Assembly (NCBI GenBank): GCA_022843025.1
Contig: JALHOL010000003.1
Location: forward strand, 186,001 to 250,000
Source: Paracoccaceae bacterium
GTDB taxonomy: Bacteria; Pseudomonadota; Alphaproteobacteria; Rhodobacterales; Rhodobacteraceae
Length of the DNA stretch: 64,000 bases
Direction: 5' to 3'
Shown here: in pieces, positions 1 through 64,000 of the stretch
How the letters are laid out: each line of letters begins with the position of its first letter
Position numbering within the stretch: the first letter of the stretch is position 1
Position numbers and translations under genes: made by a program
Notes under the pieces: generated by a model
Seen by the model: only the letters and a program-made list of their open reading frames with translations
Told to the model about the DNA's origin: nothing
The model's database searches: none

Positions 1-133
1 TGGGCGCGACCAAAGCCACCACCTCGCCCCGCGCCACCTCCAGCGTCGCGCCGCGCAGCACGATCACCTCGGACGGCTTGCCGCGGTTATAGCCTTTTTC
101 GATCCCCTCCAGAACCAGCGCCGGATCACTCAT
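1..133 (-). CDS. lolD: LolD-like lipoprotein-release ABC ATPase (5' fragment)
   Basis: Only the first ~44 codons lie in the window (MSDPALVLEGIEKGYNRGKP...). They match the N-terminus of an ABC ATPase of the LolD/MacB type: a short first beta strand followed by GATLEVARGEVVALV, just before where Walker A would fall. The start ATG overlaps the stop of the upstream permease gene by 8 bp, so the two are translationally coupled. LolD powers extraction of outer-membrane lipoproteins from the inner membrane by LolC/E. The assignment leans on the FtsX-type permease next to it; the Walker motifs are outside the window. Confidence 0.82.
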   Translation of the reverse strand, partial: MSDPALVLEGIEKGYNRGKPSEVIVLRGATLEVARGEVVALVAP

Positions 134-1409
134 ACCGCAGGGCCTCCACCGGGTTCATCCGCGCCGCGCGCCGCGCCGGAAAGATCGTGACGACAAAGGA
201 CAAAAACAGCGACAACCCCACCGCCGACAGCACGTCATTGACCTGCAATTTCGCGGGCAAAGCATAGATCCCCCGGATCGACGGATCCCAGACCCCGCCC
301 CCCGCCATGTAGTTCACAAAAGAAAAGATCGGGTCGATATAAAGCGCGAACAGACAGCCCAGCAGCACGCCCAGCGCCGTACCGACCAATCCGGTTGACG
401 CCCCGCAGATGAAGAACACCCGCAGCACCGCCCCTTCCGTCAGCCCCATGGTGCGCAGGATGCCGATATCGCGGCCTTTGTTCTTTACCAGCATGATCAG
501 GCCGGAAATGATGTTCATCGACGCGATCAACACCAGAATGGACAGGATGACGAACATGATGTTGTCCTCTACGTCCAGCGCGCGCAGAAATGCCCCCGAA
601 CTGTCGCGCCATGTCCAGAGCATCCCCTCCGCCCCGGCAGCGGCCAGCAGCGCGGGTGCAAGGTCATCCACCTTTTCCGGTTCGGTCACCATGACCTCGA
701 TCTCGTCGGCCGTGCCTTCCTTGTTGAAATAGGACTGCGCCTCGTCGAACGGCATGTAGATCCGTGTGCGATCAATGTCATAGCGCCCAGCGGTAAAGAT
801 ATAGACCACCTCATAGGCATTCACCCGCGGGCTGGTGCCAAAGGCCGTCTTCACCCCTGATGGCGCGATCACGCGCACCCGGTCGCCCAACCCGACGCCA
901 AGCTCGCGCGCGATGCCGGACCCGATGGCGATGCCCTCGGCAAAGCGGCCAACGTCGCCCTCGGCATTGGCGCCGACGCCCACGCGCGGAATTGCCTCAA
1001 GGTCGGCGGGGCGAATGCCATAGACTTCGGCCCCGGTCGATCCCTCGCCCGCCGTGACCATGACCTGACCCTTGATCAGCGGCGCAGTCCGCGTCACCCC
1101 CGGCACCTCAGCCAGCCGTCCGGCCAACGCGTCATACTCGGCAAAGCCGCGCTGCAATGCCCCCGTCTCGCTGACACGCCCCGCGGAGTAGACGGTGACA
1201 TGGGCATTGGCCCCCAGGATCGTGTCCACGAATTCGGCCCGGAACCCCGCCCGCACCGACAACGTGGCGATCAGCGCAAACACCGCCAGTGTGATCCCCA
1301 CAAGGCTGATCCAGGTCATCACCGACACGCCACCTTCGGCCCGCTTGGCACGCAAATAGCGCCAGGCGATCATCCATTCAAAGCCTGCAAAAGGGGGGGT
1401 ACTCGCCAT
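126..1409 (-). CDS. lolC: Lipoprotein-releasing ABC transporter permease LolC/LolE
   Basis: A 427-aa inner-membrane permease with the LolC/E layout: a TM segment at about residues 25-50 (MTWISLVGITLAVFALIATL), a large periplasmic domain to about 270, then three TM segments in an FtsX domain (IMFVILSILVLIASMNIISG, GLVGTALGVLLGCLFALYI, the C-terminal LFLSFVVTIFP), ending in the family-typical PARRAARMNPVEALRYE. It works with the LolD ATPase encoded immediately downstream to release lipoproteins to LolA. Alphaproteobacteria usually have one LolC/E-type permease acting as a homodimer, so the C versus E label is a convention. Confidence 0.93.
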   Translation of the reverse strand: MASTPPFAGFEWMIAWRYLRAKRAEGGVSVMTWISLVGITLAVFALIATLSVRAGFRAEFVDTILGANAHVTVYSAGRVSETGALQRGFAEYDALAGRLAEVPGVTRTAPLIKGQVMVTAGEGSTGAEVYGIRPADLEAIPRVGVGANAEGDVGRFAEGIAIGSGIARELGVGLGDRVRVIAPSGVKTAFGTSPRVNAYEVVYIFTAGRYDIDRTRIYMPFDEAQSYFNKEGTADEIEVMVTEPEKVDDLAPALLAAAGAEGMLWTWRDSSGAFLRALDVEDNIMFVILSILVLIASMNIISGLIMLVKNKGRDIGILRTMGLTEGAVLRVFFICGASTGLVGTALGVLLGCLFALYIDPIFSFVNYMAGGGVWDPSIRGIYALPAKLQVNDVLSAVGLSLFLSFVVTIFPARRAARMNPVEALRYE

Positions 1410-1531
1410 GATCTGCCCGTGTTTTCGCCGTTCCCGGCCGTGGCGCGGACAGTGTCGGCAAGACCGGGCAAGGTCAAGCCGCGCGCCATCACAGCGCCGT
1501 CAAAGCGGGGGTAGGCGCAGAAAACAGGGCG

Positions 1532-2197
1532 TCAGCTGGCCACGGCAACCGCCACGGCGGCGAAATGCAACGCCGCTGCAATGGCCACACACAGATGCCA
1601 GATCGCGTTGTGAAACCGCAGCGCGTGCCAGCGATAAAAGGCCACGCCCGCCACATAGGTCACGCCCCCCAGCACCAGCAGCACCAGCGATGGCCCCGGC
1701 AGCGCCTCACGCGCGGGGCCGATGGCGGCAAGCCCCACCATGCCCAGTGCGATATAGGCCAGCACCGCCAGCCCATCCAACCGCCCCGGCAGCGCGATCT
1801 TGACCACCGCGCCAAGAATGGCCCCGGTCCAGACGATCCCGGCAAGGATGGCGGCAAAGACGACATTGTCGAAATGCACCACAATCGCGGTGTAAGTCCC
1901 CGCAATCATCACATAAATCGCCGAATGATCGAACCGCCGCAGCACCCATTTCAGCGGCGATGGCGGCACCATGTTATAGGCCAGCGAAAAGCCGAACATC
2001 GCGAAATATCCCGCCGCATAGACCGCCAGCGCGGCGAATTTCCCCACATCGCCCGCCCCCAGCACATACCCAAGCAAAAGCGAAAAGGCGATCAACCCCG
2101 CCACCAGCGCCACCGCATGCACGATCCCGTCGGCCAGCAATTCGCCCGTCGTGAACGGCCGCTTGGTCAATCGGGGGTGGTTTGCAGGCAGGGACAT
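1532..2197 (-). CDS. Hemolysin III family (PAQR-like) integral membrane protein
   Basis: About 221 aa with seven hydrophobic segments and the hemolysin III/PAQR signature: an N-terminal TTGELLADGIVHAVALVAGL segment, GFSLAYNM and RRFDHSAIYVMIAGTYT in the middle, and RWHALRFHNAIWHLCVAIAAALHF near the C-terminus with the conserved His residues. The family sits in the inner membrane; its biochemical role in bacteria is unsettled and the haemolysin name is historical. I place the start at the second ATG (SD-like GGAGAG four bases upstream); an ATG four codons earlier (2209) is also in frame. It lies on its own between lolC and an oppositely oriented oxidoreductase. Confidence 0.88.
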   Translation of the reverse strand: MSLPANHPRLTKRPFTTGELLADGIVHAVALVAGLIAFSLLLGYVLGAGDVGKFAALAVYAAGYFAMFGFSLAYNMVPPSPLKWVLRRFDHSAIYVMIAGTYTAIVVHFDNVVFAAILAGIVWTGAILGAVVKIALPGRLDGLAVLAYIALGMVGLAAIGPAREALPGPSLVLLVLGGVTYVAGVAFYRWHALRFHNAIWHLCVAIAAALHFAAVAVAVAS

Positions 2198-2467
2198 CGG
2201 ACTCTCCATAGGGCCACGCAGCAGGATGCGATCCGCGTGGGCATAGTCAATCGGACCACAGGTCGCGTGACGCTACGTCGGGACAATGCCAGCCCCGTTT
2301 GCCTCAGCGCAAGTGTCCCGGATAATGGACACGCAGTCGTCACCGGAAATGGGGAAGCCCGCCTCTGGCGGGCTCAGTAGCAACCCGTGAAGCGGCGGTC
2401 GGGAATCCCCCACTTTCCTCGCCGATCCGTCCCGTGCATCACCAGCCCTCCGTCCCGCGACAGGAAG

Positions 2468-3454
2468 ATGCCCATGCCTGCTGATATGCCACCCCTCATG
2501 CTGGCTGCCCATGTCACTGCCTATGGCGGGCCCGAGGTGATCGACCTCCGCCGCATCCCCCGCCCCGTTCCAAGAGCGGGCGAAGTGCTGCTTCGCATCC
2601 TCGCCTCCCCCGTCACGTCAGGCGATATGCGCCTGCGATCGCGCAAGGTACCGCGCGGCATGGGCCTGCCGGTTCGCCTCGCAGTCGGCTGGTCCGGCCC
2701 GCGCAATCCCATCCCCGGATGGGGCTTCGTGGCCGAGGTCGTCTCTGGCGATGGCCTGCCCGCAGGCACGCGTGTTGCGGGCCTCGCCGGTTTTCGTGGC
2801 GGTGCCCATGCCGAATACATCTGCATGGCCGCGAACGGCCCGCTTCTTCCGGTTCCGCCAAGCCTTGATACCACCCAGACTGCCGCCCTGCTCTTTGGCG
2901 GCCTTACCGCCGCGCATTTCCTGATCGACCGGGCCCGGCTCACGCCATCAGACAGGCTCTGGATCAACGGCGCGACAGGTGCCGTGGGATGCGCCGCGCT
3001 GCGGCTGGCCCGCCATATCGGCGCGCAGGTCACCGCCACCGCATCCGCCCCGCGTGAAAACCTTGCGCGCAGCCTCGGCGCGAATGCCTTTCAGCCCTAC
3101 GAAAACGGCCCGCCCCAAGGGCCGTTCGATGTGGTGATGGATGTGATCGGAACCGCACCCTATGCCCGTGCACGCACTCTGCTTGCGCCGGGGGGGCGGC
3201 ACCTCGCGGTCACGGCGACCCTTGCCGAAACGCTCGCGGCCCTGCTGCGCCCCCGCTCTGGTGGCCATCACCGCATCGCCGGAACCAACAGCGATGACCG
3301 CCCCGGGCTCCAGCGCGTTCTCTCGCTCATGGAATCCGGCGCCCTCGCCCCAATCCCGGCGCAGACCTTCGCATTTCCCGACATCCGCGCCGCCCATGCC
3401 GTTGCGGAAACGCTGCACAAGCCGGGCGCGCTTGTGCTGTTGATGGATCGCTGA
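2468..3454 (+). CDS. MDR-family NAD(P)-dependent alcohol dehydrogenase / quinone oxidoreductase
   Basis: About 328 aa. The N-terminal catalytic fold contains VTSGDMRLRS, a degenerate equivalent of the MDR substrate-site segment, and GWGFVAEVVSGDG. The C-terminal Rossmann domain carries the dinucleotide motif NGATGAVGCAALRLARHIGA at about residue 155. I see no cysteine cluster for structural zinc and no canonical catalytic-zinc ligands, so a zinc-independent quinone-oxidoreductase-like enzyme is most likely; the substrate is unknown. ATGs at 2474 and 2486 are alternative starts, and 2468 follows AGGA closely. A GC hairpin plus T-run at 3506-3549 ends the unit. Confidence 0.82.
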   Translation: MPMPADMPPLMLAAHVTAYGGPEVIDLRRIPRPVPRAGEVLLRILASPVTSGDMRLRSRKVPRGMGLPVRLAVGWSGPRNPIPGWGFVAEVVSGDGLPAGTRVAGLAGFRGGAHAEYICMAANGPLLPVPPSLDTTQTAALLFGGLTAAHFLIDRARLTPSDRLWINGATGAVGCAALRLARHIGAQVTATASAPRENLARSLGANAFQPYENGPPQGPFDVVMDVIGTAPYARARTLLAPGGRHLAVTATLAETLAALLRPRSGGHHRIAGTNSDDRPGLQRVLSLMESGALAPIPAQTFAFPDIRAAHAVAETLHKPGALVLLMDR

Positions 3455-3505
3455 ACAAGCCGCCGCCCTTCGGACAAAAGGGACGACACTGCCTACGAAT
3501 GACAA

Positions 3506-3549
3506 GGGGGAGGCACCGCCTCCCCCCGAATTTTCGCAGAAAATTCGTC
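3506..3549. terminator. Paired-hairpin terminator between converging genes
   Basis: A perfect 9-bp stem (GGGGGAGGC, loop ACC) at 3506-3526 is followed at once by an AT-rich palindrome GAATTTTCGCAGAAAATTC and GTC. On the plus strand the GC hairpin is followed by AATTTT, fitting termination of the MDR gene; proS converges from the right. The same two-hairpin design recurs at 14788-14828 and 46033-46078. Confidence 0.72.
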
Positions 3550-3562
3550 CCCCTCGCCGCGC

Positions 3563-4900
3563 TTAGCGCCCGGCGTAGATCTGGGCGATCCGGTCCACCG
3601 CCGCTTCCGGCGACATCTCCTCGCTCTCGCCCGTCCGGCGCGAGGTGAGTTCCACCAGCCCGTTGGCCAAACCGCGCGGCCCCACGGTGATACGCCAGGG
3701 CAGGCCGATCAGGTCCATCGTGGCAAACTTCGCCCCCGCCCGTTCGTCACGGTCATCATACAGTGCTTCCAGCCCCTTGGCCGCCAGCGCCTTGTAAAGG
3801 CCTTCACAGGCCGCATCCGCTGCACCATCGCCCTGCTTCAGGTTCACGATCCCCACCGGGAAAGGCGTCACGCCCTCGGGCCAGATGATCCCCTTGTCGT
3901 CATGGCTCGCCTCGATGATCGCGCCCAGCAGGCGGCTCACGCCGATGCCGTGCGACCCCATCTCCACCGGCACGCGGCCGCCATCGGGGGTGACCACCGT
4001 CGCCCCCATCGCTTCGGAATACTTGGTCCCGAAATAGAAGATCTGCCCCACCTCGATCCCGCGCGCCACTTTGCGGCGCTCTTCGGGGATAGCGTCGAAC
4101 AGGGCGGCGTCATGCGTCTCATCGGTGCGGGCATAAAGCGTGGTGAACTCTTCGCAGACCTTCGCCACGGCGGCGCGGTCATCGTAATCAACCTCGCGGT
4201 TGCCCAGCTTCAGCTCGGTCACGGCGCTGTCGAAGAACACCTCCGACTCGCCCGTGCTGGCCAGCACCAGAAACTCATGCGTGTTGTCGCCACCGATGGG
4301 GCCAGAGGCCGCCCGCATCGGAATTGCAGTCAGACCCATGCGTTCATAGGTCCGCAGATAGCTGACCATGTGGCGGTTATAAGCGTGGATCGCGGCATCA
4401 CGGTCGACGTCGAAATTGTAGCCGTCCTTCATCAGGAACTCGCGCCCCCGCATCACGCCGAACCGCGGCCGCATCTCGTCGCGGAACTTCCACTGGATGT
4501 GATACAGCGTCAGCGGCAGGTCCTTGTAGCTGTTCACATGGCTCCGGAAGATGTCGGTGATCATCTCCTCATTCGTGGGGCCATACAGCATCTCGCGCTT
4601 CTGCCGGTCGGTGATGCGCAGCATTTCCTGCCCGTAATCATCATAGCGCCCGGATTCGCGCCACAGGTCCGCCGGTTGCAGCGTGGGCATCAAAAGCGGG
4701 ATATGGCCCGCGCGGATCTGTTCCTGATGCACGATCTCTTCGATCCGCTTCAGCACACGATAGCCCAGCGGCAACCAGGAATAGATGCCCGCCGCCTGCT
4801 GCTTGATCATCCCCGCCCGCAGCATATAGCGGTGCGACACGATCTGCGCCTCGGCAGGGTTTTCCTTCAGGACGGGCATGAAATAGCGGCTCAGGCGCAT
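3563..4900 (-). CDS. proS: Prolyl-tRNA synthetase (short alphaproteobacterial type)
   Basis: 445 aa. A class II aminoacyl-tRNA synthetase that charges tRNA-Pro. Motif 1/2 segments are clear ([68 protein letters not shown] is the motif 2 region), as is motif 3 ([16 protein letters not shown]), followed by an anticodon-binding domain ([14 protein letters not shown] ... [26 protein letters not shown]). The length and lack of a YbaK-type editing insertion between motifs 2 and 3 fit the short form found in alphaproteobacteria. The start ATG follows GGAGAC. In many relatives proS sits beside lolC; here two genes lie between them. Confidence 0.97.
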
Positions 4901-5074
4901 GGGGCGTCTCCAGTGGATGCGCGATTGGCTTACGCAATTGAAACATTCCCCGCAAGCAGGTCACGCCGGATAACGCTTTTGCCAAGACCGTGAAATGTAA
5001 TGATCGCTAACAGAACACCCTGCGTATCCCGTCCGACAGTGCAGTGACGCCTGTCACAACAACGGGGACACCAC

Positions 5075-5578
5075 ATGAAACTGAAACTCGCACTGGCTGC
5101 TCTGGCCATCTCGGCCACCACGGCTCACGCCCAGACCATCGTCGACATCGCCGCCGGGGATGAACGCTTCACCACCCTCGTCGCCGCCGTCACCGCTGCC
5201 GGTCTGGCGGAAACGCTGGCGGGTCCCGGCCCGTTCACGGTCTATGCGCCGGTGAATGACGCCTTTGCAGCCCTGCCCGCCGGCACGGTCGAAAACCTGC
5301 TCAAGCCGGAAAACAAGGGCCAACTGACCGACGTCCTGCTCTATCACGTCGATGATCGCAATCTGCCCGCGGCTGGAATCCCGAACGGCTCCACCACCTT
5401 CAAGCCGCTCCTCACCTCGCAGCGCCTGTGCATTACCAAAGGTGCTGATGGCGTGACCATCGCCGATGGCACGGGCGACGTGGCCAATGTCATCATCGCC
5501 GACATCAAGGCCGACAACGGCGTGATCCATGTGATCGACAAGGTCCTGCTGCCCGGCCAGCGCCCCGCCTGCCACTAA
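5075..5578 (+). CDS. Secreted fasciclin (FAS1) domain protein
   Basis: 167 aa. The signal peptide (MKLKLALAALAISATTAHA) is followed by one FAS1 domain. Visible FAS1 hallmarks are FTTLVAAVTAAGLAETLAGPGPFTVYAPVNDAFAALP (H1 region), LLYHVDDR (the YH motif) and NGVIHVIDKVLLP (H2) at the C-terminus. Single-FAS1 proteins are periplasmic or extracellular and often mediate adhesion or polymer interactions; the partner here is unknown. The gene is monocistronic, with a strong terminator immediately downstream. Confidence 0.93.
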   Translation: MKLKLALAALAISATTAHAQTIVDIAAGDERFTTLVAAVTAAGLAETLAGPGPFTVYAPVNDAFAALPAGTVENLLKPENKGQLTDVLLYHVDDRNLPAAGIPNGSTTFKPLLTSQRLCITKGADGVTIADGTGDVANVIIADIKADNGVIHVIDKVLLPGQRPACH

Positions 5579-5599
5579 GGCCGGTCATCACCTGAATTG

Positions 5600-5637
5600 A
5601 AAGCCCGGGGCCCATTCGGCCGCCGGGCTTTCTTTTG
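5600..5637 (+). terminator. Rho-independent terminator after the fasciclin gene
   Basis: AAAGCCCGG ... CCGGGCTTT forms a 9-bp stem followed by CTTTT, 21 bp after the fasciclin stop codon. Confidence 0.85.
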
Positions 5638-5731
5638 CGATACCGCGCCAAAACAACGCCGACACACCCCGCCCCTTGCGCCGCACCGCAGCAGACGTGA
5701 TATGTTGCAGTCTCGAAACCCGGAGGCGACC

Positions 5732-6823
5732 ATGGCCCTGCCCGTTCGGCTACAGCTTGTATACTGGGGGATCGCGGCTGCGGTCTTCTTCATCCTGCTC
5801 TGGGCCTTGGGCAATGTGATGCTGCCTTTCCTTGTGGGCGGCGCCATCGCCTATTTCCTTGATCCCATCGCCGACCGGCTGGAACGCGCGGGCCTGTCGC
5901 GCGTCGGGGCCACGGTCACCATCTCGCTGGTGGCGGTGCTGGCGACGGTCTTGCTGATCCTTGCCATCATCCCCACGCTGATCCAGCAATTGACCGGCCT
6001 GATCAACGCCGCCCCTGAAATCGCGCAGCGGCTTCAGGCCTTTCTCGTGGAACGCTTCCCGGAACTCAGCGACAGCACCTCCACCATGCGTCAGACACTG
6101 GCCCAGATCGCCGCGACGATTCAGGCGCAGGGCGGCGAACTGGCCAATACGCTGCTTTCTTCAGCCATGAGCCTTGTGTCCGCCGTGGTCTTCATCGTCG
6201 TCGTCCCGGTCGTGGCCTTCTACCTGCTGCTCGACTGGGATCACATGGTCGCCCGCATCGACAGCCTGCTTCCGCGCGACCACGCCCCTGCAATCCGCCG
6301 GATCGGGCGCGAGATCGACTCCGTCCTCGCCGGTTTCGTGCGTGGCCAGCTGTCCGTCTGCCTGCTGCTGGGCAGCTTCTATTCCATCGCGCTGATGATT
6401 GCCGGGCTGCAATTCGGCCTGATCGTGGGTGCGATCGCTGGCGCGATCACGTTCATTCCCTATGTCGGCTCGCTGGTCGGCGGCACGCTGGCCATCGGTC
6501 TTGCGCTGTTTCAATTCTGGGGCGATTGGGTTTCCATCGGCATCATCGCGGCGATCTTCGCCGTGGGTCAATTCGTCGAAGGCAACATCCTGACGCCGAA
6601 ACTGGTTGGCAATTCCGTGGGCCTGCACCCCGTCTGGCTGCTCTTTGCGCTGTCGGCCTTCGGGTCCATCTTCGGCTTTGCCGGGATGCTGGTCGCCGTG
6701 CCAGTCGCCGCCTCCATCGGTGTGATCACCCGCTTCGGGATCGAAAAATACCACGCCAGCCTGCTCTATCGCGGTTATGACACGCCTCAGGCACCACAGC
6801 CCAAGGACGAGGCGGCCGAGTGA
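5732..6823 (+). CDS. AI-2E family transporter (PerM/YdiK-like permease)
   Basis: 363 aa from the ATG at 5732, chosen because CGGAGG lies 8 bp upstream; the open frame extends further 5' without a good ribosome site. The topology is typical of the AI-2E/PerM family: an N-terminal TM pair (GIAAAVFFILLWALGNVMLPFLVGGAIAYFLDPIADRLE), a long amphipathic periplasmic section, and a C-terminal cluster of TM segments with the GLQFGLIVGAIAGAITFIPYVGS and FVEGNILTPKLVGNSVGLHP motifs. Family members export diverse small molecules or act as Na+/H+ antiporters; the substrate cannot be told. The stop overlaps the GTG start of hdaA (GTGA), so the two are co-translated. Confidence 0.9.
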   Translation: MALPVRLQLVYWGIAAAVFFILLWALGNVMLPFLVGGAIAYFLDPIADRLERAGLSRVGATVTISLVAVLATVLLILAIIPTLIQQLTGLINAAPEIAQRLQAFLVERFPELSDSTSTMRQTLAQIAATIQAQGGELANTLLSSAMSLVSAVVFIVVVPVVAFYLLLDWDHMVARIDSLLPRDHAPAIRRIGREIDSVLAGFVRGQLSVCLLLGSFYSIALMIAGLQFGLIVGAIAGAITFIPYVGSLVGGTLAIGLALFQFWGDWVSIGIIAAIFAVGQFVEGNILTPKLVGNSVGLHPVWLLFALSAFGSIFGFAGMLVAVPVAASIGVITRFGIEKYHASLLYRGYDTPQAPQPKDEAAE

Positions 6824-7506
6824 TCCGCCAGCTTGCCTTTGACCTGCCCGCGCGGCAGGCCTATCGGCGCGAGGATTTCTTCGTCTCTCCCGCCAATGCC
6901 ACGGCCTTGGCCGCCATTGACGGCTGGAAGGACTGGCCGGGGGGCAAGATGCTGCTGGTCGGCCCGCAAGGCAGCGGCAAGACCCATCTCGCCCGGCTCT
7001 GGGCGCAGGAAACCGGGGCCGCCTGCCTGCCCGCCGCTGATCTTGCCACCGCTGATCTGCCCGCGTTGTCCGCCCATGGGGCCGTCGCGGTCGAGGATGC
7101 GGAAACCGCCGCAGGCCAGCCGGGGGCCGAGGCGGCCTTTTTCCATCTGCACAACCTTGTCACCCAATCCGGCCACCTGCTCGTCACAGCCGCCACCCCG
7201 CCGCGCGACTGGGGCCTTGCCCTGCCCGACCTTGCCAGCCGGTTGCAGGCCGCCCCCGTCACCCGGATCGAAGCCCCCGATGACGCGCTGCTCTCTGCCG
7301 TGCTGATCAAACTGTTTGCCGATCGGCAGATCACCGTGCCCCCCACGCTGATCCCCTATCTTGTCCTGCGCATGGAGCGCTCCATCGCCGCCGCCCGCGA
7401 TCTTGTGGCGCGGCTTGATGCCCATGCCCTCGCCGCTGGACGCCCGGTCACCCGCCAACTCGCCGCGCAATTGCTCGACGCCGCGCCGCCCGACACGCAA
7501 GACTGA
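6820..7506 (+). CDS. hdaA: HdaA/Hda-type DnaA-related regulator of replication initiation
   Basis: 228 aa with a GTG start overlapping the previous stop. It is a DnaA-like AAA+ protein without the DNA-binding domain IV. The N-terminus [21 protein letters not shown] contains a QLAFDL motif resembling the clamp-binding peptide of Hda proteins. Walker A is [16 protein letters not shown] and the C-terminal lid helices include [21 protein letters not shown]. Hda bound to the sliding clamp stimulates ATP hydrolysis by DnaA and so prevents re-initiation. The usual Walker B Asp is replaced by [10 protein letters not shown]-type sequence, common in this family. An HdaA-then-ppk order is common in Rhodobacteraceae. 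Confidence 0.88.
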
Positions 7507-7514
7507 CCCCGCCG

Positions 7515-7536
7515 CTTCATCTTGGCGAAAATACCC
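7515..7536 (-). repeat. Dispersed intergenic motif GGGTATTTT..GCCAAGATGAA (copy 1)
   Basis: Read on the minus strand this is GGGTATTTTCG followed by CCAAGATGAAG. The same motif occurs at 35024-35046 and 43937-43958, each time in the spacer just after a stop codon or just before the next start. Confidence 0.7.
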
Positions 7537-7631
7537 ATTCCGCCGCGCGCCGCTGCACAACGCTGGACAGTCCGCCGCGCCAATGGTCATCTGTCACACA
7601 GTTGTTGCCTTCCCCCCTTACCCCGCGTGAC

Positions 7632-9821
7632 ATGACCCAGGCCGATTTCCTCAAAACCCCGTTCCCCGCCCCCGTCACCCTCCCCGAAGAGGAACGGACA
7701 GGCCCACGCCGCTTTTTCAACCGCGAAATGTCGTGGCTGGCCTTCAACTGGCGCGTGCTGGATGAGGCGTCCAATCCGCTGGTGCCGCTCTTGGAACGGC
7801 TGCGCTTCCTGTCGATTTCGGCCACCAACCTGGACGAATTTTATACCGTTCGCGTCGCGGGCCTGCGCGCGCTGGTGCGCAACGGCAACGCCAGCCACTC
7901 CGAAGATGGTCGCAGCCCGACCGAACAGCTTGGCCTGATCCATGCCAACGCCCGCCGCCTGATGCTGACGCAGCAGGCCGTGTTCAACAAACTCCGCAAA
8001 GAGATGGAAGCGCAGGGCATCACCCTGCTCACCCGCTCCAAACTCACCGCGCGCGATCTGAAACATCTCGAAGACCACTTCCTGAACAAGGTCTTCCCCG
8101 TCCTGTCACCCTTGGCCATCGACCCGGCACATCCTTTCCCCTTCATCCCCAACACTGGCTTCTCGCTCGCGCTGGAACTGGAACGCGAAAGCGATCACCG
8201 CACGCTTCAGGCCCTGCTGCCCATCCCGCAGCAGATCGCCCGTTTCGTGGCCCTGCCCGGCAAGCCGGGGGAAAACCGCTTCCTGCCGCTAGAGGAATTG
8301 CTTCTCCTCCACCTGAACATGCTGTTCCCCGGCTATACCGACCGGGGCCACTGCATCTTCCGCGTCCTGCGCGACAGCGATCTGGAAGTGGAGGATGAAG
8401 CCGAAGATCTCGTCCGCGAGTTTGAAACCGCCCTCAAGCGCCGCCGCCGGGGCGAAGTGATCCGCCTGAAAATCTCATCCGGTGCGCCGCCGGAACTGCG
8501 CGCGCTCATCATGGATGAACTGGGCGTCACCGAAGACATGGTGGTTGAGATTCGCGGCCTTCTGGGCATCGCCGATCTCAAGGAACTGGTCCTCTCCTCC
8601 CGCCCTGATCTTTTGTGGCCGCCCTTCGTGTCGCGCGTGGCCGAACGAGTGCAGGACCACGACGGCGATATCTTCGCCGCCATCCGGCAGAAGGACATCC
8701 TTCTTCACCACCCCTATGAAACCTTTGATCAGGTCATCCGCTTCCTCGAACAGGCGGCGCGTGACCCGAACGTTCTGGCCATCAAGCAAACGCTTTACCG
8801 CACCTCATGGGACAGCCCCATCGTCTCCGCCCTGTGCGAGGCGGCAGAGGCGGGTAAATCCGTCACCGCCCTTGTCGAACTCAAGGCGCGCTTTGATGAG
8901 GCCGCCAACATCCGCCAGTCTCGCCGTCTGGAACGGTCCGGCGCGCATGTCGTCTATGGCTTCATGCAGTACAAGACCCACGCCAAGATCAGCACGGTTG
9001 TCCGCCGCGAAGGTGAAAACCTTGTCACCTATACCCATTACGGCACGGGCAACTATCACCCGATCACTGCCCGCATCTATACCGACCTGTCCTTCTTCAC
9101 CTGCGATCCGGCGCTGGGGCGCGATGCCACCAAGGTTTTCAACTACCTGTCGGGCTATGTGCAGCCCGAGGGGCTGGAAAACCTCGCCATCTCGCCCATC
9201 ACGCTCAAGCCGCGCCTGCTGGAACTGATCGGGATCGAGGCGGATCACGCCCGCGCCGGCCGCCCCGCCGAAATCTGGGCCAAGATGAACAGCCTGATCG
9301 ACCCCGAGGTGATCGACGCTCTCTATGCCGCGTCGCAAGCCGGGGTGAAGATCAGCCTCATCATTCGCGGCATCTGCGGCGTGCGCCCCGGAGTGCAGGG
9401 CTTGTCGGAAAACATCCGCGTCAAATCCATCGTGGGCCGCTTCCTTGAACATTCCCGCATCGTCTGCTTCGGCTCTGGCCATGGACTGCCCTCGCAAAAG
9501 GCGCGGGTGTTCATTTCCTCAGCCGACTGGATGGGCCGCAACCTGACGCGGCGGGTGGAAACGCTGGTGGAAATCAACAACCCCACCGTCAAGGCGCAGA
9601 TCGTCAGCCAGATCATGGCCGCCAACCTGGCGGATGAGGCGCAAAGCTGGGTCCTGCGCCCCGACGGTACCTATCGCCGCGAACTGGAACCCGCCGACGG
9701 CACGCTGTTCAACTGCCACCGCTTCTTCATGGAAAACCCGTCGCTGTCGGGCCGTGGCACGGCGGGGGCCAAGGACGTGCCGCGTCTGGCCCAGTTGCGC
9801 GATGATGCCCCGCCGATCTGA
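7632..9821 (+). CDS. ppk1: Polyphosphate kinase 1
   Basis: About 729 aa. Synthesises inorganic polyphosphate reversibly from ATP. The N domain opens with [20 protein letters not shown]; the head domain follows ([20 protein letters not shown]); the catalytic phospholipase-D-like domains contain [19 protein letters not shown], which holds the autophosphorylated His, and a second [12 protein letters not shown] motif with its His. I use the ATG at 7632; a TTG at 7602 is an in-frame alternative. It is followed after 132 bp by ppx, giving a synthesis/hydrolysis pair for polyphosphate homeostasis. Confidence 0.96.
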
Positions 9822-9953
9822 CCGGTTGGCAGGGTGATCTGTCAGGTCTGACGCCACGACACGCGCCCATCGCCCCGCTGCGATGGCGTCAACCACCTTG
9901 ACCCCGCCCCGCATCCGCGCCACCTTTCGCCCGCAAGACGAAGGACTGCCAAG

Positions 9954-11507
9954 ATGAACGACTCCGCCCCCGCCGCCGATACCGGCAGTGATGATGATTG
10001 GGGCCCGTTTGGCCGCCCGCTTTTCGATGACCCCTCCGTCCGCGCCCTGTCGCGCGTGGGTGTTGTCGATGTCGGCTCAAACTCCGTCCGTATGGTCGTG
10101 TTTGACGGTGCCGCCCGCAGCCCGGCCTATTTCTACAACGAAAAAATCATGTGCGGCCTTGGCAAGGGTCTGGCCGAAACCGGCCGCCTGAACCCCACCG
10201 GCCGCATCCGCGCACTGGCCGCGCTGAAACGCTTCGCTTTGCTGGCCGAAGGCATGGGCGTGGACCCGCTGACCGTCGTCGCGACCGCCGCCACGCGCGA
10301 GGCAGAGGATGGCCCCGAATTCCAGGCCGAAGTGCTGCGCGAAACCGGCCTGCGACTTTGGGTGATCAACGGCGATGAAGAGGCCCGTCTGTCAGCGCAG
10401 GGCGTTCTTCTGGGCTGGCCCGAGGCGAAGGGACTGGTCTGCGATATCGGCGGCAACTCGATGGAACTGGCCCGCATCGGCGATGGTCAGGTGGGCAAAC
10501 GCATCTCTACCCCCCTTGGCCCCTTCCGCCTGCAACAGGTGACGGGCGGCGATGTCAAACGCCGCGCGCTCATCGAACGCATCCTGAAAACCGCGCAATC
10601 CGCCGTGAAATCCAGCGGCGAACGCATCTACCTCGTCGGCGGCTCCTGGCGCGTGATCGCGCGGCTCGACATGGAACGCCGCAACTACCCGCTGACCGTG
10701 CTGCACGAATACCGCATGACGCCGCAAAGCCTGCTCGACACGCTCGACTGGATCGCCGGCAGCGACCTGCCCCTCCTGCGCGCCCGCACCGGCACCTCAT
10801 CGGAACGGATGGAGCTTGTCCCCCTCGCCTGCGAGGTGCTGCGCGAACTGGTGCGCATCTTCAAGCCGACGGAAATCGACGTCTCGGCCTATGGCATCCG
10901 CGAAGGCCTGCTTTATGAACAGATGCCCCCCCGCCTGCGCCAGCGCGACCCGCTGATCGAAGCCGCGCGCATGGCGGAAATGACATCCGCCCGCGTGCCG
11001 GGTTTCGGCAAGAAACTTTATGAATTCCTGCTGCCCCTGTTCAAGGATGCCGACAAGGAACGCCACCGCCTGATCAAGGCCGCCTGCCTGCTGCACGATA
11101 CCACATGGCGCGCGCATCCCGATTACCGGGCCGAGGTCTGCTTTGACAACGCCACCCGCGCCAACCTTGGCGGCCTAGATCACCCTGGTCGCGTCTTTCT
11201 GGGCCTATCGCTCTTGCACCGTTACAAGAATTCCCGCTCCGGCTCGCGCCTTGAACCCCTGTTCCGCCTTCTGACCGACGAACAGATTCAGGATGCCGAG
11301 GTGCTGGGTAAGGCCATGCGCTTTGGCGCCATGTTCTCGGTCGCCGACCCGTCCGAAGCGGGATCGCTGCGCTGGCAACCAAAGAAGCGCGTCCTCGAAC
11401 TCAGCCTTACCGAACGCGGTCGTGATCTGTTCGGCGAGGTTGCACAGTCCCGGTTCACCTCACTCGCCCTCGCGATGAAGGCCAAGACCAGCATCAGCAG
11501 CGTTTGA
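9954..11507 (+). CDS. ppx: Exopolyphosphatase / pppGpp phosphatase family (Ppx/GppA)
   Basis: 517 aa. The actin-like phosphatase fold is clear: GVVDVGSNSVRMVVFDG (phosphate 1 loop), VVATAATREAEDGPEF, GLVCDIGGNSMELARI (phosphate 2 loop) and IREGLLYEQM near residue 320. A C-terminal helical HD-like region follows (LIKAACLLHDTTWRAHPDYRAE), as in Ppx. It removes terminal phosphates from polyphosphate, and some homologues also hydrolyse pppGpp. An acidic stretch at residues 3-18 (DSAPAADTGSDDDWG) precedes the domain. The neighbouring ppk1 supports a polyphosphate role. Confidence 0.94.
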   Translation: MNDSAPAADTGSDDDWGPFGRPLFDDPSVRALSRVGVVDVGSNSVRMVVFDGAARSPAYFYNEKIMCGLGKGLAETGRLNPTGRIRALAALKRFALLAEGMGVDPLTVVATAATREAEDGPEFQAEVLRETGLRLWVINGDEEARLSAQGVLLGWPEAKGLVCDIGGNSMELARIGDGQVGKRISTPLGPFRLQQVTGGDVKRRALIERILKTAQSAVKSSGERIYLVGGSWRVIARLDMERRNYPLTVLHEYRMTPQSLLDTLDWIAGSDLPLLRARTGTSSERMELVPLACEVLRELVRIFKPTEIDVSAYGIREGLLYEQMPPRLRQRDPLIEAARMAEMTSARVPGFGKKLYEFLLPLFKDADKERHRLIKAACLLHDTTWRAHPDYRAEVCFDNATRANLGGLDHPGRVFLGLSLLHRYKNSRSGSRLEPLFRLLTDEQIQDAEVLGKAMRFGAMFSVADPSEAGSLRWQPKKRVLELSLTERGRDLFGEVAQSRFTSLALAMKAKTSISSV

Positions 11508-11509
11508 AC

Positions 11510-12124
11510 ATGCTCACGCTGGATCACCTCGCTGTCGCCGCCACCTGCCTTGATGAAGGGACCACCGCGGTCGAGGCTGCGCTTGGCGTCACCCTAGCAC
11601 CGGGGGGCCAACACCCGCATATGGCCACACATAACCGCCTGCTCTCGCTCGGCCCCGACCTCTATCTTGAGGTGATCGCCGCCGATCCCGCCCAGCCCCG
11701 CCCCGCATGGCCGCGCTGGTTCGATCTGGATCGCTTCACCGGACCGCCCCGCCTGACGAACTGGATCTGCCGCTGCGATGACATTGGCACGGAACTGGCC
11801 CTTTCACCCCAAGGCACCGGCACCCCAGTCGCCTTGGCGCGCGGCGATTTCCGCTGGCAGATGGCCGTTCCAGCCTCTGGCATCCTGCCCTTTGACAACG
11901 CCTTCCCGGCGCTGATCCAATGGGAAGGCAGCGCCCACCCCGCCCCGCGCCTGCCCGATATCGGCATCCGCCTGACCCGGTTCGAAATCGCCCATCCCGA
12001 TGCGCTGGCCCTGCGCGCGGCGCTGCACACCCGCCTGAATGATCCGCGTGTCGTGTTCACCCCCGGCCCGCAGGCCATGCGCGCGACCTTTGCCACCCCG
12101 CATGGCGACCGGCATCTGGAATGA
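11510..12124 (+). CDS. VOC-superfamily glyoxalase-like domain protein
   Basis: About 204 aa. It starts with the VOC strand MLTLDHLAVAATCLDEGTTAVEAALGV, which carries a His at the usual metal-ligand position, and continues GGQHPHMATHNRLLSLGPDLYLEVIAADP (second His and Glu), fitting the glyoxalase-like domain group of one-to-two betaalphabetabetabeta modules. The substrate is unknown. The ATG at 11510 lies just after the ppx stop, and its own stop overlaps the next start as ATGA, so ppx, this gene and the acetyltransferase are probably one operon. Confidence 0.83.
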   Translation: MLTLDHLAVAATCLDEGTTAVEAALGVTLAPGGQHPHMATHNRLLSLGPDLYLEVIAADPAQPRPAWPRWFDLDRFTGPPRLTNWICRCDDIGTELALSPQGTGTPVALARGDFRWQMAVPASGILPFDNAFPALIQWEGSAHPAPRLPDIGIRLTRFEIAHPDALALRAALHTRLNDPRVVFTPGPQAMRATFATPHGDRHLE

Positions 12125-12609
12125 TCCGCGACGCCACCCCCGCCGACGCCCCCGCCATCGCCGCGATCTGGAACCCGGCGATCCGCGATACCTCTGTCAC
12201 CTTCAACGCCGCCGAAAAATCGCTCTCCGAGATCACCGCGATGATCACCGACCGTCAGGCCGCAGGGCATGCCTTTCTTGTGGCAGAAACGTCAGGCCGC
12301 ATCGTGGGCTTTGCCACCTACGCCCAGTTTCGCGGCGGTGTGGGTTATGCCCACACCATGGAACACACCATCCTTCTTTCCCCCGATGCGCAAGGCACCG
12401 GCCTTGGCCGCGCCCTGCTGACCGCCATCGAAGATCATGCCCGCTCGGCTGGCGCGATCAGCCTGTTCGCCGGGGTCAGCGCCGAAAACCCGGCCGGGCG
12501 CGCCTTTCACACCCGCATGGGCTATACCGAGGTGGCGATCCTGCAACGGGTGGGCTTCAAATTCGGTCGCGCCATGGATCTGGTCCTCATGCAGAAGTTC
12601 CTCTCCTGA
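12121..12609 (+). CDS. GNAT N-acetyltransferase (phosphinothricin/methionine-sulfone acetyltransferase-like)
   Basis: 162 aa GNAT fold. The N-terminus MIRDATPADAPAIAAIWNPAIRDTSVTFN, the middle HTILLSPDAQGTGLGRALLTAIEDHA (acetyl-CoA pyrophosphate loop Q-G-T-G-L-G) and the C-terminal FHTRMGYTEVAILQRVGFKFGRAMDLVLMQK resemble the phosphinothricin/MddA acetyltransferase group, which acetylates amino-acid analogues such as methionine sulfone or phosphinothricin. The physiological substrate cannot be read from sequence. Its ATG overlaps the preceding stop. Confidence 0.88.
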   Translation: MIRDATPADAPAIAAIWNPAIRDTSVTFNAAEKSLSEITAMITDRQAAGHAFLVAETSGRIVGFATYAQFRGGVGYAHTMEHTILLSPDAQGTGLGRALLTAIEDHARSAGAISLFAGVSAENPAGRAFHTRMGYTEVAILQRVGFKFGRAMDLVLMQKFLS

Positions 12610-12640
12610 CTTCTGCCAAAATCCGACGTAACATCGTCAT

Positions 12641-13339
12641 ATGTCGATCTGGACCCGCATCGCCGAAGCGCTGTCTGCACTCGCCCAGGGCGAGCCGCTT
12701 TCCGTTGTCTTCGACAAACTTCAGGGCAAGGTCGACCACCACCCCGAACTGACCGTCGGCTTCACCATCGCCGTCATCGCGCTGGGGGCCAAGATCGCCA
12801 AGGCCGATGGCGAGGTAACGCGGGATGAGGTCACCGCCTTCCGCCGCGTCTTCACGATTGATGAGGCCGAGCTTCAGAACGCCGCCCGCGTCTTCAACCT
12901 TGCCCGTCAGGATGTGGCGGGCTTTGATGCCTATGCCCGCAAGATCGCCGCCATGTTCGGGGCCGGTCACCGCGACGTGCTGGAAGACGTGATGGAGGGG
13001 CTGTTCCTCATCGCCCTCGCCGATGGCCGCTATCACCCCGGCGAGGATGATTTCCTGCGCGAGGTCGCCCGCATCTTCGGCCTGACGGATGCCTGCTTCC
13101 GCGCCCTTCATGCCAGTTTCGTCGAAGGCGCGCCCCGCGACCCGTATGATGTGCTGGGCATCCCCCCCGACACCCCCATCGAACAGGCCCGCGCTGCATG
13201 GAAGGCCGCCGTCAAGGAACACCACCCCGACAGGATGCTCGCCCGCGGCGTCCCGGAAGAGGCGATCAAGCTGTCTGAACGCCGCCTGATCGCGCTGAAT
13301 GCCGCATGGGAAGAGATTTCGGCGAAAGAGGCGGCCTGA
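12641..13339 (+). CDS. TerB + DnaJ domain protein (DjlA-like co-chaperone)
   Basis: 232 aa. Residues ~40-150 form an all-helical TerB-like domain (VGFTIAVIALGAKIAKADGEVTRDEVTAFRRVF ... VMEGLFLIALADGRYHPGEDDFLREVARIFGL). Residues ~165-232 form a J-domain (DPYDVLGIPPDTPIEQARAAWKAAVKEHHPDRM) with the essential HPD motif that stimulates Hsp70 ATPase. This is the arrangement of DjlA, but there is no obvious N-terminal membrane anchor, so it is probably soluble. It ends four bases before the next gene. Confidence 0.88.
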   Translation: MSIWTRIAEALSALAQGEPLSVVFDKLQGKVDHHPELTVGFTIAVIALGAKIAKADGEVTRDEVTAFRRVFTIDEAELQNAARVFNLARQDVAGFDAYARKIAAMFGAGHRDVLEDVMEGLFLIALADGRYHPGEDDFLREVARIFGLTDACFRALHASFVEGAPRDPYDVLGIPPDTPIEQARAAWKAAVKEHHPDRMLARGVPEEAIKLSERRLIALNAAWEEISAKEAA

Positions 13340-13343
13340 CGCC

Positions 13344-14396
13344 ATGGCAGGGCCAAGCCTGCGCCTTGCCACCTACAATGTCGAATGGTTCAACGCCCTA
13401 TTCGATGATGCGGGCCATCCGCTGAACGACACCCACCCCTCGGCCCGTTATGGCATCACCCGCGACCGGCAGTTGACCGCCCTACGCGCTGTCTTTGCCG
13501 CACTGGATGCCGATGGGATCATGGTGATCGAAGCGCCCGACACCGGATCAAAACGCTCCACCACCCGCGCGCTGGAACGCTTTGCCGCCAGCGCGGGCCT
13601 GCGCGCCCGTCGCGCCATCATCGGCTATCCGTCTGAAACTGAACAGGAAATTGCCTTTCTCTATGATCCGGACCGGCTCACCATCCGCCACGATCCGCAG
13701 GGCGACCCCGCCCCCCGTCAAGGGGCCAGCAACGCCCCCCGTTTCGACACCGCCTTCCGCTATGACCTTGATGCCGATGGCGTGGGCGAGGTGATCCGCT
13801 TTTCCAAACCACCCCTAGAACTGGCCGTCACCCATGCGGCGGGAACCCTTCGCCTGATCGGCGTACATGCCAAATCCAAAGCGCCCCACGGCGCGCGCGA
13901 TGATGTCGAACTCACCCGCCTTGCCATCGACAACCGCCGCAAACAACTCGCCCAATGCCTTTGGCTGCGCCAGCGGGTAACGGCGCATATCCGGGCGGGC
14001 GACAGCGTCATCGTCATGGGCGATCTGAACGATGGCCCCGGTCTGGATGAATATGAAAAGCTGTTCGGCCATTCCGGGGTAGAGGTCGTCCTCGGCCCCG
14101 ACGACCCGCCCGACCTGCGCCTCTTCGATCCCCATGCCCAGATGGCCATCACCCAGCGCCTTGGCGTGGCCCCCGCCACCGCCCGTTTCTTCATCGCGCC
14201 CCAAAACCGCTGGCTGGATGCGCTCTTGGATTTCGTCATGGTCTCGCCCGATCTGCGCGCCCGCGCGGCGCCCGTTTGGCGCATTTGGCACCCCGATGAT
14301 GACCCTGTGATCGCCGCCAATCCCACCCTGCGCGCCGCGCTTCTGGATGCGTCCGACCATTTCCCCGTGACGCTGGACCTTGCCCCTGTTGAATAG
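13344..14396 (+). CDS. Endonuclease/exonuclease/phosphatase family protein
   Basis: 350 aa from the ATG at 13344, four bases after the preceding stop. Conserved EEP-superfamily elements are present: RLATYNVEWFNALFDD (N/E metal site), MVIEAPDTGS, IGVHAKSKAP (His region), VIVMGDLNDGPG (the D-x-N motif) and LDASDHFPVTLDLAP (terminal S-D-H-x-P). The fold covers nucleases, inositol-phosphatases and sphingomyelinases; no signal peptide is visible, so an intracellular nuclease or phosphatase is likely. The substrate is unknown. Confidence 0.85.
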   Translation: MAGPSLRLATYNVEWFNALFDDAGHPLNDTHPSARYGITRDRQLTALRAVFAALDADGIMVIEAPDTGSKRSTTRALERFAASAGLRARRAIIGYPSETEQEIAFLYDPDRLTIRHDPQGDPAPRQGASNAPRFDTAFRYDLDADGVGEVIRFSKPPLELAVTHAAGTLRLIGVHAKSKAPHGARDDVELTRLAIDNRRKQLAQCLWLRQRVTAHIRAGDSVIVMGDLNDGPGLDEYEKLFGHSGVEVVLGPDDPPDLRLFDPHAQMAITQRLGVAPATARFFIAPQNRWLDALLDFVMVSPDLRARAAPVWRIWHPDDDPVIAANPTLRAALLDASDHFPVTLDLAPVE

Positions 14397-14422
14397 CCGC
14401 CCGCCATCCCCATCTATGGCCC

Positions 14423-14761
14423 ATGAAACACGCAGTCCTGATCCTCGCCCTCGCCCTTGCCCCGCTCCCCGCCCTCGCGCAGGAAACCCCCGCGCCCGAG
14501 GCCGAGGAAGGACCCAGCCTCATGGAACGCGGCCTTGCCCTGTTCTTCGAAGGCTTCCGTCAGGAACTGGAACCCGCGCTGGAAGGCATGGGCGACGCGT
14601 TGACCGAACTGCAACCCGCCCTCGACAGCATGATGGGCATGATTGACGACATGACGAACTACTCGATGCCCGAAATGCTGGAAAACGGTGACATCATCAT
14701 GCGCCGCAAGCCGGATGCGCCGCCGGTTGAACCGCCTGCGGCACCCGGCACGGATCTGTAA
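14423..14761 (+). CDS. Small exported protein of unknown function
   Basis: 112 aa: a signal peptide (MKHAVLILALALAPLPALAQ), then an acidic stretch (ETPAPEAEEGPS) and helical segments rich in Met, Leu and Glu (LMERGLALFFEGFRQELEPALEGMGDALTELQPAL). The C-terminus is proline-rich (PDAPPVEPPAAPG). It is probably periplasmic. I do not recognise a characterised domain. It starts 26 bp after the EEP gene and is followed by the paired-hairpin element at 14788, so it may be the last gene of the unit. Confidence 0.75.
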   Translation: MKHAVLILALALAPLPALAQETPAPEAEEGPSLMERGLALFFEGFRQELEPALEGMGDALTELQPALDSMMGMIDDMTNYSMPEMLENGDIIMRRKPDAPPVEPPAAPGTDL

Positions 14762-14787
14762 CGCTGCGCCAGAACCCCGCGCCCGAC

Positions 14788-14828
14788 GGGGGCATCGCCC
14801 CTGTCAGATTTTTCGCAGAAAAATCGTC
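14788..14828. terminator. Paired-hairpin terminator between converging genes (second copy)
   Basis: A short GC stem (GGGGC, loop ATC, GCCCC) at 14789-14801 is followed by the palindrome GATTTTTCGCAGAAAAATC and GTC at 14807-14828. It lies between the rightward exported-protein gene and the leftward amine oxidase gene. Confidence 0.68.
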
Positions 14829-14851
14829 CCTTCACATCCGGCCAGACCGGA

Positions 14852-16186
14852 TCAACCGGCAAGCATGGACTGCGCCACCCCGCGCCCCGACAGCACCGCC
14901 CCATGCGCTGTGCCGAAATAATCCGGCTCCGCAGCCTCGCCCGCGAACCACAGCGCCCCGTCCCACTCGGCCCCCGCCAGCGCGCGTCGGCTGTCCGGCC
15001 CGCTGCCCACAGCGTGAAAACTGTAACTGCCCAGACTGAACGGATCGCGCCCCCAGCGCGTCACCTGTGCTGCGACCGGGGCGGGAAAGCCGGACCCGAA
15101 CATCGCGCGCAAGGCATCGGATGCCGCCGCCACCGTGGCGCGGTCATCCAGACCCTCCAACGCGGCTGCCTGATCACCAGCATGGAACCCCAGCAGAACC
15201 GGCGCGCCCGTTCCCCGCGTCAGCGACACCCATTCCGCCCAGATGCCCGGCTCCGGCCCCAGCCAGCCGATCCAGTCCACATCATCGGGCCACTGCACCC
15301 GGTCAAAGCGTAGCCAGCATTTGTTCAGCAACCCCATGCCCAGCCCGTCAATCGCCGCCTGCCGCGGAGGATCCAGCGCCGCGCCAAACCGGACACGCCC
15401 GGATTGCAACACCCCCAGCGGCAGCGTGCAGACGATCCGCCCTGCCGCAATCACAGATCCATCCGCCAGCGTCACCCGCCCCGGCGCAATCTCCACCACC
15501 TCGGCCCCCAGACGCAGGTTCACCCCCTGCGCCATGTGGCGCGCAACCTGATCGAACCCGTCGGGGAACAGCGCATCCGCGCCGTCAAATTCCTCCCCCT
15601 CCGAACCCCACCACGCCGACAGACGCCGCGCAGGCCCGCCATATTCCTGCTCCAGCGTGCTGTTGATCAGATACTGCACCAACCGCCGTTCCCCGGCGCT
15701 GGCCTTCCGCCAACCTTCTGATGCCTCCACTGCCGCCAAAACCGAAACATCGCTGTCACGATCCTCGGCCGTTGCCAGCGCACGGCGCAGGATCCGCTCC
15801 GCCCCCCGCAGGTCGGGGTCAATCTCCTCCCCCGCCGCATCCAGCAGGATCGCCCGGTCATAGCTCGTCTCCACCAGACGCGCGCCCGCATCGCGCGCCA
15901 ACGCCTCCAGCGGATTGCCCTTTCGCCCGTGAATCCAGCTCGCCCCCAGATCCATCGGCAGATCGGGCCAAAGGCGTGAGGTGTGGATGCGCCCGCCGGG
16001 CCGACCCCGCGCCTCCAGCACCACCACCTCCTGCCCTGCATCCGCAAGCGCCCGCGCCACAGAAAGCCCGGCCAGCCCGGCCCCGATCACCACGACCGGC
16101 CCCTCCGCCGCCCGTGCCGCCCGCAGGCCAAGCCCCACCGCCCCCAAACCCATCACCACCGCACGCCGCGTCACACCAGAAACCAT
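14852..16186 (-). CDS. Flavin-dependent amine oxidase, probably Tat-exported
   Basis: 444 aa. The N-terminus has a twin-arginine-like segment (TRRAVVMGLGAVGLGLRAARA). The FAD-binding Rossmann motif VVVIGAGLAGLSVARALADAG is followed by EARGRPGGRIHTSRLW and DLGASWIHG, the monoamine-oxidase signature. The C-terminus has WFAGEAAEPDYFGTAHGAVLSGRGVAQSML, the second FAD-contact segment. It resembles polyamine/monoamine oxidases and lysine-specific demethylase-like flavoenzymes; the substrate is unknown. The start is 8 bp after the methylmalonyl-CoA mutase stop, so it is probably cotranscribed with the mutase, although no metabolic link is obvious. Confidence 0.88.
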   Translation of the reverse strand: MVSGVTRRAVVMGLGAVGLGLRAARAAEGPVVVIGAGLAGLSVARALADAGQEVVVLEARGRPGGRIHTSRLWPDLPMDLGASWIHGRKGNPLEALARDAGARLVETSYDRAILLDAAGEEIDPDLRGAERILRRALATAEDRDSDVSVLAAVEASEGWRKASAGERRLVQYLINSTLEQEYGGPARRLSAWWGSEGEEFDGADALFPDGFDQVARHMAQGVNLRLGAEVVEIAPGRVTLADGSVIAAGRIVCTLPLGVLQSGRVRFGAALDPPRQAAIDGLGMGLLNKCWLRFDRVQWPDDVDWIGWLGPEPGIWAEWVSLTRGTGAPVLLGFHAGDQAAALEGLDDRATVAAASDALRAMFGSGFPAPVAAQVTRWGRDPFSLGSYSFHAVGSGPDSRRALAGAEWDGALWFAGEAAEPDYFGTAHGAVLSGRGVAQSMLAG

Positions 16187-16194
16187 CGCCGTCC

Positions 16195-18324
16195 TCAGGT
16201 CCGGGTCGCCCGGATCAACTCCAGAATATCCTTCGCTGCCTCGGGGATATTCGTCCCCGGCCCAAAGATCGCCTTCACCCCGGCATCATAAAGGAACTGG
16301 TAATCCTGCTGCGGGATCACGCCCCCGCAGATCACCAGAATCTCTCCCGCCCCGGCATCCTTCAGCGCCTGCACCAGCTTGGGGGCCAATGTCTTGTGCC
16401 CCGCCGCCTGCGACGAAATCCCCACCACATGCACATCATTGTCGATGGCGTCCTGCGCCGCCTCTTCCGGCGTCTGGAACAGCGGGCCCACATCCACATC
16501 AAACCCGATATCGGCAAAGGCCGTGGCGATCACCTTCGCCCCCCGGTCATGCCCGTCTTGCCCCATCTTCACGACCAGCATCCGCGGACGCCGCCCTTCC
16601 TCTTCGGCAAAGGCTTCCACATCCTTCTGAATCTGAGCAAAGCCCTGATCGCCCTCATAGGCCGCGCCATATACCCCGGCCAAGGTCTTCACCTCGGCGC
16701 GATGACGCCCGAACACCTTTTCCATCGCCATGCTGATCTCTCCGACTGTGGCCCTTGCGCGGGCCGCAACCACGGCCGCCTCCAGCAGATTGCCGCCCTC
16801 GCCCGCACGGCGGGTCATTTCTTCCAACGCGGCCTGACAGGCGGCCTCGTCCCGCGCCGCGCGGGTGCTGTTCAGCCGCGTGATCTGCGCCTCGCGCACC
16901 GCCACATTGTCGATATCCAGGAAATCGATCGGGTCTTCCTTGTCCTTGCGGTACTTGTTCACCCCGACGATCACTTCCTCGCCCCGGTCGATCATTGCCT
17001 GCCGCCGCGCCGCACTTTCCTCGATCCGCAGCTTGGGCATCCCCGTGGCCACCGCCTTGGTCATGCCCCCCATCGCCTCGACCGCTTCCATCAGGGTCCA
17101 GGCCTGCTCGGCCAGTTGCGCCGTCAGCGTTTCCACATAGTAAGACCCCGCCAGCGGATCGACGACATGGGTGATCCCCGTCTCTTCCTGCAAGATCAAC
17201 TGCGTATTCCGCGCGATCCGCGCGCTGAATTCGGTCGGCAGGGCAATCGCCTCATCCAGCGCATTGGTATGCAGCGACTGTGTCCCGCCCAACGCTGCCG
17301 CCATCGCCTCATAGGCGGTGCGGATCACGTTGTTATACGGGTCCTGCTCCTGCAAGCTCACGCCGCTGGTCTGGCAATGGGTCCGCAACATCAGGCTGGA
17401 TGTCTTCTGCGCCCCGAACCCTTCCATGATCCGATGCCACAGCATCCGCGCCGCGCGCAGCTTGGCCACTTCCATGAAGAAATTCATCCCGATGGCGAAG
17501 AAGAAACTCAGCCGCCCCGCGAATTCATCGACATTCATCCCCCGCGCCAGCGCCGTGCGGACATATTCCCGCCCATCGGCCAGCGTGAAGGCCAGCTCCT
17601 GCACAAGGTTCGCCCCCGCCTCCTGCATGTGATAGCCAGAGATGGAGATGGAGTTGAACTTCGGCATCTCTTTCGCCGTGTATTCAATGATATCCGCGAT
17701 GATCCGCATGCTGGGTTCAGGCGGATAGATATAGGTGTTGCGCACCATGAACTCTTTCAGGATGTCGTTCTGGATCGTCCCTGATAGCGCTGCCCGCGAC
17801 ACACCTTGCTCTTCCCCGGTCACGATGAAACTGGCCAGAACCGGGATCACCGCGCCGTTCATCGTCATCGACACGCTGACCTTGTCCAGCGGGATGCCGT
17901 CGAACAGCACCTTCATGTCCTCGACACTGTCGATGGCGACGCCCGCCTTGCCCACATCGCCCACGACACGGGGATGATCGCTGTCATAGCCGCGGTGGGT
18001 GGCAAGGTCGAAGGCCACCGACACCCCCTGCTGCCCCGCCGCCAGCGCCTTGCGATAGAAATTGTTGCTCTCTTCCGCGGTCGAAAACCCGGCATATTGC
18101 CGGATCGTCCAAGGACGGCCTGCATACATCGTGGCCCGCACTCCACGCGTGAAGGGGGCCACCCCCGGCAACTCGCCCATCTGCGGCAGCGCCGCCACAT
18201 CCGCCTGCGTATACAGCGGCTTGACGGCGATCCCCTCAAGCGTTTGCCATGTCAGGCTGTCGGGATCCGCGCCCTTCAATTCCTTGGCAGCCAGCGCCCG
18301 CCATTTCGACAGATCTTCCGTCAT
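16195..18324 (-). CDS. scpA: Methylmalonyl-CoA mutase
   Basis: 709 aa, the single-polypeptide type. Converts (R)-methylmalonyl-CoA to succinyl-CoA with adenosylcobalamin. The TIM-barrel substrate domain ([36 protein letters not shown], with Tyr and Arg contacts) occupies the first ~520 residues. The C-terminal B12 domain contains [27 protein letters not shown] (the DxHxxG lower-ligand motif) and [11 protein letters not shown]. The ATG at 18324 follows GGAAGGAAAG. It completes the propionyl-CoA to succinyl-CoA route with pccA and pccB located to the right. Confidence 0.98.
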
Positions 18325-18416
18325 CTTTCTTCCTTCCACTGCCGGGGTGGGCATCCCGGCCATATCCCTTGGGTTTTCAGCCGCCTGCCCTATATTCAGG
18401 GTCAAAGAGGAACCGC

Positions 18417-18860
18417 ATGAAAACCCTGTTTGCCTTGCTTGTCGCAGCCCTGCTGCCGCTTTCGGCCTTCGCACAAGAGGCCGCCGATTTTGCCCCCGTC
18501 CCGGCATCCGAGGTGGTGCTGGACGAACTCATGTATGTGAAACGCCCGCTGGTCGTTTTCGCGGACTCCCCGAACGATCCGAACTTCATCCGGCAGATGG
18601 ACCTGATCGGTCGCGATCCCGCCTCGCTTCTGGCGCGCGATGTGGTGGTGATCACGGACACAGACCCCGCCGCCCGGTCCGAACTGCGCAAGAAACTGCG
18701 CCCGCGCGGCTTTTCCTTGGTGATCCTCGACAAGGATCTGAAAACAACCCTGCGCAAACCGCTGCCTTGGGACGTGCGCGAAATCACCCACGCCATCGAC
18801 AAATTCCCGCTGCGTCGGCAGGAAATCCAGCAAGGCAACCGCCCCGCTGCGGGTGGCTGA
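18417..18860 (+). CDS. Exported DUF4174 protein
   Basis: 147 aa: signal peptide [19 protein letters not shown], then a compact domain ([30 protein letters not shown] ... [48 protein letters not shown]). This matches my memory of the DUF4174 family: thioredoxin-like in outline, but without a CxxC motif, so it is not an obvious redox enzyme. It diverges from scpA across a 92-bp spacer and converges on the small membrane-protein gene, with only 4 bp between the two stops. Function unknown. Confidence 0.82.
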
Positions 18861-18864
18861 TCGC

Positions 18865-19296
18865 TCACCGGCACGCCCTGTCGCGCACGAGAAAGACTCC
18901 GGTCAGAACATAAATCCAAACCAGCACCGCAGCCCCCTGCTCTACGGTGACCAACCCAACCCTCCATAGGCCCGCCACTGCGAAGATCAGCACCGCGAAC
19001 ACTGCCCAGAGCAGGACCAACCGCCACAAGACCACCGCCCGCCCCATGACGCGCCAGATCAGCGCACAGGACAGCGCGACACCCGCGCCCCAGATTGGCA
19101 GATTGAAAAGCAAGAAGCGGGGCGGGGCCGAAGGGTACAACCACGGAAATCCTGTCAACGCCGCCAACCAGTGCAAGCCCTCTCCCCCGTCCCGCGCAGC
19201 GTCCCAAAGCAGAGCATTCGCCACGGCCCAGAAGGGAACTGTGACCAGCGCGCCAAGGGTCGCAACTGCGGAACGGGCGAAGGGGTGCCACCTCAC
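18865..19296 (-). CDS. Small multi-pass membrane protein of unknown function
   Basis: 143 aa with four predicted hydrophobic helices ([79 protein letters not shown]). The GTG start overlaps the pccA stop (GTGA), which implies translational coupling with pccA. I do not recognise the family. Because it is coupled to a soluble biotin carboxylase, a comparison with its position in relatives would show whether the link is conserved. Confidence 0.72.
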   Translation of the reverse strand: MRWHPFARSAVATLGALVTVPFWAVANALLWDAARDGGEGLHWLAALTGFPWLYPSAPPRFLLFNLPIWGAGVALSCALIWRVMGRAVVLWRLVLLWAVFAVLIFAVAGLWRVGLVTVEQGAAVLVWIYVLTGVFLVRDRACR

Positions 19297-21296
19297 TCGA
19301 ACTCCATGATCACTTCATCCACCTTCAGGCTCGCCCCCGCACTGGCGGTGATCTTCTTCACCACACCGCGCCGCTCGGCCTTCAGGATGTTTTCCATCTT
19401 CATGGCCTCGACTGTGGCCAGCGCCTGCCCTTCCTGAACCTCGTCGCCCTCGGCCACGTTGATCTTCACCACCAGTCCCGGCATCGGGCAGAGCAGGTAT
19501 TTCGACGTGTCCGGCGGCATCTTCTCCGGCATCAGCAGCGCCAACTCATGCTGGCGCGGGCTGCGGACATGGCATTTCACCTCGGCCCCGCGCAGCCGCA
19601 GACGGAACCCGCCCGAGATCTTGCCCACCTTCATCACCAAAGGCGCACCATCCACCATCAGCCGTGCCAGCGGCTGCCCCGGCGTCCAGTCGCTGGTCAC
19701 CCGATGCGTGGTTCCTTCCGCAAAGGTCACGGTCGATCCATCGCGATCTGCACGGATCGTTACCGCAAACGCCTCGCCCTGCACTGCCACCACCCAGTCA
19801 TCGCCCACCCGGCGCTGATGGTTGTCCATCGTCCCGGTGATCCGCGTGCGCCGGATCTCGGCCACCCGGTTCATCGCTGCCGCTGCCGCTGCCACCCGGC
19901 GCAGCGTCGGCGCGTCCAGCGTCGCCCCCTGAAATCCTTCGGGATATTCCTCGGCGATGAAAGCCGTGGTGATATTGCCTGATACGAAGCGCGGATGATC
20001 CATCACCGCGCCCACGAAGGGCAGGTTGTGGCCGATGCCTTCCACCTCGAACGTGTCCAGTGCCAGCCGCATCTCCTCGATTGCCGCCTCGCGCGTCTCG
20101 CCCCAGGTGCACAGCTTGGCGATCATCGGGTCGTAATACATGCTGATCTCGCCGCCCTCGAAGACGCCAGTATCATTGCGCACAATCCCCCCGCGTGGCG
20201 TCGTCCCCTCGACCGGCGGGCGATAGCGCGTCAGACGGCCGATCGACGGCAGGAAGTTCCGATACGGGTCTTCCGCATAGAGCCGGCTTTCCATCGCCCA
20301 GCCGTTGATCTTCAGATCATCCTGCTTGAACGGCAAAGGCTCGCCCGCCGCCACGCGGATCATCTGTTCCACCAGATCAACCCCGGTGATCAGTTCCGTC
20401 ACCGGATGTTCCACCTGCAACCGGGTGTTCATCTCCAGGAAATAGAAGTTGCGGTTGCCATCAACGATGAATTCCACCGTCCCCGCGCTGGTATAGCCCA
20501 CCGCACGTGCCAAGGCGCAGGCCTGCTCGCCCATCGCCTTGCGCGTCGCCGGGTCCAGAAACGGCGACGGCGCCTCTTCGATCACCTTCTGGTTCCGCCG
20601 CTGGATCGAACATTCGCGCTCATGCAGATAGACGCAATTGCCATGCTTGTCGGCCAGAACCTGAATCTCGATATGGCGCGGCTGGGTGACGAATTTCTCG
20701 ATGAAAATCCGGTCATCGCCAAAAGACGCCGCCGCCTCGTTCTTGGATGACTGGAACCCTTCCGCCGCCTCGGCATCGGTCCACGCAATCCGCATCCCCT
20801 TGCCACCGCCCCCGGCGCTGGCCTTGATCATCACGGGATACCCCACCTGACCGCTGATCTTCACCGCCTCGTCCGCATCGGCGATCAGGCCCATATAGCC
20901 CGGCACCGTCGACACCCCGGCCTCCTGCGCCAGCTTTTTCGAGGTGATCTTGTCCCCCATCGCCTCAATCGCCGGGCTGGGCGGGCCGATGAACACCACG
21001 CCCTCCTTCTCCAGTGCCGCCGCGAAATCCATCCGCTCGGACAGGAAGCCGTACCCCGGATGCACCGCCTCGGCCCCCGTCGCGCGCACTGCCGCCACGA
21101 TCTTGTCGATCACGATATAAGACTGGTTCGCAGGCGCGGGGCCGATATGCACTGCCTCATCCGCCATCTTCACATGCAGCGCGTTGCGGTCGGCATCGGA
21201 ATAGACCGCCACCGTCTTGATACCCATCTTGCGGGCCGTCTTGATGACGCGGCAGGCGATCTCGCCCCGGTTGGCGATCAGGATCTTCTTGAACAT
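19293..21296 (-). CDS. pccA: Propionyl-CoA carboxylase alpha subunit (biotin carboxylase + biotin carrier)
   Basis: 667 aa. Carboxylates its own biotin using ATP and bicarbonate, for transfer to propionyl-CoA by PccB. Domains: biotin carboxylase (FKKILIANRGEIACRVIKTA; ATP-grasp glycine loop ASAGGGGKGMRI at about 160-170; FLEMNTRLQVEHPVTE), the BT linker domain (~510-595), and a C-terminal biotinyl domain with AMKM, giving Lys633 as the biotin site. Its gene is separated from pccB by four small genes. No promoter-like spacer exists between it and the upstream lipoprotein terminator (21341-21375), so read-through or a promoter overlapping that hairpin is implied. Confidence 0.97.
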   Translation of the reverse strand: MFKKILIANRGEIACRVIKTARKMGIKTVAVYSDADRNALHVKMADEAVHIGPAPANQSYIVIDKIVAAVRATGAEAVHPGYGFLSERMDFAAALEKEGVVFIGPPSPAIEAMGDKITSKKLAQEAGVSTVPGYMGLIADADEAVKISGQVGYPVMIKASAGGGGKGMRIAWTDAEAAEGFQSSKNEAAASFGDDRIFIEKFVTQPRHIEIQVLADKHGNCVYLHERECSIQRRNQKVIEEAPSPFLDPATRKAMGEQACALARAVGYTSAGTVEFIVDGNRNFYFLEMNTRLQVEHPVTELITGVDLVEQMIRVAAGEPLPFKQDDLKINGWAMESRLYAEDPYRNFLPSIGRLTRYRPPVEGTTPRGGIVRNDTGVFEGGEISMYYDPMIAKLCTWGETREAAIEEMRLALDTFEVEGIGHNLPFVGAVMDHPRFVSGNITTAFIAEEYPEGFQGATLDAPTLRRVAAAAAAMNRVAEIRRTRITGTMDNHQRRVGDDWVVAVQGEAFAVTIRADRDGSTVTFAEGTTHRVTSDWTPGQPLARLMVDGAPLVMKVGKISGGFRLRLRGAEVKCHVRSPRQHELALLMPEKMPPDTSKYLLCPMPGLVVKINVAEGDEVQEGQALATVEAMKMENILKAERRGVVKKITASAGASLKVDEVIMEFE

Positions 21297-21340
21297 CTCT
21301 CTCCCCTTGCACCGCGCCCGGGCCGGGACGCGGAAATGAC

Positions 21341-21375
21341 AAAGGCCACCCGGGCGGACTGCCCGGATGGCCTTT
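21341..21375 (-). terminator. Hairpin terminator between small lipoprotein gene and pccA
   Basis: AAAGGCCA-CCCGGGC pairs with GCCCGG-A-TGGCCTTT, an almost perfect 14-15 bp stem. On the minus strand it is followed by TTTGTCATTT. It lies after the 70-aa lipoprotein gene and 45 bp before the pccA start, so it may attenuate rather than fully separate the two. Confidence 0.7.
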
Positions 21376-21413
21376 GCGATGTGGCATCAGGCTGCCCGAA
21401 GGCAGCCGTCAGA

Positions 21414-21626
21414 TCAGTAGCGACGGCAGGGCGGCAGGCCCGGCAGGCCGCAAGACGCAGCACCGGCCAGCGCGCCGAGTGCAGCACCGGCAACCATGTT
21501 TTCATCCATCGCGTCTGCGATGGCGGCACCGGCGACCGCGCCGCCAAGGCCGCGCTCGGTCGGGGTCGCCATGCAACCCGCAAGGGTCGTGGTGGCAAGT
21601 GCAAAAAGGACGAAATATTTACGCAT
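21414..21626 (-). CDS. Small glycine/alanine-rich lipoprotein
   Basis: 70 aa. The start is the internal ATG at 21626 because it begins a perfect lipoprotein signal (MRKYFVLFALATTTLAGC, lipobox LAGC). The mature part is Gly/Ala-rich with GGAVAGAAIADAMDENMVAGAALGALAGAA, a glycine-zipper-like pattern, and ends in SCGLPGLPPCRRY. Glycine-zipper lipoproteins often lie in the cell envelope. Function unknown. It sits within the pcc locus between two terminator-like hairpins. Confidence 0.78.
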   Translation of the reverse strand: MRKYFVLFALATTTLAGCMATPTERGLGGAVAGAAIADAMDENMVAGAALGALAGAASCGLPGLPPCRRY

Positions 21627-21765
21627 GGCTCGTTGCCTCTCAAGGTTGTTATTGAGCACGAGTTTACCGTGTTCACAGCCGCAATAAAGTGAAATTCGCG
21701 GCAGAACGATCCCGCTTTCGTGTGATCGGCAGAAGCGCGCGCATACAGCCCGCTGTCGCCCTTAG

Positions 21766-21805
21766 AAAAAAGGTCCGGCCGCCCCAGCTGCGGGGCAGGC
21801 CGGAC
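21766..21805 (-). terminator. Rho-independent terminator (leftward)
   Basis: GTCCGGCC ... GGCCGGAC stem extended internally by CCCC/GGGG, followed on the minus strand by CTTTTTTC. It ends transcription of the 135-aa protein gene (21973-22380). The rest of the 346-bp spacer 21627-21972 shows no gene. Confidence 0.85.
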
Positions 21806-21972
21806 TGCAAGGGAAGGGGTACAGTCTAGGCAGAGACGGGGGCCGTAGGATGAACACCCCGCATGTTCATCAGCTTGGCCGACCACGGCACCCATGGCAA
21901 ACCCGAAGTCGGCAGCGAAATCGCACTGTGCGAAACCTTGCCGGAATGCGGATGCGGTCGGCAAAACCATGC

Positions 21973-22380
21973 CTAGTCATCCCCCCCATCGCCGTCATAA
22001 TCATCCTCGGCAAAGCCGAAATCAGGGGCGTTCTTGGCGAACACCTCGGGAAAGCTTGCCTCGGCCCGCTTCACGTCGATGCGCAGCATCGCGTCATAGG
22101 AACAGGGATCGAACGGGTCTTCCGCCGGAACCACCTCGCGCCCGAACAGCCAGGACAGCCGCCCCGCATCCAGATTGCCCCGCTCGAACGGCTCTTCCCC
22201 GAACTGCGCCCAAAGCGCTGCCATGAACCCCTGATCGGCCATGCGGTCGGCGTGCTTGCGGTCGCGATAGCGTTCTCGCTTCACGATCTTTGCCGGCCCG
22301 TCCTTGCGGTTCTCGCGCCGGATGACGAATTGGAAATCTGTTCCGGGCAACCGCCCCGGAAAACCGCGATGCTTCAGCAT
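21973..22380 (-). CDS. Conserved hypothetical protein of the pcc locus
   Basis: 135 aa, soluble, with no signal peptide. The N-terminal half is basic (MLKHRGFPGRLPGTDFQFVIRRENRKDGPAKIVKRERYRDRKHADRM); the C-terminal half is acidic (DAMLRIDVKRAEASFPEVFAKNAPDFGFAEDDYDGDGGDD). I do not recognise a domain. From memory a similar small gene lies between pccA and pccB in other Rhodobacterales, but I cannot confirm it here. The charge segregation could indicate a partner-binding protein; that is inference. Confidence 0.72.
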   Translation of the reverse strand: MLKHRGFPGRLPGTDFQFVIRRENRKDGPAKIVKRERYRDRKHADRMADQGFMAALWAQFGEEPFERGNLDAGRLSWLFGREVVPAEDPFDPCSYDAMLRIDVKRAEASFPEVFAKNAPDFGFAEDDYDGDGGDD

Positions 22381-22518
22381 GTCCTGCCCCCATCAATACC
22401 AAGGGGGGCGTCATGCCGGATCAAGCGGCCAAGGTCAAATCCGGCGCCCGGTTTCAGGGCGCCAGACAGAATCGGGGCGGGCCGGGGCTGACACGCCCCA
22501 TTGGCCCGCCCGGATGTC

Positions 22519-22656
22519 TTACTTGTACTTGCCGGTGTAGGTCGGCTCGGTCGAAACGGGGGTATCCACGTATACGACTTCTTCTTCTTTGGCAGCGCAA
22601 GCTGCGACAAAGGCAACCATGGCCAGGGCCAGAATGGTTTTCGTGCTCTTCGACAT
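22519..22656 (-). CDS. 45-aa lipoprotein
   Basis: A very short gene, starting ATG TCG AAG AGC and ending AAG TAA. The product MSKSTKTILALAMVAFVAAC is followed by AAKEEEVVYVDTPVSTEPTYTGKYK: a textbook lipoprotein signal with lipobox VAAC and a 25-residue acidic/tyrosine-bearing mature peptide. An SD-like AGGAGT lies close upstream (minus strand: CCAAGAAAATAGGAGTAGAGG then ATG, split here for clarity). It lies in the pcc locus between the DUF6497-like gene and the 135-aa gene. Easily missed by annotation for its size. Confidence 0.8.
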   Translation of the reverse strand: MSKSTKTILALAMVAFVAACAAKEEEVVYVDTPVSTEPTYTGKYK

Positions 22657-22870
22657 CCTCTACTCCTATTTTCTTGGAGGGTCAGACCGAACGATACGCC
22701 GCCGGACTGCCCCCGATGCGAGGCATAGGCCGCTTGGGTTCGGCCTTCGCGCACCATATCCGAAAAATCGGCGAAAGCACACGCAGGCAGAGCCAAGTTA
22801 TCAGCCTGTGGCCGTGCTACATCAGCAAGGCCCCCACGGGCAAGACGCATCATGCGTGCATCGGCGGACA

Positions 22871-23311
22871 TCAGAACATCTCCCAGACGCAAACACCATC
22901 TTCGATCCGGTAGGATTCAAAGAATTGCGTGGCCTCGGGGGCGGCCTCGCCAAAGGGCACCGCCACATCCGACAGCGAGATGATCACCTGTTCCGGATGC
23001 GGCCCCTGATCGGCGATGCGCGGCAAGGCATATCTGTCGCACAGATGCTGCATGTCGGCACTGGCGGTTTCAAACGCCACCCCGCCCCCCGGCGCAATCC
23101 CCGGCGCCAGAAACCGGAACCGCAGCGCCAGCCCGTCCGGCCCCGGCGCGTTCCAGATCACATCCTGCAAGGTGATCTCTTGCCCTGACGGGACCTCGAT
23201 CCGCGCCCCATCGCCCGGTTCCACCACAAGCTCCGCCCCCGCCTCTTGCGCAGCCGCAGACCCCGCCAGAATGGCGGCCATCACGGCAATACGGGCAAGG
23301 GCGACGGGCAT
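22871..23311 (-). CDS. Exported DUF6497-like protein
   Basis: 146 aa from the ATG at 23311, with a signal peptide (MPVALARIAVMAAILAGSAAAQ) and a ~120-residue domain (GDGARIEVPSGQEITLQDVIWNAPGPDGLALRFRFLAPGI ... QHLCDRYALPRIADQGPHPEQVIISLSDVAVPFGEAAPEATQFFESYRIEDGVCVWEMF). Two cysteines (in HLCDRY and GVCVW) could form a periplasmic disulfide. I associate this with DUF6497 from memory. It starts 10 bp after the pccB stop, so it is probably cotranscribed with pccB. Function unknown. Confidence 0.78.
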   Translation of the reverse strand: MPVALARIAVMAAILAGSAAAQEAGAELVVEPGDGARIEVPSGQEITLQDVIWNAPGPDGLALRFRFLAPGIAPGGGVAFETASADMQHLCDRYALPRIADQGPHPEQVIISLSDVAVPFGEAAPEATQFFESYRIEDGVCVWEMF

Positions 23312-23321
23312 CACTCGGCTC

Positions 23322-24854
23322 CTATAGCGGAATATTGTCGTGCTTCTTCCAAGGGTTGGTCTGCTTCTTCTCGCGCAGGCTGGCAAAGGCCCGCGCCACC
23401 CGGCGGCGGGTGGAATGGGGCATGATCACCTCGTCGATGAAACCCTTTTCCGCCGCCACGAAGGGGTTGGCGAAGCGGTCCTCGTAATCCTTCACGCGCG
23501 CGGCGATCTTCTCCTTGTCGCCCAACTCGCTGCGATAAAGGATCTCGACCGCACCCTTCGCCCCCATCACGGCCACTTCCGCCGTGGGCCAGGCATAGTT
23601 GAAATCGCCCCGCAAATGCTTGGACGACATCACGACATAGGCCCCGCCATAGGTCTTGCGCGTCAGCACTGTCACCTTCGGCACAGTCGCTTCGCCATAG
23701 GCGAACAGCAGCTTTGCCCCGTGCTTGATCACGCCCGCATATTCCTGCCCCGTCCCCGGAAGGAACCCCGGCACATCCACCAGCGTCAGGATCGGAATCT
23801 CGAACGCATCGCAGAACCGCACGAACCGCGCGGCCTTGCGCGACGCGTCAATGTCCAGACATCCCGCCAAAACCATCGGCTGGTTTGCCACCACACCCAC
23901 CGACTGCCCTTCGATCCGGATGAAACCACAGATGATGTTGCCCGCGAAATCCTTCTGGATTTCAAAGAAATCGCCCTCATCGGCGATCTTCAGGATCAGT
24001 TCCTTCATGTCATAGGGTTGGTTCGGGTTGTCCGGCACCAGCGTATCCAGCGACATTTCCACCCGGCCCGGATCATCAAAGAACGGCCGCACGGGCGCCT
24101 TTTCGCGGTTGTTCAGCGGCAGGAAATCGAACAGCCGCCGCGTTTCCGCGATCAGTTCCACATCATTTTCGCAGGCCCCATCCGCGACCGATGATTTCTT
24201 CGTATGCGTCGAAGCGCCACCCAGTTCCTCGGCCGTCACCACCTCATTGGTGACGGTCTTCACCACATCCGGCCCCGTCACGAACATGTAGGAGGAATCC
24301 TTCACCATGAAGATGAAGTCCGTCATCGCGGGCGAATAGACCGCCCCCCCGGCGCAAGGCCCCATGATCAGGCTGATCTGCGGCACCACACCGGATGCCA
24401 TGATGTTGCGCTGGAACACCTCGCCATAGGCCGCCAGCGAACTCACCCCTTCCTGAATCCGCGCGCCCCCGGAATCGTTCATCCCGATCACCGGCGCGCC
24501 GTTCTGAATGGCCATATCCATGATCTTGCAGATCTTGGCCGCATGAGTTTCCGACACGGACCCGCCCAGCACGGTGAAGTCCTGCGAAAACACATAGACC
24601 ATGCGGCCGTTGATCGTGCCCCAGCCGGTGATAACGCCATCGCCGGGATGGCGGTTCTCTTCCATCCCGAAATCGGTGCAGCGATGCTGCACGAACATGT
24701 CAAACTCTTCGAAACTGCCCTCATCCAGAAGCAGTTCCACCCGCTCCCGCGCGGTCAGCTTGCCCTTGGCGTGCTGCGCCTCCACCCGGCGCGCGCCGCC
24801 CCCGGCACGGGCCACGGCACGACGGTCTTCCAGTTCCTGCAGGATATCCTTCAT
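23322..24854 (-). CDS. pccB: Propionyl-CoA carboxylase beta subunit (carboxyltransferase)
   Basis: 510 aa. Transfers the carboxyl group from carboxybiotin on PccA to propionyl-CoA, giving (S)-methylmalonyl-CoA. The crotonase-like carboxyltransferase halves are both present: [23 protein letters not shown] and [22 protein letters not shown] in the N half, and [36 protein letters not shown] with [12 protein letters not shown] in the C half. The start at 24854 ([20 protein letters not shown]) is the usual one for the family; the frame remains open further upstream. A GCAAA/TTTGC-rich regulatory segment lies 70-120 bp upstream. Confidence 0.97.
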
Positions 24855-24924
24855 AGACACGCTCCCCCGAATTTCGCCGGAACATAGCGGCCCCGGCGGC
24901 CATGGCAAAACGGAGTTTCGCATA

Positions 24925-24972
24925 TTTGCAATTAATTGGCAGAGCATTGCTTGCAAAACGCAAATTAGCAAA
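24925..24972 (-). promoter_or_regulatory. Probable PccR-responsive region upstream of pccB
   Basis: Within 48 bp there are TTTGCA (24925-24930), TTGC directly followed by TTGCAAAA (24947-24958), and two further GCAAA half-sites (24960-24964, 24968-24972); three GCAAA repeats start 7 and 8 bp apart. TTTGC/GCAAA half-sites are the recognition element of ScfR-type regulators such as PccR and RamB. A matching operator pair precedes the pccR gene in this window. Binding here is inferred. Confidence 0.6.
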
Positions 24973-25037
24973 CCTCTCGCCTTCCCCCCTGCCCCGCCTT
25001 ACACCCCAGACGGAACATCCGCCGCCCCGAGGCCCCC

Positions 25038-25391
25038 ATGACCCAGCTTCCCGTCCCCGTCATCACCATCGGCCTTCTGCTGGCCTCTAACATCTTCATG
25101 ACCTTCGCCTGGTATGGGCATCTGAAATACAAATCCGCCTCGCTGGTGCTGGTGATCCTTGCCAGCTGGCTGATCGCGCTGCCGGAATACGCGCTGCAAG
25201 TGCCCGCCAACCGCATCGGCCACAGCCATTTCTCGGCCGCCGAACTCAAGACGATGCAAGAGGTGATCACCCTCACCGTTTTCGCCGTCTTTTCCGTATT
25301 CTACCTCAAGGAACCGCTCACCTGGAACCACGCCATCGGCTTTGCCTTCATCGCGCTGGGGGCCTTCTTCATCTTCCACAAATGGGCCTGA
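25038..25391 (+). CDS. DMT-family protein (DUF486)
   Basis: 117 aa with four TM segments (VITIGLLLASNIFMTFAWYGHL, ASLVLVILASWLIALPEYALQVPANRIG, LKTMQEVITLTVFAVFSVFYL, LTWNHAIGFAFIALGAFFIFHKWA). It matches the small DUF486 branch of the drug/metabolite transporter superfamily, whose LPEYALQVPANRIGH segment is characteristic. Its transport role is unproven. It diverges from pccB and precedes an MFS efflux gene by 74 bp. Confidence 0.9.
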   Translation: MTQLPVPVITIGLLLASNIFMTFAWYGHLKYKSASLVLVILASWLIALPEYALQVPANRIGHSHFSAAELKTMQEVITLTVFAVFSVFYLKEPLTWNHAIGFAFIALGAFFIFHKWA

Positions 25392-25465
25392 TCGGCCCCA
25401 CCCGCACACAACCCTGTGCATTCCGGCCCATGGACAGCGGCAAGGCCAAAGCATAGGGCAACACA

Positions 25466-26677
25466 ATGACCAACTCCCGCTTCCTTGACCGCCGCACGCC
25501 CCCGCACATCGCCACACTCATCCTGATGGCGGGGCTATCGGCGCTGACGATGAACATCTTCCTACCCTCGCTTCCGGGCATGGCGGCGTGGTTCAACGTA
25601 CCCTACGGGCTGATGCAACTGTCCGTCGCGCTTTACCTCGCGCTTTCGGCCCTGCTGCAAATCGTCATCGGCCCGATTTCGGACCGCTTCGGTCGGCGCA
25701 AGGTGCTGCTCTGGTCGATCGCGCTGTTTCTGCTGGCCACCATCGGCACGCTCATCGCGCCCGATGCCACCACCTTCCTGATCTGCCGCATGGCGCAGGC
25801 TGTCATCGCATCCGGCATGGTGCTCTCGCGCGCCGTCGTGCGCGACATGGTGCCCGATGCGCAGGCCGCATCCATGATCGGTTACGTCACCATGGGCATG
25901 TCCATCGTCCCGATGATCGGCCCCGTTATCGGCGGCCTGCTGGATGAGGCATTCGGCTGGCAGGCCAACTTCGCCCTTCTCCTGATCCTCGGCCTTGCAA
26001 CGCTTGCGCTCGTCTGGGCCGACCTTGGCGAAACGGCCACCCTGCGCCGTGTGTCGCTGATGGACCAGATCCGAACCTATCCCGGCCTGCTGCGCTCACG
26101 CAGGTTTTGGGGCTATGTCGGTTGCGCCTCCTTCACCTCGGGCTCCTTCTTCGCCTATCTCGGCGGTGCGCCCTATGTGGGCAATGTGGTCTTTGGCCTG
26201 TCCTCGTCCGAAGTGGGCCTGCTCTTCGCCATCACCGCGGTGGGTTATCTGGTCGGCAATTTCATCGCCGGGCGCTTTTCCGTTCGGCTGGGCATGAACC
26301 GGATGATCCTCTGGGGCACCCTCGCCTCCATCTCCGGTCTGGCGATGCTGACCCTCGTCACGCTGGCGGGCGTGCATTCGCCCTATGTCTTTTTCGGCTT
26401 CACCCTCGCCCTCGGCCTCGGAAACGGCATGACCCTGCCCAACGCCAATGCCGGGATGCTGTCGATCAAGCCGGAACTCGCCGGCACCGCCTCGGGCCTC
26501 GGTGGCGCGATCCAGATCGGCGGCGGCGCAGCACTGGCCGCCCTCGCGGGCACGTTGCTAACCGAAGGCGCGACTGAGATGCCGCTCGTCCTTCTGATGC
26601 TGGCCTCGGCCATCCTCGCGCTCTTCTCCATCCTCGCCGTCATCCGCCGCGCCCGTACCCTCGGCCTCACAGCTTGA
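25466..26677 (+). CDS. Bcr/CflA-type multidrug efflux MFS transporter
   Basis: 403 aa, 12 hydrophobic segments. The MFS motif A loop appears as QIVIGPISDRFGRRKVLLWS after TM2, and the drug:H+ antiporter motif C region is GMSIVPMIGPVIGGLLDEAFGW in TM5, both typical of the Bcr/CflA group. The N-terminus MTNSRFLDRRTPPHIATLILMAGLSALTMNIFLPSLPGMAAWFNVP also fits. It probably exports bicyclomycin- or chloramphenicol-like compounds; the substrate is not determinable. The pccR operator lies just beyond its stop codon. Confidence 0.9.
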   Translation: MTNSRFLDRRTPPHIATLILMAGLSALTMNIFLPSLPGMAAWFNVPYGLMQLSVALYLALSALLQIVIGPISDRFGRRKVLLWSIALFLLATIGTLIAPDATTFLICRMAQAVIASGMVLSRAVVRDMVPDAQAASMIGYVTMGMSIVPMIGPVIGGLLDEAFGWQANFALLLILGLATLALVWADLGETATLRRVSLMDQIRTYPGLLRSRRFWGYVGCASFTSGSFFAYLGGAPYVGNVVFGLSSSEVGLLFAITAVGYLVGNFIAGRFSVRLGMNRMILWGTLASISGLAMLTLVTLAGVHSPYVFFGFTLALGLGNGMTLPNANAGMLSIKPELAGTASGLGGAIQIGGGAALAALAGTLLTEGATEMPLVLLMLASAILALFSILAVIRRARTLGLTA

Positions 26678-26686
26678 CGGGCACGC

Positions 26687-26714
26687 TTTGCAAAGCCGAT
26701 AACGGCTTTGCAAA
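26687..26714 (+). promoter_or_regulatory. Paired TTTGCAAA operator before pccR
   Basis: Two identical TTTGCAAA palindromes (26687-26694 and 26707-26714) sit exactly 20 bp apart, each flanked by GC-rich arms (GCTTTGCAAAGCC and GGCTTTGCAAAAG). The second abuts the AAGGGGG ribosome-binding site of pccR. TTTGCAAA is the core of RamB/PccR-type operators, so this is a likely autoregulatory site. Two-turn spacing suggests two dimers on one face of the helix. Confidence 0.78.
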
Positions 26715-26726
26715 AGGGGGCGCGCC

Positions 26727-28133
26727 ATGGCCACACAGAAACTCTATGCCGGGGCCAAGCTGCGCGAGATTCGCGGCCGCCTGTCGCTCACGCAAAAGAC
26801 CTTTGCCGACAAGCTTGGCGTGTCGCTGCCCTATCTCAACCAGATGGAAAACAACCACAGGCCCGTTTCGGCCTCGGTGGTGCTGGCCTTGGCCCAGGAA
26901 TTCGGGCTCGACGTTACCGAACTGACCGTGGGCGAATCCGAACGTCTGGTGTCTGACATGCGCGAAGCCTTGGCCGATCCCGTCTTCGCCCAGACCACGC
27001 CTCCCTTGGCCGACCTGCGTCTTGCCGCCTCCAACGCACCCGCGCTGGCCCGCGCCTTTCTCGATCTGCACCGCGCATATCGCCAAACGCATGAACGCCT
27101 CGCCTCACTGGACGAGGCCTTGGGTCGCGAAGACGCCTCCCTTCGCCCATCCCCGTGGGAAGAGGTCCGCGATTTCTTCCACTATTGCGACAACTACATT
27201 GATGCCGTCGACCGTGCGGCAGAAAACTTCGCCGCCCCCGCCACCCCCACCGGCCCTGCAACCGACATCACCCGCATCGCCATCGCAGCGCTGGAACGCC
27301 GGGGGATCACCACTGTCTTCACCGATCAGCCCGAAACCCGCCGCTATGACGCGGCCAACAAGCGGCTTGCCCTGTCGAACCGCACCGCCGTGCCCACCCA
27401 GCGCTTCCAGCTTCTGCTCCAGGTCGCCCTGCTGACGCAGAACGAACTGATCGAAGCAACGCTGGACCTTGCCCGTTTTGCCACACCCGAAGCGCGCGAC
27501 ATCGCCAAGATCGGCCTGGCGAACTACTTTGCCGGTGCCGCCCTGCTGCCCTACCGCGCCTTTCAGGCCGCCGCGCTGGAAACCCGGCACGATCTGGAAC
27601 GCCTTGCCGATCTGTTCGGTGCCTCCATCGAACAGGTGGCACACCGCCTTGCCACGCTGCAAAGGCCGGGTGCCAAGGGCATCCCCTTCTTCTTCGTCCG
27701 CGTCGATCAGGCCGGCACGATCACCAAACGCCACTCGGCCACGCGCCTGCAATTCGCCCGTTTCGGCGGGGCATGCCCACTGTGGAACGTCCATCGCGCC
27801 TTTGAAACACCGGGCCATTTCCTGCGCCAACTGGCCGAAACCCCGGATGGCGTGCGCTATCTCTGCCTTGCGCGCGACGTGTCAAAACCGGGTGGGGCCT
27901 TCCTCGCCCCGGTCCGCCGCTATGCCATAGGCTTGGGCTGCGAAATCACCCATGCCGCCAGTCTGGTCTATTCCGATGGGCTGGATCTGAAAGGCCGGTT
28001 CGAACCCATCGGCATCTCCTGCCGCATCTGCGAACGGCGCGACTGCCACCAACGCTCCGTCCCACCCCTCGAACGCCGTCTGAAGGTAGATCCCGACAAG
28101 CGGGGTCTCCTCCCCTATGACATTGCAGATTGA
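26727..28133 (+). CDS. pccR: ScfR-family regulator of propionyl-CoA assimilation (PccR-like)
   Basis: 468 aa. An N-terminal HTH_XRE domain (KLREIRGRLSLTQKTFADKLGVSLPYLNQMENNHRPVSASVVLALAQEFGLD, residues ~10-63) precedes an ImmA/IrrE-like region and a C-terminal DUF2083-type domain ending in CRICERRDCHQR, a cysteine/histidine cluster that could bind metal. The peptidase HExxH motif is absent from the IrrE-like part (LLTQNELIEATLDLARF occupies the position), so it is probably a ligand-sensing, not proteolytic, module. Homologous PccR of R. sphaeroides controls pccB in response to short-chain acyl-CoA. Its operator lies directly upstream. Confidence 0.9.
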   Translation: MATQKLYAGAKLREIRGRLSLTQKTFADKLGVSLPYLNQMENNHRPVSASVVLALAQEFGLDVTELTVGESERLVSDMREALADPVFAQTTPPLADLRLAASNAPALARAFLDLHRAYRQTHERLASLDEALGREDASLRPSPWEEVRDFFHYCDNYIDAVDRAAENFAAPATPTGPATDITRIAIAALERRGITTVFTDQPETRRYDAANKRLALSNRTAVPTQRFQLLLQVALLTQNELIEATLDLARFATPEARDIAKIGLANYFAGAALLPYRAFQAAALETRHDLERLADLFGASIEQVAHRLATLQRPGAKGIPFFFVRVDQAGTITKRHSATRLQFARFGGACPLWNVHRAFETPGHFLRQLAETPDGVRYLCLARDVSKPGGAFLAPVRRYAIGLGCEITHAASLVYSDGLDLKGRFEPIGISCRICERRDCHQRSVPPLERRLKVDPDKRGLLPYDIAD

Positions 28134-28161
28134 AAAAGCCCCGGCCTCGCGCCGGGGCCTT
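28133..28161. terminator. Bidirectional terminator between pccR and the YdcH gene
   Basis: GCCCCGGC, loop CTCGC, GCCGGGGC (28138-28158), flanked by AAAAA on the left and CCTT on the right. On the minus strand the stem is followed by TTTTTC, a good terminator for the YdcH gene; on the plus strand it closes pccR. Confidence 0.82.
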
Positions 28162-28170
28162 CTGCCAGCC

Positions 28171-28407
28171 TCAGGCCGCAATCTGCTTCCAGATCGCATC
28201 CTTCAGCCGCATCCGTTTCTGGCGCAGTTCCGTCTCATGCTCGGCTGAGGTCGGTTCAATCAACGTCTCGGCCCGATGCACGGCGCGGTTCACCTCGTGA
28301 TACTCTTCCACCATCCGGGCGAAATGCGCATCTTTCGCTTTCATCGCATGGATCGCTTCGGCCTTTTCCGGGAAATCCTCATAAAGGTCGTGCGGCGTGT
28401 TCGACAT
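28171..28407 (-). CDS. YdcH/DUF465 family small protein
   Basis: 78 aa, all helical. It contains PEKAEAIHAMKAKDAHFARMVEEYHEVNRAVHRAE and HETELRQKRMRLKDAIWKQIAA, the DUF465/YdcH pattern with a C-terminal KRxxLKDxI motif and likely coiled-coil pairing. Such proteins are abundant small cytoplasmic proteins of unknown function in proteobacteria. Confidence 0.9.
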   Translation of the reverse strand: MSNTPHDLYEDFPEKAEAIHAMKAKDAHFARMVEEYHEVNRAVHRAETLIEPTSAEHETELRQKRMRLKDAIWKQIAA

Positions 28408-28480
28408 GGTGCATCCTCTCTGTCTGTTCTGACCCAGACCTTACGGAACCCCGGCACCCCCCGCCTTGACCTCGGTCAAT

Positions 28481-29134
28481 TCACCGCGCCGCGCGACGAA
28501 ATCCTTCCGCCCGCGCCTCGCCCTCGGAACAGAACCAGCGCTCCCCCGCCCGCTCGTTGATCCGTGTCGCGTCATAATCCGCCTGCCCGGGCAGGTGATA
28601 GATGCGCCGCCCCTGCGCGCCAATATTGCCCTTGATCGCGCAACCCGCCTCTGGCACCGGCTGCGCCGCACCAGCGCCCGCCTTGCGATGCGCCTCCGGC
28701 TCTATCCAGTCCGACGCCCAGACCCCCAACCCTTCACGCCGCGCTGCGACTTCCGCATTCACATAGCGGTCCGAATAGCGGCGATAGGCGATGGCACCGC
28801 CCTGCCGGACCATCTGCGCGGCCACATCCTTATCCTGTCGCAGGCAAACCGCCACCGCGCGGCCATAGCGATCCACATCCTGCACCGTGCAAGTCAGGCG
28901 CGCGCGCCCCACGATCCCGGCCAGCATGGCGCGCGCCTCTGTCCCACAGGCCCAGGGCCTGCCGTCCCGGTCACAGACCTGATCCAGTTCCGGCGCATCG
29001 ATCCCGAACAGTCGTACCTTCTGCCCCTCCAGTTCCAGCGTATCGCCATCCACCACCCGCGCCCGCCCCTCAAGAGCAAAGGTCGGACCCGCCAGCAGCG
29101 CCAGAACGATCAGTGAACGAATGATTAACATCAT
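28481..29134 (-). CDS. Exported thermonuclease (staphylococcal nuclease-like) family protein
   Basis: 217 aa: N-terminal signal segment (MMLIIRSLIVLALLAGPTFA), then an SNase OB-fold: RARVVDGDTLELEGQKVRLFGIDAPELDQ (active-site Asp and Arg region), ARAMLAGIVG, DRYGRAVAVCLRQDKDVAAQMVRQGGAIAYRRYS (second catalytic Arg region) and YVNAEVAARREGLGVWA. A C-terminal extension has cysteines (EAGCAIKGNIG, ERWFCSEGEA) resembling an excalibur-like tail. It is likely a secreted or periplasmic Ca2+-dependent nuclease. A CtrA-like box precedes it. Confidence 0.9.
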   Translation of the reverse strand: MMLIIRSLIVLALLAGPTFALEGRARVVDGDTLELEGQKVRLFGIDAPELDQVCDRDGRPWACGTEARAMLAGIVGRARLTCTVQDVDRYGRAVAVCLRQDKDVAAQMVRQGGAIAYRRYSDRYVNAEVAARREGLGVWASDWIEPEAHRKAGAGAAQPVPEAGCAIKGNIGAQGRRIYHLPGQADYDATRINERAGERWFCSEGEARAEGFRRAAR

Positions 29135-29176
29135 CCCCCGATTTCCGCCGCCACCGGGCGGAAATCAAGGTTAATG

Positions 29177-29192
29177 TTAACACTTGCTTAAC
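29177..29192 (-). promoter_or_regulatory. CtrA-type box upstream of the secreted nuclease gene
   Basis: TTAACACTTGCTTAAC is an exact TTAA-N7-TTAA match to the CtrA recognition sequence, 43 bp before the nuclease start. Two additional TTAA half-sites flank it (29171 and 29196). In alphaproteobacteria CtrA controls cell-cycle and motility genes. A functional site is inferred only. Confidence 0.55.
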
Positions 29193-29239
29193 TGGTTAAG
29201 AACGCAAGGCGAACATCGTCACCAGACGACACGCGAACA

Positions 29240-30898
29240 TCACCGCTGCGCCACCCGCCAATTCGGATTGATCCAGGGTTCCTGGTTCGATGCCGGAAGC
29301 GGCGTCCGCCCCAGCAGGTGATCCGCCGCTTTCTCGCCCACCATGATGGACGGCGCATTCAGATTGCCGTTTGTCACCTGCGGAAAGATGGAACTGTCGG
29401 CCACGCGCAACCCCTCCACCCCGATCACCCGGCATTCCGGATCGACCACCGCCATCCGATCATCCCGCCGCCCCATCCGCGCCGTGCCGCAGGGGTGATA
29501 GGCGCTTTCGGCATGGTGGCGGATGAAATCGTCCAACTCCGCATCCGTCTGCACCCCGGCGCCCGGCTGAATCTCATGCTTCACATGCCCCGCCATCGCC
29601 TCCTGCCCGAAAATCTCGCGCGTCAGGCGGATGCAGTTGCGGAAATCTTCCCAATCTTCGGGATGCGACATGTAGTTGAACACGATCTTCGGTGCGACTG
29701 CCGGATCGCCCGACCGCAGCGTAACCGCCCCCCGCGATTTGGACCGCATCGGTCCGACATGGGCCTGAAACCCGTGCCCCTCGGCCGCCACCTTGCCGTC
29801 ATAGCGCACGGCAATGGGCAGGAAATGATACTGGATATCGGGATATTCCACCCCGGCCTTCGACCGGATGAAGGCACAAGCCTCAAACTGGTTCGAAGCG
29901 CCCAACCCCTTTTTGGTGAACAGCCACTGCGCCCCGATCACCGCCTTGCCCATCAGGTTCCAGTATTTGTACAGCGTGATAGGCTGCTTGGAGGCAAATT
30001 GCAGATACAGCTCCAGATGGTCCTGCAAATTCGCCCCCACGCCGGGCCGATCCGCCACCACCTCCACCCCGTGCTCGCGCAGATGCGCGCCCGCGCCTAT
30101 CCCTGACAGCATCAGGATCTTGGGCGTGTTGATGCTGGACGCCGCCACCACCACCTCGCGCGCTGCGGGGATCACCTCGATCTGCCCACCGCGTTCAACC
30201 TCCACGCCCACGGCGCGGCCGGCCTCGATCACCACCCGTCGCGCCAGCGCGCGGATGACTTGCACCTTCCCGGTCTTGATCGCGGGCTTCAGATAGGCAT
30301 TCGCCGCCGACCATCGCACGCCGTTAAAGATCGTGGCCTCCATCGGCCCGAACCCCTCTTGCTGTTGGCCGTTATAGTCGCGCGTCACCGGATAGCCAGC
30401 CTGTTCGCCTGCCCGGATGAACGCCTCGAACAGCGGGTTCTCGCGCGGCCCACGCGTCACATGCAGCGGCCCCTTCGCGCCGCGCCAGCTGGGATCCGCC
30501 CCGTCGCGCTGCCCGTGCCACTGCTCCATCCGCTGGAAATAGGGCAGCACATTGGCATAAGACCACCCCTGCGCCCCCATCTCGGCCCAGGTGTCGAAAT
30601 CCCGCGCATGGCCGCGCACATAGACCATCCCGTTGATACTGGACGACCCCCCGATCACCTTGCCGCGCGGCGTGGCCAGCACCCGCCCACCCAGATAGGG
30701 CTCCGGCTCGGTATGGAATCCCCAATCATAGCGCGCCATGTTCATCGGATAGGACAGCGCCGCCGGCATCTGAATGAACGGCCCCGCATCGGTGCCGCCA
30801 TGTTCGATCACCGTCACCGTGGCCCCGCCCTCGGCCAACCGCCAGGCCATGGCCGATCCGGCCGAACCTGCCCCGATGATCACGAAATCCGCCGACAT
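29240..30898 (-). CDS. betA: Choline dehydrogenase
   Basis: 552 aa GMC-family flavoenzyme. Oxidises choline to betaine aldehyde at the membrane. It shows [24 protein letters not shown] (FAD), [20 protein letters not shown] (GMC signature 1), [20 protein letters not shown] (signature 2), and the C-terminal [39 protein letters not shown] with the catalytic His pair. It is the last gene of the leftward bet unit, starting 18 bp after the PLP dehydratase gene. Confidence 0.96.
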
Positions 30899-30916
30899 AT
30901 CCGCAGTCCTTCTTGT

Positions 30917-31927
30917 TCAGTTCGTCCGCCCGGCCATGGCCAGACAGTCGGCAAAGCGGTCAAAGGCGACATTCCCGCCCGAGGCCACCACAAGCACCAC
31001 CTTGCCCGCCACTGGCACCTGCCCGCCCATCACGGCCGCCAGCGCCACCGCGCCCGACGGTTCCAGCACCAGCTTCAACACTTCGAATGCCCGCGCCATG
31101 GCCTGCGCGACGGGCGCATCCGCCACCGCCAGCCCCGTAACCCCCGCCGCCTGACAGGCGGCAAAGGTCGCCACGCCCGGCATCGGCGCCTGAAGCGCAT
31201 CGCACAGCGTCGGCCCCCCGGGTGCTGCCACCCGTTCGCCCGCCCGCAGCGACCGGCCCATGCCATCATGCCCAACCGGCTCGCAGCCCCAGATCGCCAC
31301 ACCGGGATGCGCGGCCCGCATCATCAGCGACACGCCGCCCATAAGCCAGCCACCGCCCACCGGGCAGACAACCACATCCGGCACTGCCCCCGCGTCACGC
31401 ATCTGCGCCAGCGCCTCGACTGCCGCCGTCCCCTGCCCTGCGATCACCGCCACATCGTCAAACGGATGCAGCAGCACCAAGCCCCGCTCTGCCGCCAGAT
31501 CGCGCGCCATGCCTGCCGCCACCACCTCGCGCGGGGCATCACCGTGATGCGACAGCACCACCTCGGCTCCCAGCGCCACGGTCGCTTCCCGCTTTGCCGC
31601 GGGCGCATCCCACGGCATCACAATGGTCACCGGCACCCCCAGATCGCGCCCCGCCGCAGCAAGCCCTTGCGCAAAATTCCCACTTGAGAACGCCACCACG
31701 CCCCGCGCCCGTTCCTCTGCCGTCAACTGCATCAACCGCCACAGCGCGCCGCGCAGCTTGAACGACCCCGTCCGCTGCAATCCTTCGGCCTTCACGAACA
31801 GCCGCGCCGCGCCGCAGTCCCGCGCCAGCACATCGGATTCGATCAGGGGCGTCAGCCGCACGGTACCGCGCAGCGCCCCATGCGCCACGCCGATCCGTTC
31901 CGGGCTGGGCAGGTCAATAAGGTGCAT
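30917..31927 (-). CDS. PLP-dependent threonine/serine dehydratase-like enzyme in the bet operon
   Basis: 336 aa from the ATG at 31927. Fold-type II PLP enzyme: [15 protein letters not shown] (PLP Lys), [22 protein letters not shown] (SSGNFAQG), [16 protein letters not shown] (glycine-rich phosphate loop) and [12 protein letters not shown] at the C-terminus. This pattern matches threonine/serine dehydratases or racemases without an ACT regulatory domain. Its start overlaps the betB stop by 14 bp, so it is translated with the choline genes. Its substrate is not evident; a role in removing serine or threonine derived from betaine breakdown is one hypothesis. Confidence 0.88.
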
Positions 31928-33368
31928 CGACCGGCCCCATCCCCACATAGACCGATTTGACCTGCGTATAATGCTCTACCGCCGCGCGCCCGTTCTCGCG
32001 CCCCACGCCCGACATCTTGGCCCCGCCGAACGGGCTTTCGACCGGCGTCAGGTTATAGGCGTTGATCCAGCAGGTCCCCGCCTCCAGCTGCGCGATCACC
32101 CGATGCCCGCGCGTCAGGTCCGCCGTGAACACCCCCGCCGCCAGCCCGAATTCCGTGGCATTGGCCCGCGCGATCACCTCATCCTCGGTGTCGAAATCCA
32201 GCACCGCCATCACCGGGCCGAACACCTCTTCCCGCGCGATGGTCATGCTGTCGGTCACATCGGCAAAGACCGTGGGCTGCACAAAATACCCGGTATTGAT
32301 CGCCGCCCGTCCACCGCCGCAGACCAGCCGCGCGCCTTCGGCCTTGGCGGTTTCCATATAGCCCAGCACCTTGTCCATCTGCACCGCGCTGACCAAAGGC
32401 CCCATCTGCGTGGCCTCCTCCAGCGGATCGCCCAGAAGGATCGTCGCCGTCCGCTCTGCCAGCCGCGCAAGGAAGCGGTCCTTGATCCCCTTCTGCACGA
32501 ACACCCGCGTGCCGTTGCTGCACACCTGACCTGCGGAATAGAAATTCCCCAGCATCGCCGCGCCCACCGCATCCTCGACCGACGCATCGTCGAACACGAT
32601 CAGCGGCGACTTGCCGCCCAGTTCCATCGTCACATTGCGCACGCCATCCGCCGCCGCCGCATAAACGCGCCGCCCCGTCGGCACCGACCCGGTCAGCGAC
32701 ACCTTCGCCACACGCGGATCGGTCACCAAGGACGCCCCCACCGCACCGCGCCCCTGCACGACGTTAAACAGCCCTGCCGGCATCCCCGCCGCCACGAAAA
32801 TCTCGGCCAGCTTCAACGCCCCCAACGGCGTCACCTCGGACGGCTTGAACACCATCGCATTGCCCAAGGACAAAGCCGGGGCCGCCTTCCAGCAGGCGAT
32901 CTGGCTGGGATAATTCCACGCCCCGATGCCCACGCAAACCCCCAAAGGCTCGCGGATCGTATAGACGAAATCCCGCCCCAGCGGGATCGTCTCACCCGTC
33001 ACCGTCGGCGCCAGCCCCGCGAACCATTCCAGCGAATCTGCCCCGCTCGGCCAATCGGCCACCCGCGTTTCCTGAATGGGCTTGCCGGTATCCAGCGTCT
33101 CCAGCAGCGCCAGTTCCTCGCCCCGCTCGCGGATCATGTCCGCCGCCCGCCGCAGGATACGCGACCGCTCGACCGGCTTCATCGCCGCCCACGCGCCCTG
33201 CGCCCGCTTGGCCGAGGCCAAGGCCGCCTCCACCACCGAAGCTGTGGCCTCATGCAGAACGGCGATCACCTCGCCGGTCGCCGGATAGATCACTTTGATC
33301 GGCGCACCCGCGCTGTCCTCGACATAGCGGCCATCGACAAAATGGCTTCCCTGCGGTTGCGCCTTCAT
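31914..33368 (-). CDS. betB: Betaine aldehyde dehydrogenase
   Basis: 484 aa ALDH. Oxidises betaine aldehyde to glycine betaine with NAD(P)+. Recognisable are [17 protein letters not shown]-type sequence ([20 protein letters not shown]), the substrate/cofactor segment [37 protein letters not shown] (catalytic Glu) and [16 protein letters not shown] (catalytic Cys), then [35 protein letters not shown]. Its start overlaps the betI stop as ATGA. Confidence 0.97.
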
Positions 33369-33949
33369 GCGACCCGTCCCTTCAATTGAGCATTCAGATA
33401 ATCCAGCGCGACCGCCACTGCCGCCGGCCCATCAGGCGGCCCGGACTTCAGCACCTCGCGCAGGTACAGCCCGTCGATCAGCGCGCCCAGCCCTTCGGCG
33501 ACCTCGCCCGCCCTCGCGCCTGCAAGGGGCCGCAAACACACCATCAGGTTCGACCGGAGCCGCCCCTGATAAATGGCCAGCAACCGCTTCGCCTCGGGCA
33601 CCGTCTGGGCCAGCACATAGAAATTCAGCCAGGCCCCCACCACCTCGCGCCGAAAATTCCCTGCGCTGAAGGAGGCCGCCAGAATCGCCCGCAAACGCGC
33701 CTCCGGCCCCGTCGCCACCGCCAGCGCCCCGCGCACCTCGGCCCCGTACAGCGTCAGCACATGGCGCATCGCGGCAAGGAACATGTCCTCTTTTGATCCG
33801 AAATAATGATGCGCCAACGCGCTCGACATGCCCGCCCGCTTGGCAATCTGGCTTACCGTCACGTCCAACGATCCGACCCGCCCGATCTCGGTGATCGTGG
33901 CTTTGACCAGCGCCGCCTTTCGGATAGGCTCCATCCCAAGCTTCGGCAT
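33365..33949 (-). CDS. betI: BetI, TetR-family repressor of choline genes
   Basis: 194 aa, start at 33949 ([26 protein letters not shown]) to match the usual ~195-aa length; the frame is open further upstream. The N-terminal TetR helix-turn-helix is [39 protein letters not shown]. BetI represses the bet genes in the absence of choline. A perfect palindrome (34002-34015) sits between betI and the divergent choX, positioned to control both units. Confidence 0.93.
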
Positions 33950-34001
33950 ATCGGTCTGGCCCCCAAGAAAATCCTTGCCAAACCGAATAAGCGTGAAGTC
34001 T

Positions 34002-34015
34002 ATTGACTCGTCAAT
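34002..34015. promoter_or_regulatory. BetI-type operator between betI and choX
   Basis: ATTGACTCGTCAAT is a perfect inverted repeat (6-bp arms, 2-bp spacer) in the 94-bp divergent spacer of betI and choX. It resembles the AT-rich ATTGA palindromes bound by BetI. No other symmetric element of this size was noticed in the spacer. Confidence 0.68.
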
Positions 34016-34043
34016 CAACAAAAACTGCCAGGGAGACCCGCTC

Positions 34044-34970
34044 ATGTTCAAACACCTCCTCCTCGCCAGCACCGCATCGCTTGCGCTGGCCGGGGCCGCC
34101 GCTGCCGAAGGCTGCGACACGGTCATCTTCTCGGATGTGGGCTGGACCGACATCACCGCCACCACCGCCGCGACGACGCTCGTCCTCGAAGCTCTCGGCT
34201 ATGAGACGGAAACCAAGGTCCTTTCCGTCCCCGTCACCTATACCGGCCTCGCCGAAGGCGACATCGACGTCTTCCTCGGCAACTGGATGCCCTCGATGGA
34301 GGCCGACATCGCCCCCTATCGCGATGCGGGCACCGTCGACACCGTCCGCGCCAACCTCGAAGGCGCAAAATATACGTTGGCCACCAACGAACATGGCGCC
34401 GCCCTCGGCATCACCGACTTCGCGATGATCAAGGATCACAAGGACGCCCTCGGCGGCCAGATCTACGGCATCGAACCCGGCAATGACGGCAACCGTCTGG
34501 TGCTCGAAGCCATCGCCAGCCCCGCCTTCGGCATGGACGGGTTTGAAATCGTCGAATCGTCAGAGCAGGGCATGCTCGCCGAAGTGGCCAGCAAAACCGA
34601 AGGCGGCGAACCCATCGTCTTCCTCGCCTGGGAACCCCACCCGATGAACGCGAACTTCAAGCTGACCTACCTCACCGGCGGCGATGATCTGTTCGGGCCG
34701 AATTTCGGCGGCGCGACGATCTATACCAACACCCGCGCGGGCTATGTCGCCGAATGCCCGAACACCGGCAAACTGCTACAAAACCTGTCCTTCACCCTGC
34801 CCATGGAAAACGAAATCATGGGCGCCATCCTCAATGACGGCGCCGACCCGCGCGACGCCGCCAAGGCATGGCTCACCGCCAATCCCACCGTCTGGGAACC
34901 CTGGCTCGAAGGCGTGACGACCAAGGATGGCGGCGACGCCAAGGCCGCCGTCACCGCCGCCCTGCAATAA
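34044..34970 (+). CDS. choX: Choline/glycine betaine ABC transporter substrate-binding protein
   Basis: 308 aa, with a signal peptide (MFKHLLLASTASLALAGAAAAEG) and the OpuAC/ChoX fold: CDTVIFSDVGWTDITATTAATTLVLEALGY, VFLGNWMPSMEADIAPYRDAG, GIEPGNDGNRLVLEAI, VFLAWEPHPMNANF. The aromatic residues (W in VGWTD, W in GNWMP, W in AWEPH) fit an aromatic cage for the trimethylammonium group of choline. The gene diverges from betI; start chosen at 34044 after GGGAGA. Confidence 0.95.
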   Translation: MFKHLLLASTASLALAGAAAAEGCDTVIFSDVGWTDITATTAATTLVLEALGYETETKVLSVPVTYTGLAEGDIDVFLGNWMPSMEADIAPYRDAGTVDTVRANLEGAKYTLATNEHGAALGITDFAMIKDHKDALGGQIYGIEPGNDGNRLVLEAIASPAFGMDGFEIVESSEQGMLAEVASKTEGGEPIVFLAWEPHPMNANFKLTYLTGGDDLFGPNFGGATIYTNTRAGYVAECPNTGKLLQNLSFTLPMENEIMGAILNDGADPRDAAKAWLTANPTVWEPWLEGVTTKDGGDAKAAVTAALQ

Positions 34971-34993
34971 GCGCTCCGCCCTGCGGCAGGCAC

Positions 34994-35046
34994 CCGGGGG
35001 CTTTGCGCCCCCGGACCCCCGCAGGGTATTTTCCGCCAAGATGAAG
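34994..35046 (+). repeat. Intergenic hairpin plus GGGTATTTT..GCCAAGATGAA motif (copy 2)
   Basis: CCGGGGGC, loop TTTGC, GCCCCCGG (34994-35014), then ACCCCCGCA and GGGTATTTTCCGCCAAGATG (35024-35043) AAG. It lies between choX and choW, 14 bp before the choW start, and overlaps the choW ribosome-binding region (AAGGGGGAAGG). It may attenuate expression of choW and choV relative to choX. Confidence 0.7.
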
Positions 35047-35060
35047 GGGGAAGGCCGCAG

Positions 35061-35894
35061 ATGGAGTGGCTGACAGACACAAAGATACCCGTCGGCAAGG
35101 CCGCGAAGGCCGTGTTCGACTGGATGAACACCAATCTCGGCCCCCTGTTCGACCTGATCTCCCTGGTGATGGAGGCGATGATCGACGGCATCCTCTGGGT
35201 GCTGCAAACCCCCCATCCGCTGATCATCATAGCAGCCTTCATCGCGCTGACCTGGTATCTGCAACGGTCGTGGAAGGTATGCCTCGGCGTGCTTGTGGGT
35301 TTTCTCTTCATCCTCAATCAGGGGTATTGGGAAGAAACCACCGAAAGCCTGACCCTGATCCTTGCCGCCTGCGTCGTCTGCATGGGGCTTGGCGTGCCCA
35401 TCGGCATTGCCGCCGCGCACCGCCCGCGCCTTTATCGCGCCATGGTCCCCGTGCTCGATCTGATGCAGACGCTCCCCACCTTTGTCTACCTGATCCCGGC
35501 CATCGTTTTCTTCGGCCTCGGCATGGTGCCGGGCCTGATCGCCACGGTGATCTTCGTCCTTCCTGCCCCCATCCGCCTGACGCATCTGGGCATTTCCACC
35601 ACCCCGCAGGCCTTGCTGGAGGCTGCAACCGCCTTTGGCGCCACCCCGAAACAAACCCTGTGGAAGGTCGAACTGCCCTATGCCCTGCCGCAGATCATGG
35701 CGGGCCTGAACCAGACCATCATGCTGTCGCTGTCCATGGTCGTGATCGCCGCGCTTGTCGGCGCGAACGGCCTTGGCGTGCCGGTCGTGCGCGCGCTGAA
35801 CTCGGTCAACTCCGCCCTTGGCTTTGAAGCCGGCTTCATCATCGTGGTGGTGGCCATCCTCTTGGACCGCATGCTCCGGGTGACGCGCAAATGA
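35061..35894 (+). CDS. choW: Choline/glycine betaine ABC transporter permease
   Basis: 277 aa with about seven TM segments and a binding-protein-dependent permease domain: LGVPIGIAAAHRPRLYRAMVPVLDLMQTLPTFVYLIPAIVFFGLGMVPGLIATVIF, followed by the EAA-like loop EAATAFGATPKQTLWKVELPYALPQIMAGLNQTIMLSLSMVVIAALVGANGLG. This matches OpuAB/ProW/ChoW. The choV start overlaps its stop as ATGA. Confidence 0.96.
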   Translation: MEWLTDTKIPVGKAAKAVFDWMNTNLGPLFDLISLVMEAMIDGILWVLQTPHPLIIIAAFIALTWYLQRSWKVCLGVLVGFLFILNQGYWEETTESLTLILAACVVCMGLGVPIGIAAAHRPRLYRAMVPVLDLMQTLPTFVYLIPAIVFFGLGMVPGLIATVIFVLPAPIRLTHLGISTTPQALLEAATAFGATPKQTLWKVELPYALPQIMAGLNQTIMLSLSMVVIAALVGANGLGVPVVRALNSVNSALGFEAGFIIVVVAILLDRMLRVTRK

Positions 35895-36934
35895 CCGCCA
35901 CACGCAACGCCGTTGAATTCGACCGCGTCTCCATCGTCTTTGGCGACAACCCCGACCGCGCCCTTCCCCTGATGGATGACGGCAAGACAAGGGCCGAGGT
36001 GCAGCAGGCCTGCGGGCAGGTGCTGGGCGTGCATGACTGCACCCTCACCGTGGCCGAAGGCGAGATTCTCGTCCTCATGGGCCTGTCCGGTTCGGGCAAA
36101 TCCACCCTGCTGCGGGGCGTCAATGCGCTCAACCCCGTGGTGCGGGGCGAGGTGCGGGTCTGGGACGGCAACAAAATGGTTTCCGTCACCAAGGCGGACC
36201 CCGCCACCCTGCGCGAATTGCGCCTGTCGCGCATCGCCATGGTGTTTCAACAATTCGGCCTCCTGCCCTGGCGCACGGTGCGCGAAAACGTGGGCCTCGG
36301 CCTTGAACTCGCGGGTATCCCTGTCGAGGGTCGCCGCGCCAAGGTGGATGAACAGCTTGCGCTGGTAAACCTTACCGCCTGGGCCGACCGCAAGGTGGGC
36401 GAACTGTCCGGCGGGATGCAGCAACGCGTGGGCCTAGCCCGCGCCTTCGTGACCCAAGCCCCGATCCTTTTGATGGACGAACCCTTCTCCGCGCTCGATC
36501 CCCTGATCCGCGCGCGGTTGCAGGACGAGCTTCTTGATCTTCAGGCCAAACTGAAACGCACCATCGTCTTCGTGTCCCACGATCTGGATGAGGCGTTCAA
36601 GCTCGGCAACCGCATCGCTCTGATGGAGGGTGGCCGCATCGTCCAATGCGGGACCGCGCGGGAAATCATCGCCAACCCGGTCAGCGAATACGTCGCCGAT
36701 TTCGTGGCCCATATGAACCCGCTCTCGGTGCTGACCGCGCGCGATGTGATGGAGGCCGGGGCCTCAACCGGCCCTAGCGTGGATTGCGAAACTCCGGTCC
36801 GCACGGTGATGACCATGCTCTCCGAAGGCGCGGCGGAATTGCAGGTAACCGACGGCGGCCACCCCATCGGCCTGATCCGCGCGCCGTCCCTGATGGCGCG
36901 GCTGATCGACCCGCGCGGTCAGGGACGCACGTAA
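35891..36934 (+). CDS. choV: Choline/glycine betaine ABC transporter ATP-binding protein
   Basis: 347 aa. Walker A (LMGLSGSGKSTLLRGVNAL), Q-loop region (MVFQQFGLLPWRTVRENV), signature VGELSGGMQQRVGLARAF and Walker B ILLMDEPFSALDPLIR. After the ABC domain a CBS-like C-terminal region (DCETPVRTVMTMLSEGAAELQVTDGGHPIGLIRAPSLMARL) is present, as in ProV/OpuAA, where it senses ionic strength. Its 3' end overlaps the converging DUF1036 gene by 16 bp. Confidence 0.96.
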   Translation: MTATRNAVEFDRVSIVFGDNPDRALPLMDDGKTRAEVQQACGQVLGVHDCTLTVAEGEILVLMGLSGSGKSTLLRGVNALNPVVRGEVRVWDGNKMVSVTKADPATLRELRLSRIAMVFQQFGLLPWRTVRENVGLGLELAGIPVEGRRAKVDEQLALVNLTAWADRKVGELSGGMQQRVGLARAFVTQAPILLMDEPFSALDPLIRARLQDELLDLQAKLKRTIVFVSHDLDEAFKLGNRIALMEGGRIVQCGTAREIIANPVSEYVADFVAHMNPLSVLTARDVMEAGASTGPSVDCETPVRTVMTMLSEGAAELQVTDGGHPIGLIRAPSLMARLIDPRGQGRT

Positions 36935-37974
36935 ACGAGCGTGTTCCCGCGGCCAAGATAAGACAGCTCCATACGGTCGCCGTCCACCGACAGCACCTCA
37001 TAACACTGCATATCCGCAGGGTCATACCCCATCCGTTGCTGGCTCAGCAGCACGCCGCCCTGCGCCTCACCGCAGCTGTCCGACAGCGTCAGGATCGCCA
37101 CAGCCAACAGCTCATCGCCATAAATGTCGGTCCATTCCGACCCGGCAATCTGCACCTGGCTTTGCGGATCATCGGCGCTGACCCAATTGCCCTGCATCGC
37201 CGCACGCTGAGCGGCATAGGGGTCCTCGATCTGTTCCAGCGAAGCAATCGCTGCCTCTGCCGTGATATCCCCGAATGACAGCAAGTCGCCCGAAACCCGC
37301 AACGCCGCCCCTACTGGCAAGGCCGCCATCGCCTGCATCGCCGCCGGATTGCTCTGGCCAGAGGTCGTGGCAATCCAGCGCGCCCCCTCGGCATAAAAGG
37401 TGCAGGCATCCCTGCCCTCGGTCGGCCCGCAACCCTGCAGGATCGCATCCACCAAGAAGGGCTCGCCCAGCACGCCGCGCTCGAAACTCGGCATCGCAGC
37501 CGAGTCCAGCAATAAGGCCACATCTTCGGCCTGCAACGGAATCTCATCAAAAGCAGGCGCGGCGGCATCTGCCTGCTTGCCCGCATTTTCCGCCGCCAGA
37601 CGGAAGGTGAAATCCGTCGCCTCCGGCCCGGTGTCGATATGCGCAAAGGCCCGACTCTCCGCACCAAGGCCGGCGCAATCGCCATCCGCCCCGGTCAGGG
37701 TAAAGGCGTCGGGTTTCGTGCAAAAGGCAAAGCCTTCACCCGCGAAATCCGTGCCTGACAGCGTGTAATAATAGTGCTGCTGCTGCAAATCGCCTGCCTG
37801 CACCACGGCGCAGGCCCCGGGTTCGATCCCCCACCAACCCTCGCTTGTCCAGACACCCTCAGCCGCATAGGCAATGGCGACCGAGGCACGGTCGCCCCCG
37901 TCATTGCACAACGTCAGCCCCGCCTCGGCCTGTCCGGCCATCAGCACCAGACCCGCAATCAAACCCGCACGCAT
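36919..37974 (-). CDS. Exported DUF1036-type protein with long C-terminal region
   Basis: 351 aa: signal peptide (MRAGLIAGLVLMAGQAEAG) followed by a DUF1036-like domain (LTLCNDGGDRASVAIAYAAEGVWTSEGWWGIEPGACAVVQAGDLQQQHYYYTLSGTDFAGEGFAFCTKPDAFTL), with paired cysteines. A further ~230 residues contain more cysteines (ILQGCGPTEGRDACTFYAEG, LSDSCGEAQGG, DMQCYEVLSV) and no domain I recognise. Probably periplasmic, function unknown. It overlaps the end of choV. Confidence 0.82.
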   Translation of the reverse strand: MRAGLIAGLVLMAGQAEAGLTLCNDGGDRASVAIAYAAEGVWTSEGWWGIEPGACAVVQAGDLQQQHYYYTLSGTDFAGEGFAFCTKPDAFTLTGADGDCAGLGAESRAFAHIDTGPEATDFTFRLAAENAGKQADAAAPAFDEIPLQAEDVALLLDSAAMPSFERGVLGEPFLVDAILQGCGPTEGRDACTFYAEGARWIATTSGQSNPAAMQAMAALPVGAALRVSGDLLSFGDITAEAAIASLEQIEDPYAAQRAAMQGNWVSADDPQSQVQIAGSEWTDIYGDELLAVAILTLSDSCGEAQGGVLLSQQRMGYDPADMQCYEVLSVDGDRMELSYLGRGNTLVYVRP

Positions 37975-38061
37975 CGCACCCTCGATTCTCCCACCACGCC
38001 CCGAATGAAGCCGGGGCAGAGCGGCCTGTCCAGTGCCTTGCCTGCCGGATCGGCGCCCTGC

Positions 38062-40674
38062 CTATTCGGCGGCGGCCTTCTTCGTGGCGGGCTTCTTCGC
38101 CGCTGGCTTCTTCGCCGCGGCCTTCGGCTTGGCGGCAGTCTTGGGCTTAGCGGCGGCCTTCGGTTTCGCTGCCGCCTTGGGCTTCGCGGCCTTCTTGCCA
38201 CCCGATTTACCGGCCTTCTCGATGATCAGCGCCAGCGCCTCATCCAGCGTCACCGCCTCGGGATCCAGATCCTTGGGCAGGGTCGCATTCACCTTGGCCC
38301 ATTTCACATAAGGCCCGTACTTGCCCGGCATCACCTGAACCTCGCCGCCATCAGGGTGCGCGCCCAACACGCGCAACGGCCCGGCCGGCGCCGATGCCCC
38401 GCGTCCCCGCGTGGCCTTCTGCGCCAGAACCTCGACCGCGCGGTTCATCCCGATGGTAAAGACCTCCTCCACATCCGGAATATTGGCGTAAACCGACCCA
38501 TGCTTCACATAGGGGCCAAATCGCCCGATGCTCGCCTCGACCAACTGCCCATCCTCGGGATGCGGCCCGATCGGGCGCGGCAACGTCAGCAACTGGATCG
38601 CGCGTTCCAGCGTCATGCTTTCGGGCGACCATCCCTTCGGCAGGCTGGCGCGCGGCGGCTTGGGTGCCTCGGTCGTGGCCTCGCCCTTCTGGACATAGGG
38701 CCCGAACCGCCCCGCCCGCAGGCTGATCGGCTGGCCATCCGCATCCAGACCCAGCACGGTGCCATCGGCGGAAAGCGCGCCGCCTTCTTCACCACCGCCA
38801 ATCGGGCGGGTATAGCGGCATTCGGGGTAATTGCCGCAGCCGATAAAGGCCCCGCCCGACCGCGCGGTCTTCAGGTTCAACCGCCCCGTGCCACAGACCG
38901 GGCAAACCCGCGGATCGCTGCCATCGGCGCGTACGGGGTACAGATGCGGTGCGAGGAATTCGTCGATCTTTTCCAGCACCTCGCTGATGCGCAGATCGGC
39001 CGTCTCGGCAATTGCGGCCGAAAAATCGCGCCAGAAGCGCGACAGCACTTCCTTGTAATCCCGCTCTCCGGCCGACACGTCATCCAGCTGGCTTTCCAGA
39101 TCGGCGGTGAAATCGAAATCCACGTAGCGGCGGAAATAGTTGGTCAGGAACGCCGTCACCAGCCGCCCCTTGTCCTCGGGGATCAGGCGGTTCTTGTCCT
39201 TGCGCACATATTCGCGGTCCTGAATCGTGCCGATGATGCTGGCATAGGTCGACGGTCGCCCGATCCCCAGCTCTTCCATTCGCTTGACCAGCGTCGCCTC
39301 GGTGTAACGCGGCGGCGGCTGGGTGAAATGCTGATCCGGGGTCACGGCGCGCTTGTCCACGCCCTCGCCCTGCATCACCTGCGGCAGACGGCCCTCATCC
39401 TCGCCATCATCATCGCGCCCCTCGTCATACACGGCAAGGAACCCGTCAAACAGCACCACCTGCCCATTGGCGCGCAGCACCACCTGCCCGTCGGCACTGG
39501 CCACATCGACCGCCGTCCGCTCCATCCGCGCCGCGGCCATCTGGCTCGCGATCGTGCGCTTCCAGATCAGCTCGTACAGCTTCTTCTGATCCGCCTCGAC
39601 AAGACGCAGCTTTTCCGGCCCCGCCGCCATATCCGTGGGGCGGATACATTCATGCGCTTCCTGCGCGTTCTTGGCCTTGTTCTTGTACATGCGCGGGCTG
39701 TCGGGCACGTAGGTCGGCCCGAAACGGCGCTTGATCTCGTCCCGCGCGGCCATCACCGCCTCCGGCGCCATGTCGATGCCATCGGTCCGCATATAGGTGA
39801 TATGCCCCGCCTCATAGAGCCGCTGCGCCGCGCTCATCGTGGCCTTGGCACCCATGCCGTATTTCCGGCTGGCCTCTTGCTGCAGGGTCGATGTCATGAA
39901 GGGCGGCCAGGGGTTGCGGGTGGCGGGCTTGGCCTCCACCGATTGCACCGCCAATGTTCGCGAAGTGACAGCCTGCACTGCCAATTCGGCGGCCTCAGCC
40001 GTCGGAATATCGAATTTTGACAGTTTCTTTCCGCCCAGAACCGAAAGCGTCGCCTCGAATTCCTGGCCCCTCGGGGTGGCCAGCACCGCCTTCACCGTCC
40101 AGTATTCCTGCGCGCGGAAAGCCTCGATCTCCATCTCGCGCTCGACGATCAGGCGCAGGCAAACCGATTGCACACGCCCGGCCGATTTCGCCCCGGGCAG
40201 CTTGCGCCACAGGACGGGCGACAGGGTGAATCCCACCAGATAATCCAGCGCACGCCGCGCGAGATAGGCATCAACCAGCGCCTCATCCACCTGGCGCGGT
40301 TCCTTCATTGCCTTAGTCACCGCCTCTTTGGTGATCGCGTTAAAGGTGACGCGCGAAACCTTCTTGCCCTTCTTGATCGACGTGGCCAGCGCTTCCTGCA
40401 AATGCCAGGAAATCGCCTCGCCCTCGCGGTCGGGGTCGGTGGCAAGGATCAGCGTGTCATCAGTTTTCAGCGCCTCGGCAATCGCGCGAACATGCTTTTT
40501 CGATTCCGGCGCAACTTCCCATTCCATCCGGAAATCCTGCTCGGGATCGACCGATCCATCCTTGGCAGGCAGGTCGCGCACATGGCCATAAGACGCCAGA
40601 ACCGTGTAATCAGACCCAAGGTATTTGTTGATCGTCTTGGCCTTCGCCGGGCTTTCCACAACGACAACAGCCAT
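38062..40674 (-). CDS. topA: DNA topoisomerase I
   Basis: 870 aa type IA topoisomerase that relaxes negative supercoils. N-terminal Toprim: AVVVESPAKAKTINKYLGSDYTVLAS, with DPDREGEAISWHL acidic motif. The catalytic Tyr is in GHITYMRTDGIDM. A zinc-ribbon segment (CPVCGTGRLNLKTARSGGAFIGCGNYPEC) and several GRFGPYVK-type repeats follow. The last ~55 residues are a Lys/Ala/Pro low-complexity tail (AAKPKAAAKPK repeats) that probably binds DNA non-specifically. The ATG follows GAAGGGA. Confidence 0.98.
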   Translation of the reverse strand: MAVVVVESPAKAKTINKYLGSDYTVLASYGHVRDLPAKDGSVDPEQDFRMEWEVAPESKKHVRAIAEALKTDDTLILATDPDREGEAISWHLQEALATSIKKGKKVSRVTFNAITKEAVTKAMKEPRQVDEALVDAYLARRALDYLVGFTLSPVLWRKLPGAKSAGRVQSVCLRLIVEREMEIEAFRAQEYWTVKAVLATPRGQEFEATLSVLGGKKLSKFDIPTAEAAELAVQAVTSRTLAVQSVEAKPATRNPWPPFMTSTLQQEASRKYGMGAKATMSAAQRLYEAGHITYMRTDGIDMAPEAVMAARDEIKRRFGPTYVPDSPRMYKNKAKNAQEAHECIRPTDMAAGPEKLRLVEADQKKLYELIWKRTIASQMAAARMERTAVDVASADGQVVLRANGQVVLFDGFLAVYDEGRDDDGEDEGRLPQVMQGEGVDKRAVTPDQHFTQPPPRYTEATLVKRMEELGIGRPSTYASIIGTIQDREYVRKDKNRLIPEDKGRLVTAFLTNYFRRYVDFDFTADLESQLDDVSAGERDYKEVLSRFWRDFSAAIAETADLRISEVLEKIDEFLAPHLYPVRADGSDPRVCPVCGTGRLNLKTARSGGAFIGCGNYPECRYTRPIGGGEEGGALSADGTVLGLDADGQPISLRAGRFGPYVQKGEATTEAPKPPRASLPKGWSPESMTLERAIQLLTLPRPIGPHPEDGQLVEASIGRFGPYVKHGSVYANIPDVEEVFTIGMNRAVEVLAQKATRGRGASAPAGPLRVLGAHPDGGEVQVMPGKYGPYVKWAKVNATLPKDLDPEAVTLDEALALIIEKAGKSGGKKAAKPKAAAKPKAAAKPKTAAKPKAAAKKPAAKKPATKKAAAE

Positions 40675-41247
40675 AAAAAATTCCCTTCATAAGCCCGGAT
40701 CAACAGCGCGGCACCATGTGGGCGAACCCCTGCGCTTGTCAATGCAGCCATATGACCGCCCTCCCGGTCGGAAAAAGGCAGGCCCGCGCCATACCCGATG
40801 CGGCCTGCCCACCGCTTATACCTACCGGCTTCCAGGCTGCCCCGCCCAGCCAGCAGTTGCTCGTATACCCGCCCGCTTCCAGGCGGGCGCGCCCAGCCTG
40901 CATTTGCTCGCCCTGCAGCATATACCGCGCGCGCCGTAAGCTCCGCACCCTCGCCCGACATCTCTCAGGCGTGCACATTTCCCCGCAAGCGCCCAATGTG
41001 CCGCATCTGGCTGGGGAGTTCGTAGGCGTGCCCTGTATCCTGCGCGCGGTCCGCAGGCCCCGCTCGCGTCAATGTGTCCCGCACGCTCGATGCGTTACGC
41101 ACCCTTTCCGACAGGCCAGCGCACGCTCCCAGTGTCCAGCCCACTGCCCGGCAGGGCCGCGCGCGTGCCCCCCGACAGGTCGGCGCGCATGCCGCTGGTC
41201 CAGGGGCGGCACAACGTCCCGCAGGCCCTGCACCGCCCCCGCTCTGA
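40675..41247. other. 573-bp gene-free spacer between topA and dprA
   Basis: No convincing gene. Open frames here read as Pro/Arg/Ala-rich low complexity and one continues antisense into dprA. The stretch contains a 47-bp tandem duplication (40817-40910), a third TATACC at 40921, and GC-rich sequence with recurring CGCACGC/GCGCGC words. It is large for this otherwise compact window. Confidence 0.7.
40817..40910 (+). repeat. Two tandem 47-bp units
   Basis: Unit 1 (40817-40863) and unit 2 (40864-40910) align end to end with 39 of 47 identical positions by eye. Both begin TATACC, contain GCTTCCAGG, CGCC-CAGCC and GCA, and end TTGCTCG. A partial third start (TATACC) occurs at 40921. Confidence 0.85.
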
Positions 41248-42408
41248 TCAACAACGCGACAGCAACCCGCCCGCCTGCCGCAGCACGCGTCCGTCCATTT
41301 CCAGCGCCACCAGTTCGCGCGCCACCGTCTCGGTCGGCAGGTCCAGATCGCGAATCAGCTGATCCTCGGCCACCGCGCTTGGCCCCAACCGATCCAGAAT
41401 CAGGCCGTGCAGCGCCGCCACCTCGATCAGGGGCCGTCGTGCGGGCACCGGGCCGGGCAACCCTGCCGACGGTTTTTCCGCGCCCGGCGGGTCCGCCGCC
41501 ACAGCCTGCCCTTCGATCGTCGCGCCCTCTGCCCGGCCAAGGCCCCCTGCCGCCGCACCAATCGCCTCAAGCACATCTTCCGCACTGCGCACCAGAACCG
41601 CCCCGTCGCGGATCAGCATGTTGCACCCGGCGGCCCGCGCATCGAAGGGATGCCCCGGCACGGCCAGCACCTCGCGCCCCAGATCCAGCGCATCTCGCGC
41701 GGTGATCAGGCTGCCGGACCGCGCCGCCGCCTCCACCACCACCACCGCCCGCGCCATCCCGGCGATGATCCGGTTGCGCAGCGGAAAATGCCGCGCCTGC
41801 GGCTGCATCCCCATCGGCTGTTCCGAAATCACGCATCCCGCCTCGGCGATCCGCCCGGCCAGACCTGCATTCTCCTCGGGATAGATCACGTCCACCCCGC
41901 CCGCCATCACCGCCACCGTCCCGGTGGCCAGCGCGGCCTCATGCGCCTCGGTATCGATCCCGCGCGCAAGGCCCGACACGACCACATGCCCCGCCGCACC
42001 AAGCGCCGCCGACAGCCGCCGCGCCATCCGCACGCCCAGCGATGACGCATTCCGCGCGCCGACCATCGCCACCATGGGCCGCGCCAGCCACGCCACATCG
42101 CCCCGCGCCCACAGGATCGGCGGCGCGTCCGGCATCTCCTCCAGCCCCGCCGGATAGCCGGGGCCACCGGGCACCAGCATCACCGCACCTGCCAGCCGTG
42201 CCTGCGCCATCTCATGGCGCGCCACCTCAACCGGGCAGGGCGCGTACTCCGCCACCCCCGCCGCGCGCGCCACATCGGGCAACGCGGCAAGCGCCGCCCG
42301 CACCGATCCATGTTCCGCCACCAGCCGGTGAAAGGTCACCGCCCCCACCCGCCGCGACCGGATCAGCCGCAGCCGATCCACCGGATCATCGTCCTGGAAA
42401 TCCCGCAT
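41248..42408 (-). CDS. dprA: DNA-processing protein DprA
   Basis: 386 aa from ATG 42408 (MRDFQDDDPVDRLRLIRS); a longer in-frame version starts at 42492. Loads RecA on incoming single-stranded DNA during transformation or gene transfer. N-terminal SAM-like helices are followed by the Rossmann DprA core: PMVAMVGARNASSLGVRMARRLSAALGAAGHVVVSGLARGIDTEAHEAAL, then GGVDVIYPEENAGL and the ARSGSLITARDALDLGREVLAVPG region. A winged-helix-like C-terminus (LILDRLGPSAVAEDQLIRDLDLPTETVARELVALEMDGRVLRQAGG) fits the alphaproteobacterial form. topA-dprA is a common pairing. Confidence 0.95.
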   Translation of the reverse strand: MRDFQDDDPVDRLRLIRSRRVGAVTFHRLVAEHGSVRAALAALPDVARAAGVAEYAPCPVEVARHEMAQARLAGAVMLVPGGPGYPAGLEEMPDAPPILWARGDVAWLARPMVAMVGARNASSLGVRMARRLSAALGAAGHVVVSGLARGIDTEAHEAALATGTVAVMAGGVDVIYPEENAGLAGRIAEAGCVISEQPMGMQPQARHFPLRNRIIAGMARAVVVVEAAARSGSLITARDALDLGREVLAVPGHPFDARAAGCNMLIRDGAVLVRSAEDVLEAIGAAAGGLGRAEGATIEGQAVAADPPGAEKPSAGLPGPVPARRPLIEVAALHGLILDRLGPSAVAEDQLIRDLDLPTETVARELVALEMDGRVLRQAGGLLSRC

Positions 42409-42454
42409 CTGGCCCGCCTTCTGCTGCCCTCGATGCAAGCATGGCGCTGATTCC

Positions 42455-42469
42455 TTAATCTTGGGTGAA
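42455..42469 (-). promoter_or_regulatory. Near-match CtrA-type box upstream of dprA
   Basis: TTAA-N7-TGAA on the plus strand (42455-42469), one mismatch to the TTAA-N7-TTAA CtrA consensus, 47 bp before the dprA start. dprA belongs to the CtrA regulon in several alphaproteobacteria with gene-transfer agents, which makes the position suggestive. Confidence 0.35.
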
Positions 42470-42596
42470 TCCCCGCGCCCATCCCGGCGCATTCCGCCCG
42501 TGCTGCGTCGCCTTCGTCATTGAAGCCCGCGCAAAAGTTTGATCAAATGGCGTCAAAGACAGGTCCGCGCCGGACCCCGCAGGATGGAGCCCAATC

Positions 42597-43874
42597 ATGC
42601 AGAATGCCGAAGTCGCCCTTCGCCGGGATCAAGCCATTTCCCGCGGCGTTGGAATGATGACCCAGATCTACGCCGACCGCGCCCTGAACGCGGAAATCTG
42701 GGATATCGAGGGCAACCGCTACATCGATTTCGCCGCCGGTATCGCCGTGGTCAACACCGGCCATTGCCACCCCAAGGTGATGGCCGCCGTCACCGCCCAG
42801 ATGGCCAAGTTCACCCATACCTGCCATCAGGTTCTGCCCTATGAAAACTACATCCACCTTGCCGAACGGCTGAACGCTGCCGTTCCGGGCAATTTCGCGA
42901 AAAAGACGATCTTCGTCACCACCGGGGCCGAGGCCTGTGAAAATGCGGTGAAGATCGCCCGCATCGCTACCGGGCGGAACGCCGTCATCGCCTTTGGCGG
43001 CGGCTTCCACGGCCGTACCTTCATGGGCATGTCGCTGACCGGCAAGGTTGAGCCCTACAAGAAAGGCTTCGGCGCAATGATGCCCGATGTCTTCCACGTC
43101 CCCTTCCCGATGGGGCCGCATGGCATCTCGACCGAAGACTCGATGAAGGGCATCGAAAAGCTGTTCAAGGCCGATCTCGACCCGAACCGCGTCGCGGCCA
43201 TCATTTTCGAACCCGTTCAGGGCGAAGGCGGCTTCTATGAAGCCCCGACCGATCTGGTCCGCGCCCTGCGCGCGCTGTGCGACAAGCATGGCATCGTCAT
43301 GATCGCGGATGAGGTGCAGACCGGCTTCGCCCGCACCGGCAATCTCTTTGCCATGGAAATGCACGGCGTCGCGGCGGATCTTACCACCATGGCCAAAGGT
43401 CTGGCCGGTGGCCTGCCGCTTGCTGCCGTGACCGGCAAGGCGGAACTGATGGATGCCGCCAACCCCGGCGGCCTTGGCGGCACCTATGCCGGCAACCCGC
43501 TGGGCATCGCCGCCTCGCACGCCGTGCTCGATGTGATCGAGGAAGAACAGCTCTGCGCCCGCGCCAATGAACTCGGCTCGCGGCTGAAACAGCGGCTGGA
43601 ATCGATCCGCTCCACCACCCCCGAAATCGTGGATATCCGCGGTCCGGGCTTCATGGTGGCGGTGGAATTCGCCAACCCTTCCACCCATGAACCCGATGCC
43701 GGCTTTACCGGCCGTGTGCGGACCGAGGCGCTCAAGCGCGGGCTAATCCTGCTCACCTGCGGCGTCTATGGCAATGTGGTGCGCTTCCTTGCCCCCATCA
43801 CCATCCCCGACGCCCATTTCGCCGAGGCGATGGATATCCTTGAGGAATCGGTCGCCGCAGCCCGGCAGGCCTGA
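42597..43874 (+). CDS. gabT: 4-aminobutyrate aminotransferase
   Basis: 425 aa class-III PLP aminotransferase, likely converting GABA and 2-oxoglutarate to succinic semialdehyde and glutamate. Motifs: FVTTGAEACENAVKIARIATGR (PLP phosphate), FHGRTFMGMSLTG, EPVQGEGGFYEAP, and IADEVQTGFARTGNLFAMEMHGVAADLTTMAKGLAGGLPLAAVTG containing the PLP Lys. GabT-like features (AGIAVVNTGHCHPKV, GGTYAGNPLGIAASHAVL) favour gabT over other class-III members. No gabD is adjacent. ATG follows AGGATGGAG. Confidence 0.93.
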   Translation: MQNAEVALRRDQAISRGVGMMTQIYADRALNAEIWDIEGNRYIDFAAGIAVVNTGHCHPKVMAAVTAQMAKFTHTCHQVLPYENYIHLAERLNAAVPGNFAKKTIFVTTGAEACENAVKIARIATGRNAVIAFGGGFHGRTFMGMSLTGKVEPYKKGFGAMMPDVFHVPFPMGPHGISTEDSMKGIEKLFKADLDPNRVAAIIFEPVQGEGGFYEAPTDLVRALRALCDKHGIVMIADEVQTGFARTGNLFAMEMHGVAADLTTMAKGLAGGLPLAAVTGKAELMDAANPGGLGGTYAGNPLGIAASHAVLDVIEEEQLCARANELGSRLKQRLESIRSTTPEIVDIRGPGFMVAVEFANPSTHEPDAGFTGRVRTEALKRGLILLTCGVYGNVVRFLAPITIPDAHFAEAMDILEESVAAARQA

Positions 43875-43909
43875 GTATCGGGTCTGAATGTCGGGCCTGA
43901 GTATCGGGC
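43871..43909 (+). repeat. Three tandem 13-bp units at the gabT stop codon
   Basis: CTGAGTATCGGGT, CTGAATGTCGGGC and CTGAGTATCGGGC lie head to tail; the first unit contains the TGA stop codon of gabT, and a fourth unit begins CTGATCG. Confidence 0.85.
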
Positions 43910-43936
43910 CTGATCGCCTGCGGATCGCGGGGATTT

Positions 43937-43958
43937 GGGTATTTTTGCCAAGATGAAA
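43937..43958 (+). repeat. Dispersed intergenic motif GGGTATTTT..GCCAAGATGAA (copy 3)
   Basis: GGGTATTTTTGCCAAGATGA then AA, lying between gabT and the terminator at 43963. Confidence 0.7.
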
Positions 43959-43962
43959 GACA

Positions 43963-43994
43963 GGGCCGTTCCAACTGGAATGGCCCGTTTCATT
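43963..43994 (+). terminator. Rho-independent terminator after gabT
   Basis: GGGCCGTTCC, loop AACT, GGAATGGCCC (10 pairs, one G-U), followed by GTTTCATT. It separates gabT from the biotin-transport genes. Confidence 0.75.
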
Positions 43995-44010
43995 GCGCTA
44001 AGCCTCCTGC

Positions 44011-44748
44011 ATGAGCGCAGCGCCCACCTCCCCCGGTTTCCGACTGACCGGCGTTACCGTCCAACTGGGCGGCAAGCCCATGCTGTCCGACCTCACCCTG
44101 TCCCTGACCGAGCCGCGCATCGGCATCCTTGGCCGCAACGGATCGGGCAAGACCACCCTTCTGCGCCTTCTGGCGGGCCTGATCCCGCCCACGACCGGTT
44201 CGCTGACGCTGGACGGGATCGACCCGTTTCGTGACCGCAAAGAGATGCTCTCTCGCCTCGGCATCCTGTTCCAGAACCCCGATCACCAGATCCTGTTCCC
44301 GACGGTGGAGGAAGAGCTTGCCTTCGGCCTGCGCCAGCAAGGCCAGACCGACGCCACAGCCCGCGCCGCCGCCCGCGCCGTGCTGGGGGCCGAGGGCCGT
44401 GCCCATTGGGCCACGGCCTCCACCGCCACGCTTAGCCAGGGCCAGCGGCACTGGCTTTGTCTGCAAGCGGTGCTGATGATGGCCCCCGCGACGATCCTGC
44501 TCGATGAACCCTTCGCCGGGCTCGACCTGCCCGCGCAGGCCCGCCTGACCCGCCGCCTTGCCGCCCTGCCGCAGCGGCTCATCACCGTGACGCATGATCC
44601 TGCCAGCCTGTCGGGGGCCGACCGCATCCTCTGGCTCGATGCCGGGCGCATTGTGCAGGATGGCCCACCTGCCACCGTCCTTCCCGCCTTCAACGCCGCG
44701 ATGGACCGCATCGCCCGCGACGACCACGATACCGCCCTTCCCTCCTGA
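44011..44748 (+). CDS. bioM: Biotin ECF transporter ATPase
   Basis: 245 aa CbiO-type ABC ATPase: GILGRNGSGKTTLLRLLAGL (Walker A), FQNPDHQILFPTVEEELAFGL (Q-loop with the ECF-typical PDHQ), TLSQGQRHWLCLQAVLMMAPATILLDEPFAGLDL (signature and Walker B) and LITVTHDPASLSGADRILWLDAGRI. It energises biotin uptake with BioN and the S-component BioY, encoded next in the same direction. Confidence 0.94.
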   Translation: MSAAPTSPGFRLTGVTVQLGGKPMLSDLTLSLTEPRIGILGRNGSGKTTLLRLLAGLIPPTTGSLTLDGIDPFRDRKEMLSRLGILFQNPDHQILFPTVEEELAFGLRQQGQTDATARAAARAVLGAEGRAHWATASTATLSQGQRHWLCLQAVLMMAPATILLDEPFAGLDLPAQARLTRRLAALPQRLITVTHDPASLSGADRILWLDAGRIVQDGPPATVLPAFNAAMDRIARDDHDTALPS

Positions 44749-44772
44749 TCGCCGCAGCACAAGGCCCCGCCC

Positions 44773-45372
44773 ATGCTCGCCCTTACCTCGCCCGTGCAAA
44801 CGCCCCTGCACCGCCTGCCCGCCGGGGGGAAGCTGGCGGCACTGGCTGTCTTCACCTTCCTGCTCTTTCAACTGAACAGCCCCATCACCCTCGCCCTCGC
44901 CCTTGCCGCCATCGCGGCGCTGCACCTGCAGGGCGGGTGGCCCTTCGCCGCCCATGCTCTGCGCCTGCTGCGCCCGCTTTGGCCCTTCGCGCTGATCCTT
45001 GTGCTCTGGCACCTCTGGACCCAGGACCCGCGCGGCGGCGCCATCGTCCTTTTGCGCCTGACCACCGCCCTCGCCGCCGCCAACCTTGTGACCATGACCA
45101 CGCGTCTTTCCGACATGATCTCTGTCATCGAACGCCTGGCCGCCCCCCTCGCGCGCCTTGGCCTCCCCCCGCGCACCCTTGCCTTGGCCATCGCGCTGAC
45201 CATCCGCTTCCTGCCCGTCCTCTCCGACCGCCTGACCCGCATATCGGAGGCATGGCGCGCCCGTTCCCCCCGCCGCCCCGGCTGGCGCATCCTTACTCCG
45301 GCCACGCTTGCAACCCTCGACGATGCCGATCAGGTGGCCGAGGCCTTGCGGGCCCGCGGCGGCGCAGGCTAG
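44773..45372 (+). CDS. bioN: Biotin ECF transporter transmembrane protein (T-component)
   Basis: 199 aa CbiQ-like membrane protein with five hydrophobic segments. The coupling motifs AWRARSPRRPGWRILTP and DQVAEALRARGGAG near the C-terminus resemble the ARG-type motifs of T-components that contact the ATPases. Position between bioM and bioY supports the biotin assignment. It starts 24 bp after the bioM stop. Confidence 0.92.
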   Translation: MLALTSPVQTPLHRLPAGGKLAALAVFTFLLFQLNSPITLALALAAIAALHLQGGWPFAAHALRLLRPLWPFALILVLWHLWTQDPRGGAIVLLRLTTALAAANLVTMTTRLSDMISVIERLAAPLARLGLPPRTLALAIALTIRFLPVLSDRLTRISEAWRARSPRRPGWRILTPATLATLDDADQVAEALRARGGAG

Positions 45373-45399
45373 ATGCGCGCCACCCATAAGGAGACGCCC

Positions 45400-45984
45400 A
45401 TGGAACGCAGCCTGTCCCACATCGCCCTCTTCGCGGCCCTGATCGCGGTTCTGGGCTTGGTTCCGCCGGTAACGCTCCCAATCGGTGTGCCGATCACCGC
45501 ACAATCCTTGGGCATCATGCTCTGCGGCACCGTGCTGGGGGCCAAGCGTGGCGCATTGGCGGTGCTTCTGTTCCTGCTCCTCGTGGCCATCGGCCTGCCC
45601 GTCTTGTCTGGGGGTCGCGGCGGTATCGGTTGGTTCTTCACCGCTTCGGGTGGCTTCCTGATCGGTTTTCCGATTGCCGCCTTCGTTGCAGGAGCAATCA
45701 CCGGACGGTTTCCGGCGGGAATTGGCATCAGCGCCCTTCTGGGTGCGTTCATTGGCGGAATCATCGTTCTCTACGCGATCGGTATACCGGTTCTCGCCAT
45801 GCTGGTGACGGAAGATGGGCTCAGCGTTATGTTCGCCGACGCTCCTTCCTTGCGTGCCCTGCCTCTGCCTTTCGCGCTTGCAGCCTTATTCCTTCCCGGA
45901 GATCTGATTAAGGTGGTCTTGGCCGCTCTCATCACTCAGGGAGTCGCCCGCACGCGCCCGAACTCGCTCCTTTCGCGAAGCTGA
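45400..45984 (+). CDS. bioY: Biotin ECF transporter substrate-binding component
   Basis: 194 aa from the ATG at 45400, preferred because AAGGAG lies 7 bp upstream; an ATG at 45373 directly abuts the bioN stop. Six TM segments with the BioY signatures PVTLPIGVPITAQSLGIMLCGTVLGAKRGALAVLLFLLLVAIGLPVLSGGRGGIGWFFTASGGFLIGFPIAAFVAGAI, and LFLPGDLIKVVLAALI near the C-terminus. With BioM and BioN it forms a complete biotin importer. Biotin is the cofactor of PccA and pyruvate carboxylase encoded in this window. I saw no TTAT-N2-ATAA BioR-like box upstream of bioM. Confidence 0.95.
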   Translation: MERSLSHIALFAALIAVLGLVPPVTLPIGVPITAQSLGIMLCGTVLGAKRGALAVLLFLLLVAIGLPVLSGGRGGIGWFFTASGGFLIGFPIAAFVAGAITGRFPAGIGISALLGAFIGGIIVLYAIGIPVLAMLVTEDGLSVMFADAPSLRALPLPFALAALFLPGDLIKVVLAALITQGVARTRPNSLLSRS

Positions 45985-46028
45985 ACGAGCGGGAGGCATC
46001 CACGATCAGCCCGCCGCCACGAGATGGC

Positions 46029-46078
46029 AAAAGGGCGGTCCACCGGACCGCCCCCAGATTTTTCGCAGAAAAATCGTC
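46029..46078 (-). terminator. Paired-hairpin terminator closing the mraZ-mraY unit (third copy)
   Basis: On the minus strand, right after the mraY stop codon: the palindrome GATTTTTCTGCGAAAAATC (46057-46075), then GGGCGGTCC, loop GGT, GGACCGCCC (46033-46053), then TTTT. bioY converges from the left and may use the same element. Confidence 0.85.
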
Positions 46079-46080
46079 TC

Positions 46081-47163
46081 TTACCGCAGCTTCAGCGTCG
46101 CCAACCCCACCAGCGCCAAAATCAGTGAGATGATCCAGAACCGGATCACGATCTGCGGCTCGGCCCAGCCCTTCTTCTCAAAGTGGTGGTGGATCGGCGC
46201 CATCAGGAACACGCGCTTGCCCGTCGCCTTGAAATAGGCGACCTGAATGATGACGCTCAGCGCCTCCACCACGAACAGCCCGCCCACGATGGCCAGCACG
46301 ATTTCATGCTTGGTGCAGACGGCAATCGCCCCAAGCGCGCCGCCCAGCGCCAGCGATCCGGTATCGCCCATGAACACCGCCGCCGGCGGCGCGTTGTACC
46401 ACAGGAACCCCATCCCGCCCCCGAACAGCGCCGCGCAGAAGATCAAGAGTTCCCCCGTGCCGGGCACGAAATGCACGCCAAGATATTCGGTGTAATTGGC
46501 ATTCCCCACCACATAGGCGATCACCCCAAAGGTGCCCGCCGCGATCATCACCGGCATGATGGCCAGCCCGTCCAGACCATCCGTCAGGTTCACCGCATTG
46601 GCCGCCCCCACGATCACCACCATGCCAAAGGGGATGAAGAACAGCCACATGTTCAGCAGCAGGTCCTTGAAGAACGGAAAAGCCAGTTGGTTGGTCAGCG
46701 GCCCGGGATGAAAGCTCGCCGCCGCATAGGTGGCCAGCGCTGCGATCACCAGCCCCGCGCCAAAGCGCACCCGCCCCGACACGCCCTTGGTGTTCTGCTT
46801 GGTCACCTTCGCATAGTCATCGGCAAAACCGATCAGGCCAAAGGCCAGCGTCACCAGCAGCACGATCCAGACATAGGGATTGTCCCACCGCGCCCACAGC
46901 AGCGTCGATACCATCAGCGCTGACAGGATCAGCAACCCCCCCATCGTGGGCGTCCCCGCCTTGGCGAAATGGCTTTGCGGCCCGTCATCGCGGATCGGCT
47001 GGCCCTTCTTCTGCTTGCGGCGCAAAAGATCGATCAGCGGCCGCCCGAAGACGAAGCCGAACACCAGCGCCGTCAGGAACGCACCCCCCGCCCGCACCGT
47101 CTGATAGCGGAACAGGTTGAAGAAATCGCCGCCATCCGAAAAGGCCGTCAGCCAATAAAACAT
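46081..47163 (-). CDS. mraY: Phospho-N-acetylmuramoyl-pentapeptide-transferase
   Basis: 360 aa, ten TM segments. Forms lipid I from UDP-MurNAc-pentapeptide and undecaprenyl phosphate. Conserved [44 protein letters not shown] (catalytic DD), [16 protein letters not shown] and the cytoplasmic [23 protein letters not shown]. It starts one base after the murF stop and is the last gene of this dcw block; murD/ftsW do not follow here. Confidence 0.98.
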
Positions 47164-47164
47164 C

Positions 47165-48607
47165 TCACTCAGTCCCCGCGTTCTTTGGCGCCACCGCCTG
47201 CCCCAGTTTCCTCAGCGCGTCAACGACAAGACTGACCTTGGATCCCTTTGATCCCTTCACCAGCACGATATCCCCGGCATCGATGATCGACCGCGCCCGC
47301 GCTGCAAGGTCGCCCGCCGTCTCTGCCCAATCCCCCCGCTGACCGCGCGGCAAGGCCTGCCACAACGCGCGCATCCGGGGGCCCACGCAATGAATCACTG
47401 TCACCGTCTCCAGCCCGGGATGGCGCGCAATGGCCGCGTGCAGTTCGCCTTCGGTCGGCCCCAGTTCCAGCATGTCGCCCAGCACGGCAATCCGCCGCCC
47501 CGTCGCCAGCCGCCCGATCCCGTTCTCCGGCACGGCGGCAATCAGCACATCCAGCGCTGCCGCCATACTGGCCGGATTGGCGTTGAAGGCATCGTCGATC
47601 AGGTCGAACCCGGTCTCTTCCAGCGTGTCCATCATGATCCGCTCGCGCGTCCCGCGCCCGACGGGCGGCGACCATTGCCCGATATCGCAGGCCGTGATTG
47701 CCGGATCGCAGCCCATCGCCTCGGCCACGGCCAGCGCGCCGGTCGCATTGGCCGCGAAATGCCGCCCGGGGGATCGCACCTTGAACAGCAACGCCTCGCC
47801 CCTGCGCGTGGCGCGCACCACCGTCGTCTCGCCCGCAATCTCGACCGAAAGAATGCGCCAATCCGCATCCGCCGCAGTCCCGAACATCACCGCCTTTGCC
47901 CCCACCGCCGCCGCCTTGGCGCGCAGGATCGGGGTCGTGGCGATATCGGCATTCAGCACCGCCACCCCACCGGGCCGCAGGCCATCCAGGATCGACGCCT
48001 TCTCATGCGCGATCCCCTCGATGCTCTCGAACGCCTCCAGATGCGCAGGCGCGACGGTCGTGATCATCGCCACGTCAAGGTCGGCCATCCGCGCCAAAGG
48101 CGCGATCTCGCCGGGATGGTTCATCCCGATCTCGATCACCGCGAATTCCGTCTCTTCCGGCATCCGCGCCAGTGTCAGCGGCACGCCCCAGTGGTTGTTG
48201 TAACTCGCCTCAGCCGCATGCACCCGGCCCTGCCCGCCCAGAATGGCGCGCAGCATTTCCTTGGTCGATGTCTTGCCCACCGATCCGGTGATCCCGACCA
48301 CCTTGGCCTTCGTGCGCGCCCGGGCCGCGCGGCCCAGATCCTCCAGCGCGCGCAGCACATCCGGCACGATCAGCAGCGGCGCATCCGCCGCCACGCCTTC
48401 GGGGATATGCGACACCAGCGCCGCCGCCGCCCCCTTGTCCAGCGCAGCCTTCACGAAATCATGCCCGTCGCGCACATCTTTCAGCGCAACGAACAGCTCC
48501 CCCGGCCGCAGCGTCCGCGTGTCGATCGACACGCCCGTCGCGGCCCAGCGCTTCGTCACGCGCCCGCCCGTGGCCGCCACCGCCGCATCCGAAGTCCACA
48601 ACACCAT
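47165..48607 (-). CDS. murF: UDP-MurNAc-tripeptide D-alanyl-D-alanine ligase
   Basis: 480 aa Mur ligase; adds D-Ala-D-Ala to the tripeptide precursor. ATP loop [54 protein letters not shown], and the [19 protein letters not shown] segment with the C-terminal domain ending [17 protein letters not shown]. Start overlaps the murE stop by one base (TGATG). Confidence 0.97.
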
Positions 48608-50085
48608 CAGATCACCCCATCCAGCGCCGCCACAGCGATGCTCGCCTGTTCCACATCGTCAAAGGGATAGACATCGCCCTTGATGATCTGCCCCGTCTCA
48701 TGCCCCTTGCCCGCAATCAGCAACGCATCGCCCGGCCCCAGCGCATCCACCCCGCGCAAGATAGCCTCGGCCCGGTCGCCCACCTCATTGGCCTCGGGGC
48801 AGGCCGCCATGATCTCGGCCCGGATCGCAGCAGGCTCCTCGCTTCTCGGATTGTCGTCGGTCACGAACAGCACGTCGGCAAATTCCCGCGCCGCCGCCCC
48901 CATCAACGGGCGCTTGGTCCGGTCCCGGTCACCGCCCGCGCCAAAGACGATCACGATCCGCCCCATCACATGCGGCCGCAGTGCGCGCAGCGCGGTCGCC
49001 ACCGCATCCGGCGTATGGGCATAATCCACAAACACCGCCGCCCCGTTCCGGCGCGTGGCGGCCAACTGCATCCGCCCGCGCACACCCTGCAATGATGGCA
49101 GCACCCGGAACACCGCCGCAGGCTCCTCCCCCGCCGCGATCACCAGCCCCGCCGCCAGCGCCACATTTTCCGCCTGAAATCCGCCGATCAGATCAAGCCG
49201 CACCTGATGCGGCTGTCCCTGCCACTGAAACCGCACCTCCTGCCCCGTCGCATCATAGCGCTGGCCAAGCAATCGCAGGTCACAGCCCGCGCCATGCCCC
49301 ACGGTCAGCACGCGCTGCCCGCGCGCCTGCGCCACCTCGGCCACCTGCGCGCCATGGGCATCATTCAGGTTTACCACCGCCACGCCCTCGGGCGGCAACA
49401 CCCGCGCGAACAGCGCCGCCTTGGCTGCGAAATAGGCCTCCATCGTGCCGTGATAATCCAGATGATCCTGCGTGAAATTCGTGAACCCCGCCGCCGCCAG
49501 CCGGACGCCATCCATCCGCCGCTGATCGAGCCCGTGGGACGATGCCTCCATCGCCGCATGGGTCACCCCCGCCTCCGCCGCCTGCGCCAGCATGGAATGC
49601 AGCGTCAGCGCGTCCGGCGTCGTGTGGCTCGACGGTGCCGCCCAGGCCCCCTCTACACCGGTGGTCCCGATATTGATCGCCGCATGGCCCAGCGCCATCC
49701 AGATCTGGCGCGTGAAGGTCGCGACCGATGTCTTGCCATTGGTCCCGGTCACCGCAACCATCGTGTCGGGCTGCGCCCCGAACCACAGCGCCGCCGCACC
49801 CGACAGGGCCGCCCGCGCATCCTCGGCCACCACCAGCGCCACGCCGCTGCCCGCCAAAGCCTCTGCCGCGATCCGTGCGCCGTCGGCATCGGTCAGCACT
49901 GCCGCCGCGCCCATCCGCAACGCGGGGCCGATAAACTCGGCCCCATGCAGCACCGCCCCCGGCAGGGCCGCGAACAAAAACCCATCCTTCACCGCCCGGC
50001 TGTCCGCCGTGACACCGGCCAACACCGGGTCGCGCCCGCCCCGCGCCGCCAGACCGAGTTCCGACAGTTTCTTCGCCCCGGCCAT
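48607..50085 (-). CDS. murE: UDP-MurNAc-dipeptide: meso-diaminopimelate ligase
   Basis: 492 aa. AVTGTNGKTSVATFTRQI (ATP loop), TTPDALTLHSMLAQAAEAGVTHAAMEASSHGLDQRR, FTNFTQDHLDYHGTMEAY, and the DDNPRSEEP motif that selects meso-DAP, followed by IAGKGHETGQII. It starts 20 bp after the ftsI stop. The DNPR motif indicates DAP-type peptidoglycan, as expected for a Gram-negative. Confidence 0.98.
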   Translation of the reverse strand: MAGAKKLSELGLAARGGRDPVLAGVTADSRAVKDGFLFAALPGAVLHGAEFIGPALRMGAAAVLTDADGARIAAEALAGSGVALVVAEDARAALSGAAALWFGAQPDTMVAVTGTNGKTSVATFTRQIWMALGHAAINIGTTGVEGAWAAPSSHTTPDALTLHSMLAQAAEAGVTHAAMEASSHGLDQRRMDGVRLAAAGFTNFTQDHLDYHGTMEAYFAAKAALFARVLPPEGVAVVNLNDAHGAQVAEVAQARGQRVLTVGHGAGCDLRLLGQRYDATGQEVRFQWQGQPHQVRLDLIGGFQAENVALAAGLVIAAGEEPAAVFRVLPSLQGVRGRMQLAATRRNGAAVFVDYAHTPDAVATALRALRPHVMGRIVIVFGAGGDRDRTKRPLMGAAAREFADVLFVTDDNPRSEEPAAIRAEIMAACPEANEVGDRAEAILRGVDALGPGDALLIAGKGHETGQIIKGDVYPFDDVEQASIAVAALDGVI

Positions 50086-50105
50086 GTCCCGCGCTCCCGC
50101 CTGCT

Positions 50106-51893
50106 TCAGTTCGCGACGGCTGTTAGCTCATCCACCGGCGGGGGTTCAACCACCGGCCGCAATCCCAGAAGCGGCGCCGCCCGGCGGATGATCTCGCCTG
50201 CCACCGGCACCGCAGTCCAGCCCGCCGTGCGGCGCGGCTCGCTCCCCGATGTCTCCACCGGCTCATCCAACGTCACCACCAGCACATATTTCGGGTCATC
50301 TGCGGGGAACATGCTGGCAAAGGTGTTCACCACCTTATCCTCGTCATAGCCGCCCTGCGCATTGGGCTTTTCCGCGGTCCCGGTCTTGCCGGCCACCTGA
50401 TAGCCCGGCACATCACCCAGCGTCGCCGTCCCATGCTCCACCACACCGCGCAGCATATGCACCGACGCCCGCGCCGTTTCCTGCGTCATCACGCGCGGCC
50501 CGTTCTGCGGCACGCCCCCGCGCAACAGCGTCGGCGTCACCCGCACCCCGCCATTGGCAATCGCCGCATAGGCCACCGCAAGATGCATCGGGCTGGCGGA
50601 AATGCCATGCCCATAAGACGTTGTAATCGTGGTGATATCCGGCCACCGCTTCGGCACGATGGGCTTTGCCCCCGGTGCCTCGACCAGTTCCACCACCGTC
50701 GGATCAAAGAACCCGAGCGACTGGAAGAACGCGGCCTGCCGCTCTGCCCCGATCATCAGCGCCAGATTGGCCGTGCCGACGTTCGACGATTTCACGATCA
50801 CATTCTCGACCGAAAGCAGCGGCCCATAGTTCTTGCCCTGAAATTCCTTGATCGTAAACCGGCCCCAGCGGCGCGGCGCATTGGCATCGACCATCGTATC
50901 CGGCGCCACCAGCCCAAGGTTCAACGCATTGGCCACGGTGAATATCTTGAAGGTCGACCCCAGTTCATACACCCCCTGCACCGCACGGTTGAACAGCGGG
51001 CTGTCGCCCGGATCGCCCTTCACCAAAGGGTTGGGCCGGTCATTCGGATCAAATGCCGGCAGCGACGCCAGCGACAGGATCTCCCCGGTCCGCACATCCA
51101 TCAGGATCGCCGCCGCACCCTTGGCATTCAGCATGGTCATGCCGGTGCCCAGAATTTCTTCCACCGCCGCCTGCAATGTCAGATCGATCGACAGTTCCAG
51201 CGGTGCCCCCGCCTGCGCCGGATCGCGCAGCCGCGCATCCAGCGCCTTCTCGATCCCCGCCGTCCCGATCACCTCGGCCGACGACACGCCCTCGGCCCCG
51301 AACGATGCCCCGCCCAGCACATGCGCGGCCAAGGTTCCGTTCGGATACAACCGCATCTCGCGCGGCCCGAACAGCAGGCCCGGATCACCAATCTCATGCA
51401 CACGCTGCATCTGTTCCGGGCTCATCACCCGCCGGATCCACAAGAAAGACCGCCCGTCGGTCAGCCGCCGCTCCATCGCCACCGGGTCAATCTCGGGGAA
51501 AATCTTGGCCAGTTCCCGCGACACCCGGCCCGGATCGACCATATCCTTGGGCTGCGCATAAAGCGCATAGGTCTGCATATTCGTCGCCAGAATGCGCCCG
51601 TTTCGGTCGGTGATATCCGCCCGCGTCGCAAGTATCTGCGCCCCGGCTGCGGCCGAACGCGGCTCGACCGGTTCGGTCGCCGCCAACAGGCCCATCCGCG
51701 CCCCGATGGTGGAAAACGCCGCCAGAAATCCAAGGCTCAGGAACAACAGCCGCACCTCGGCCCGCGCCCGCGTCCGGTCGCGAATTTCCTCATGCCGCAG
51801 GCGCAGGTTTTCGCGCTCGATCGTGTCGGGGTTCTCGCCCTTCTGACGGGCAAGCAGAATACGGGCAAGCGGGCGCAGGGGGGTGCGGATCAT
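50106..51893 (-). CDS. ftsI: Septal peptidoglycan transpeptidase FtsI (class B PBP)
   Basis: 595 aa. N-terminal TM helix (RLLFLSLGFLAAFSTIGARMGLLAA), PBP dimer domain (ATRADITDRNGRILATNMQTYALYA) and a transpeptidase domain with STFK (ELGSTFKIFTVANAL), SSN (VKSSNVGTANLALMIG) and KTG (QVAGKTGTAEKPNAQGG). Crosslinks septal peptidoglycan together with FtsW. Its start overlaps the ftsL stop as ATGA. Confidence 0.97.
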   Translation of the reverse strand: MIRTPLRPLARILLARQKGENPDTIERENLRLRHEEIRDRTRARAEVRLLFLSLGFLAAFSTIGARMGLLAATEPVEPRSAAAGAQILATRADITDRNGRILATNMQTYALYAQPKDMVDPGRVSRELAKIFPEIDPVAMERRLTDGRSFLWIRRVMSPEQMQRVHEIGDPGLLFGPREMRLYPNGTLAAHVLGGASFGAEGVSSAEVIGTAGIEKALDARLRDPAQAGAPLELSIDLTLQAAVEEILGTGMTMLNAKGAAAILMDVRTGEILSLASLPAFDPNDRPNPLVKGDPGDSPLFNRAVQGVYELGSTFKIFTVANALNLGLVAPDTMVDANAPRRWGRFTIKEFQGKNYGPLLSVENVIVKSSNVGTANLALMIGAERQAAFFQSLGFFDPTVVELVEAPGAKPIVPKRWPDITTITTSYGHGISASPMHLAVAYAAIANGGVRVTPTLLRGGVPQNGPRVMTQETARASVHMLRGVVEHGTATLGDVPGYQVAGKTGTAEKPNAQGGYDEDKVVNTFASMFPADDPKYVLVVTLDEPVETSGSEPRRTAGWTAVPVAGEIIRRAAPLLGLRPVVEPPPVDELTAVAN

Positions 51894-52288
51894 GGGAATT
51901 GTCCGTCAGCAGGAGGCGGAGCCATTTCATTGGAAATCTGCCCGGTCACATCCACCGGGTTCGATATGTCGGGGAACATGTCATCCCCCGGCAGGATCAT
52001 CGGCGCAGGATAGGACACTTGCGCCGCCGCCCCGAATTGCGTCGGCTCCAGAGGCAACAGCCCCAGCCGGTCAAAGTTCAGCGTCGCCAGTTCCCGCAGC
52101 CGCTCGGGCCGGTTCAGATAGGCCCATTCCGCCCGCTGCAACGCCAGCGCCTCGCGCAAACTTGCAATCTCATCCTGCAACCGCCCCATCTCGCGCAGCG
52201 CGCTCTGCGTCGCGTAATTCTCGCGATAGGCCCAAAAGGCCAATCCCATCACGGCGATGAAGGACAGAACGAAAAACACCGGGCGCAT
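51890..52288 (-). CDS. ftsL: Cell division protein FtsL-like
   Basis: 132 aa: a TM helix near the N-terminus ([28 protein letters not shown]) followed by a coiled coil (SALREMGRLQDEIASLREALALQRAEWAYLNRPERLRELA), then a proline-containing tail. The position between rsmH and ftsI and this bitopic topology identify FtsL, which joins the FtsQLB complex, although primary sequence of the family diverges strongly. The start overlaps the rsmH stop (TGATG). Confidence 0.9.
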   Translation of the reverse strand: MRPVFFVLSFIAVMGLAFWAYRENYATQSALREMGRLQDEIASLREALALQRAEWAYLNRPERLRELATLNFDRLGLLPLEPTQFGAAAQVSYPAPMILPGDDMFPDISNPVDVTGQISNEMAPPPADGQFP

Positions 52289-53292
52289 CAGCGGCGTCCT
52301 TTCTTCGGTTGTATCACAGGCAGGCCCAGCAGATCGGGCGCAATCGGGGCCGAGGGCGCATGGGTGCGGCGCGCCACGCGCAGCTTGGCACTGCGCGCAC
52401 GCGGGTTTTCAGCCAATTCATCCTCATCCGGGGCCACCGCCTTGCGGGTGATCATCTCGAACCGCGCCGTGGTGTCAGCCTTGGCCGGGGCATAGCGGTT
52501 GGCATTGGATTCCGTCCCGCTGGCAATCTGGAAGAACCGCTTCACGATCCGGTCCTCAAGGCTGTGGAACGTGACCACCGCCAGCCGCCCGCCGGGCTTC
52601 AAGGCCCGCTCAGCGGCCTGCAGCCCGTCGGCCAGTTCCTGAAATTCGGTGTTCACCGCAATCCGGATGGCCTGAAAGCTGCGCGTCGCCGGATGGCTCT
52701 GGCCGGGCTTGGGGCGCGGCAGGCATTTGGCCACGATCTCGGCCAGCCGCAGCGTCCGCGTGATCGGCTCCACCGCCCGCGCCTCGACAATCGCCTTGGC
52801 AATCCGGCGCGAGGCGCGCTCTTCACCGTAATGATACAGGATATCGGCCAGCACGCCCTCATCCGCGCCATTCACCAGATCGGCGGCGCTCTCACCGTCC
52901 TGGCTCATCCGCATGTCCAAAGGCCCGTCCTTCTGGAACGAAAACCCGCGCTCGGCCCGGTCCAACTGCATCGACGACACGCCCAGATCCAGCACGACCC
53001 CGTCCAGCAACCCGCCCGCATGGATATCCAGCTCGGAAAACGTCCCCGCCACCAGCCGCAGCCGGTCGCCATAGTCCCCCGCCCACCCTGCAGCCATCTC
53101 CAGCGCCAGCGGATCGCGGTCCACACCCGTCACCCGTGCCGCACCGGCTTCCAGCAACCCGCGCGCATAGCCGCCCGCACCAAAAGTGCCGTCCAGCCAC
53201 TCCCCTTCGACCGGAGCCACCGCCGCCAGCAACGGGCGCAGCAGCACCGGGATATGGGGTTTGCGACCGATCTCCTGATCGCCGGGGGCCAA
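52288..53292 (-). CDS. rsmH: 16S rRNA (cytosine(1402)-N4)-methyltransferase
   Basis: 334 aa. SAM-binding [32 protein letters not shown]; family motifs [55 protein letters not shown] and [19 protein letters not shown]. Methylates C1402 in the ribosomal P site. Starts 3 bp after the mraZ stop. Confidence 0.97.
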
Positions 53293-53295
53293 GGC

Positions 53296-53805
53296 TCAGG
53301 TCTCCTGAAGTTCGCCGCCCAGCAGCGACAGGATGTCCATATCGGCGGGCAAAGCCGCCAGTTCATCGCTCGCCGCGCGCAGGATCTCGGCCTGATAGGT
53401 CTCGGGGTTCCAGATCTGGAACGTGTCCAGCGCACCGGCAAAGACCGCCTCGCCCGCGTCCGAGCTGGACAGACCGGCCTTCTCGCGCACCTTTTGCGGC
53501 AGCACGATCCGGCCATCGTCATCAATGTCCAGCGTCACCGACAGGGTGATCATGTTGCGCTCCAGCAAACGGCGCTGCATCGATCCCAGCGGCAGCCGCC
53601 GGATCATCGCCTCAAGCCGCTGTGCGCCTGCAATGGTGTAGCATTCGGCAAACTTGCGCCGCTCATCGCCATAGACGATCACGATGCGCTTGCGGGTGCT
53701 GTCAGGGTCTCCGGCCTCCAGAACACGGCGAAAGTGCGCCGGGATAGACACCCGCGCCTTACCGTCCACCTTCTGGGTGAACTCGCCTCTGAACGCCTCC
53801 GACAT
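53296..53805 (-). CDS. mraZ: MraZ transcriptional regulator of the dcw cluster
   Basis: 169 aa with two AbrB-like MraZ repeats: FTQKVDGKARVSIPAHFRRVL (first DxK-R motif) and SVTLDIDDDGRIVLPQKVREKAGLSS (second). MraZ proteins bind tandem TGGG[A/G]-N5 repeats before dcw promoters. The ribosome site AAAGGAGG is followed by GGCC-GGAA-GGCC, a mini-hairpin between SD and ATG that could tune translation. An unusually long leader with an UpsM-like sRNA precedes the gene. Confidence 0.95.
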   Translation of the reverse strand: MSEAFRGEFTQKVDGKARVSIPAHFRRVLEAGDPDSTRKRIVIVYGDERRKFAECYTIAGAQRLEAMIRRLPLGSMQRRLLERNMITLSVTLDIDDDGRIVLPQKVREKAGLSSSDAGEAVFAGALDTFQIWNPETYQAEILRAASDELAALPADMDILSLLGGELQET

Positions 53806-53876
53806 GGGCCTTCCGGCCTCCTTTAACGCAGCTATTGCCCTGCTCCGTCAGGCCCCTGCCCGAGTATCGGGCCCTG

Positions 53877-53922
53877 AAAACGGAAACGGCGGATCGAGCT
53901 GCTGCCACTGCTCGATCCGCCG
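53877..53922 (-). terminator. Intrinsic terminator in the mraZ leader (3' end of UpsM-like RNA)
   Basis: A perfect 13-bp stem (CGGCGGATCGAGC at 53887-53899 with its complement at 53910-53922, loop 10 nt) is followed on the minus strand by GTTTCCGTTTTC. It lies 70-120 bp before mraZ inside the leader, so only read-through transcripts express the dcw genes. Confidence 0.82.
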
Positions 53923-54093
53923 CCTGTCCCATCGCTGGGCGTCCAGCTACGCGCGCCACCTGGGGGAGATGTCTGCTCGCTCGCGCGCCGGATCTCTGGT
54001 TTCGATGAAGGCGGGTGCCTGTATGAAGCCTGCTATCGCCTGTTCGGGGTCTTGAGCCGCCCCTGCTTTCTCGTTGCCCGTCCTCATCTTCGT
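53877..54093 (-). ncRNA. upsM: UpsM-like sRNA from the extended dcw 5' leader
   Basis: In R. sphaeroides the dcw cluster is preceded by a long leader containing an abundant sRNA (UpsM, roughly 200 nt) released from the mraZ transcript. Here the same position holds a gene-free leader with a plausible promoter (54100-54128), an intrinsic terminator at 53887-53922 with T-tract, and a predicted RNA of about 216 nt. Sequence identity to UpsM could not be checked; the call rests on position, size and terminator. The 5' end is predicted from the promoter only. Confidence 0.7.
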
Positions 54094-54099
54094 GAGACA

Positions 54100-54128
54100 T
54101 GTATGCTCTGGGAATTTGCCCCATGCAA
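54100..54128 (-). promoter_or_regulatory. Candidate promoter for the dcw leader
   Basis: On the minus strand TTGCAT (54128-54123) and CATACA (54105-54100) are separated by 17 bp, a moderate sigma-70-like match, predicting a start near 54093. Confidence 0.45.
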
Positions 54129-54196
54129 CGGAAATTTTTGGGATAAAGCGGGCATATCTTGTTCAGGCAACCCGCCCGACACAGCATTTTGTGGGG

Positions 54197-54205
54197 TTAT
54201 CCACA
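54197..54205 (+). promoter_or_regulatory. Consensus DnaA box
   Basis: TTATCCACA is an exact match to the strong DnaA box, about 100 bp upstream of the predicted dcw leader start. It lies inside an imperfect palindrome (TGTGGGGTT ... AATCCCACA). I saw no second strong box nearby, so this is not an origin. Confidence 0.6.
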
Positions 54206-54280
54206 GCCTAAATCCCACAAATACGCATAATACCCTCACTCAATCACAATATGTAGTGATCGAATGTGAGCGGGGGCTTT

Positions 54281-54295
54281 TCCCACAATTTCCCA
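54281..54295 (-). promoter_or_regulatory. Two MraZ-type TGGGA repeats
   Basis: On the minus strand TGGGA-AATTG-TGGGA, i.e. two direct repeats with 5-bp spacing, the spacing known for MraZ operators. They lie about 480 bp upstream of mraZ. Usually three or more repeats are found, so support is moderate. Confidence 0.45.
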
Positions 54296-54575
54296 ACTTT
54301 TTTCGCGCATTCCGGCATGGCCACTACCTCGGGCCTCGAAAGCCCCCGCAGACAGCCCGAAACAGGCCCCGTCACGCCCATTCTCTCCGTCTTACCCATG
54401 ATTTCCCGGCAAAGTGATTCGCGCCGAACCGGCCCGATCCGCCCCGGCAAAGGCCCGCAATCGCGGCCCCTGCCCGGCGCACAGTTCCAACGCCTAAGCA
54501 GCCAAAGGCCAACCCCGCCCCGGGCCGGACCCGGGGCATCCCCAAACACGGGACAGTGCCAAATCTAAAGGAAAG

Positions 54576-54773
54576 TCAGTTCTGAACCGGATGGCAAAGC
54601 GGATTGCCCTGCGCATCAAAGGCCGCAACCACGCATTCCGATCCATCCGACAGGATCAGCACCGTGCCGATCGCAATCGCCGTGTTGCGCCCACCGCGAC
54701 TTTTCTTCTTCTCGGTCTCCTGCGGCGCAAGGAAGGGCGCAAGATCGGGGATCGGCGGCAGGTCGATGCTCAT
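54576..54773 (-). CDS. Small hypothetical protein
   Basis: 65 aa from the ATG at 54773 (MSIDLPPIPDLAPFLAPQE, then TEKKKSRGGRNTAIAIGTVLILSDGSECVVAAFDAQGNPLCHPVQN). An AGAGGTAAG sequence precedes the start; a longer frame exists upstream. The C-terminal half could form a small beta barrel-like module with two cysteines. No domain is recognised. Reading-frame composition matches local genes, but it could be non-coding. Confidence 0.6.
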   Translation of the reverse strand: MSIDLPPIPDLAPFLAPQETEKKKSRGGRNTAIAIGTVLILSDGSECVVAAFDAQGNPLCHPVQN

Positions 54774-54992
54774 GGTCTTACCTCTTACAAAATCGGGATC
54801 AGAAACTGTCATCTCTATATGGGCACGCGAAGCGCCCGCGCCCAGCCCCCGCCGGCCCCTGCATCCGCGCACCATTAACCACTAATCCCGCGCCCACCCT
54901 GCCGGAATTTGTATGCACAGCCGTCTGCACCGGCATCTGCACCGGGCGCTGCACAGCCAAAATCAGCCAACCCCTTCCGGCAAAGCCAGAAT

Positions 54993-56069
54993 TTACGCCA
55001 TCCCCCCCGCAATCAACCTATGCGCCAACCGCGCATAAGCCTCTGCAATCGGCCCTTCGCCTGCCGCAATCGGCGTGCCGCTGTCCCCCGCAACCCGCAC
55101 ATCCAGGCTCAACGGGATCTCGCCCAGAAACGGCAAATCCAGCTTGGCCGCCTCGGCGGCCACCCCGCCATGGCCAAAGATATGCGCCTCATGTCCGCAG
55201 TTGGGGCAGATATAAGTAGACATGTTCTCGATCAGCCCCAGCACCGGCACCTTCAGCTTCACGAACATGTCCAGCGCCTTGCGCGCATCCAGCAGCGCCA
55301 CATCCTGCGGCGTCGATACCACCAGCGCCCCCGTCAATTGTGTCCGCTGCGCAAGCGACAACTGAATATCCCCCGTCCCCGGCGGCAGGTCGATGATCAG
55401 CACATCCAGCTTGCCCCAGGCCACCTGACCCAGCAACTGCTGCAACGCCCCCATGATCATCGGCCCGCGCCAGATCACCGCCTCATCTTCCTTCAGCATC
55501 AAGCCAATGGACATCATGGTCACGCCATGTGCCTGCAACGGCTCGATAATCTTGCCATCCGGGCTGGCCGGGCGCTTGTTCACGCCCATCATCCGGGGCT
55601 GGCTTGGGCCATAGATATCGGCATCCAGCAGCCCCACCCGCCGTCCCTGACGCGCCAGCGCGACCGCAAGGTTCGACGAAACCGTCGACTTCCCCACGCC
55701 CCCTTTGCCGCTGCCCACCGCGATGATCCGGTCCACACCAGAAACCTTCTGCGGCCCGCCCTGCTGCGGTGTCGGATGCTGGCCGATCTTCAACGTGGGC
55801 GGCGCGGCAGGCTTGGCCGCCGGTCCATGCGCCGTCATCACCACCTGAACGCTGTCCACCCCGTCCAACTGCCGCACCGCTGCCTCGGCCGCGGCCTGCA
55901 CCGGCCCCAGCGCCCGCGCCGCCTCGGGGCTTTCTGCCTCGATGACAAAGCGCACCGTTCCGCCGTCAACCGTGACCGCACGAATCAGGTCGCGCGACAC
56001 CAGATCCCCCCCGCCCGGCAATCCGACACCGGCCAAAGCCCGCATGATTAACTCTCGCGAAACCGCCAT
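54993..56069 (-). CDS. apbC: Mrp/ApbC/NBP35-type iron-sulfur cluster carrier ATPase
   Basis: 358 aa. An N-terminal MIP18/DUF59 domain ([45 protein letters not shown]) is followed by a P-loop domain: [44 protein letters not shown] (deviant Walker A), [17 protein letters not shown] and [16 protein letters not shown] (CxxC cluster ligand). It assembles and transfers Fe-S clusters. It stands alone, leftward. Confidence 0.95.
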
Positions 56070-56330
56070 CTGTTCTTCTCCTGCTCAAGGTTTCGGCAAA
56101 CCTCGTTATCTTTGCGGCACTCGGCAAGTCCGAGTTGACCATTTGCTCAGGTTTTCAGCGAAACCCATGAAATTAATGACGTTTTCGTGACGGTCAGCCA
56201 TGCGATTGCTGCATGGCAGCATTGCAGACCCGCGCTATTGTGCAACTGCAGCATATGCCCCATGTTTCCGGTAACAGCGCGACAGAACGTTGTTCAGATA
56301 CGATGGTGTAACAAACTGAGGCTGATCGAA

Positions 56331-56546
56331 ATGGCTTATATCAATTCCTCCCGTGCCGCGTCCTTCTCGCTGGCTGATCGCATCTCGGGCTTTGTGGCCC
56401 TGACGAAAGCGAACCTGGCCCGCCGCGCCGTGTTTAGTCAAACTGTCCGCGAACTCAACACGCTGACGGATCGTGAGCTGGCCGATCTCGGCATCGCCCG
56501 CGTCGACATTCTTTCCGTGGCCCGCGAAGCAGCCTACGGCAAATAA
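56331..56546 (+). CDS. ccaF1: DUF1127 small protein (CcaF1-like)
   Basis: 71 aa, basic. The C-terminal DUF1127 motif is clear: SQTVRELNTLTDRELADLGIARVDILSVAREAAYGK. In R. sphaeroides a DUF1127 protein named CcaF1 is encoded immediately before a set of CCUCCUCCC sRNAs (CcsR), is made under stress and binds RNA. The same order is seen here, with the first hairpin 11 bp after the stop codon. I chose the ATG at 56331 because the domain starts there and GAGG lies upstream. Confidence 0.85.
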   Translation: MAYINSSRAASFSLADRISGFVALTKANLARRAVFSQTVRELNTLTDRELADLGIARVDILSVAREAAYGK

Positions 56547-56556
56547 GTTTCTTGCT

Positions 56557-56624
56557 GAACCCCACCTCCTCCCGGGGTTCTTGGCAAAAGCGGCGGCGCT
56601 TCTCCTCCTCCCTGGCGTCGCCGC
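56557..56624 (+). ncRNA. Cuckoo/CcsR-type RNA unit 1
   Basis: Two hairpins: GAACCCC / GGGGTTC with loop A-CCTCCTCCC (motif 56565-56573), and a GCGGCG... stem (56590-56624) with motif at 56604-56612. Such two-hairpin units with exposed CCUCCUCCC are the hallmark of cuckoo/CcsR RNAs, whose loop can pair with Shine-Dalgarno-like GGAGG in mRNAs. Confidence 0.85.
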
Positions 56625-56675
56625 ACTTTGATCCGGAAGCCGCGCTCGTGCGTAGACTTCCATAACTGATCCGAC

Positions 56676-56744
56676 GTCCCCCTCCTCCTCCCTGGGGACA
56701 TGCGGAAAAGCGGCGGTTCCGCTCCTCCTCCCAGGAACCGCCGC
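56676..56744 (+). ncRNA. Cuckoo/CcsR-type RNA unit 2
   Basis: Hairpin GTCCCC / GGGGAC with motif at 56684-56692, and a perfect 11-bp GCGGCGGTTCC stem (56710-56744) with motif at 56724-56732. Confidence 0.85.
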
Positions 56745-56784
56745 ATCCGAATTCCGGGGCACACCTGCCCCACCGATGTACGAA

Positions 56785-56852
56785 GGGCCCGCTCCTCCTC
56801 CCAGGGCCCGACGGACCAGCGGCGGCCTCTACCTCCTCCCAGAGGTCGCCGC
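56785..56852 (+). ncRNA. Cuckoo/CcsR-type RNA unit 3
   Basis: Hairpin GGGCCC / GGGCCC with motif at 56794-56802, and GCGGCGGCCTCT / AGAGGTCGCCGC (one G-U) with motif at 56832-56840. Units 3-5 repeat with a ~107-bp period and share the lead-in GTACGAAGGGCCCGCT. Confidence 0.87.
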
Positions 56853-56891
56853 GCAAAATTCAGGGGCACACCTGCCCCACCGAAGTACGAA

Positions 56892-56960
56892 GGGCCCGCT
56901 CCTCCTCCCTAGGGCCCATCGGACCAGCGGCGACCTCTACCTCCTCCCAGAGGTCGCCGC
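56892..56960 (+). ncRNA. Cuckoo/CcsR-type RNA unit 4
   Basis: Hairpin GGGCCC / GGGCCC with motif at 56901-56909, and a perfect 12-bp stem GCGGCGACCTCT (56927-56960) with motif at 56940-56948. Nearly identical to unit 3. The linker carries GGGGCA-CACC-TGCCCC, a third small hairpin. Confidence 0.87.
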
Positions 56961-56999
56961 GCAAATTCAGGGGTTAAGAAACCCTTAACGGCGTACGAA

Positions 57000-57065
57000 G
57001 GGCCCGCTCCTCCTCCCAGGGCCCGACGCACCAGCTGCGACCTCACCTCCTCCCGGGGTCGCCGC
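57000..57065 (+). ncRNA. Cuckoo/CcsR-type RNA unit 5
   Basis: Hairpin GGGCCC / GGGCCC with motif at 57009-57017, and GCGACC / GGTCGC with motif at 57046-57054. The preceding linker hairpin is changed to an AT-rich GGGTTAAG / ACCCTTAAC arrangement. Confidence 0.83.
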
Positions 57066-57077
57066 ACCCCATTCGCG

Positions 57078-57139
57078 CCTGGCCTCTCCTCCTCCCTGGC
57101 CGGGTCGAACCTGCGGTCGGCCTCTCCTCCTCCCTGGCC
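57078..57139 (+). ncRNA. Cuckoo/CcsR-type RNA unit 6
   Basis: Hairpin CCTGGCC / GGCCGGG (one G-U) with motif at 57088-57096, and GGCC / GGCC with motif at 57126-57134. The two hairpins share the loop CTCTCCTCCTCCCT and look like a recent internal duplication. Confidence 0.78.
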
Positions 57140-57153
57140 GGACCGTCCGACAG

Positions 57154-57193
57154 CGGCGGCGCCCTCCTCCCTCGGGTGCCGCCGTTTTCATTT
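57154..57193 (+). terminator. Terminator of the hairpin-RNA array, itself bearing CCTCCTCCC
   Basis: CGGCGGCGCCC (57154-57164) pairs with GGGTGCCGCCG (57174-57184) and is followed by TTTTCATTT. The motif CCTCCTCCC (57163-57171) spans the end of the left arm and the loop, making it the 13th copy in the array. Confidence 0.85.
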
Positions 57194-57267
57194 CTCCCCC
57201 CACCCGCCTTGCATCCCGCCACCGCCCCGCCGATAGTCGCGCCCGACCCGACCCAACGGCAGGCCCG

Positions 57268-58410
57268 ATGCGCCCTTCCCTTCTTTCCGCCGCCTTCGTC
57301 GCCGCCCTTGTGGGCTATGGCTCCACCATCGCGCTGGTCCTCGCCGCCGCTGAGGCGCTCGGGGCAAGCCCGCTTGAGACCGCAAGCTGGGTCATGGCGA
57401 TCTGCTTCGCCAAAGCCGCAGGCAGCGCCCTTCTCTCCACCTTGCACCGCGTTCCGGTCGTGCTGGCCTGGTCCACCCCTGGCGCGGCGCTCATTGCCGC
57501 ATCAGCGGGCTACACCATGGCCGAGGGCGTGGCCGCCTTCCTGCTCGCGGGTCTGTTGATCGCAGCGACTGGCCTGATCAAGCCGCTGGGCGCGATCGTG
57601 GCCCGCATCCCCGATGGCATCGCCGCCGCCATGCTGGCGGGTGTCTTGCTCCCATTCGTCCTGAAAGGCGCCAGCGCGCTTGAGGCCGCGCCCCTGCTCG
57701 TCGCCCCGATGGTCGGCCTATTCGCCCTCGTCCGGCTCAAGAACCCCGCAGTCGCCGTGCTTGCTGCCCTTGCCGCAGGCCTCGCCACAGCCTTCCTGAG
57801 TGGAACCACCACCCTGCCGCCCCTGCCACCCCTGCCGCCGACACCCGTGCTGATCTGGCCCGAATGGCACTGGTCCGCCCTAATCGGCCTTGGCTTGCCG
57901 CTTTATCTGGTGACTATGGCCTCGCAGAACCTGCCGGGCTTTGCCACCATGCGCGCAGCGGGGTATGAGCCGCCCGTCGCCTCGGCCCTGACGGTGACAG
58001 GCGGCATCTCGGCCGTCGCCGCCTTGTTCGGCGCGCATACGGTGAACATGGCCGCCATCACCGCCGCCATCTGCATGGGCGACGATGTCCACCCTGACCG
58101 CAGCCAGCGCTGGAAGGTGGGGCTTGCCTATGCGGGTGTCTGGGTGATGCTGGGACTGACCGGTCCGGTCGTCATTGCCATCCTGAACGCCTTGCCCCCC
58201 GCCCTGATGACCGCCCTTGTGGCGCTGGCCTTGCTCGGCCCGCTCATGGGCGCGCTGACCGGGGCCTTCGCCACACCAGACCAGCGCTTCGCCGCCACGA
58301 TCACGCTGGCCGTCACTGGCGCTGGCGTGGCCTTCGCAGGCATCGGCGCGGCCTTCTGGGGGCTCTTGGCGGGGCTTGCCATCTGGGGGCTGGACCGCGC
58401 CGCGAGGTAG
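57268..58410 (+). CDS. BenE-family benzoate/H+ symporter-like transporter
   Basis: 380 aa, 10-12 TM segments. It follows the BenE pattern: SAAFVAALVGYGSTIALVLAAAEALGASPLETASWVMAICFAKAAGSALLSTLHRVPVVLAWSTPGAALIA, MLAGVLLPFVLKGA, LPLYLVTMASQNLPGFATMRAAGYEPPVASALTVTGGISAVAALFGAHTVNMAAITAAICMG. No aromatic-catabolism genes are adjacent, so the substrate is uncertain. Confidence 0.9.
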   Translation: MRPSLLSAAFVAALVGYGSTIALVLAAAEALGASPLETASWVMAICFAKAAGSALLSTLHRVPVVLAWSTPGAALIAASAGYTMAEGVAAFLLAGLLIAATGLIKPLGAIVARIPDGIAAAMLAGVLLPFVLKGASALEAAPLLVAPMVGLFALVRLKNPAVAVLAALAAGLATAFLSGTTTLPPLPPLPPTPVLIWPEWHWSALIGLGLPLYLVTMASQNLPGFATMRAAGYEPPVASALTVTGGISAVAALFGAHTVNMAAITAAICMGDDVHPDRSQRWKVGLAYAGVWVMLGLTGPVVIAILNALPPALMTALVALALLGPLMGALTGAFATPDQRFAATITLAVTGAGVAFAGIGAAFWGLLAGLAIWGLDRAAR

Positions 58411-58526
58411 CGATTTCTGACGCAGAAATCGCTCCGTTTTCTGCACGCAGAACACGCCAACCACCGGCATCGCCCCATCCGATTTCTGCGTACAGAAATC
58501 GTCGCGTTTCCTGCGTCAGGAAACGC
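58410..58526. repeat. Cluster of short palindromic hairpins after the BenE gene
   Basis: GCGATTTCTG-ACG-CAGAAATCGC (58410-58432), TTCTGC-AC-GCAGAA (58439-58452), CGATTTCTG-CGTA-CAGAAATCG (58480-58501) and GCGTTTCCTG-CGT-CAGGAAACGC (58504-58526). They share the core TTTCTG..CAGAAA with the single elements at 3528, 14807 and 46057. They lie between the converging transporter gene and uvrD and may act as terminator or mRNA-end stabiliser. Confidence 0.82.
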
Positions 58527-58531
58527 TTTCC

Positions 58532-60898
58532 TTAGAACGGTACCTCATCAGCATCATCCGCATCGACGATGAACCCCGCCACCACCTTCTTGATCCCGGC
58601 CTTGGAAAAATCGATCTCCAGCTTGTCGCCCTCGATCCCGATCACGATCCCATAACCGAACTTGCGGTGGAACACCCGGTCCCCCTCGCTATGCGCCGAT
58701 ACCACGGTCGCATCGATCACCATCCCCCGCGCCTCGCGCGGTTGCGACACGCCCCGCGACTGCACGCGGTCCTGCATCCGCTTCCAGCCGGGTGAGGCAT
58801 AGACATCCGCCTTCGACACCCGGTCTTCCATCGCCGACACCGCATAAGGCGCCGCCGCGCCAAAGCCCCCGCCATACAATCCCGGCGGCGTCTGCACCTC
58901 GACATGGTCGGACGGCAATTCATCGATGAACCGGCTTGGCAACTGGCTTTGCCATTGCCCATAAACCCGACGGTTCGACGCAAAGGAAATGGTGCACAGC
59001 TTCTCGGCCCGTGTGATCCCCACATAGGCCAGCCGCCGCTCTTCCTCCAATCCCTTCAACCCGCTCTCATCCATGCTGCGCTGGCTGGGAAACAATCCAT
59101 CCTCCCAGCCCGGCAGAAAGACGACCGGAAACTCCAAACCCTTCGCCGCGTGCAGGGTCATGATGGAAACCTTCTCGCCGCCCTCCTCCGTCTCATTGTC
59201 CATGATAAGCGAGACGTGTTCGAGGAAACCTTGCAGATTGTCGAACTGCTCCAACGCCTTGACCAGTTCCTTCAAGTTCTCCAGCCGCCCCGGCGCCTCG
59301 GGCGTCTTGTCGTTCTGCCACATCTCGGTATAGCCGGATTCTTCAAGGATGGTCTCGGCCAGCCGCACATGGTCGTAATCCACCACCCGCGTGGCGCGGT
59401 GCCAGCGATCAATCCCCTCGACAAAAGCCCGCAACTGGCCCGCGCCTTTGCCGCCGATGCCGCCATGCGCCACCAACTCCCGCGCGCCCTCGTGCAGCGA
59501 AACACCCGCCCCCCGCGCCGTGCGCTGGATATCGGCCTGCGCCTTGTCACCCAACCCCCGCTTGGGCAAGTTCACCACACGCTCGAACGCCAGATCATCC
59601 TCAGGCGAAACCGACAGCCGGAAATAGGCCATCGCGTCCCGGATTTCCTGCCGTTCATAGAACCTTGGCCCCCCGATCACCCGGTAGGGCAGCCCGATGG
59701 TCAGAAACCGGTCCTCGAACGCCCGCATCTGATGGCTGGCGCGCACAAGGATCGCCTGCCCGTCCAGCCCCACAGGGTGCAACCCCCGGCGGCCGTGCTG
59801 CAATGCCTCGACCTCTTCACCGATCCAACGCGCCTCTTCCTCGCCATCCCAATGGCCGATCAGACGCACCTTCTCGCCGTCCTTTGCCTCGGTCCACAGC
59901 GTCTTGCCCAGTCGGCCCGCATTGCCCGCGATCACCCCTGACGCCGCAGCAAGGATATGCGGCGTCGATCTGTAATTCTGCTCCAGCCGCACCACATGCG
60001 CGCCGGGGAAATCCTTTTCAAACCGCAGGATGTTGCCCACCTCGGCCCCGCGCCAGCCATAGATCGACTGGTCGTCATCCCCCACGCAGCAGATGTTCCG
60101 ATGCGCCTGCGCAAGCAGCCGCAGCCAAAGATACTGGCAGACGTTGGTATCCTGATACTCGTCCACCAGAATATAGCGGAACCACCGCTGGTACTGCGCC
60201 AGAACATCGGGATTGGCCTGAAAGATCACCACACAATGCAGCAGCAGATCGCCGAAATCGCAGGCGTTCAGCGTGCGCAGACGTTCCTGATACTGGGCAT
60301 ACAACTCTGTCCCGCGGTTGTTGTATCCGCCTGCCTCGCTTGACGGCACGCGCTCCGGCGTCAGCGCGCGGTTTTTCCAGCCGTCGATCATCCCCGCCAG
60401 CATCCGCGCAGGCCAGCGCTTTTCGTCGATATTCGCGGCCAGGATCAACTGCTTCAGCAACCGCACCTGATCATCCGTGTCCAGAATGGTGAAGTTCGAC
60501 TTCAACCCTACCAGTTCCGCATGCCGCCGCAGAATCTTGACCGACAGCGAATGGAACGTCCCCATCCAGGGCATCCCCTCGGCCACCTCGCCCAGCAACC
60601 GACCCACGCGCAATTTCATCTCGCGCGCGGCCTTGTTGGTAAAGGTCACCGCCAGAATCTCGTTCGGGCGCGCCTTGCCCATGCGCAGCAGATGCACGAT
60701 CCGCGCCGTCAGCGCCTTGGTCTTGCCCGTTCCGGCCCCGGCCAGCATCAGCACCGGGCCATCCAACGCCTCAACCGCAGCACGCTGCGCGGGGTTCAGA
60801 TCATCCAGATAGGCCGCAGGCCGCGCTGCCTGCAAGGCGCGCTGCGACAGCGGCACCGCCGCCGCCTCAAAGGCTTCATTCTCATCCCAGCCATTCAT
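58532..60898 (-). CDS. uvrD: ATP-dependent DNA helicase UvrD/PcrA
   Basis: 788 aa SF1 helicase for repair and replication restart. Motifs I LMLAGAGTGKTKALTARIV, Ia AVTFTNKAAREMK, II LVDEYQDTN, III VGDDDQSIYGWRGAE, IV LEQNYRSTPHIL, V MTLHAAKGLEFPVVFLPGWEDGLFP and VI EERRLAYVGITRAEKLCTISFA are all visible. The C-terminal region ends in a Tudor-like segment (GDRVFHRKFGYGIVIGIEGDKLEIDFSKAGIKKVVAGFI) typical of UvrD/PcrA and used for RNA-polymerase contact. Confidence 0.97.
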   Translation of the reverse strand: MNGWDENEAFEAAAVPLSQRALQAARPAAYLDDLNPAQRAAVEALDGPVLMLAGAGTGKTKALTARIVHLLRMGKARPNEILAVTFTNKAAREMKLRVGRLLGEVAEGMPWMGTFHSLSVKILRRHAELVGLKSNFTILDTDDQVRLLKQLILAANIDEKRWPARMLAGMIDGWKNRALTPERVPSSEAGGYNNRGTELYAQYQERLRTLNACDFGDLLLHCVVIFQANPDVLAQYQRWFRYILVDEYQDTNVCQYLWLRLLAQAHRNICCVGDDDQSIYGWRGAEVGNILRFEKDFPGAHVVRLEQNYRSTPHILAAASGVIAGNAGRLGKTLWTEAKDGEKVRLIGHWDGEEEARWIGEEVEALQHGRRGLHPVGLDGQAILVRASHQMRAFEDRFLTIGLPYRVIGGPRFYERQEIRDAMAYFRLSVSPEDDLAFERVVNLPKRGLGDKAQADIQRTARGAGVSLHEGARELVAHGGIGGKGAGQLRAFVEGIDRWHRATRVVDYDHVRLAETILEESGYTEMWQNDKTPEAPGRLENLKELVKALEQFDNLQGFLEHVSLIMDNETEEGGEKVSIMTLHAAKGLEFPVVFLPGWEDGLFPSQRSMDESGLKGLEEERRLAYVGITRAEKLCTISFASNRRVYGQWQSQLPSRFIDELPSDHVEVQTPPGLYGGGFGAAAPYAVSAMEDRVSKADVYASPGWKRMQDRVQSRGVSQPREARGMVIDATVVSAHSEGDRVFHRKFGYGIVIGIEGDKLEIDFSKAGIKKVVAGFIVDADDADEVPF

Positions 60899-60992
60899 GC
60901 GGGCGACCCTAGCGCGATCGGCGGCAAAGGAAAAGGTTCTTCAAATGTTCCACCCGCATTTTCCGCCCAACGCCCCAAACCGACTTCGCAAC

Positions 60993-61028
60993 TGCAAATC
61001 CACGCCTGCATATTTCGCAAAATTTGCA
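60993..61028 (+). promoter_or_regulatory. TGCAAAT/ATTTGCA palindrome upstream of pyc
   Basis: TGCAAAT (60993-60999) and ATTTGCA (61022-61028) form a perfect 7-bp inverted repeat around TTTCGCAAA (61013-61021), 150-190 bp before the pyc start. The TTTGCA half-sites resemble those at pccB and pccR. A regulatory role is a guess. Confidence 0.4.
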
Positions 61029-61117
61029 TCCCACGCCGGTTCCCGCACTTGCGCTGCATCGCAGCGCCCCTAGAGTGACGCGCTGATCGCACAATCGCGA
61101 AACCGTGAGTAGCCCGC

Positions 61118-61148
61118 CTGACCGCCCGTCTGACCGCCCGTCTGACCC
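61118..61148 (+). repeat. 12-bp tandem repeat before pyc
   Basis: CTGACCGCCCGT at 61118-61129 and 61130-61141, then a partial CTGACCC (61142-61148). It lies 32 bp before the pyc start. Confidence 0.85.
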
Positions 61149-61179
61149 AAGCCTGAACTGCCGCCATCCGGAGAGACCG

Positions 61180-64000
61180 ATGCCCGAATTCCGCAAGATC
61201 CTCGTTGCCAACCGGGGCGAGATCGCCATCCGCGTCATGCGCGCCGCCAATGAGATGGGCAAGAAGACCGTCGCCGTCTTTGCCGAGGAAGACAAACTGT
61301 CGCTGCACCGCTTCAAGGCGGATGAAGCCTATCGCATCGGCGAAGGCCTTTCGCCGGTCGGCGCCTATCTGTCGATTCAGGAAATCATCCGCGTGGCCAA
61401 GATGGCCGGGGCCGATGCCATCCATCCCGGCTATGGCCTGCTGTCGGAAAACCCCGATTTCGTCGAGGCTTGCGATCAGGCTGGCATCACCTTCATCGGC
61501 CCACGCGCCGAAACCATGCGCGCGCTTGGCGACAAGGCCTCTGCCCGCCGTGTGGCGATCGAGGCGGGCGTCCCTGTCATCCCCGCCACCGAAGTGCTGG
61601 CCGATGACATGGCGCTGATCAAGAAACAGGCGACCGAGGTGGGCTATCCCCTGATGCTCAAGGCCTCATGGGGCGGAGGCGGGCGCGGGATGCGGCCGAT
61701 CCTTTCGGAAGACGAGCTTGAAACCAAGGTGCGCGAAGGCCGGCGCGAGGCCGAGGCCGCCTTTGGCAATGGCGAAGGCTATCTGGAAAAGATGATCCAG
61801 CGCGCCCGCCATGTCGAGGTGCAGATCCTTGGCGACAAGCAGGGCAACTGCTGGCACCTGTGGGAACGTGACTGCACCGTGCAGCGCCGCAACCAAAAGG
61901 TGGTTGAACGCGCCCCCGCCCCTTACCTCACGCAGGCCCAGCGCGAAGAGGTTTGCGAGATGGCGCGCAGGATCTGCGCCCATGTCGAATACGAATGCGC
62001 AGGCACCGTCGAATTCCTGATGGATATGGATGACGGCAAGTTCTACTTCATCGAAGTGAACCCCCGCGTGCAGGTTGAACACACCGTGACCGAAGAGGTG
62101 ACGGGCATCGACATCGTGCAGGCCCAGATCCTGATCGAAGAAGGCAAATCGCTGGCCGAGGCGACAGGCCTTCCCTCACAGGCGGATGTCAAACTCAACG
62201 GCCACGCCCTGCAATGCCGGGTCACCACCGAAGACCCGCTGAACAATTTCATCCCCGATTACGGCCGCCTGACCGCCTATCGTTCCGCCACCGGCAACGG
62301 CATCCGGCTGGATGGCGGCACGGCCTATGCGGGGGGCGTCATCACCCGCTATTACGATTCGCTTCTGGTCAAGGTCACGGCGCACGCCCAGACCCCAGAA
62401 AAGGCCATCGCACGGATGGACCGCGCCCTGCGCGAATTCCGCATCCGGGGTGTGGCGACGAATATCGAATTCGTCATCAACCTGCTCAAACACCCCACCT
62501 TCCTGAACGATACCTACACCACCAAATTCATCGACACGACGCCCGAGCTGTTCGCCTTCAAGAAACGCCGCGACCGGGCGACCAAGATCCTTACCTATAT
62601 CGCCGACATCACGGTGAACGGGCATCCCGAAACCGTCGGCCGCCCCAAACCCCCGGCCGAGGCAAAGATGCCCAAGCCGCCGAAACTGCACACCGAAACG
62701 CCTGCCACCGGCACCCGCAACCTGCTGGAACAAAAAGGCCCGCAGGCCGTGGCCGATTGGATGAAGGCCCAGAAAAAGGTGCTGATCACCGACACCACCA
62801 TGCGTGACGGGCATCAGTCGCTGCTGGCCACGCGGATGCGGTCAATCGACATGGTCCGCGTCGCGCCTGCCTATGCCGCAAACCTGCCGCAGTTGTTCAG
62901 CGTCGAATGCTGGGGCGGCGCCACCTTCGACGTGGCCTACCGCTTCCTTCAGGAATGCCCGTGGCAACGCCTGCGCGACCTGCGCGCAGCCATGCCCAAC
63001 CTGATGACCCAGATGCTTCTGCGCGCCTCCAACGGCGTGGGCTATACCAACTACCCCGACAATGTCGTCCGGTCCTTCGTGTTGCAGGCCGCCGAGACTG
63101 GCGTCGATGTGTTCCGCGTGTTCGATAGCCTCAACTGGGTGGAAAACATGCGCGTCGCCATGGACGCGGTGATCGAGGCGAACAAGATCTGCGAAGGCAC
63201 CATCTGCTATACCGGCGACATGCTCGATCCGGCGCGCAGCAAGTATGACCTGAAATACTATGTCGACCGCGCCAAGGAACTGAAATCCGCCGGTGCGCAT
63301 GTGCTGGGGCTTAAGGATATGGCGGGGCTTCTGAAACCCGCCTCCGCCCGTATCCTCGTGAAGGCCCTGAAACAGGAAGTGGGCCTGCCCGTCCATTTCC
63401 ACACGCATGATACCTCGGGTGCCGCCGCGGCCACGATCCTTGCTGCCTGTGACGCAGGCGTCGATGCGGTGGATGCCGCGATGGATGCGTTTTCCGGCGG
63501 CACATCGCAGCCCTGCCTCGGCTCCATCGTCGAAGCGCTGCGCCATACCGAACGCGACACCGGTCTGGATATCGCCGCGATCCGCGACATCTCCAACTAT
63601 TGGGAACATGTCCGCACCCAATATGCCGCCTTTGAATCCGGCATCCCCGCCCCCGCGTCCGAGGTCTATCTCCACGAAATGCCGGGCGGCCAGTTCACCA
63701 ACCTCAAAGGTCAGGCCCGTTCCCTGGGGCTTGAGGAGCGCTGGCCCGAAATCGCGCAGGCCTATGCCGATGCCAACCAGATGTTCGGCGACATCGTCAA
63801 GGTGACGCCCTCCTCCAAGGTGGTAGGTGACATGGCGCTGATGATGGTGGCCCAGGGCCTGACCCGCGCGCAGGTCGAAGACCCCGCCGTTGACGTGGCC
63901 TTCCCGGAATCGGTCATCGACATGCTCAAGGGCAATCTCGGCCAACCCCATGGCGGCTGGCCCGACGGCATCCTGAAAAAGGTGCTCAAGGGCGATGCGC
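61180..64000 (+). CDS. pyc: Pyruvate carboxylase (3' end beyond the window)
   Basis: About 940 codons are present of an expected ~1145. Converts pyruvate to oxaloacetate using biotin and ATP. Biotin-carboxylase domain: FRKILVANRGEIAIRVMRAANEMG, ASWGGGGRGMRPI (ATP-grasp loop) and FIEVNPRVQVEHTVTEEVTGIDIVQAQILIEEG. Carboxyltransferase domain: VLITDTTMRDGHQSLLATRMR (metal/pyruvate site), VECWGGATFDVAYRFL, VFRVFDSLNW, HVLGLKDMAGLLKPASA and PVHFHTHDTSG (metal His pair). The biotinyl domain lies beyond 64000. ATG follows GGAGAG. The biotin importer and pccA in this window serve the same cofactor. Confidence 0.97.
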   Translation, partial: MPEFRKILVANRGEIAIRVMRAANEMGKKTVAVFAEEDKLSLHRFKADEAYRIGEGLSPVGAYLSIQEIIRVAKMAGADAIHPGYGLLSENPDFVEACDQAGITFIGPRAETMRALGDKASARRVAIEAGVPVIPATEVLADDMALIKKQATEVGYPLMLKASWGGGGRGMRPILSEDELETKVREGRREAEAAFGNGEGYLEKMIQRARHVEVQILGDKQGNCWHLWERDCTVQRRNQKVVERAPAPYLTQAQREEVCEMARRICAHVEYECAGTVEFLMDMDDGKFYFIEVNPRVQVEHTVTEEVTGIDIVQAQILIEEGKSLAEATGLPSQADVKLNGHALQCRVTTEDPLNNFIPDYGRLTAYRSATGNGIRLDGGTAYAGGVITRYYDSLLVKVTAHAQTPEKAIARMDRALREFRIRGVATNIEFVINLLKHPTFLNDTYTTKFIDTTPELFAFKKRRDRATKILTYIADITVNGHPETVGRPKPPAEAKMPKPPKLHTETPATGTRNLLEQKGPQAVADWMKAQKKVLITDTTMRDGHQSLLATRMRSIDMVRVAPAYAANLPQLFSVECWGGATFDVAYRFLQECPWQRLRDLRAAMPNLMTQMLLRASNGVGYTNYPDNVVRSFVLQAAETGVDVFRVFDSLNWVENMRVAMDAVIEANKICEGTICYTGDMLDPARSKYDLKYYVDRAKELKSAGAHVLGLKDMAGLLKPASARILVKALKQEVGLPVHFHTHDTSGAAAATILAACDAGVDAVDAAMDAFSGGTSQPCLGSIVEALRHTERDTGLDIAAIRDISNYWEHVRTQYAAFESGIPAPASEVYLHEMPGGQFTNLKGQARSLGLEERWPEIAQAYADANQMFGDIVKVTPSSKVVGDMALMMVAQGLTRAQVEDPAVDVAFPESVIDMLKGNLGQPHGGWPDGILKKVLKGDA

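Follow-up and report, generated by a model that had tools for sequence, protein, structure and literature searches.

A variable-length array of cuckoo/CcsR-type hairpins behind a DUF1127 gene in Rhodobacteraceae, with a candidate VtlR/LsrB-type box in its promoter

We analysed a 64,000-nucleotide stretch of DNA from a Paracoccaceae bacterium (hereafter, the window) and found that it contains a CIN1/cuckoo/CcsR locus, a kind of locus that is already known: a short DUF1127 gene is followed, from position 56547, by a CcsR-like RNA, and the hairpins behind the gene carry CCUCCUCCC in their loops on stems of variable sequence. We consider it likely that this is an operon under stress control from which many redundant anti-Shine-Dalgarno RNAs are released, with a VtlR/LsrB-type regulator as part of its control. 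The cuckoo concept appears in PMC10253847, which cites Reinkensmeier 2015 for it and also describes four CcsR RNAs of R. sphaeroides that are co-transcribed with the DUF1127 gene ccaF1.

The DUF1127 gene of the window (56331-56546, + strand, 71 aa; PF06568, 42.2 bits, E 6.8e-11) is ccaF1-like and would be the first gene of the operon. An earlier note on this DNA had reported 13 exact copies of CCTCCTCCC behind it, and we found all 13 at precisely the same starts (56565, 56604, 56684, 56724, 56794, 56832, 56901, 56940, 57009, 57046, 57088, 57126 and 57163), every one on the + strand. The motif is absent from the rest of the 64 kb window (100 shuffles gave a mean of 1.59 and at most 5). In the whole genome there are 39 copies (28 on the forward strand, 11 on the reverse; 20 and 10 for the reversed control), and only the 13 of the array lie within 200 bases of each other, making it the sole cluster; all 8 of the genome's motif pairs with 18-48 bases between them are likewise inside the array. 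The array is bounded by the DUF1127 stop codon and a BenE-like transporter gene at 57268, and an Mrp/ApbC-like gene (named from its Pfam domains) lies on the other flank in the opposite direction. Dispersed hairpin repeats of the REP type are present in many copies across a genome. The array forms one cluster only, and a genomic repeat of the dispersed kind is ruled out.

The Rfam matches, a comparison of the units and the predicted fold all support the proposed layout of six two-hairpin units and a terminator that itself bears the motif. Unit 1 (CcsR1; 56547-56629, + strand, as are all features below) has two motif hairpins, begins one base past the stop codon and passes the covariance-model check that had been set for the region, with 95.7 bits against an RF02791 gathering score of 65.3. 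Two motif hairpins also make up unit 2 (56668-56749, 52.0 bits), unit 3 (56776-56857, 36.5 bits), unit 4 (56882-56965, 38.7 bits) and unit 5 (56993-57070, 25.3 bits), the fold adding to the RF02791 score for units 2 and 3. Together with a match of 27.1 bits over 57107-57190, which covers the last motif hairpin and the terminator, these are five further CcsR1 matches, all below gathering (25.3-52.0 bits, E 1.5e-11 to 1.2e-3). Unit 6 (57071-57148, motifs at 57088 and 57126), identified from the Rfam matches and the fold, has two motif hairpins and runs on to the terminator with no wide spacer. The fold places the terminator-like hairpin at 57152-57186, where the 13th motif takes up loop and adjoining bases and a T-rich stretch comes next. 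This hairpin was absent from the output of a simple terminator scan that allows loops of up to 8; the scan's single site lies over a spacer hairpin, on the opposite strand.

Two features had no place in the earlier note, namely the conserved promoter discussed below and the plain hairpins present in all four wide spacers. By spacer folding, these motif-less hairpins lie at 56635-56661, 56756-56771, 56863-56878 and 56969-56986; the repeat in the window consists of two motif hairpins and one plain hairpin, with a period of 107-108 for units 3-5. In the 17 arrays of the genus, all 54 wide spacers (motif-to-motif distance 60-85) fold to at least 4 pairs at -2 kcal or better and hold no motif. Their hairpins have a mean energy of -12.0 kcal, compared with -6.9 (sd 3.4) for shuffles, and many single spacers are not beyond chance, since no more than 37% lie under the fifth percentile of the shuffles. 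The A+U content of linkers is not clearly higher between units (0.40) than within them (0.38); hence, no RNase E site is visible in them and no cleavage site is claimed.

In a partition-function fold of 56547-57190, 12 of the 13 motifs are fully open (mean unpaired probability 1.00) in hairpin loops on GC stems, in agreement with the earlier note, and the terminator motif has an unpaired probability of 0.78, part of it being in the stem. The mean over all 13 is 0.98. When the flanks are shuffled and the motifs kept, it falls to 0.64 over 60 foldings (sd 0.04, at most 0.71), and the fold energy changes from -313.8 to -247.1 (sd 7.3). The same holds for 27 arrays, where 300 of 315 motifs, each folded with 18 bases on either side, are in a hairpin loop (shuffled flanks, 262 of 1575).

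The stems of the unit's second hairpin covary, while the loops stay constant. For this hairpin, the compensatory changes claimed between copies are real: 62 aligned units out of the 77 two-hairpin units of the genus (59 distinct rows) contain 87 cells with changes on both sides against 17.8 in shuffles, a figure that is favoured by the omission of last units, as the 15 units left out before the count comprised 5 near-duplicates and 10 last units, which have divergent, poorly alignable stems. None of 500 shuffles reaches 87. Of the cells, 99.2% are paired, changes on both sides occur at 8 of the 11 pairs (59 distinct rows), and slid versions of the alignment score 0.05-0.13 against 0.42. RNAalifold misplaced the first hairpin, whose register shifts in the alignment, and our claim of covariation is therefore limited to the second. 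The array might also be a genomic repeat with no regulatory role, whether REP-like, another hairpin repeat or a low-complexity tract, and the high identity of its tandem units would agree with this. However, the single genomic cluster, the covarying stems around constant loops, the constant place behind a DUF1127 gene and the CcsR1 match have already largely refuted such a reading, to which we give almost no credence.

The window also has four matches to the ar14 model (RF02344) along the array, of 41.9-49.8 bits, and is not a member of this family, since even the best is below the cut-off of 58.8. In one of these matches (41.9 bits over 57068-57190), unit 6 and the terminator resemble the three-hairpin ar14 RNA. 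An Rfam scan of 15 array loci showed that the five genus loci all pass CcsR1, once each, whereas two of the ten loci from other genera pass ar14 (L163 with 74.4 and 63.8 bits, L159 with 60.6 bits) and the remaining eight reach neither cut-off; outside the genus, most arrays thus fall beyond both Rfam models. A DUF1127 gene was found upstream of all nine large arrays tested by Pfam (the tenth, of G063, was not recovered in the ORF scan). As DUF1127-linked arrays can pass either model, the CcsR1 and ar14 families meet in one kind of locus, in line with the cuckoo concept.

Like the CcsR1-4/ccaF1 locus of R. sphaeroides (CIN1, RF02791), the window has a DUF1127 gene, then two-hairpin RNAs with CCUCCUCCC loops, and a predicted RpoH-type promoter. 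As had been proposed, its array is the larger of the two, because six units and a motif-bearing terminator stand against the four CcsR RNAs described for R. sphaeroides (PMC10253847). Set beside CcsR1-4 by description rather than by sequence, units 2-6 below the cut-off and the motif-less spacer hairpins are further features of the window. With ar14/NfeR1 of S. meliloti it shares the same nine loop bases and, in its candidate box, an LsrB-type site at a similar upstream distance, whereas NfeR1 stands alone and has a promoter of the sigma-70 type, as described in PMC10746234.

We made the comparison of unit number across Rhodobacteraceae that the earlier note had recommended. In the genus, 17 of 19 genomes have motif pairs, in arrays of 6-15 motifs, some of these counts being limited by contig ends (certainly that of G013, whose array continues at the start of another contig). 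In the family, 227 of 296 genomes have at least one close motif pair; outside it, a pair occurs in 9 of 189 genomes of the class (a set of 192, three of which are family members), four of these also with control matches. Read off the table, the window's 8 pairs are exceeded in 14 family genomes, among them G294, for which the control itself gave 8. Because pair counts understate arrays with wide spacers, the motifs of large arrays were counted directly. This was done in ten of the 14 pair-rich genomes, leaving out G099, G212, G225 and G294, and gave 9 to 26 motifs, the 9 being those of G052, where the pairs are scattered over contigs. The longest array has 26 motifs in 1171 bp (G163), and a Tropicimonas sp. 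locus has 14 motifs with a period of ~110 bases and three motifs per unit (L074). All loci counted have between 2 and 26 exact motifs, and 9 of the 27 counted arrays, which are not a random sample, exceed 13. Hence, the window's array is long but holds no record, as other genera have several longer ones, with up to 26 motifs.

Some sequences stand apart from these counts. A 7-motif array with a DUF1127 gene 60% identical to that of the window is found in CP059262.1 (L052), which is titled Exiguobacterium profundum; this title is most likely wrong and the genome one of Rhodobacteraceae. Contigs C32 and C34 of G016 consist of C/T-rich simple repeats full of CCTCCTCCC; the reversed control of this genome is also high (14), and the two contigs look foreign to the assembly or of low complexity. 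G052 has similar CCTCCTCCC hairpin pairs beyond its array, on C16, C17 and C62, two of which are identical; these are possibly a dispersed or plasmid-borne copy. Elsewhere in the window's own genome (L002:1490-1530; C1:263712), a lone CCTCCTCCC lies in the loop of a strong hairpin of 11 pairs, just behind a gene that looks like one for an ammonium transporter, and this hairpin is possibly a single-motif relative with a nitrogen link.

With regard to unit turnover, the near-identity reported for units 3-5 was overstated, given an identity of 89% between units 3 and 4 and of 78% between units 3 and 5. The recent amplification that was read from these units is better evidenced by a genome of the same species, G011, which has one extra unit (~108 bases), 15 motifs against the 13 of the window, and units 3-5 at 97-98% identity to their nearest sister unit. 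In G016, three interior units are 95-99% identical. Over the 17 genus arrays, the mean identity is 92% for unit 1, 76% for unit 2 and 61% for the last units, and the 27 interior units, which are not one-to-one counterparts, average 73% among themselves. The nearest unit lies in the same array for 8 of the 27 interior units, compared to none of 17 first units, one of 17 second units and one of 17 last units. This closeness of interior units to sisters in their own array counts as support, not proof, and the picture it suggests is one of a conserved first unit and of middle units that would be gained and lost.

The promoter was aligned for 25 of the 27 loci (G052 and G006 have no recognised start), and a conserved block lies 76-131 bases upstream of the DUF1127 start in the window. 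From the alignment, a putative RpoH-type promoter is placed at 56238-56265 (+ strand), with TTG at 56238-56240 and CCCCATGT at 56258-56265. Setting TTG at -36 predicts a start site at 56274, and C-14, A-12 and T-9 then fit RpoHI/RpoHII features described in PMC3441632, whereas the C at -13 and the A at -37 depart from them. A scan for sigma-70 promoters gave no hit.

At 56210-56224 (+ strand) there is a candidate VtlR/LsrB-type LysR box, TGCATGGCAGCATTG, with 1 mismatch of 15 to the reverse complement of CAATGCAGCCATGCA, the Brucella VtlR motif as given in PMC12595884. An ATGC-N7-GCAT element (56200-56214, + strand) lies just upstream of the box and overlaps it. We fetched 80 DUF1127 loci and used 79, one being too short upstream. 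The box, with at most 3 mismatches and in fixed orientation, precedes the DUF1127 gene in all 32 array-bearing loci (two or more motifs) and in 9 of 47 array-lacking ones, and it occurs in none of 1313 background segments of 330 bases, the best of which has 4 mismatches. Among the 32 there are 20 loci with 1 mismatch, 8 with 2 and 4 with 3, and these are not independent events, since the array loci share ancestry. A second, overlapping set has the box in 26 of 27 arrays, the exception being G052 with 5 mismatches. In the window's genome, TGCATGGCNGCATTG occurs exactly only at the array promoter.

The box is at -64..-50 from the predicted start; for comparison, the LsrB site of nfeR1, which LsrB activates, is given at -72..-60 and elsewhere at -72..-57 (PMC10746234). 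In Brucella, VtlR is described as a positive regulator of three DUF1127 genes and of the sRNA AbcR2 (PMC12595884). The Rhizobiales-type neighbourhood, in which the regulator gene adjoins trxB, was found in 7 of 12 genomes reached via other loci; the window's genome has no LysR gene adjoining trxB, so trxB-adjacent LysR proteins of other genomes were used as a profile (six proteins, three of them nearly identical; a seventh, whose frame ran into another ORF, was omitted). One protein with LysR domains, G000:C6:34252-35112, stands out at 353 bits, the next LysR protein having 157, and its VtlR identity is therefore taken from the profile search by itself. Ten array-bearing Rhodobacteraceae genomes each have one clear relative (332-356 bits), with the next best at 173 at most. 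In summary, the window resembles the Rhizobiales VtlR/LsrB regulon in having a near-identical Brucella VtlR box before a DUF1127 gene with anti-Shine-Dalgarno RNAs and a clear relative of the regulator in its genome, but AbcR2 and the DUF1127 genes are described as separate targets in Brucella (PMC12595884), while sRNAs and DUF1127 gene share one locus here. From these sequence comparisons, we infer that a VtlR/LsrB-type LysR regulator probably activates the array operon. In the titles and passages of the open literature that were covered, a scope outside which Grutzner 2021, Billenkamp 2015 and Reinkensmeier 2015 fall, we found nothing on variable length or on a VtlR-type box at these loci, and absence from print is not claimed.

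Four VtlR-type boxes with one mismatch lie elsewhere in the window's genome (G000:C2:177124, C5:52469, C6:61280 and C9:65614; loci L225-L228) and are candidate further targets. The ATGC-N7-GCAT element also occurs in 23 of the 47 array-lacking loci, where it is perhaps another LysR-type operator. Four array-lacking DUF1127 loci from Rhizobiales and other alphaproteobacterial MAGs (L079, L080, L082 and L089) have in common an upstream ATGCTAATTTTGCAT or a one-base variant of it.

The same promoter bases can be read in another way, with the PHB-sensing regulator PhaR, and not VtlR/LsrB, binding the conserved dyad, in which case the array would answer to carbon storage. Overlapping the VtlR-type box, CTGCATGGCAG (56209-56219, + strand) fits the R. 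sphaeroides PhaR site CTGCNNNGCAG reported in PMC12542648; PhaR is also described as a repressor of the sRNA MmgR in S. meliloti. In the window's genome, CTGCNNNGCAGCA is enriched (33 against 4 for the reversed pattern), and the full palindrome TGCTGCNNNGCAGCA occurs six times in a listing read by hand, once at the array promoter and once at a phasin-like gene. However, 21 of the 32 array-bearing loci have a PhaR-type site and 11 do not, compared to 30 of 32 with ATGC-N7-GCAT and 32 of 32 with the VtlR box, and at the third spacer position the 25 aligned array promoters carry a purine, in contrast to the pyrimidine described for the PhaR motif of S. meliloti. At the other TGCTGCNNNGCAGCA sites (L190, L192, L193 and L194), no PHB neighbours are recognisable by eye. 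Control by PhaR appears unlikely to us, and a VtlR/LsrB-type regulator is the preferred reading of the box.

Two observations on PhaR-type sequences may be added. In the window's genome, CTGCACCGCAG and CTGCAGTGCAG lie at the start of the phasin-like gene (L191:2428-2473; C3:378927-378972), which adjoins a PHB-synthase-like gene (both named by eye), and one of the two sites extends to CTGCNNNGCAGCATTGC, as at the array promoter. In the window, the -35 region ATTGTGCAACTGCAGCAT (56237-56254) resembles CAATTGTGCACCGCAGCATTA, the PhaR site described for mmgR of S. meliloti, with one extra base in the middle.

To look at possible targets, we used a sample of 464 kb (the window and 400 kb more), in which start positions are approximate because ORFs were chosen by length only. 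An uninterrupted complement to 6 or more bases of the motif lies at -20..-3 of 13 of 237 ATG starts, compared to 0 of 228 and 1 of 238 for the control windows; in the same test, the 16S tail gave 23 against controls of 10 and 8. The two best sampled leaders, which contain GGGAGGAG, belong to genes for a TctC-type transporter receptor and an aldehyde dehydrogenase. As only 5.5% of the sampled starts match with at least 6 bases, the array is not a blanket repressor; by extrapolation, this allows for a few hundred targets genome-wide, not all genes.

Many identical open loops on one transcript, up to 26, also look like titration, and the array could be a multi-site decoy of CsrB/RsmZ-like layout that titrates a C/U-binding RNA protein, with no mRNA pairing. 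In the ten large arrays of other genera, separate RNAs are not delimited by wide spacers, since only 4 of 143 distances exceed 55 bases, which fits such a sponge. CsrB/RsmZ sponges carry GGA motifs in their loops, and the loops of the array hold CCUCCUCCC. CcaF1, described as an RNA-binding protein (PMC10253847), would perhaps be the protein titrated. However, the loop matches ribosome-binding sites in the leader test above, and NfeR1 with mutated motifs loses mRNA silencing: its three CCUCCUCCC motifs are called redundant, and the triple mutant no longer silences ntrB (PMC10746234). We consider a protein sponge improbable.

For the preferred reading, a stress-controlled operon of anti-Shine-Dalgarno RNAs, the following course of events can be proposed. 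The predicted RpoH-type stress promoter and, probably, a VtlR/LsrB-type LysR activator would start a single transcript, which we infer to carry the CcaF1-like DUF1127 protein and then the tandem cuckoo/CcsR RNAs. CcaF1 and RNase E are described as acting in CcsR maturation (PMC10253847; PMC8625941), and by analogy with these relatives the DUF1127 protein and RNase E would cut the array into two-hairpin RNAs. Again as in relatives, the CCUCCUCCC loops would pair with the purine-rich ribosome-binding sites (GGAGG/GGGAGG) of many mRNAs, which may lower the translation and the stability of these targets under stress. Since all loops are alike, the unit number would set the dose of anti-Shine-Dalgarno loops per transcript, an idea based on the variation in unit number, and this number would shift through the gain or loss of interior units.

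RNAs with CCUCCUCCC loops are known from two sides, as CcsR in Rhodobacter and as ar14/NfeR1 in Rhizobiales, and the loci compared here link the two by RNA family and by a common kind of regulator box. This leads to a testable question: what, besides RpoH, switches on these RNAs? In a broader and tentative proposal, which we hold to be possible but doubtful, a redox-type VtlR/LsrB regulator and an RpoH promoter would jointly fire, in Rhodobacteraceae, one operon that joins an RNA-binding DUF1127 protein to an ample and redundant stock of anti-Shine-Dalgarno RNAs, its strength being set by array length via repeated independent amplification, and uniformly spaced arrays may each act as one long multivalent mimic of the 16S anti-Shine-Dalgarno tail and sequester, in bulk, the leaders of mRNAs with strong initiation. 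If this were true, Rhodobacteraceae would unite what Rhizobiales keep apart, and the amplification of units would be independent in different genera and even within a species. The difference in unit number within a species provides natural dose variants, with which the effect of redundant anti-Shine-Dalgarno loops can be asked.
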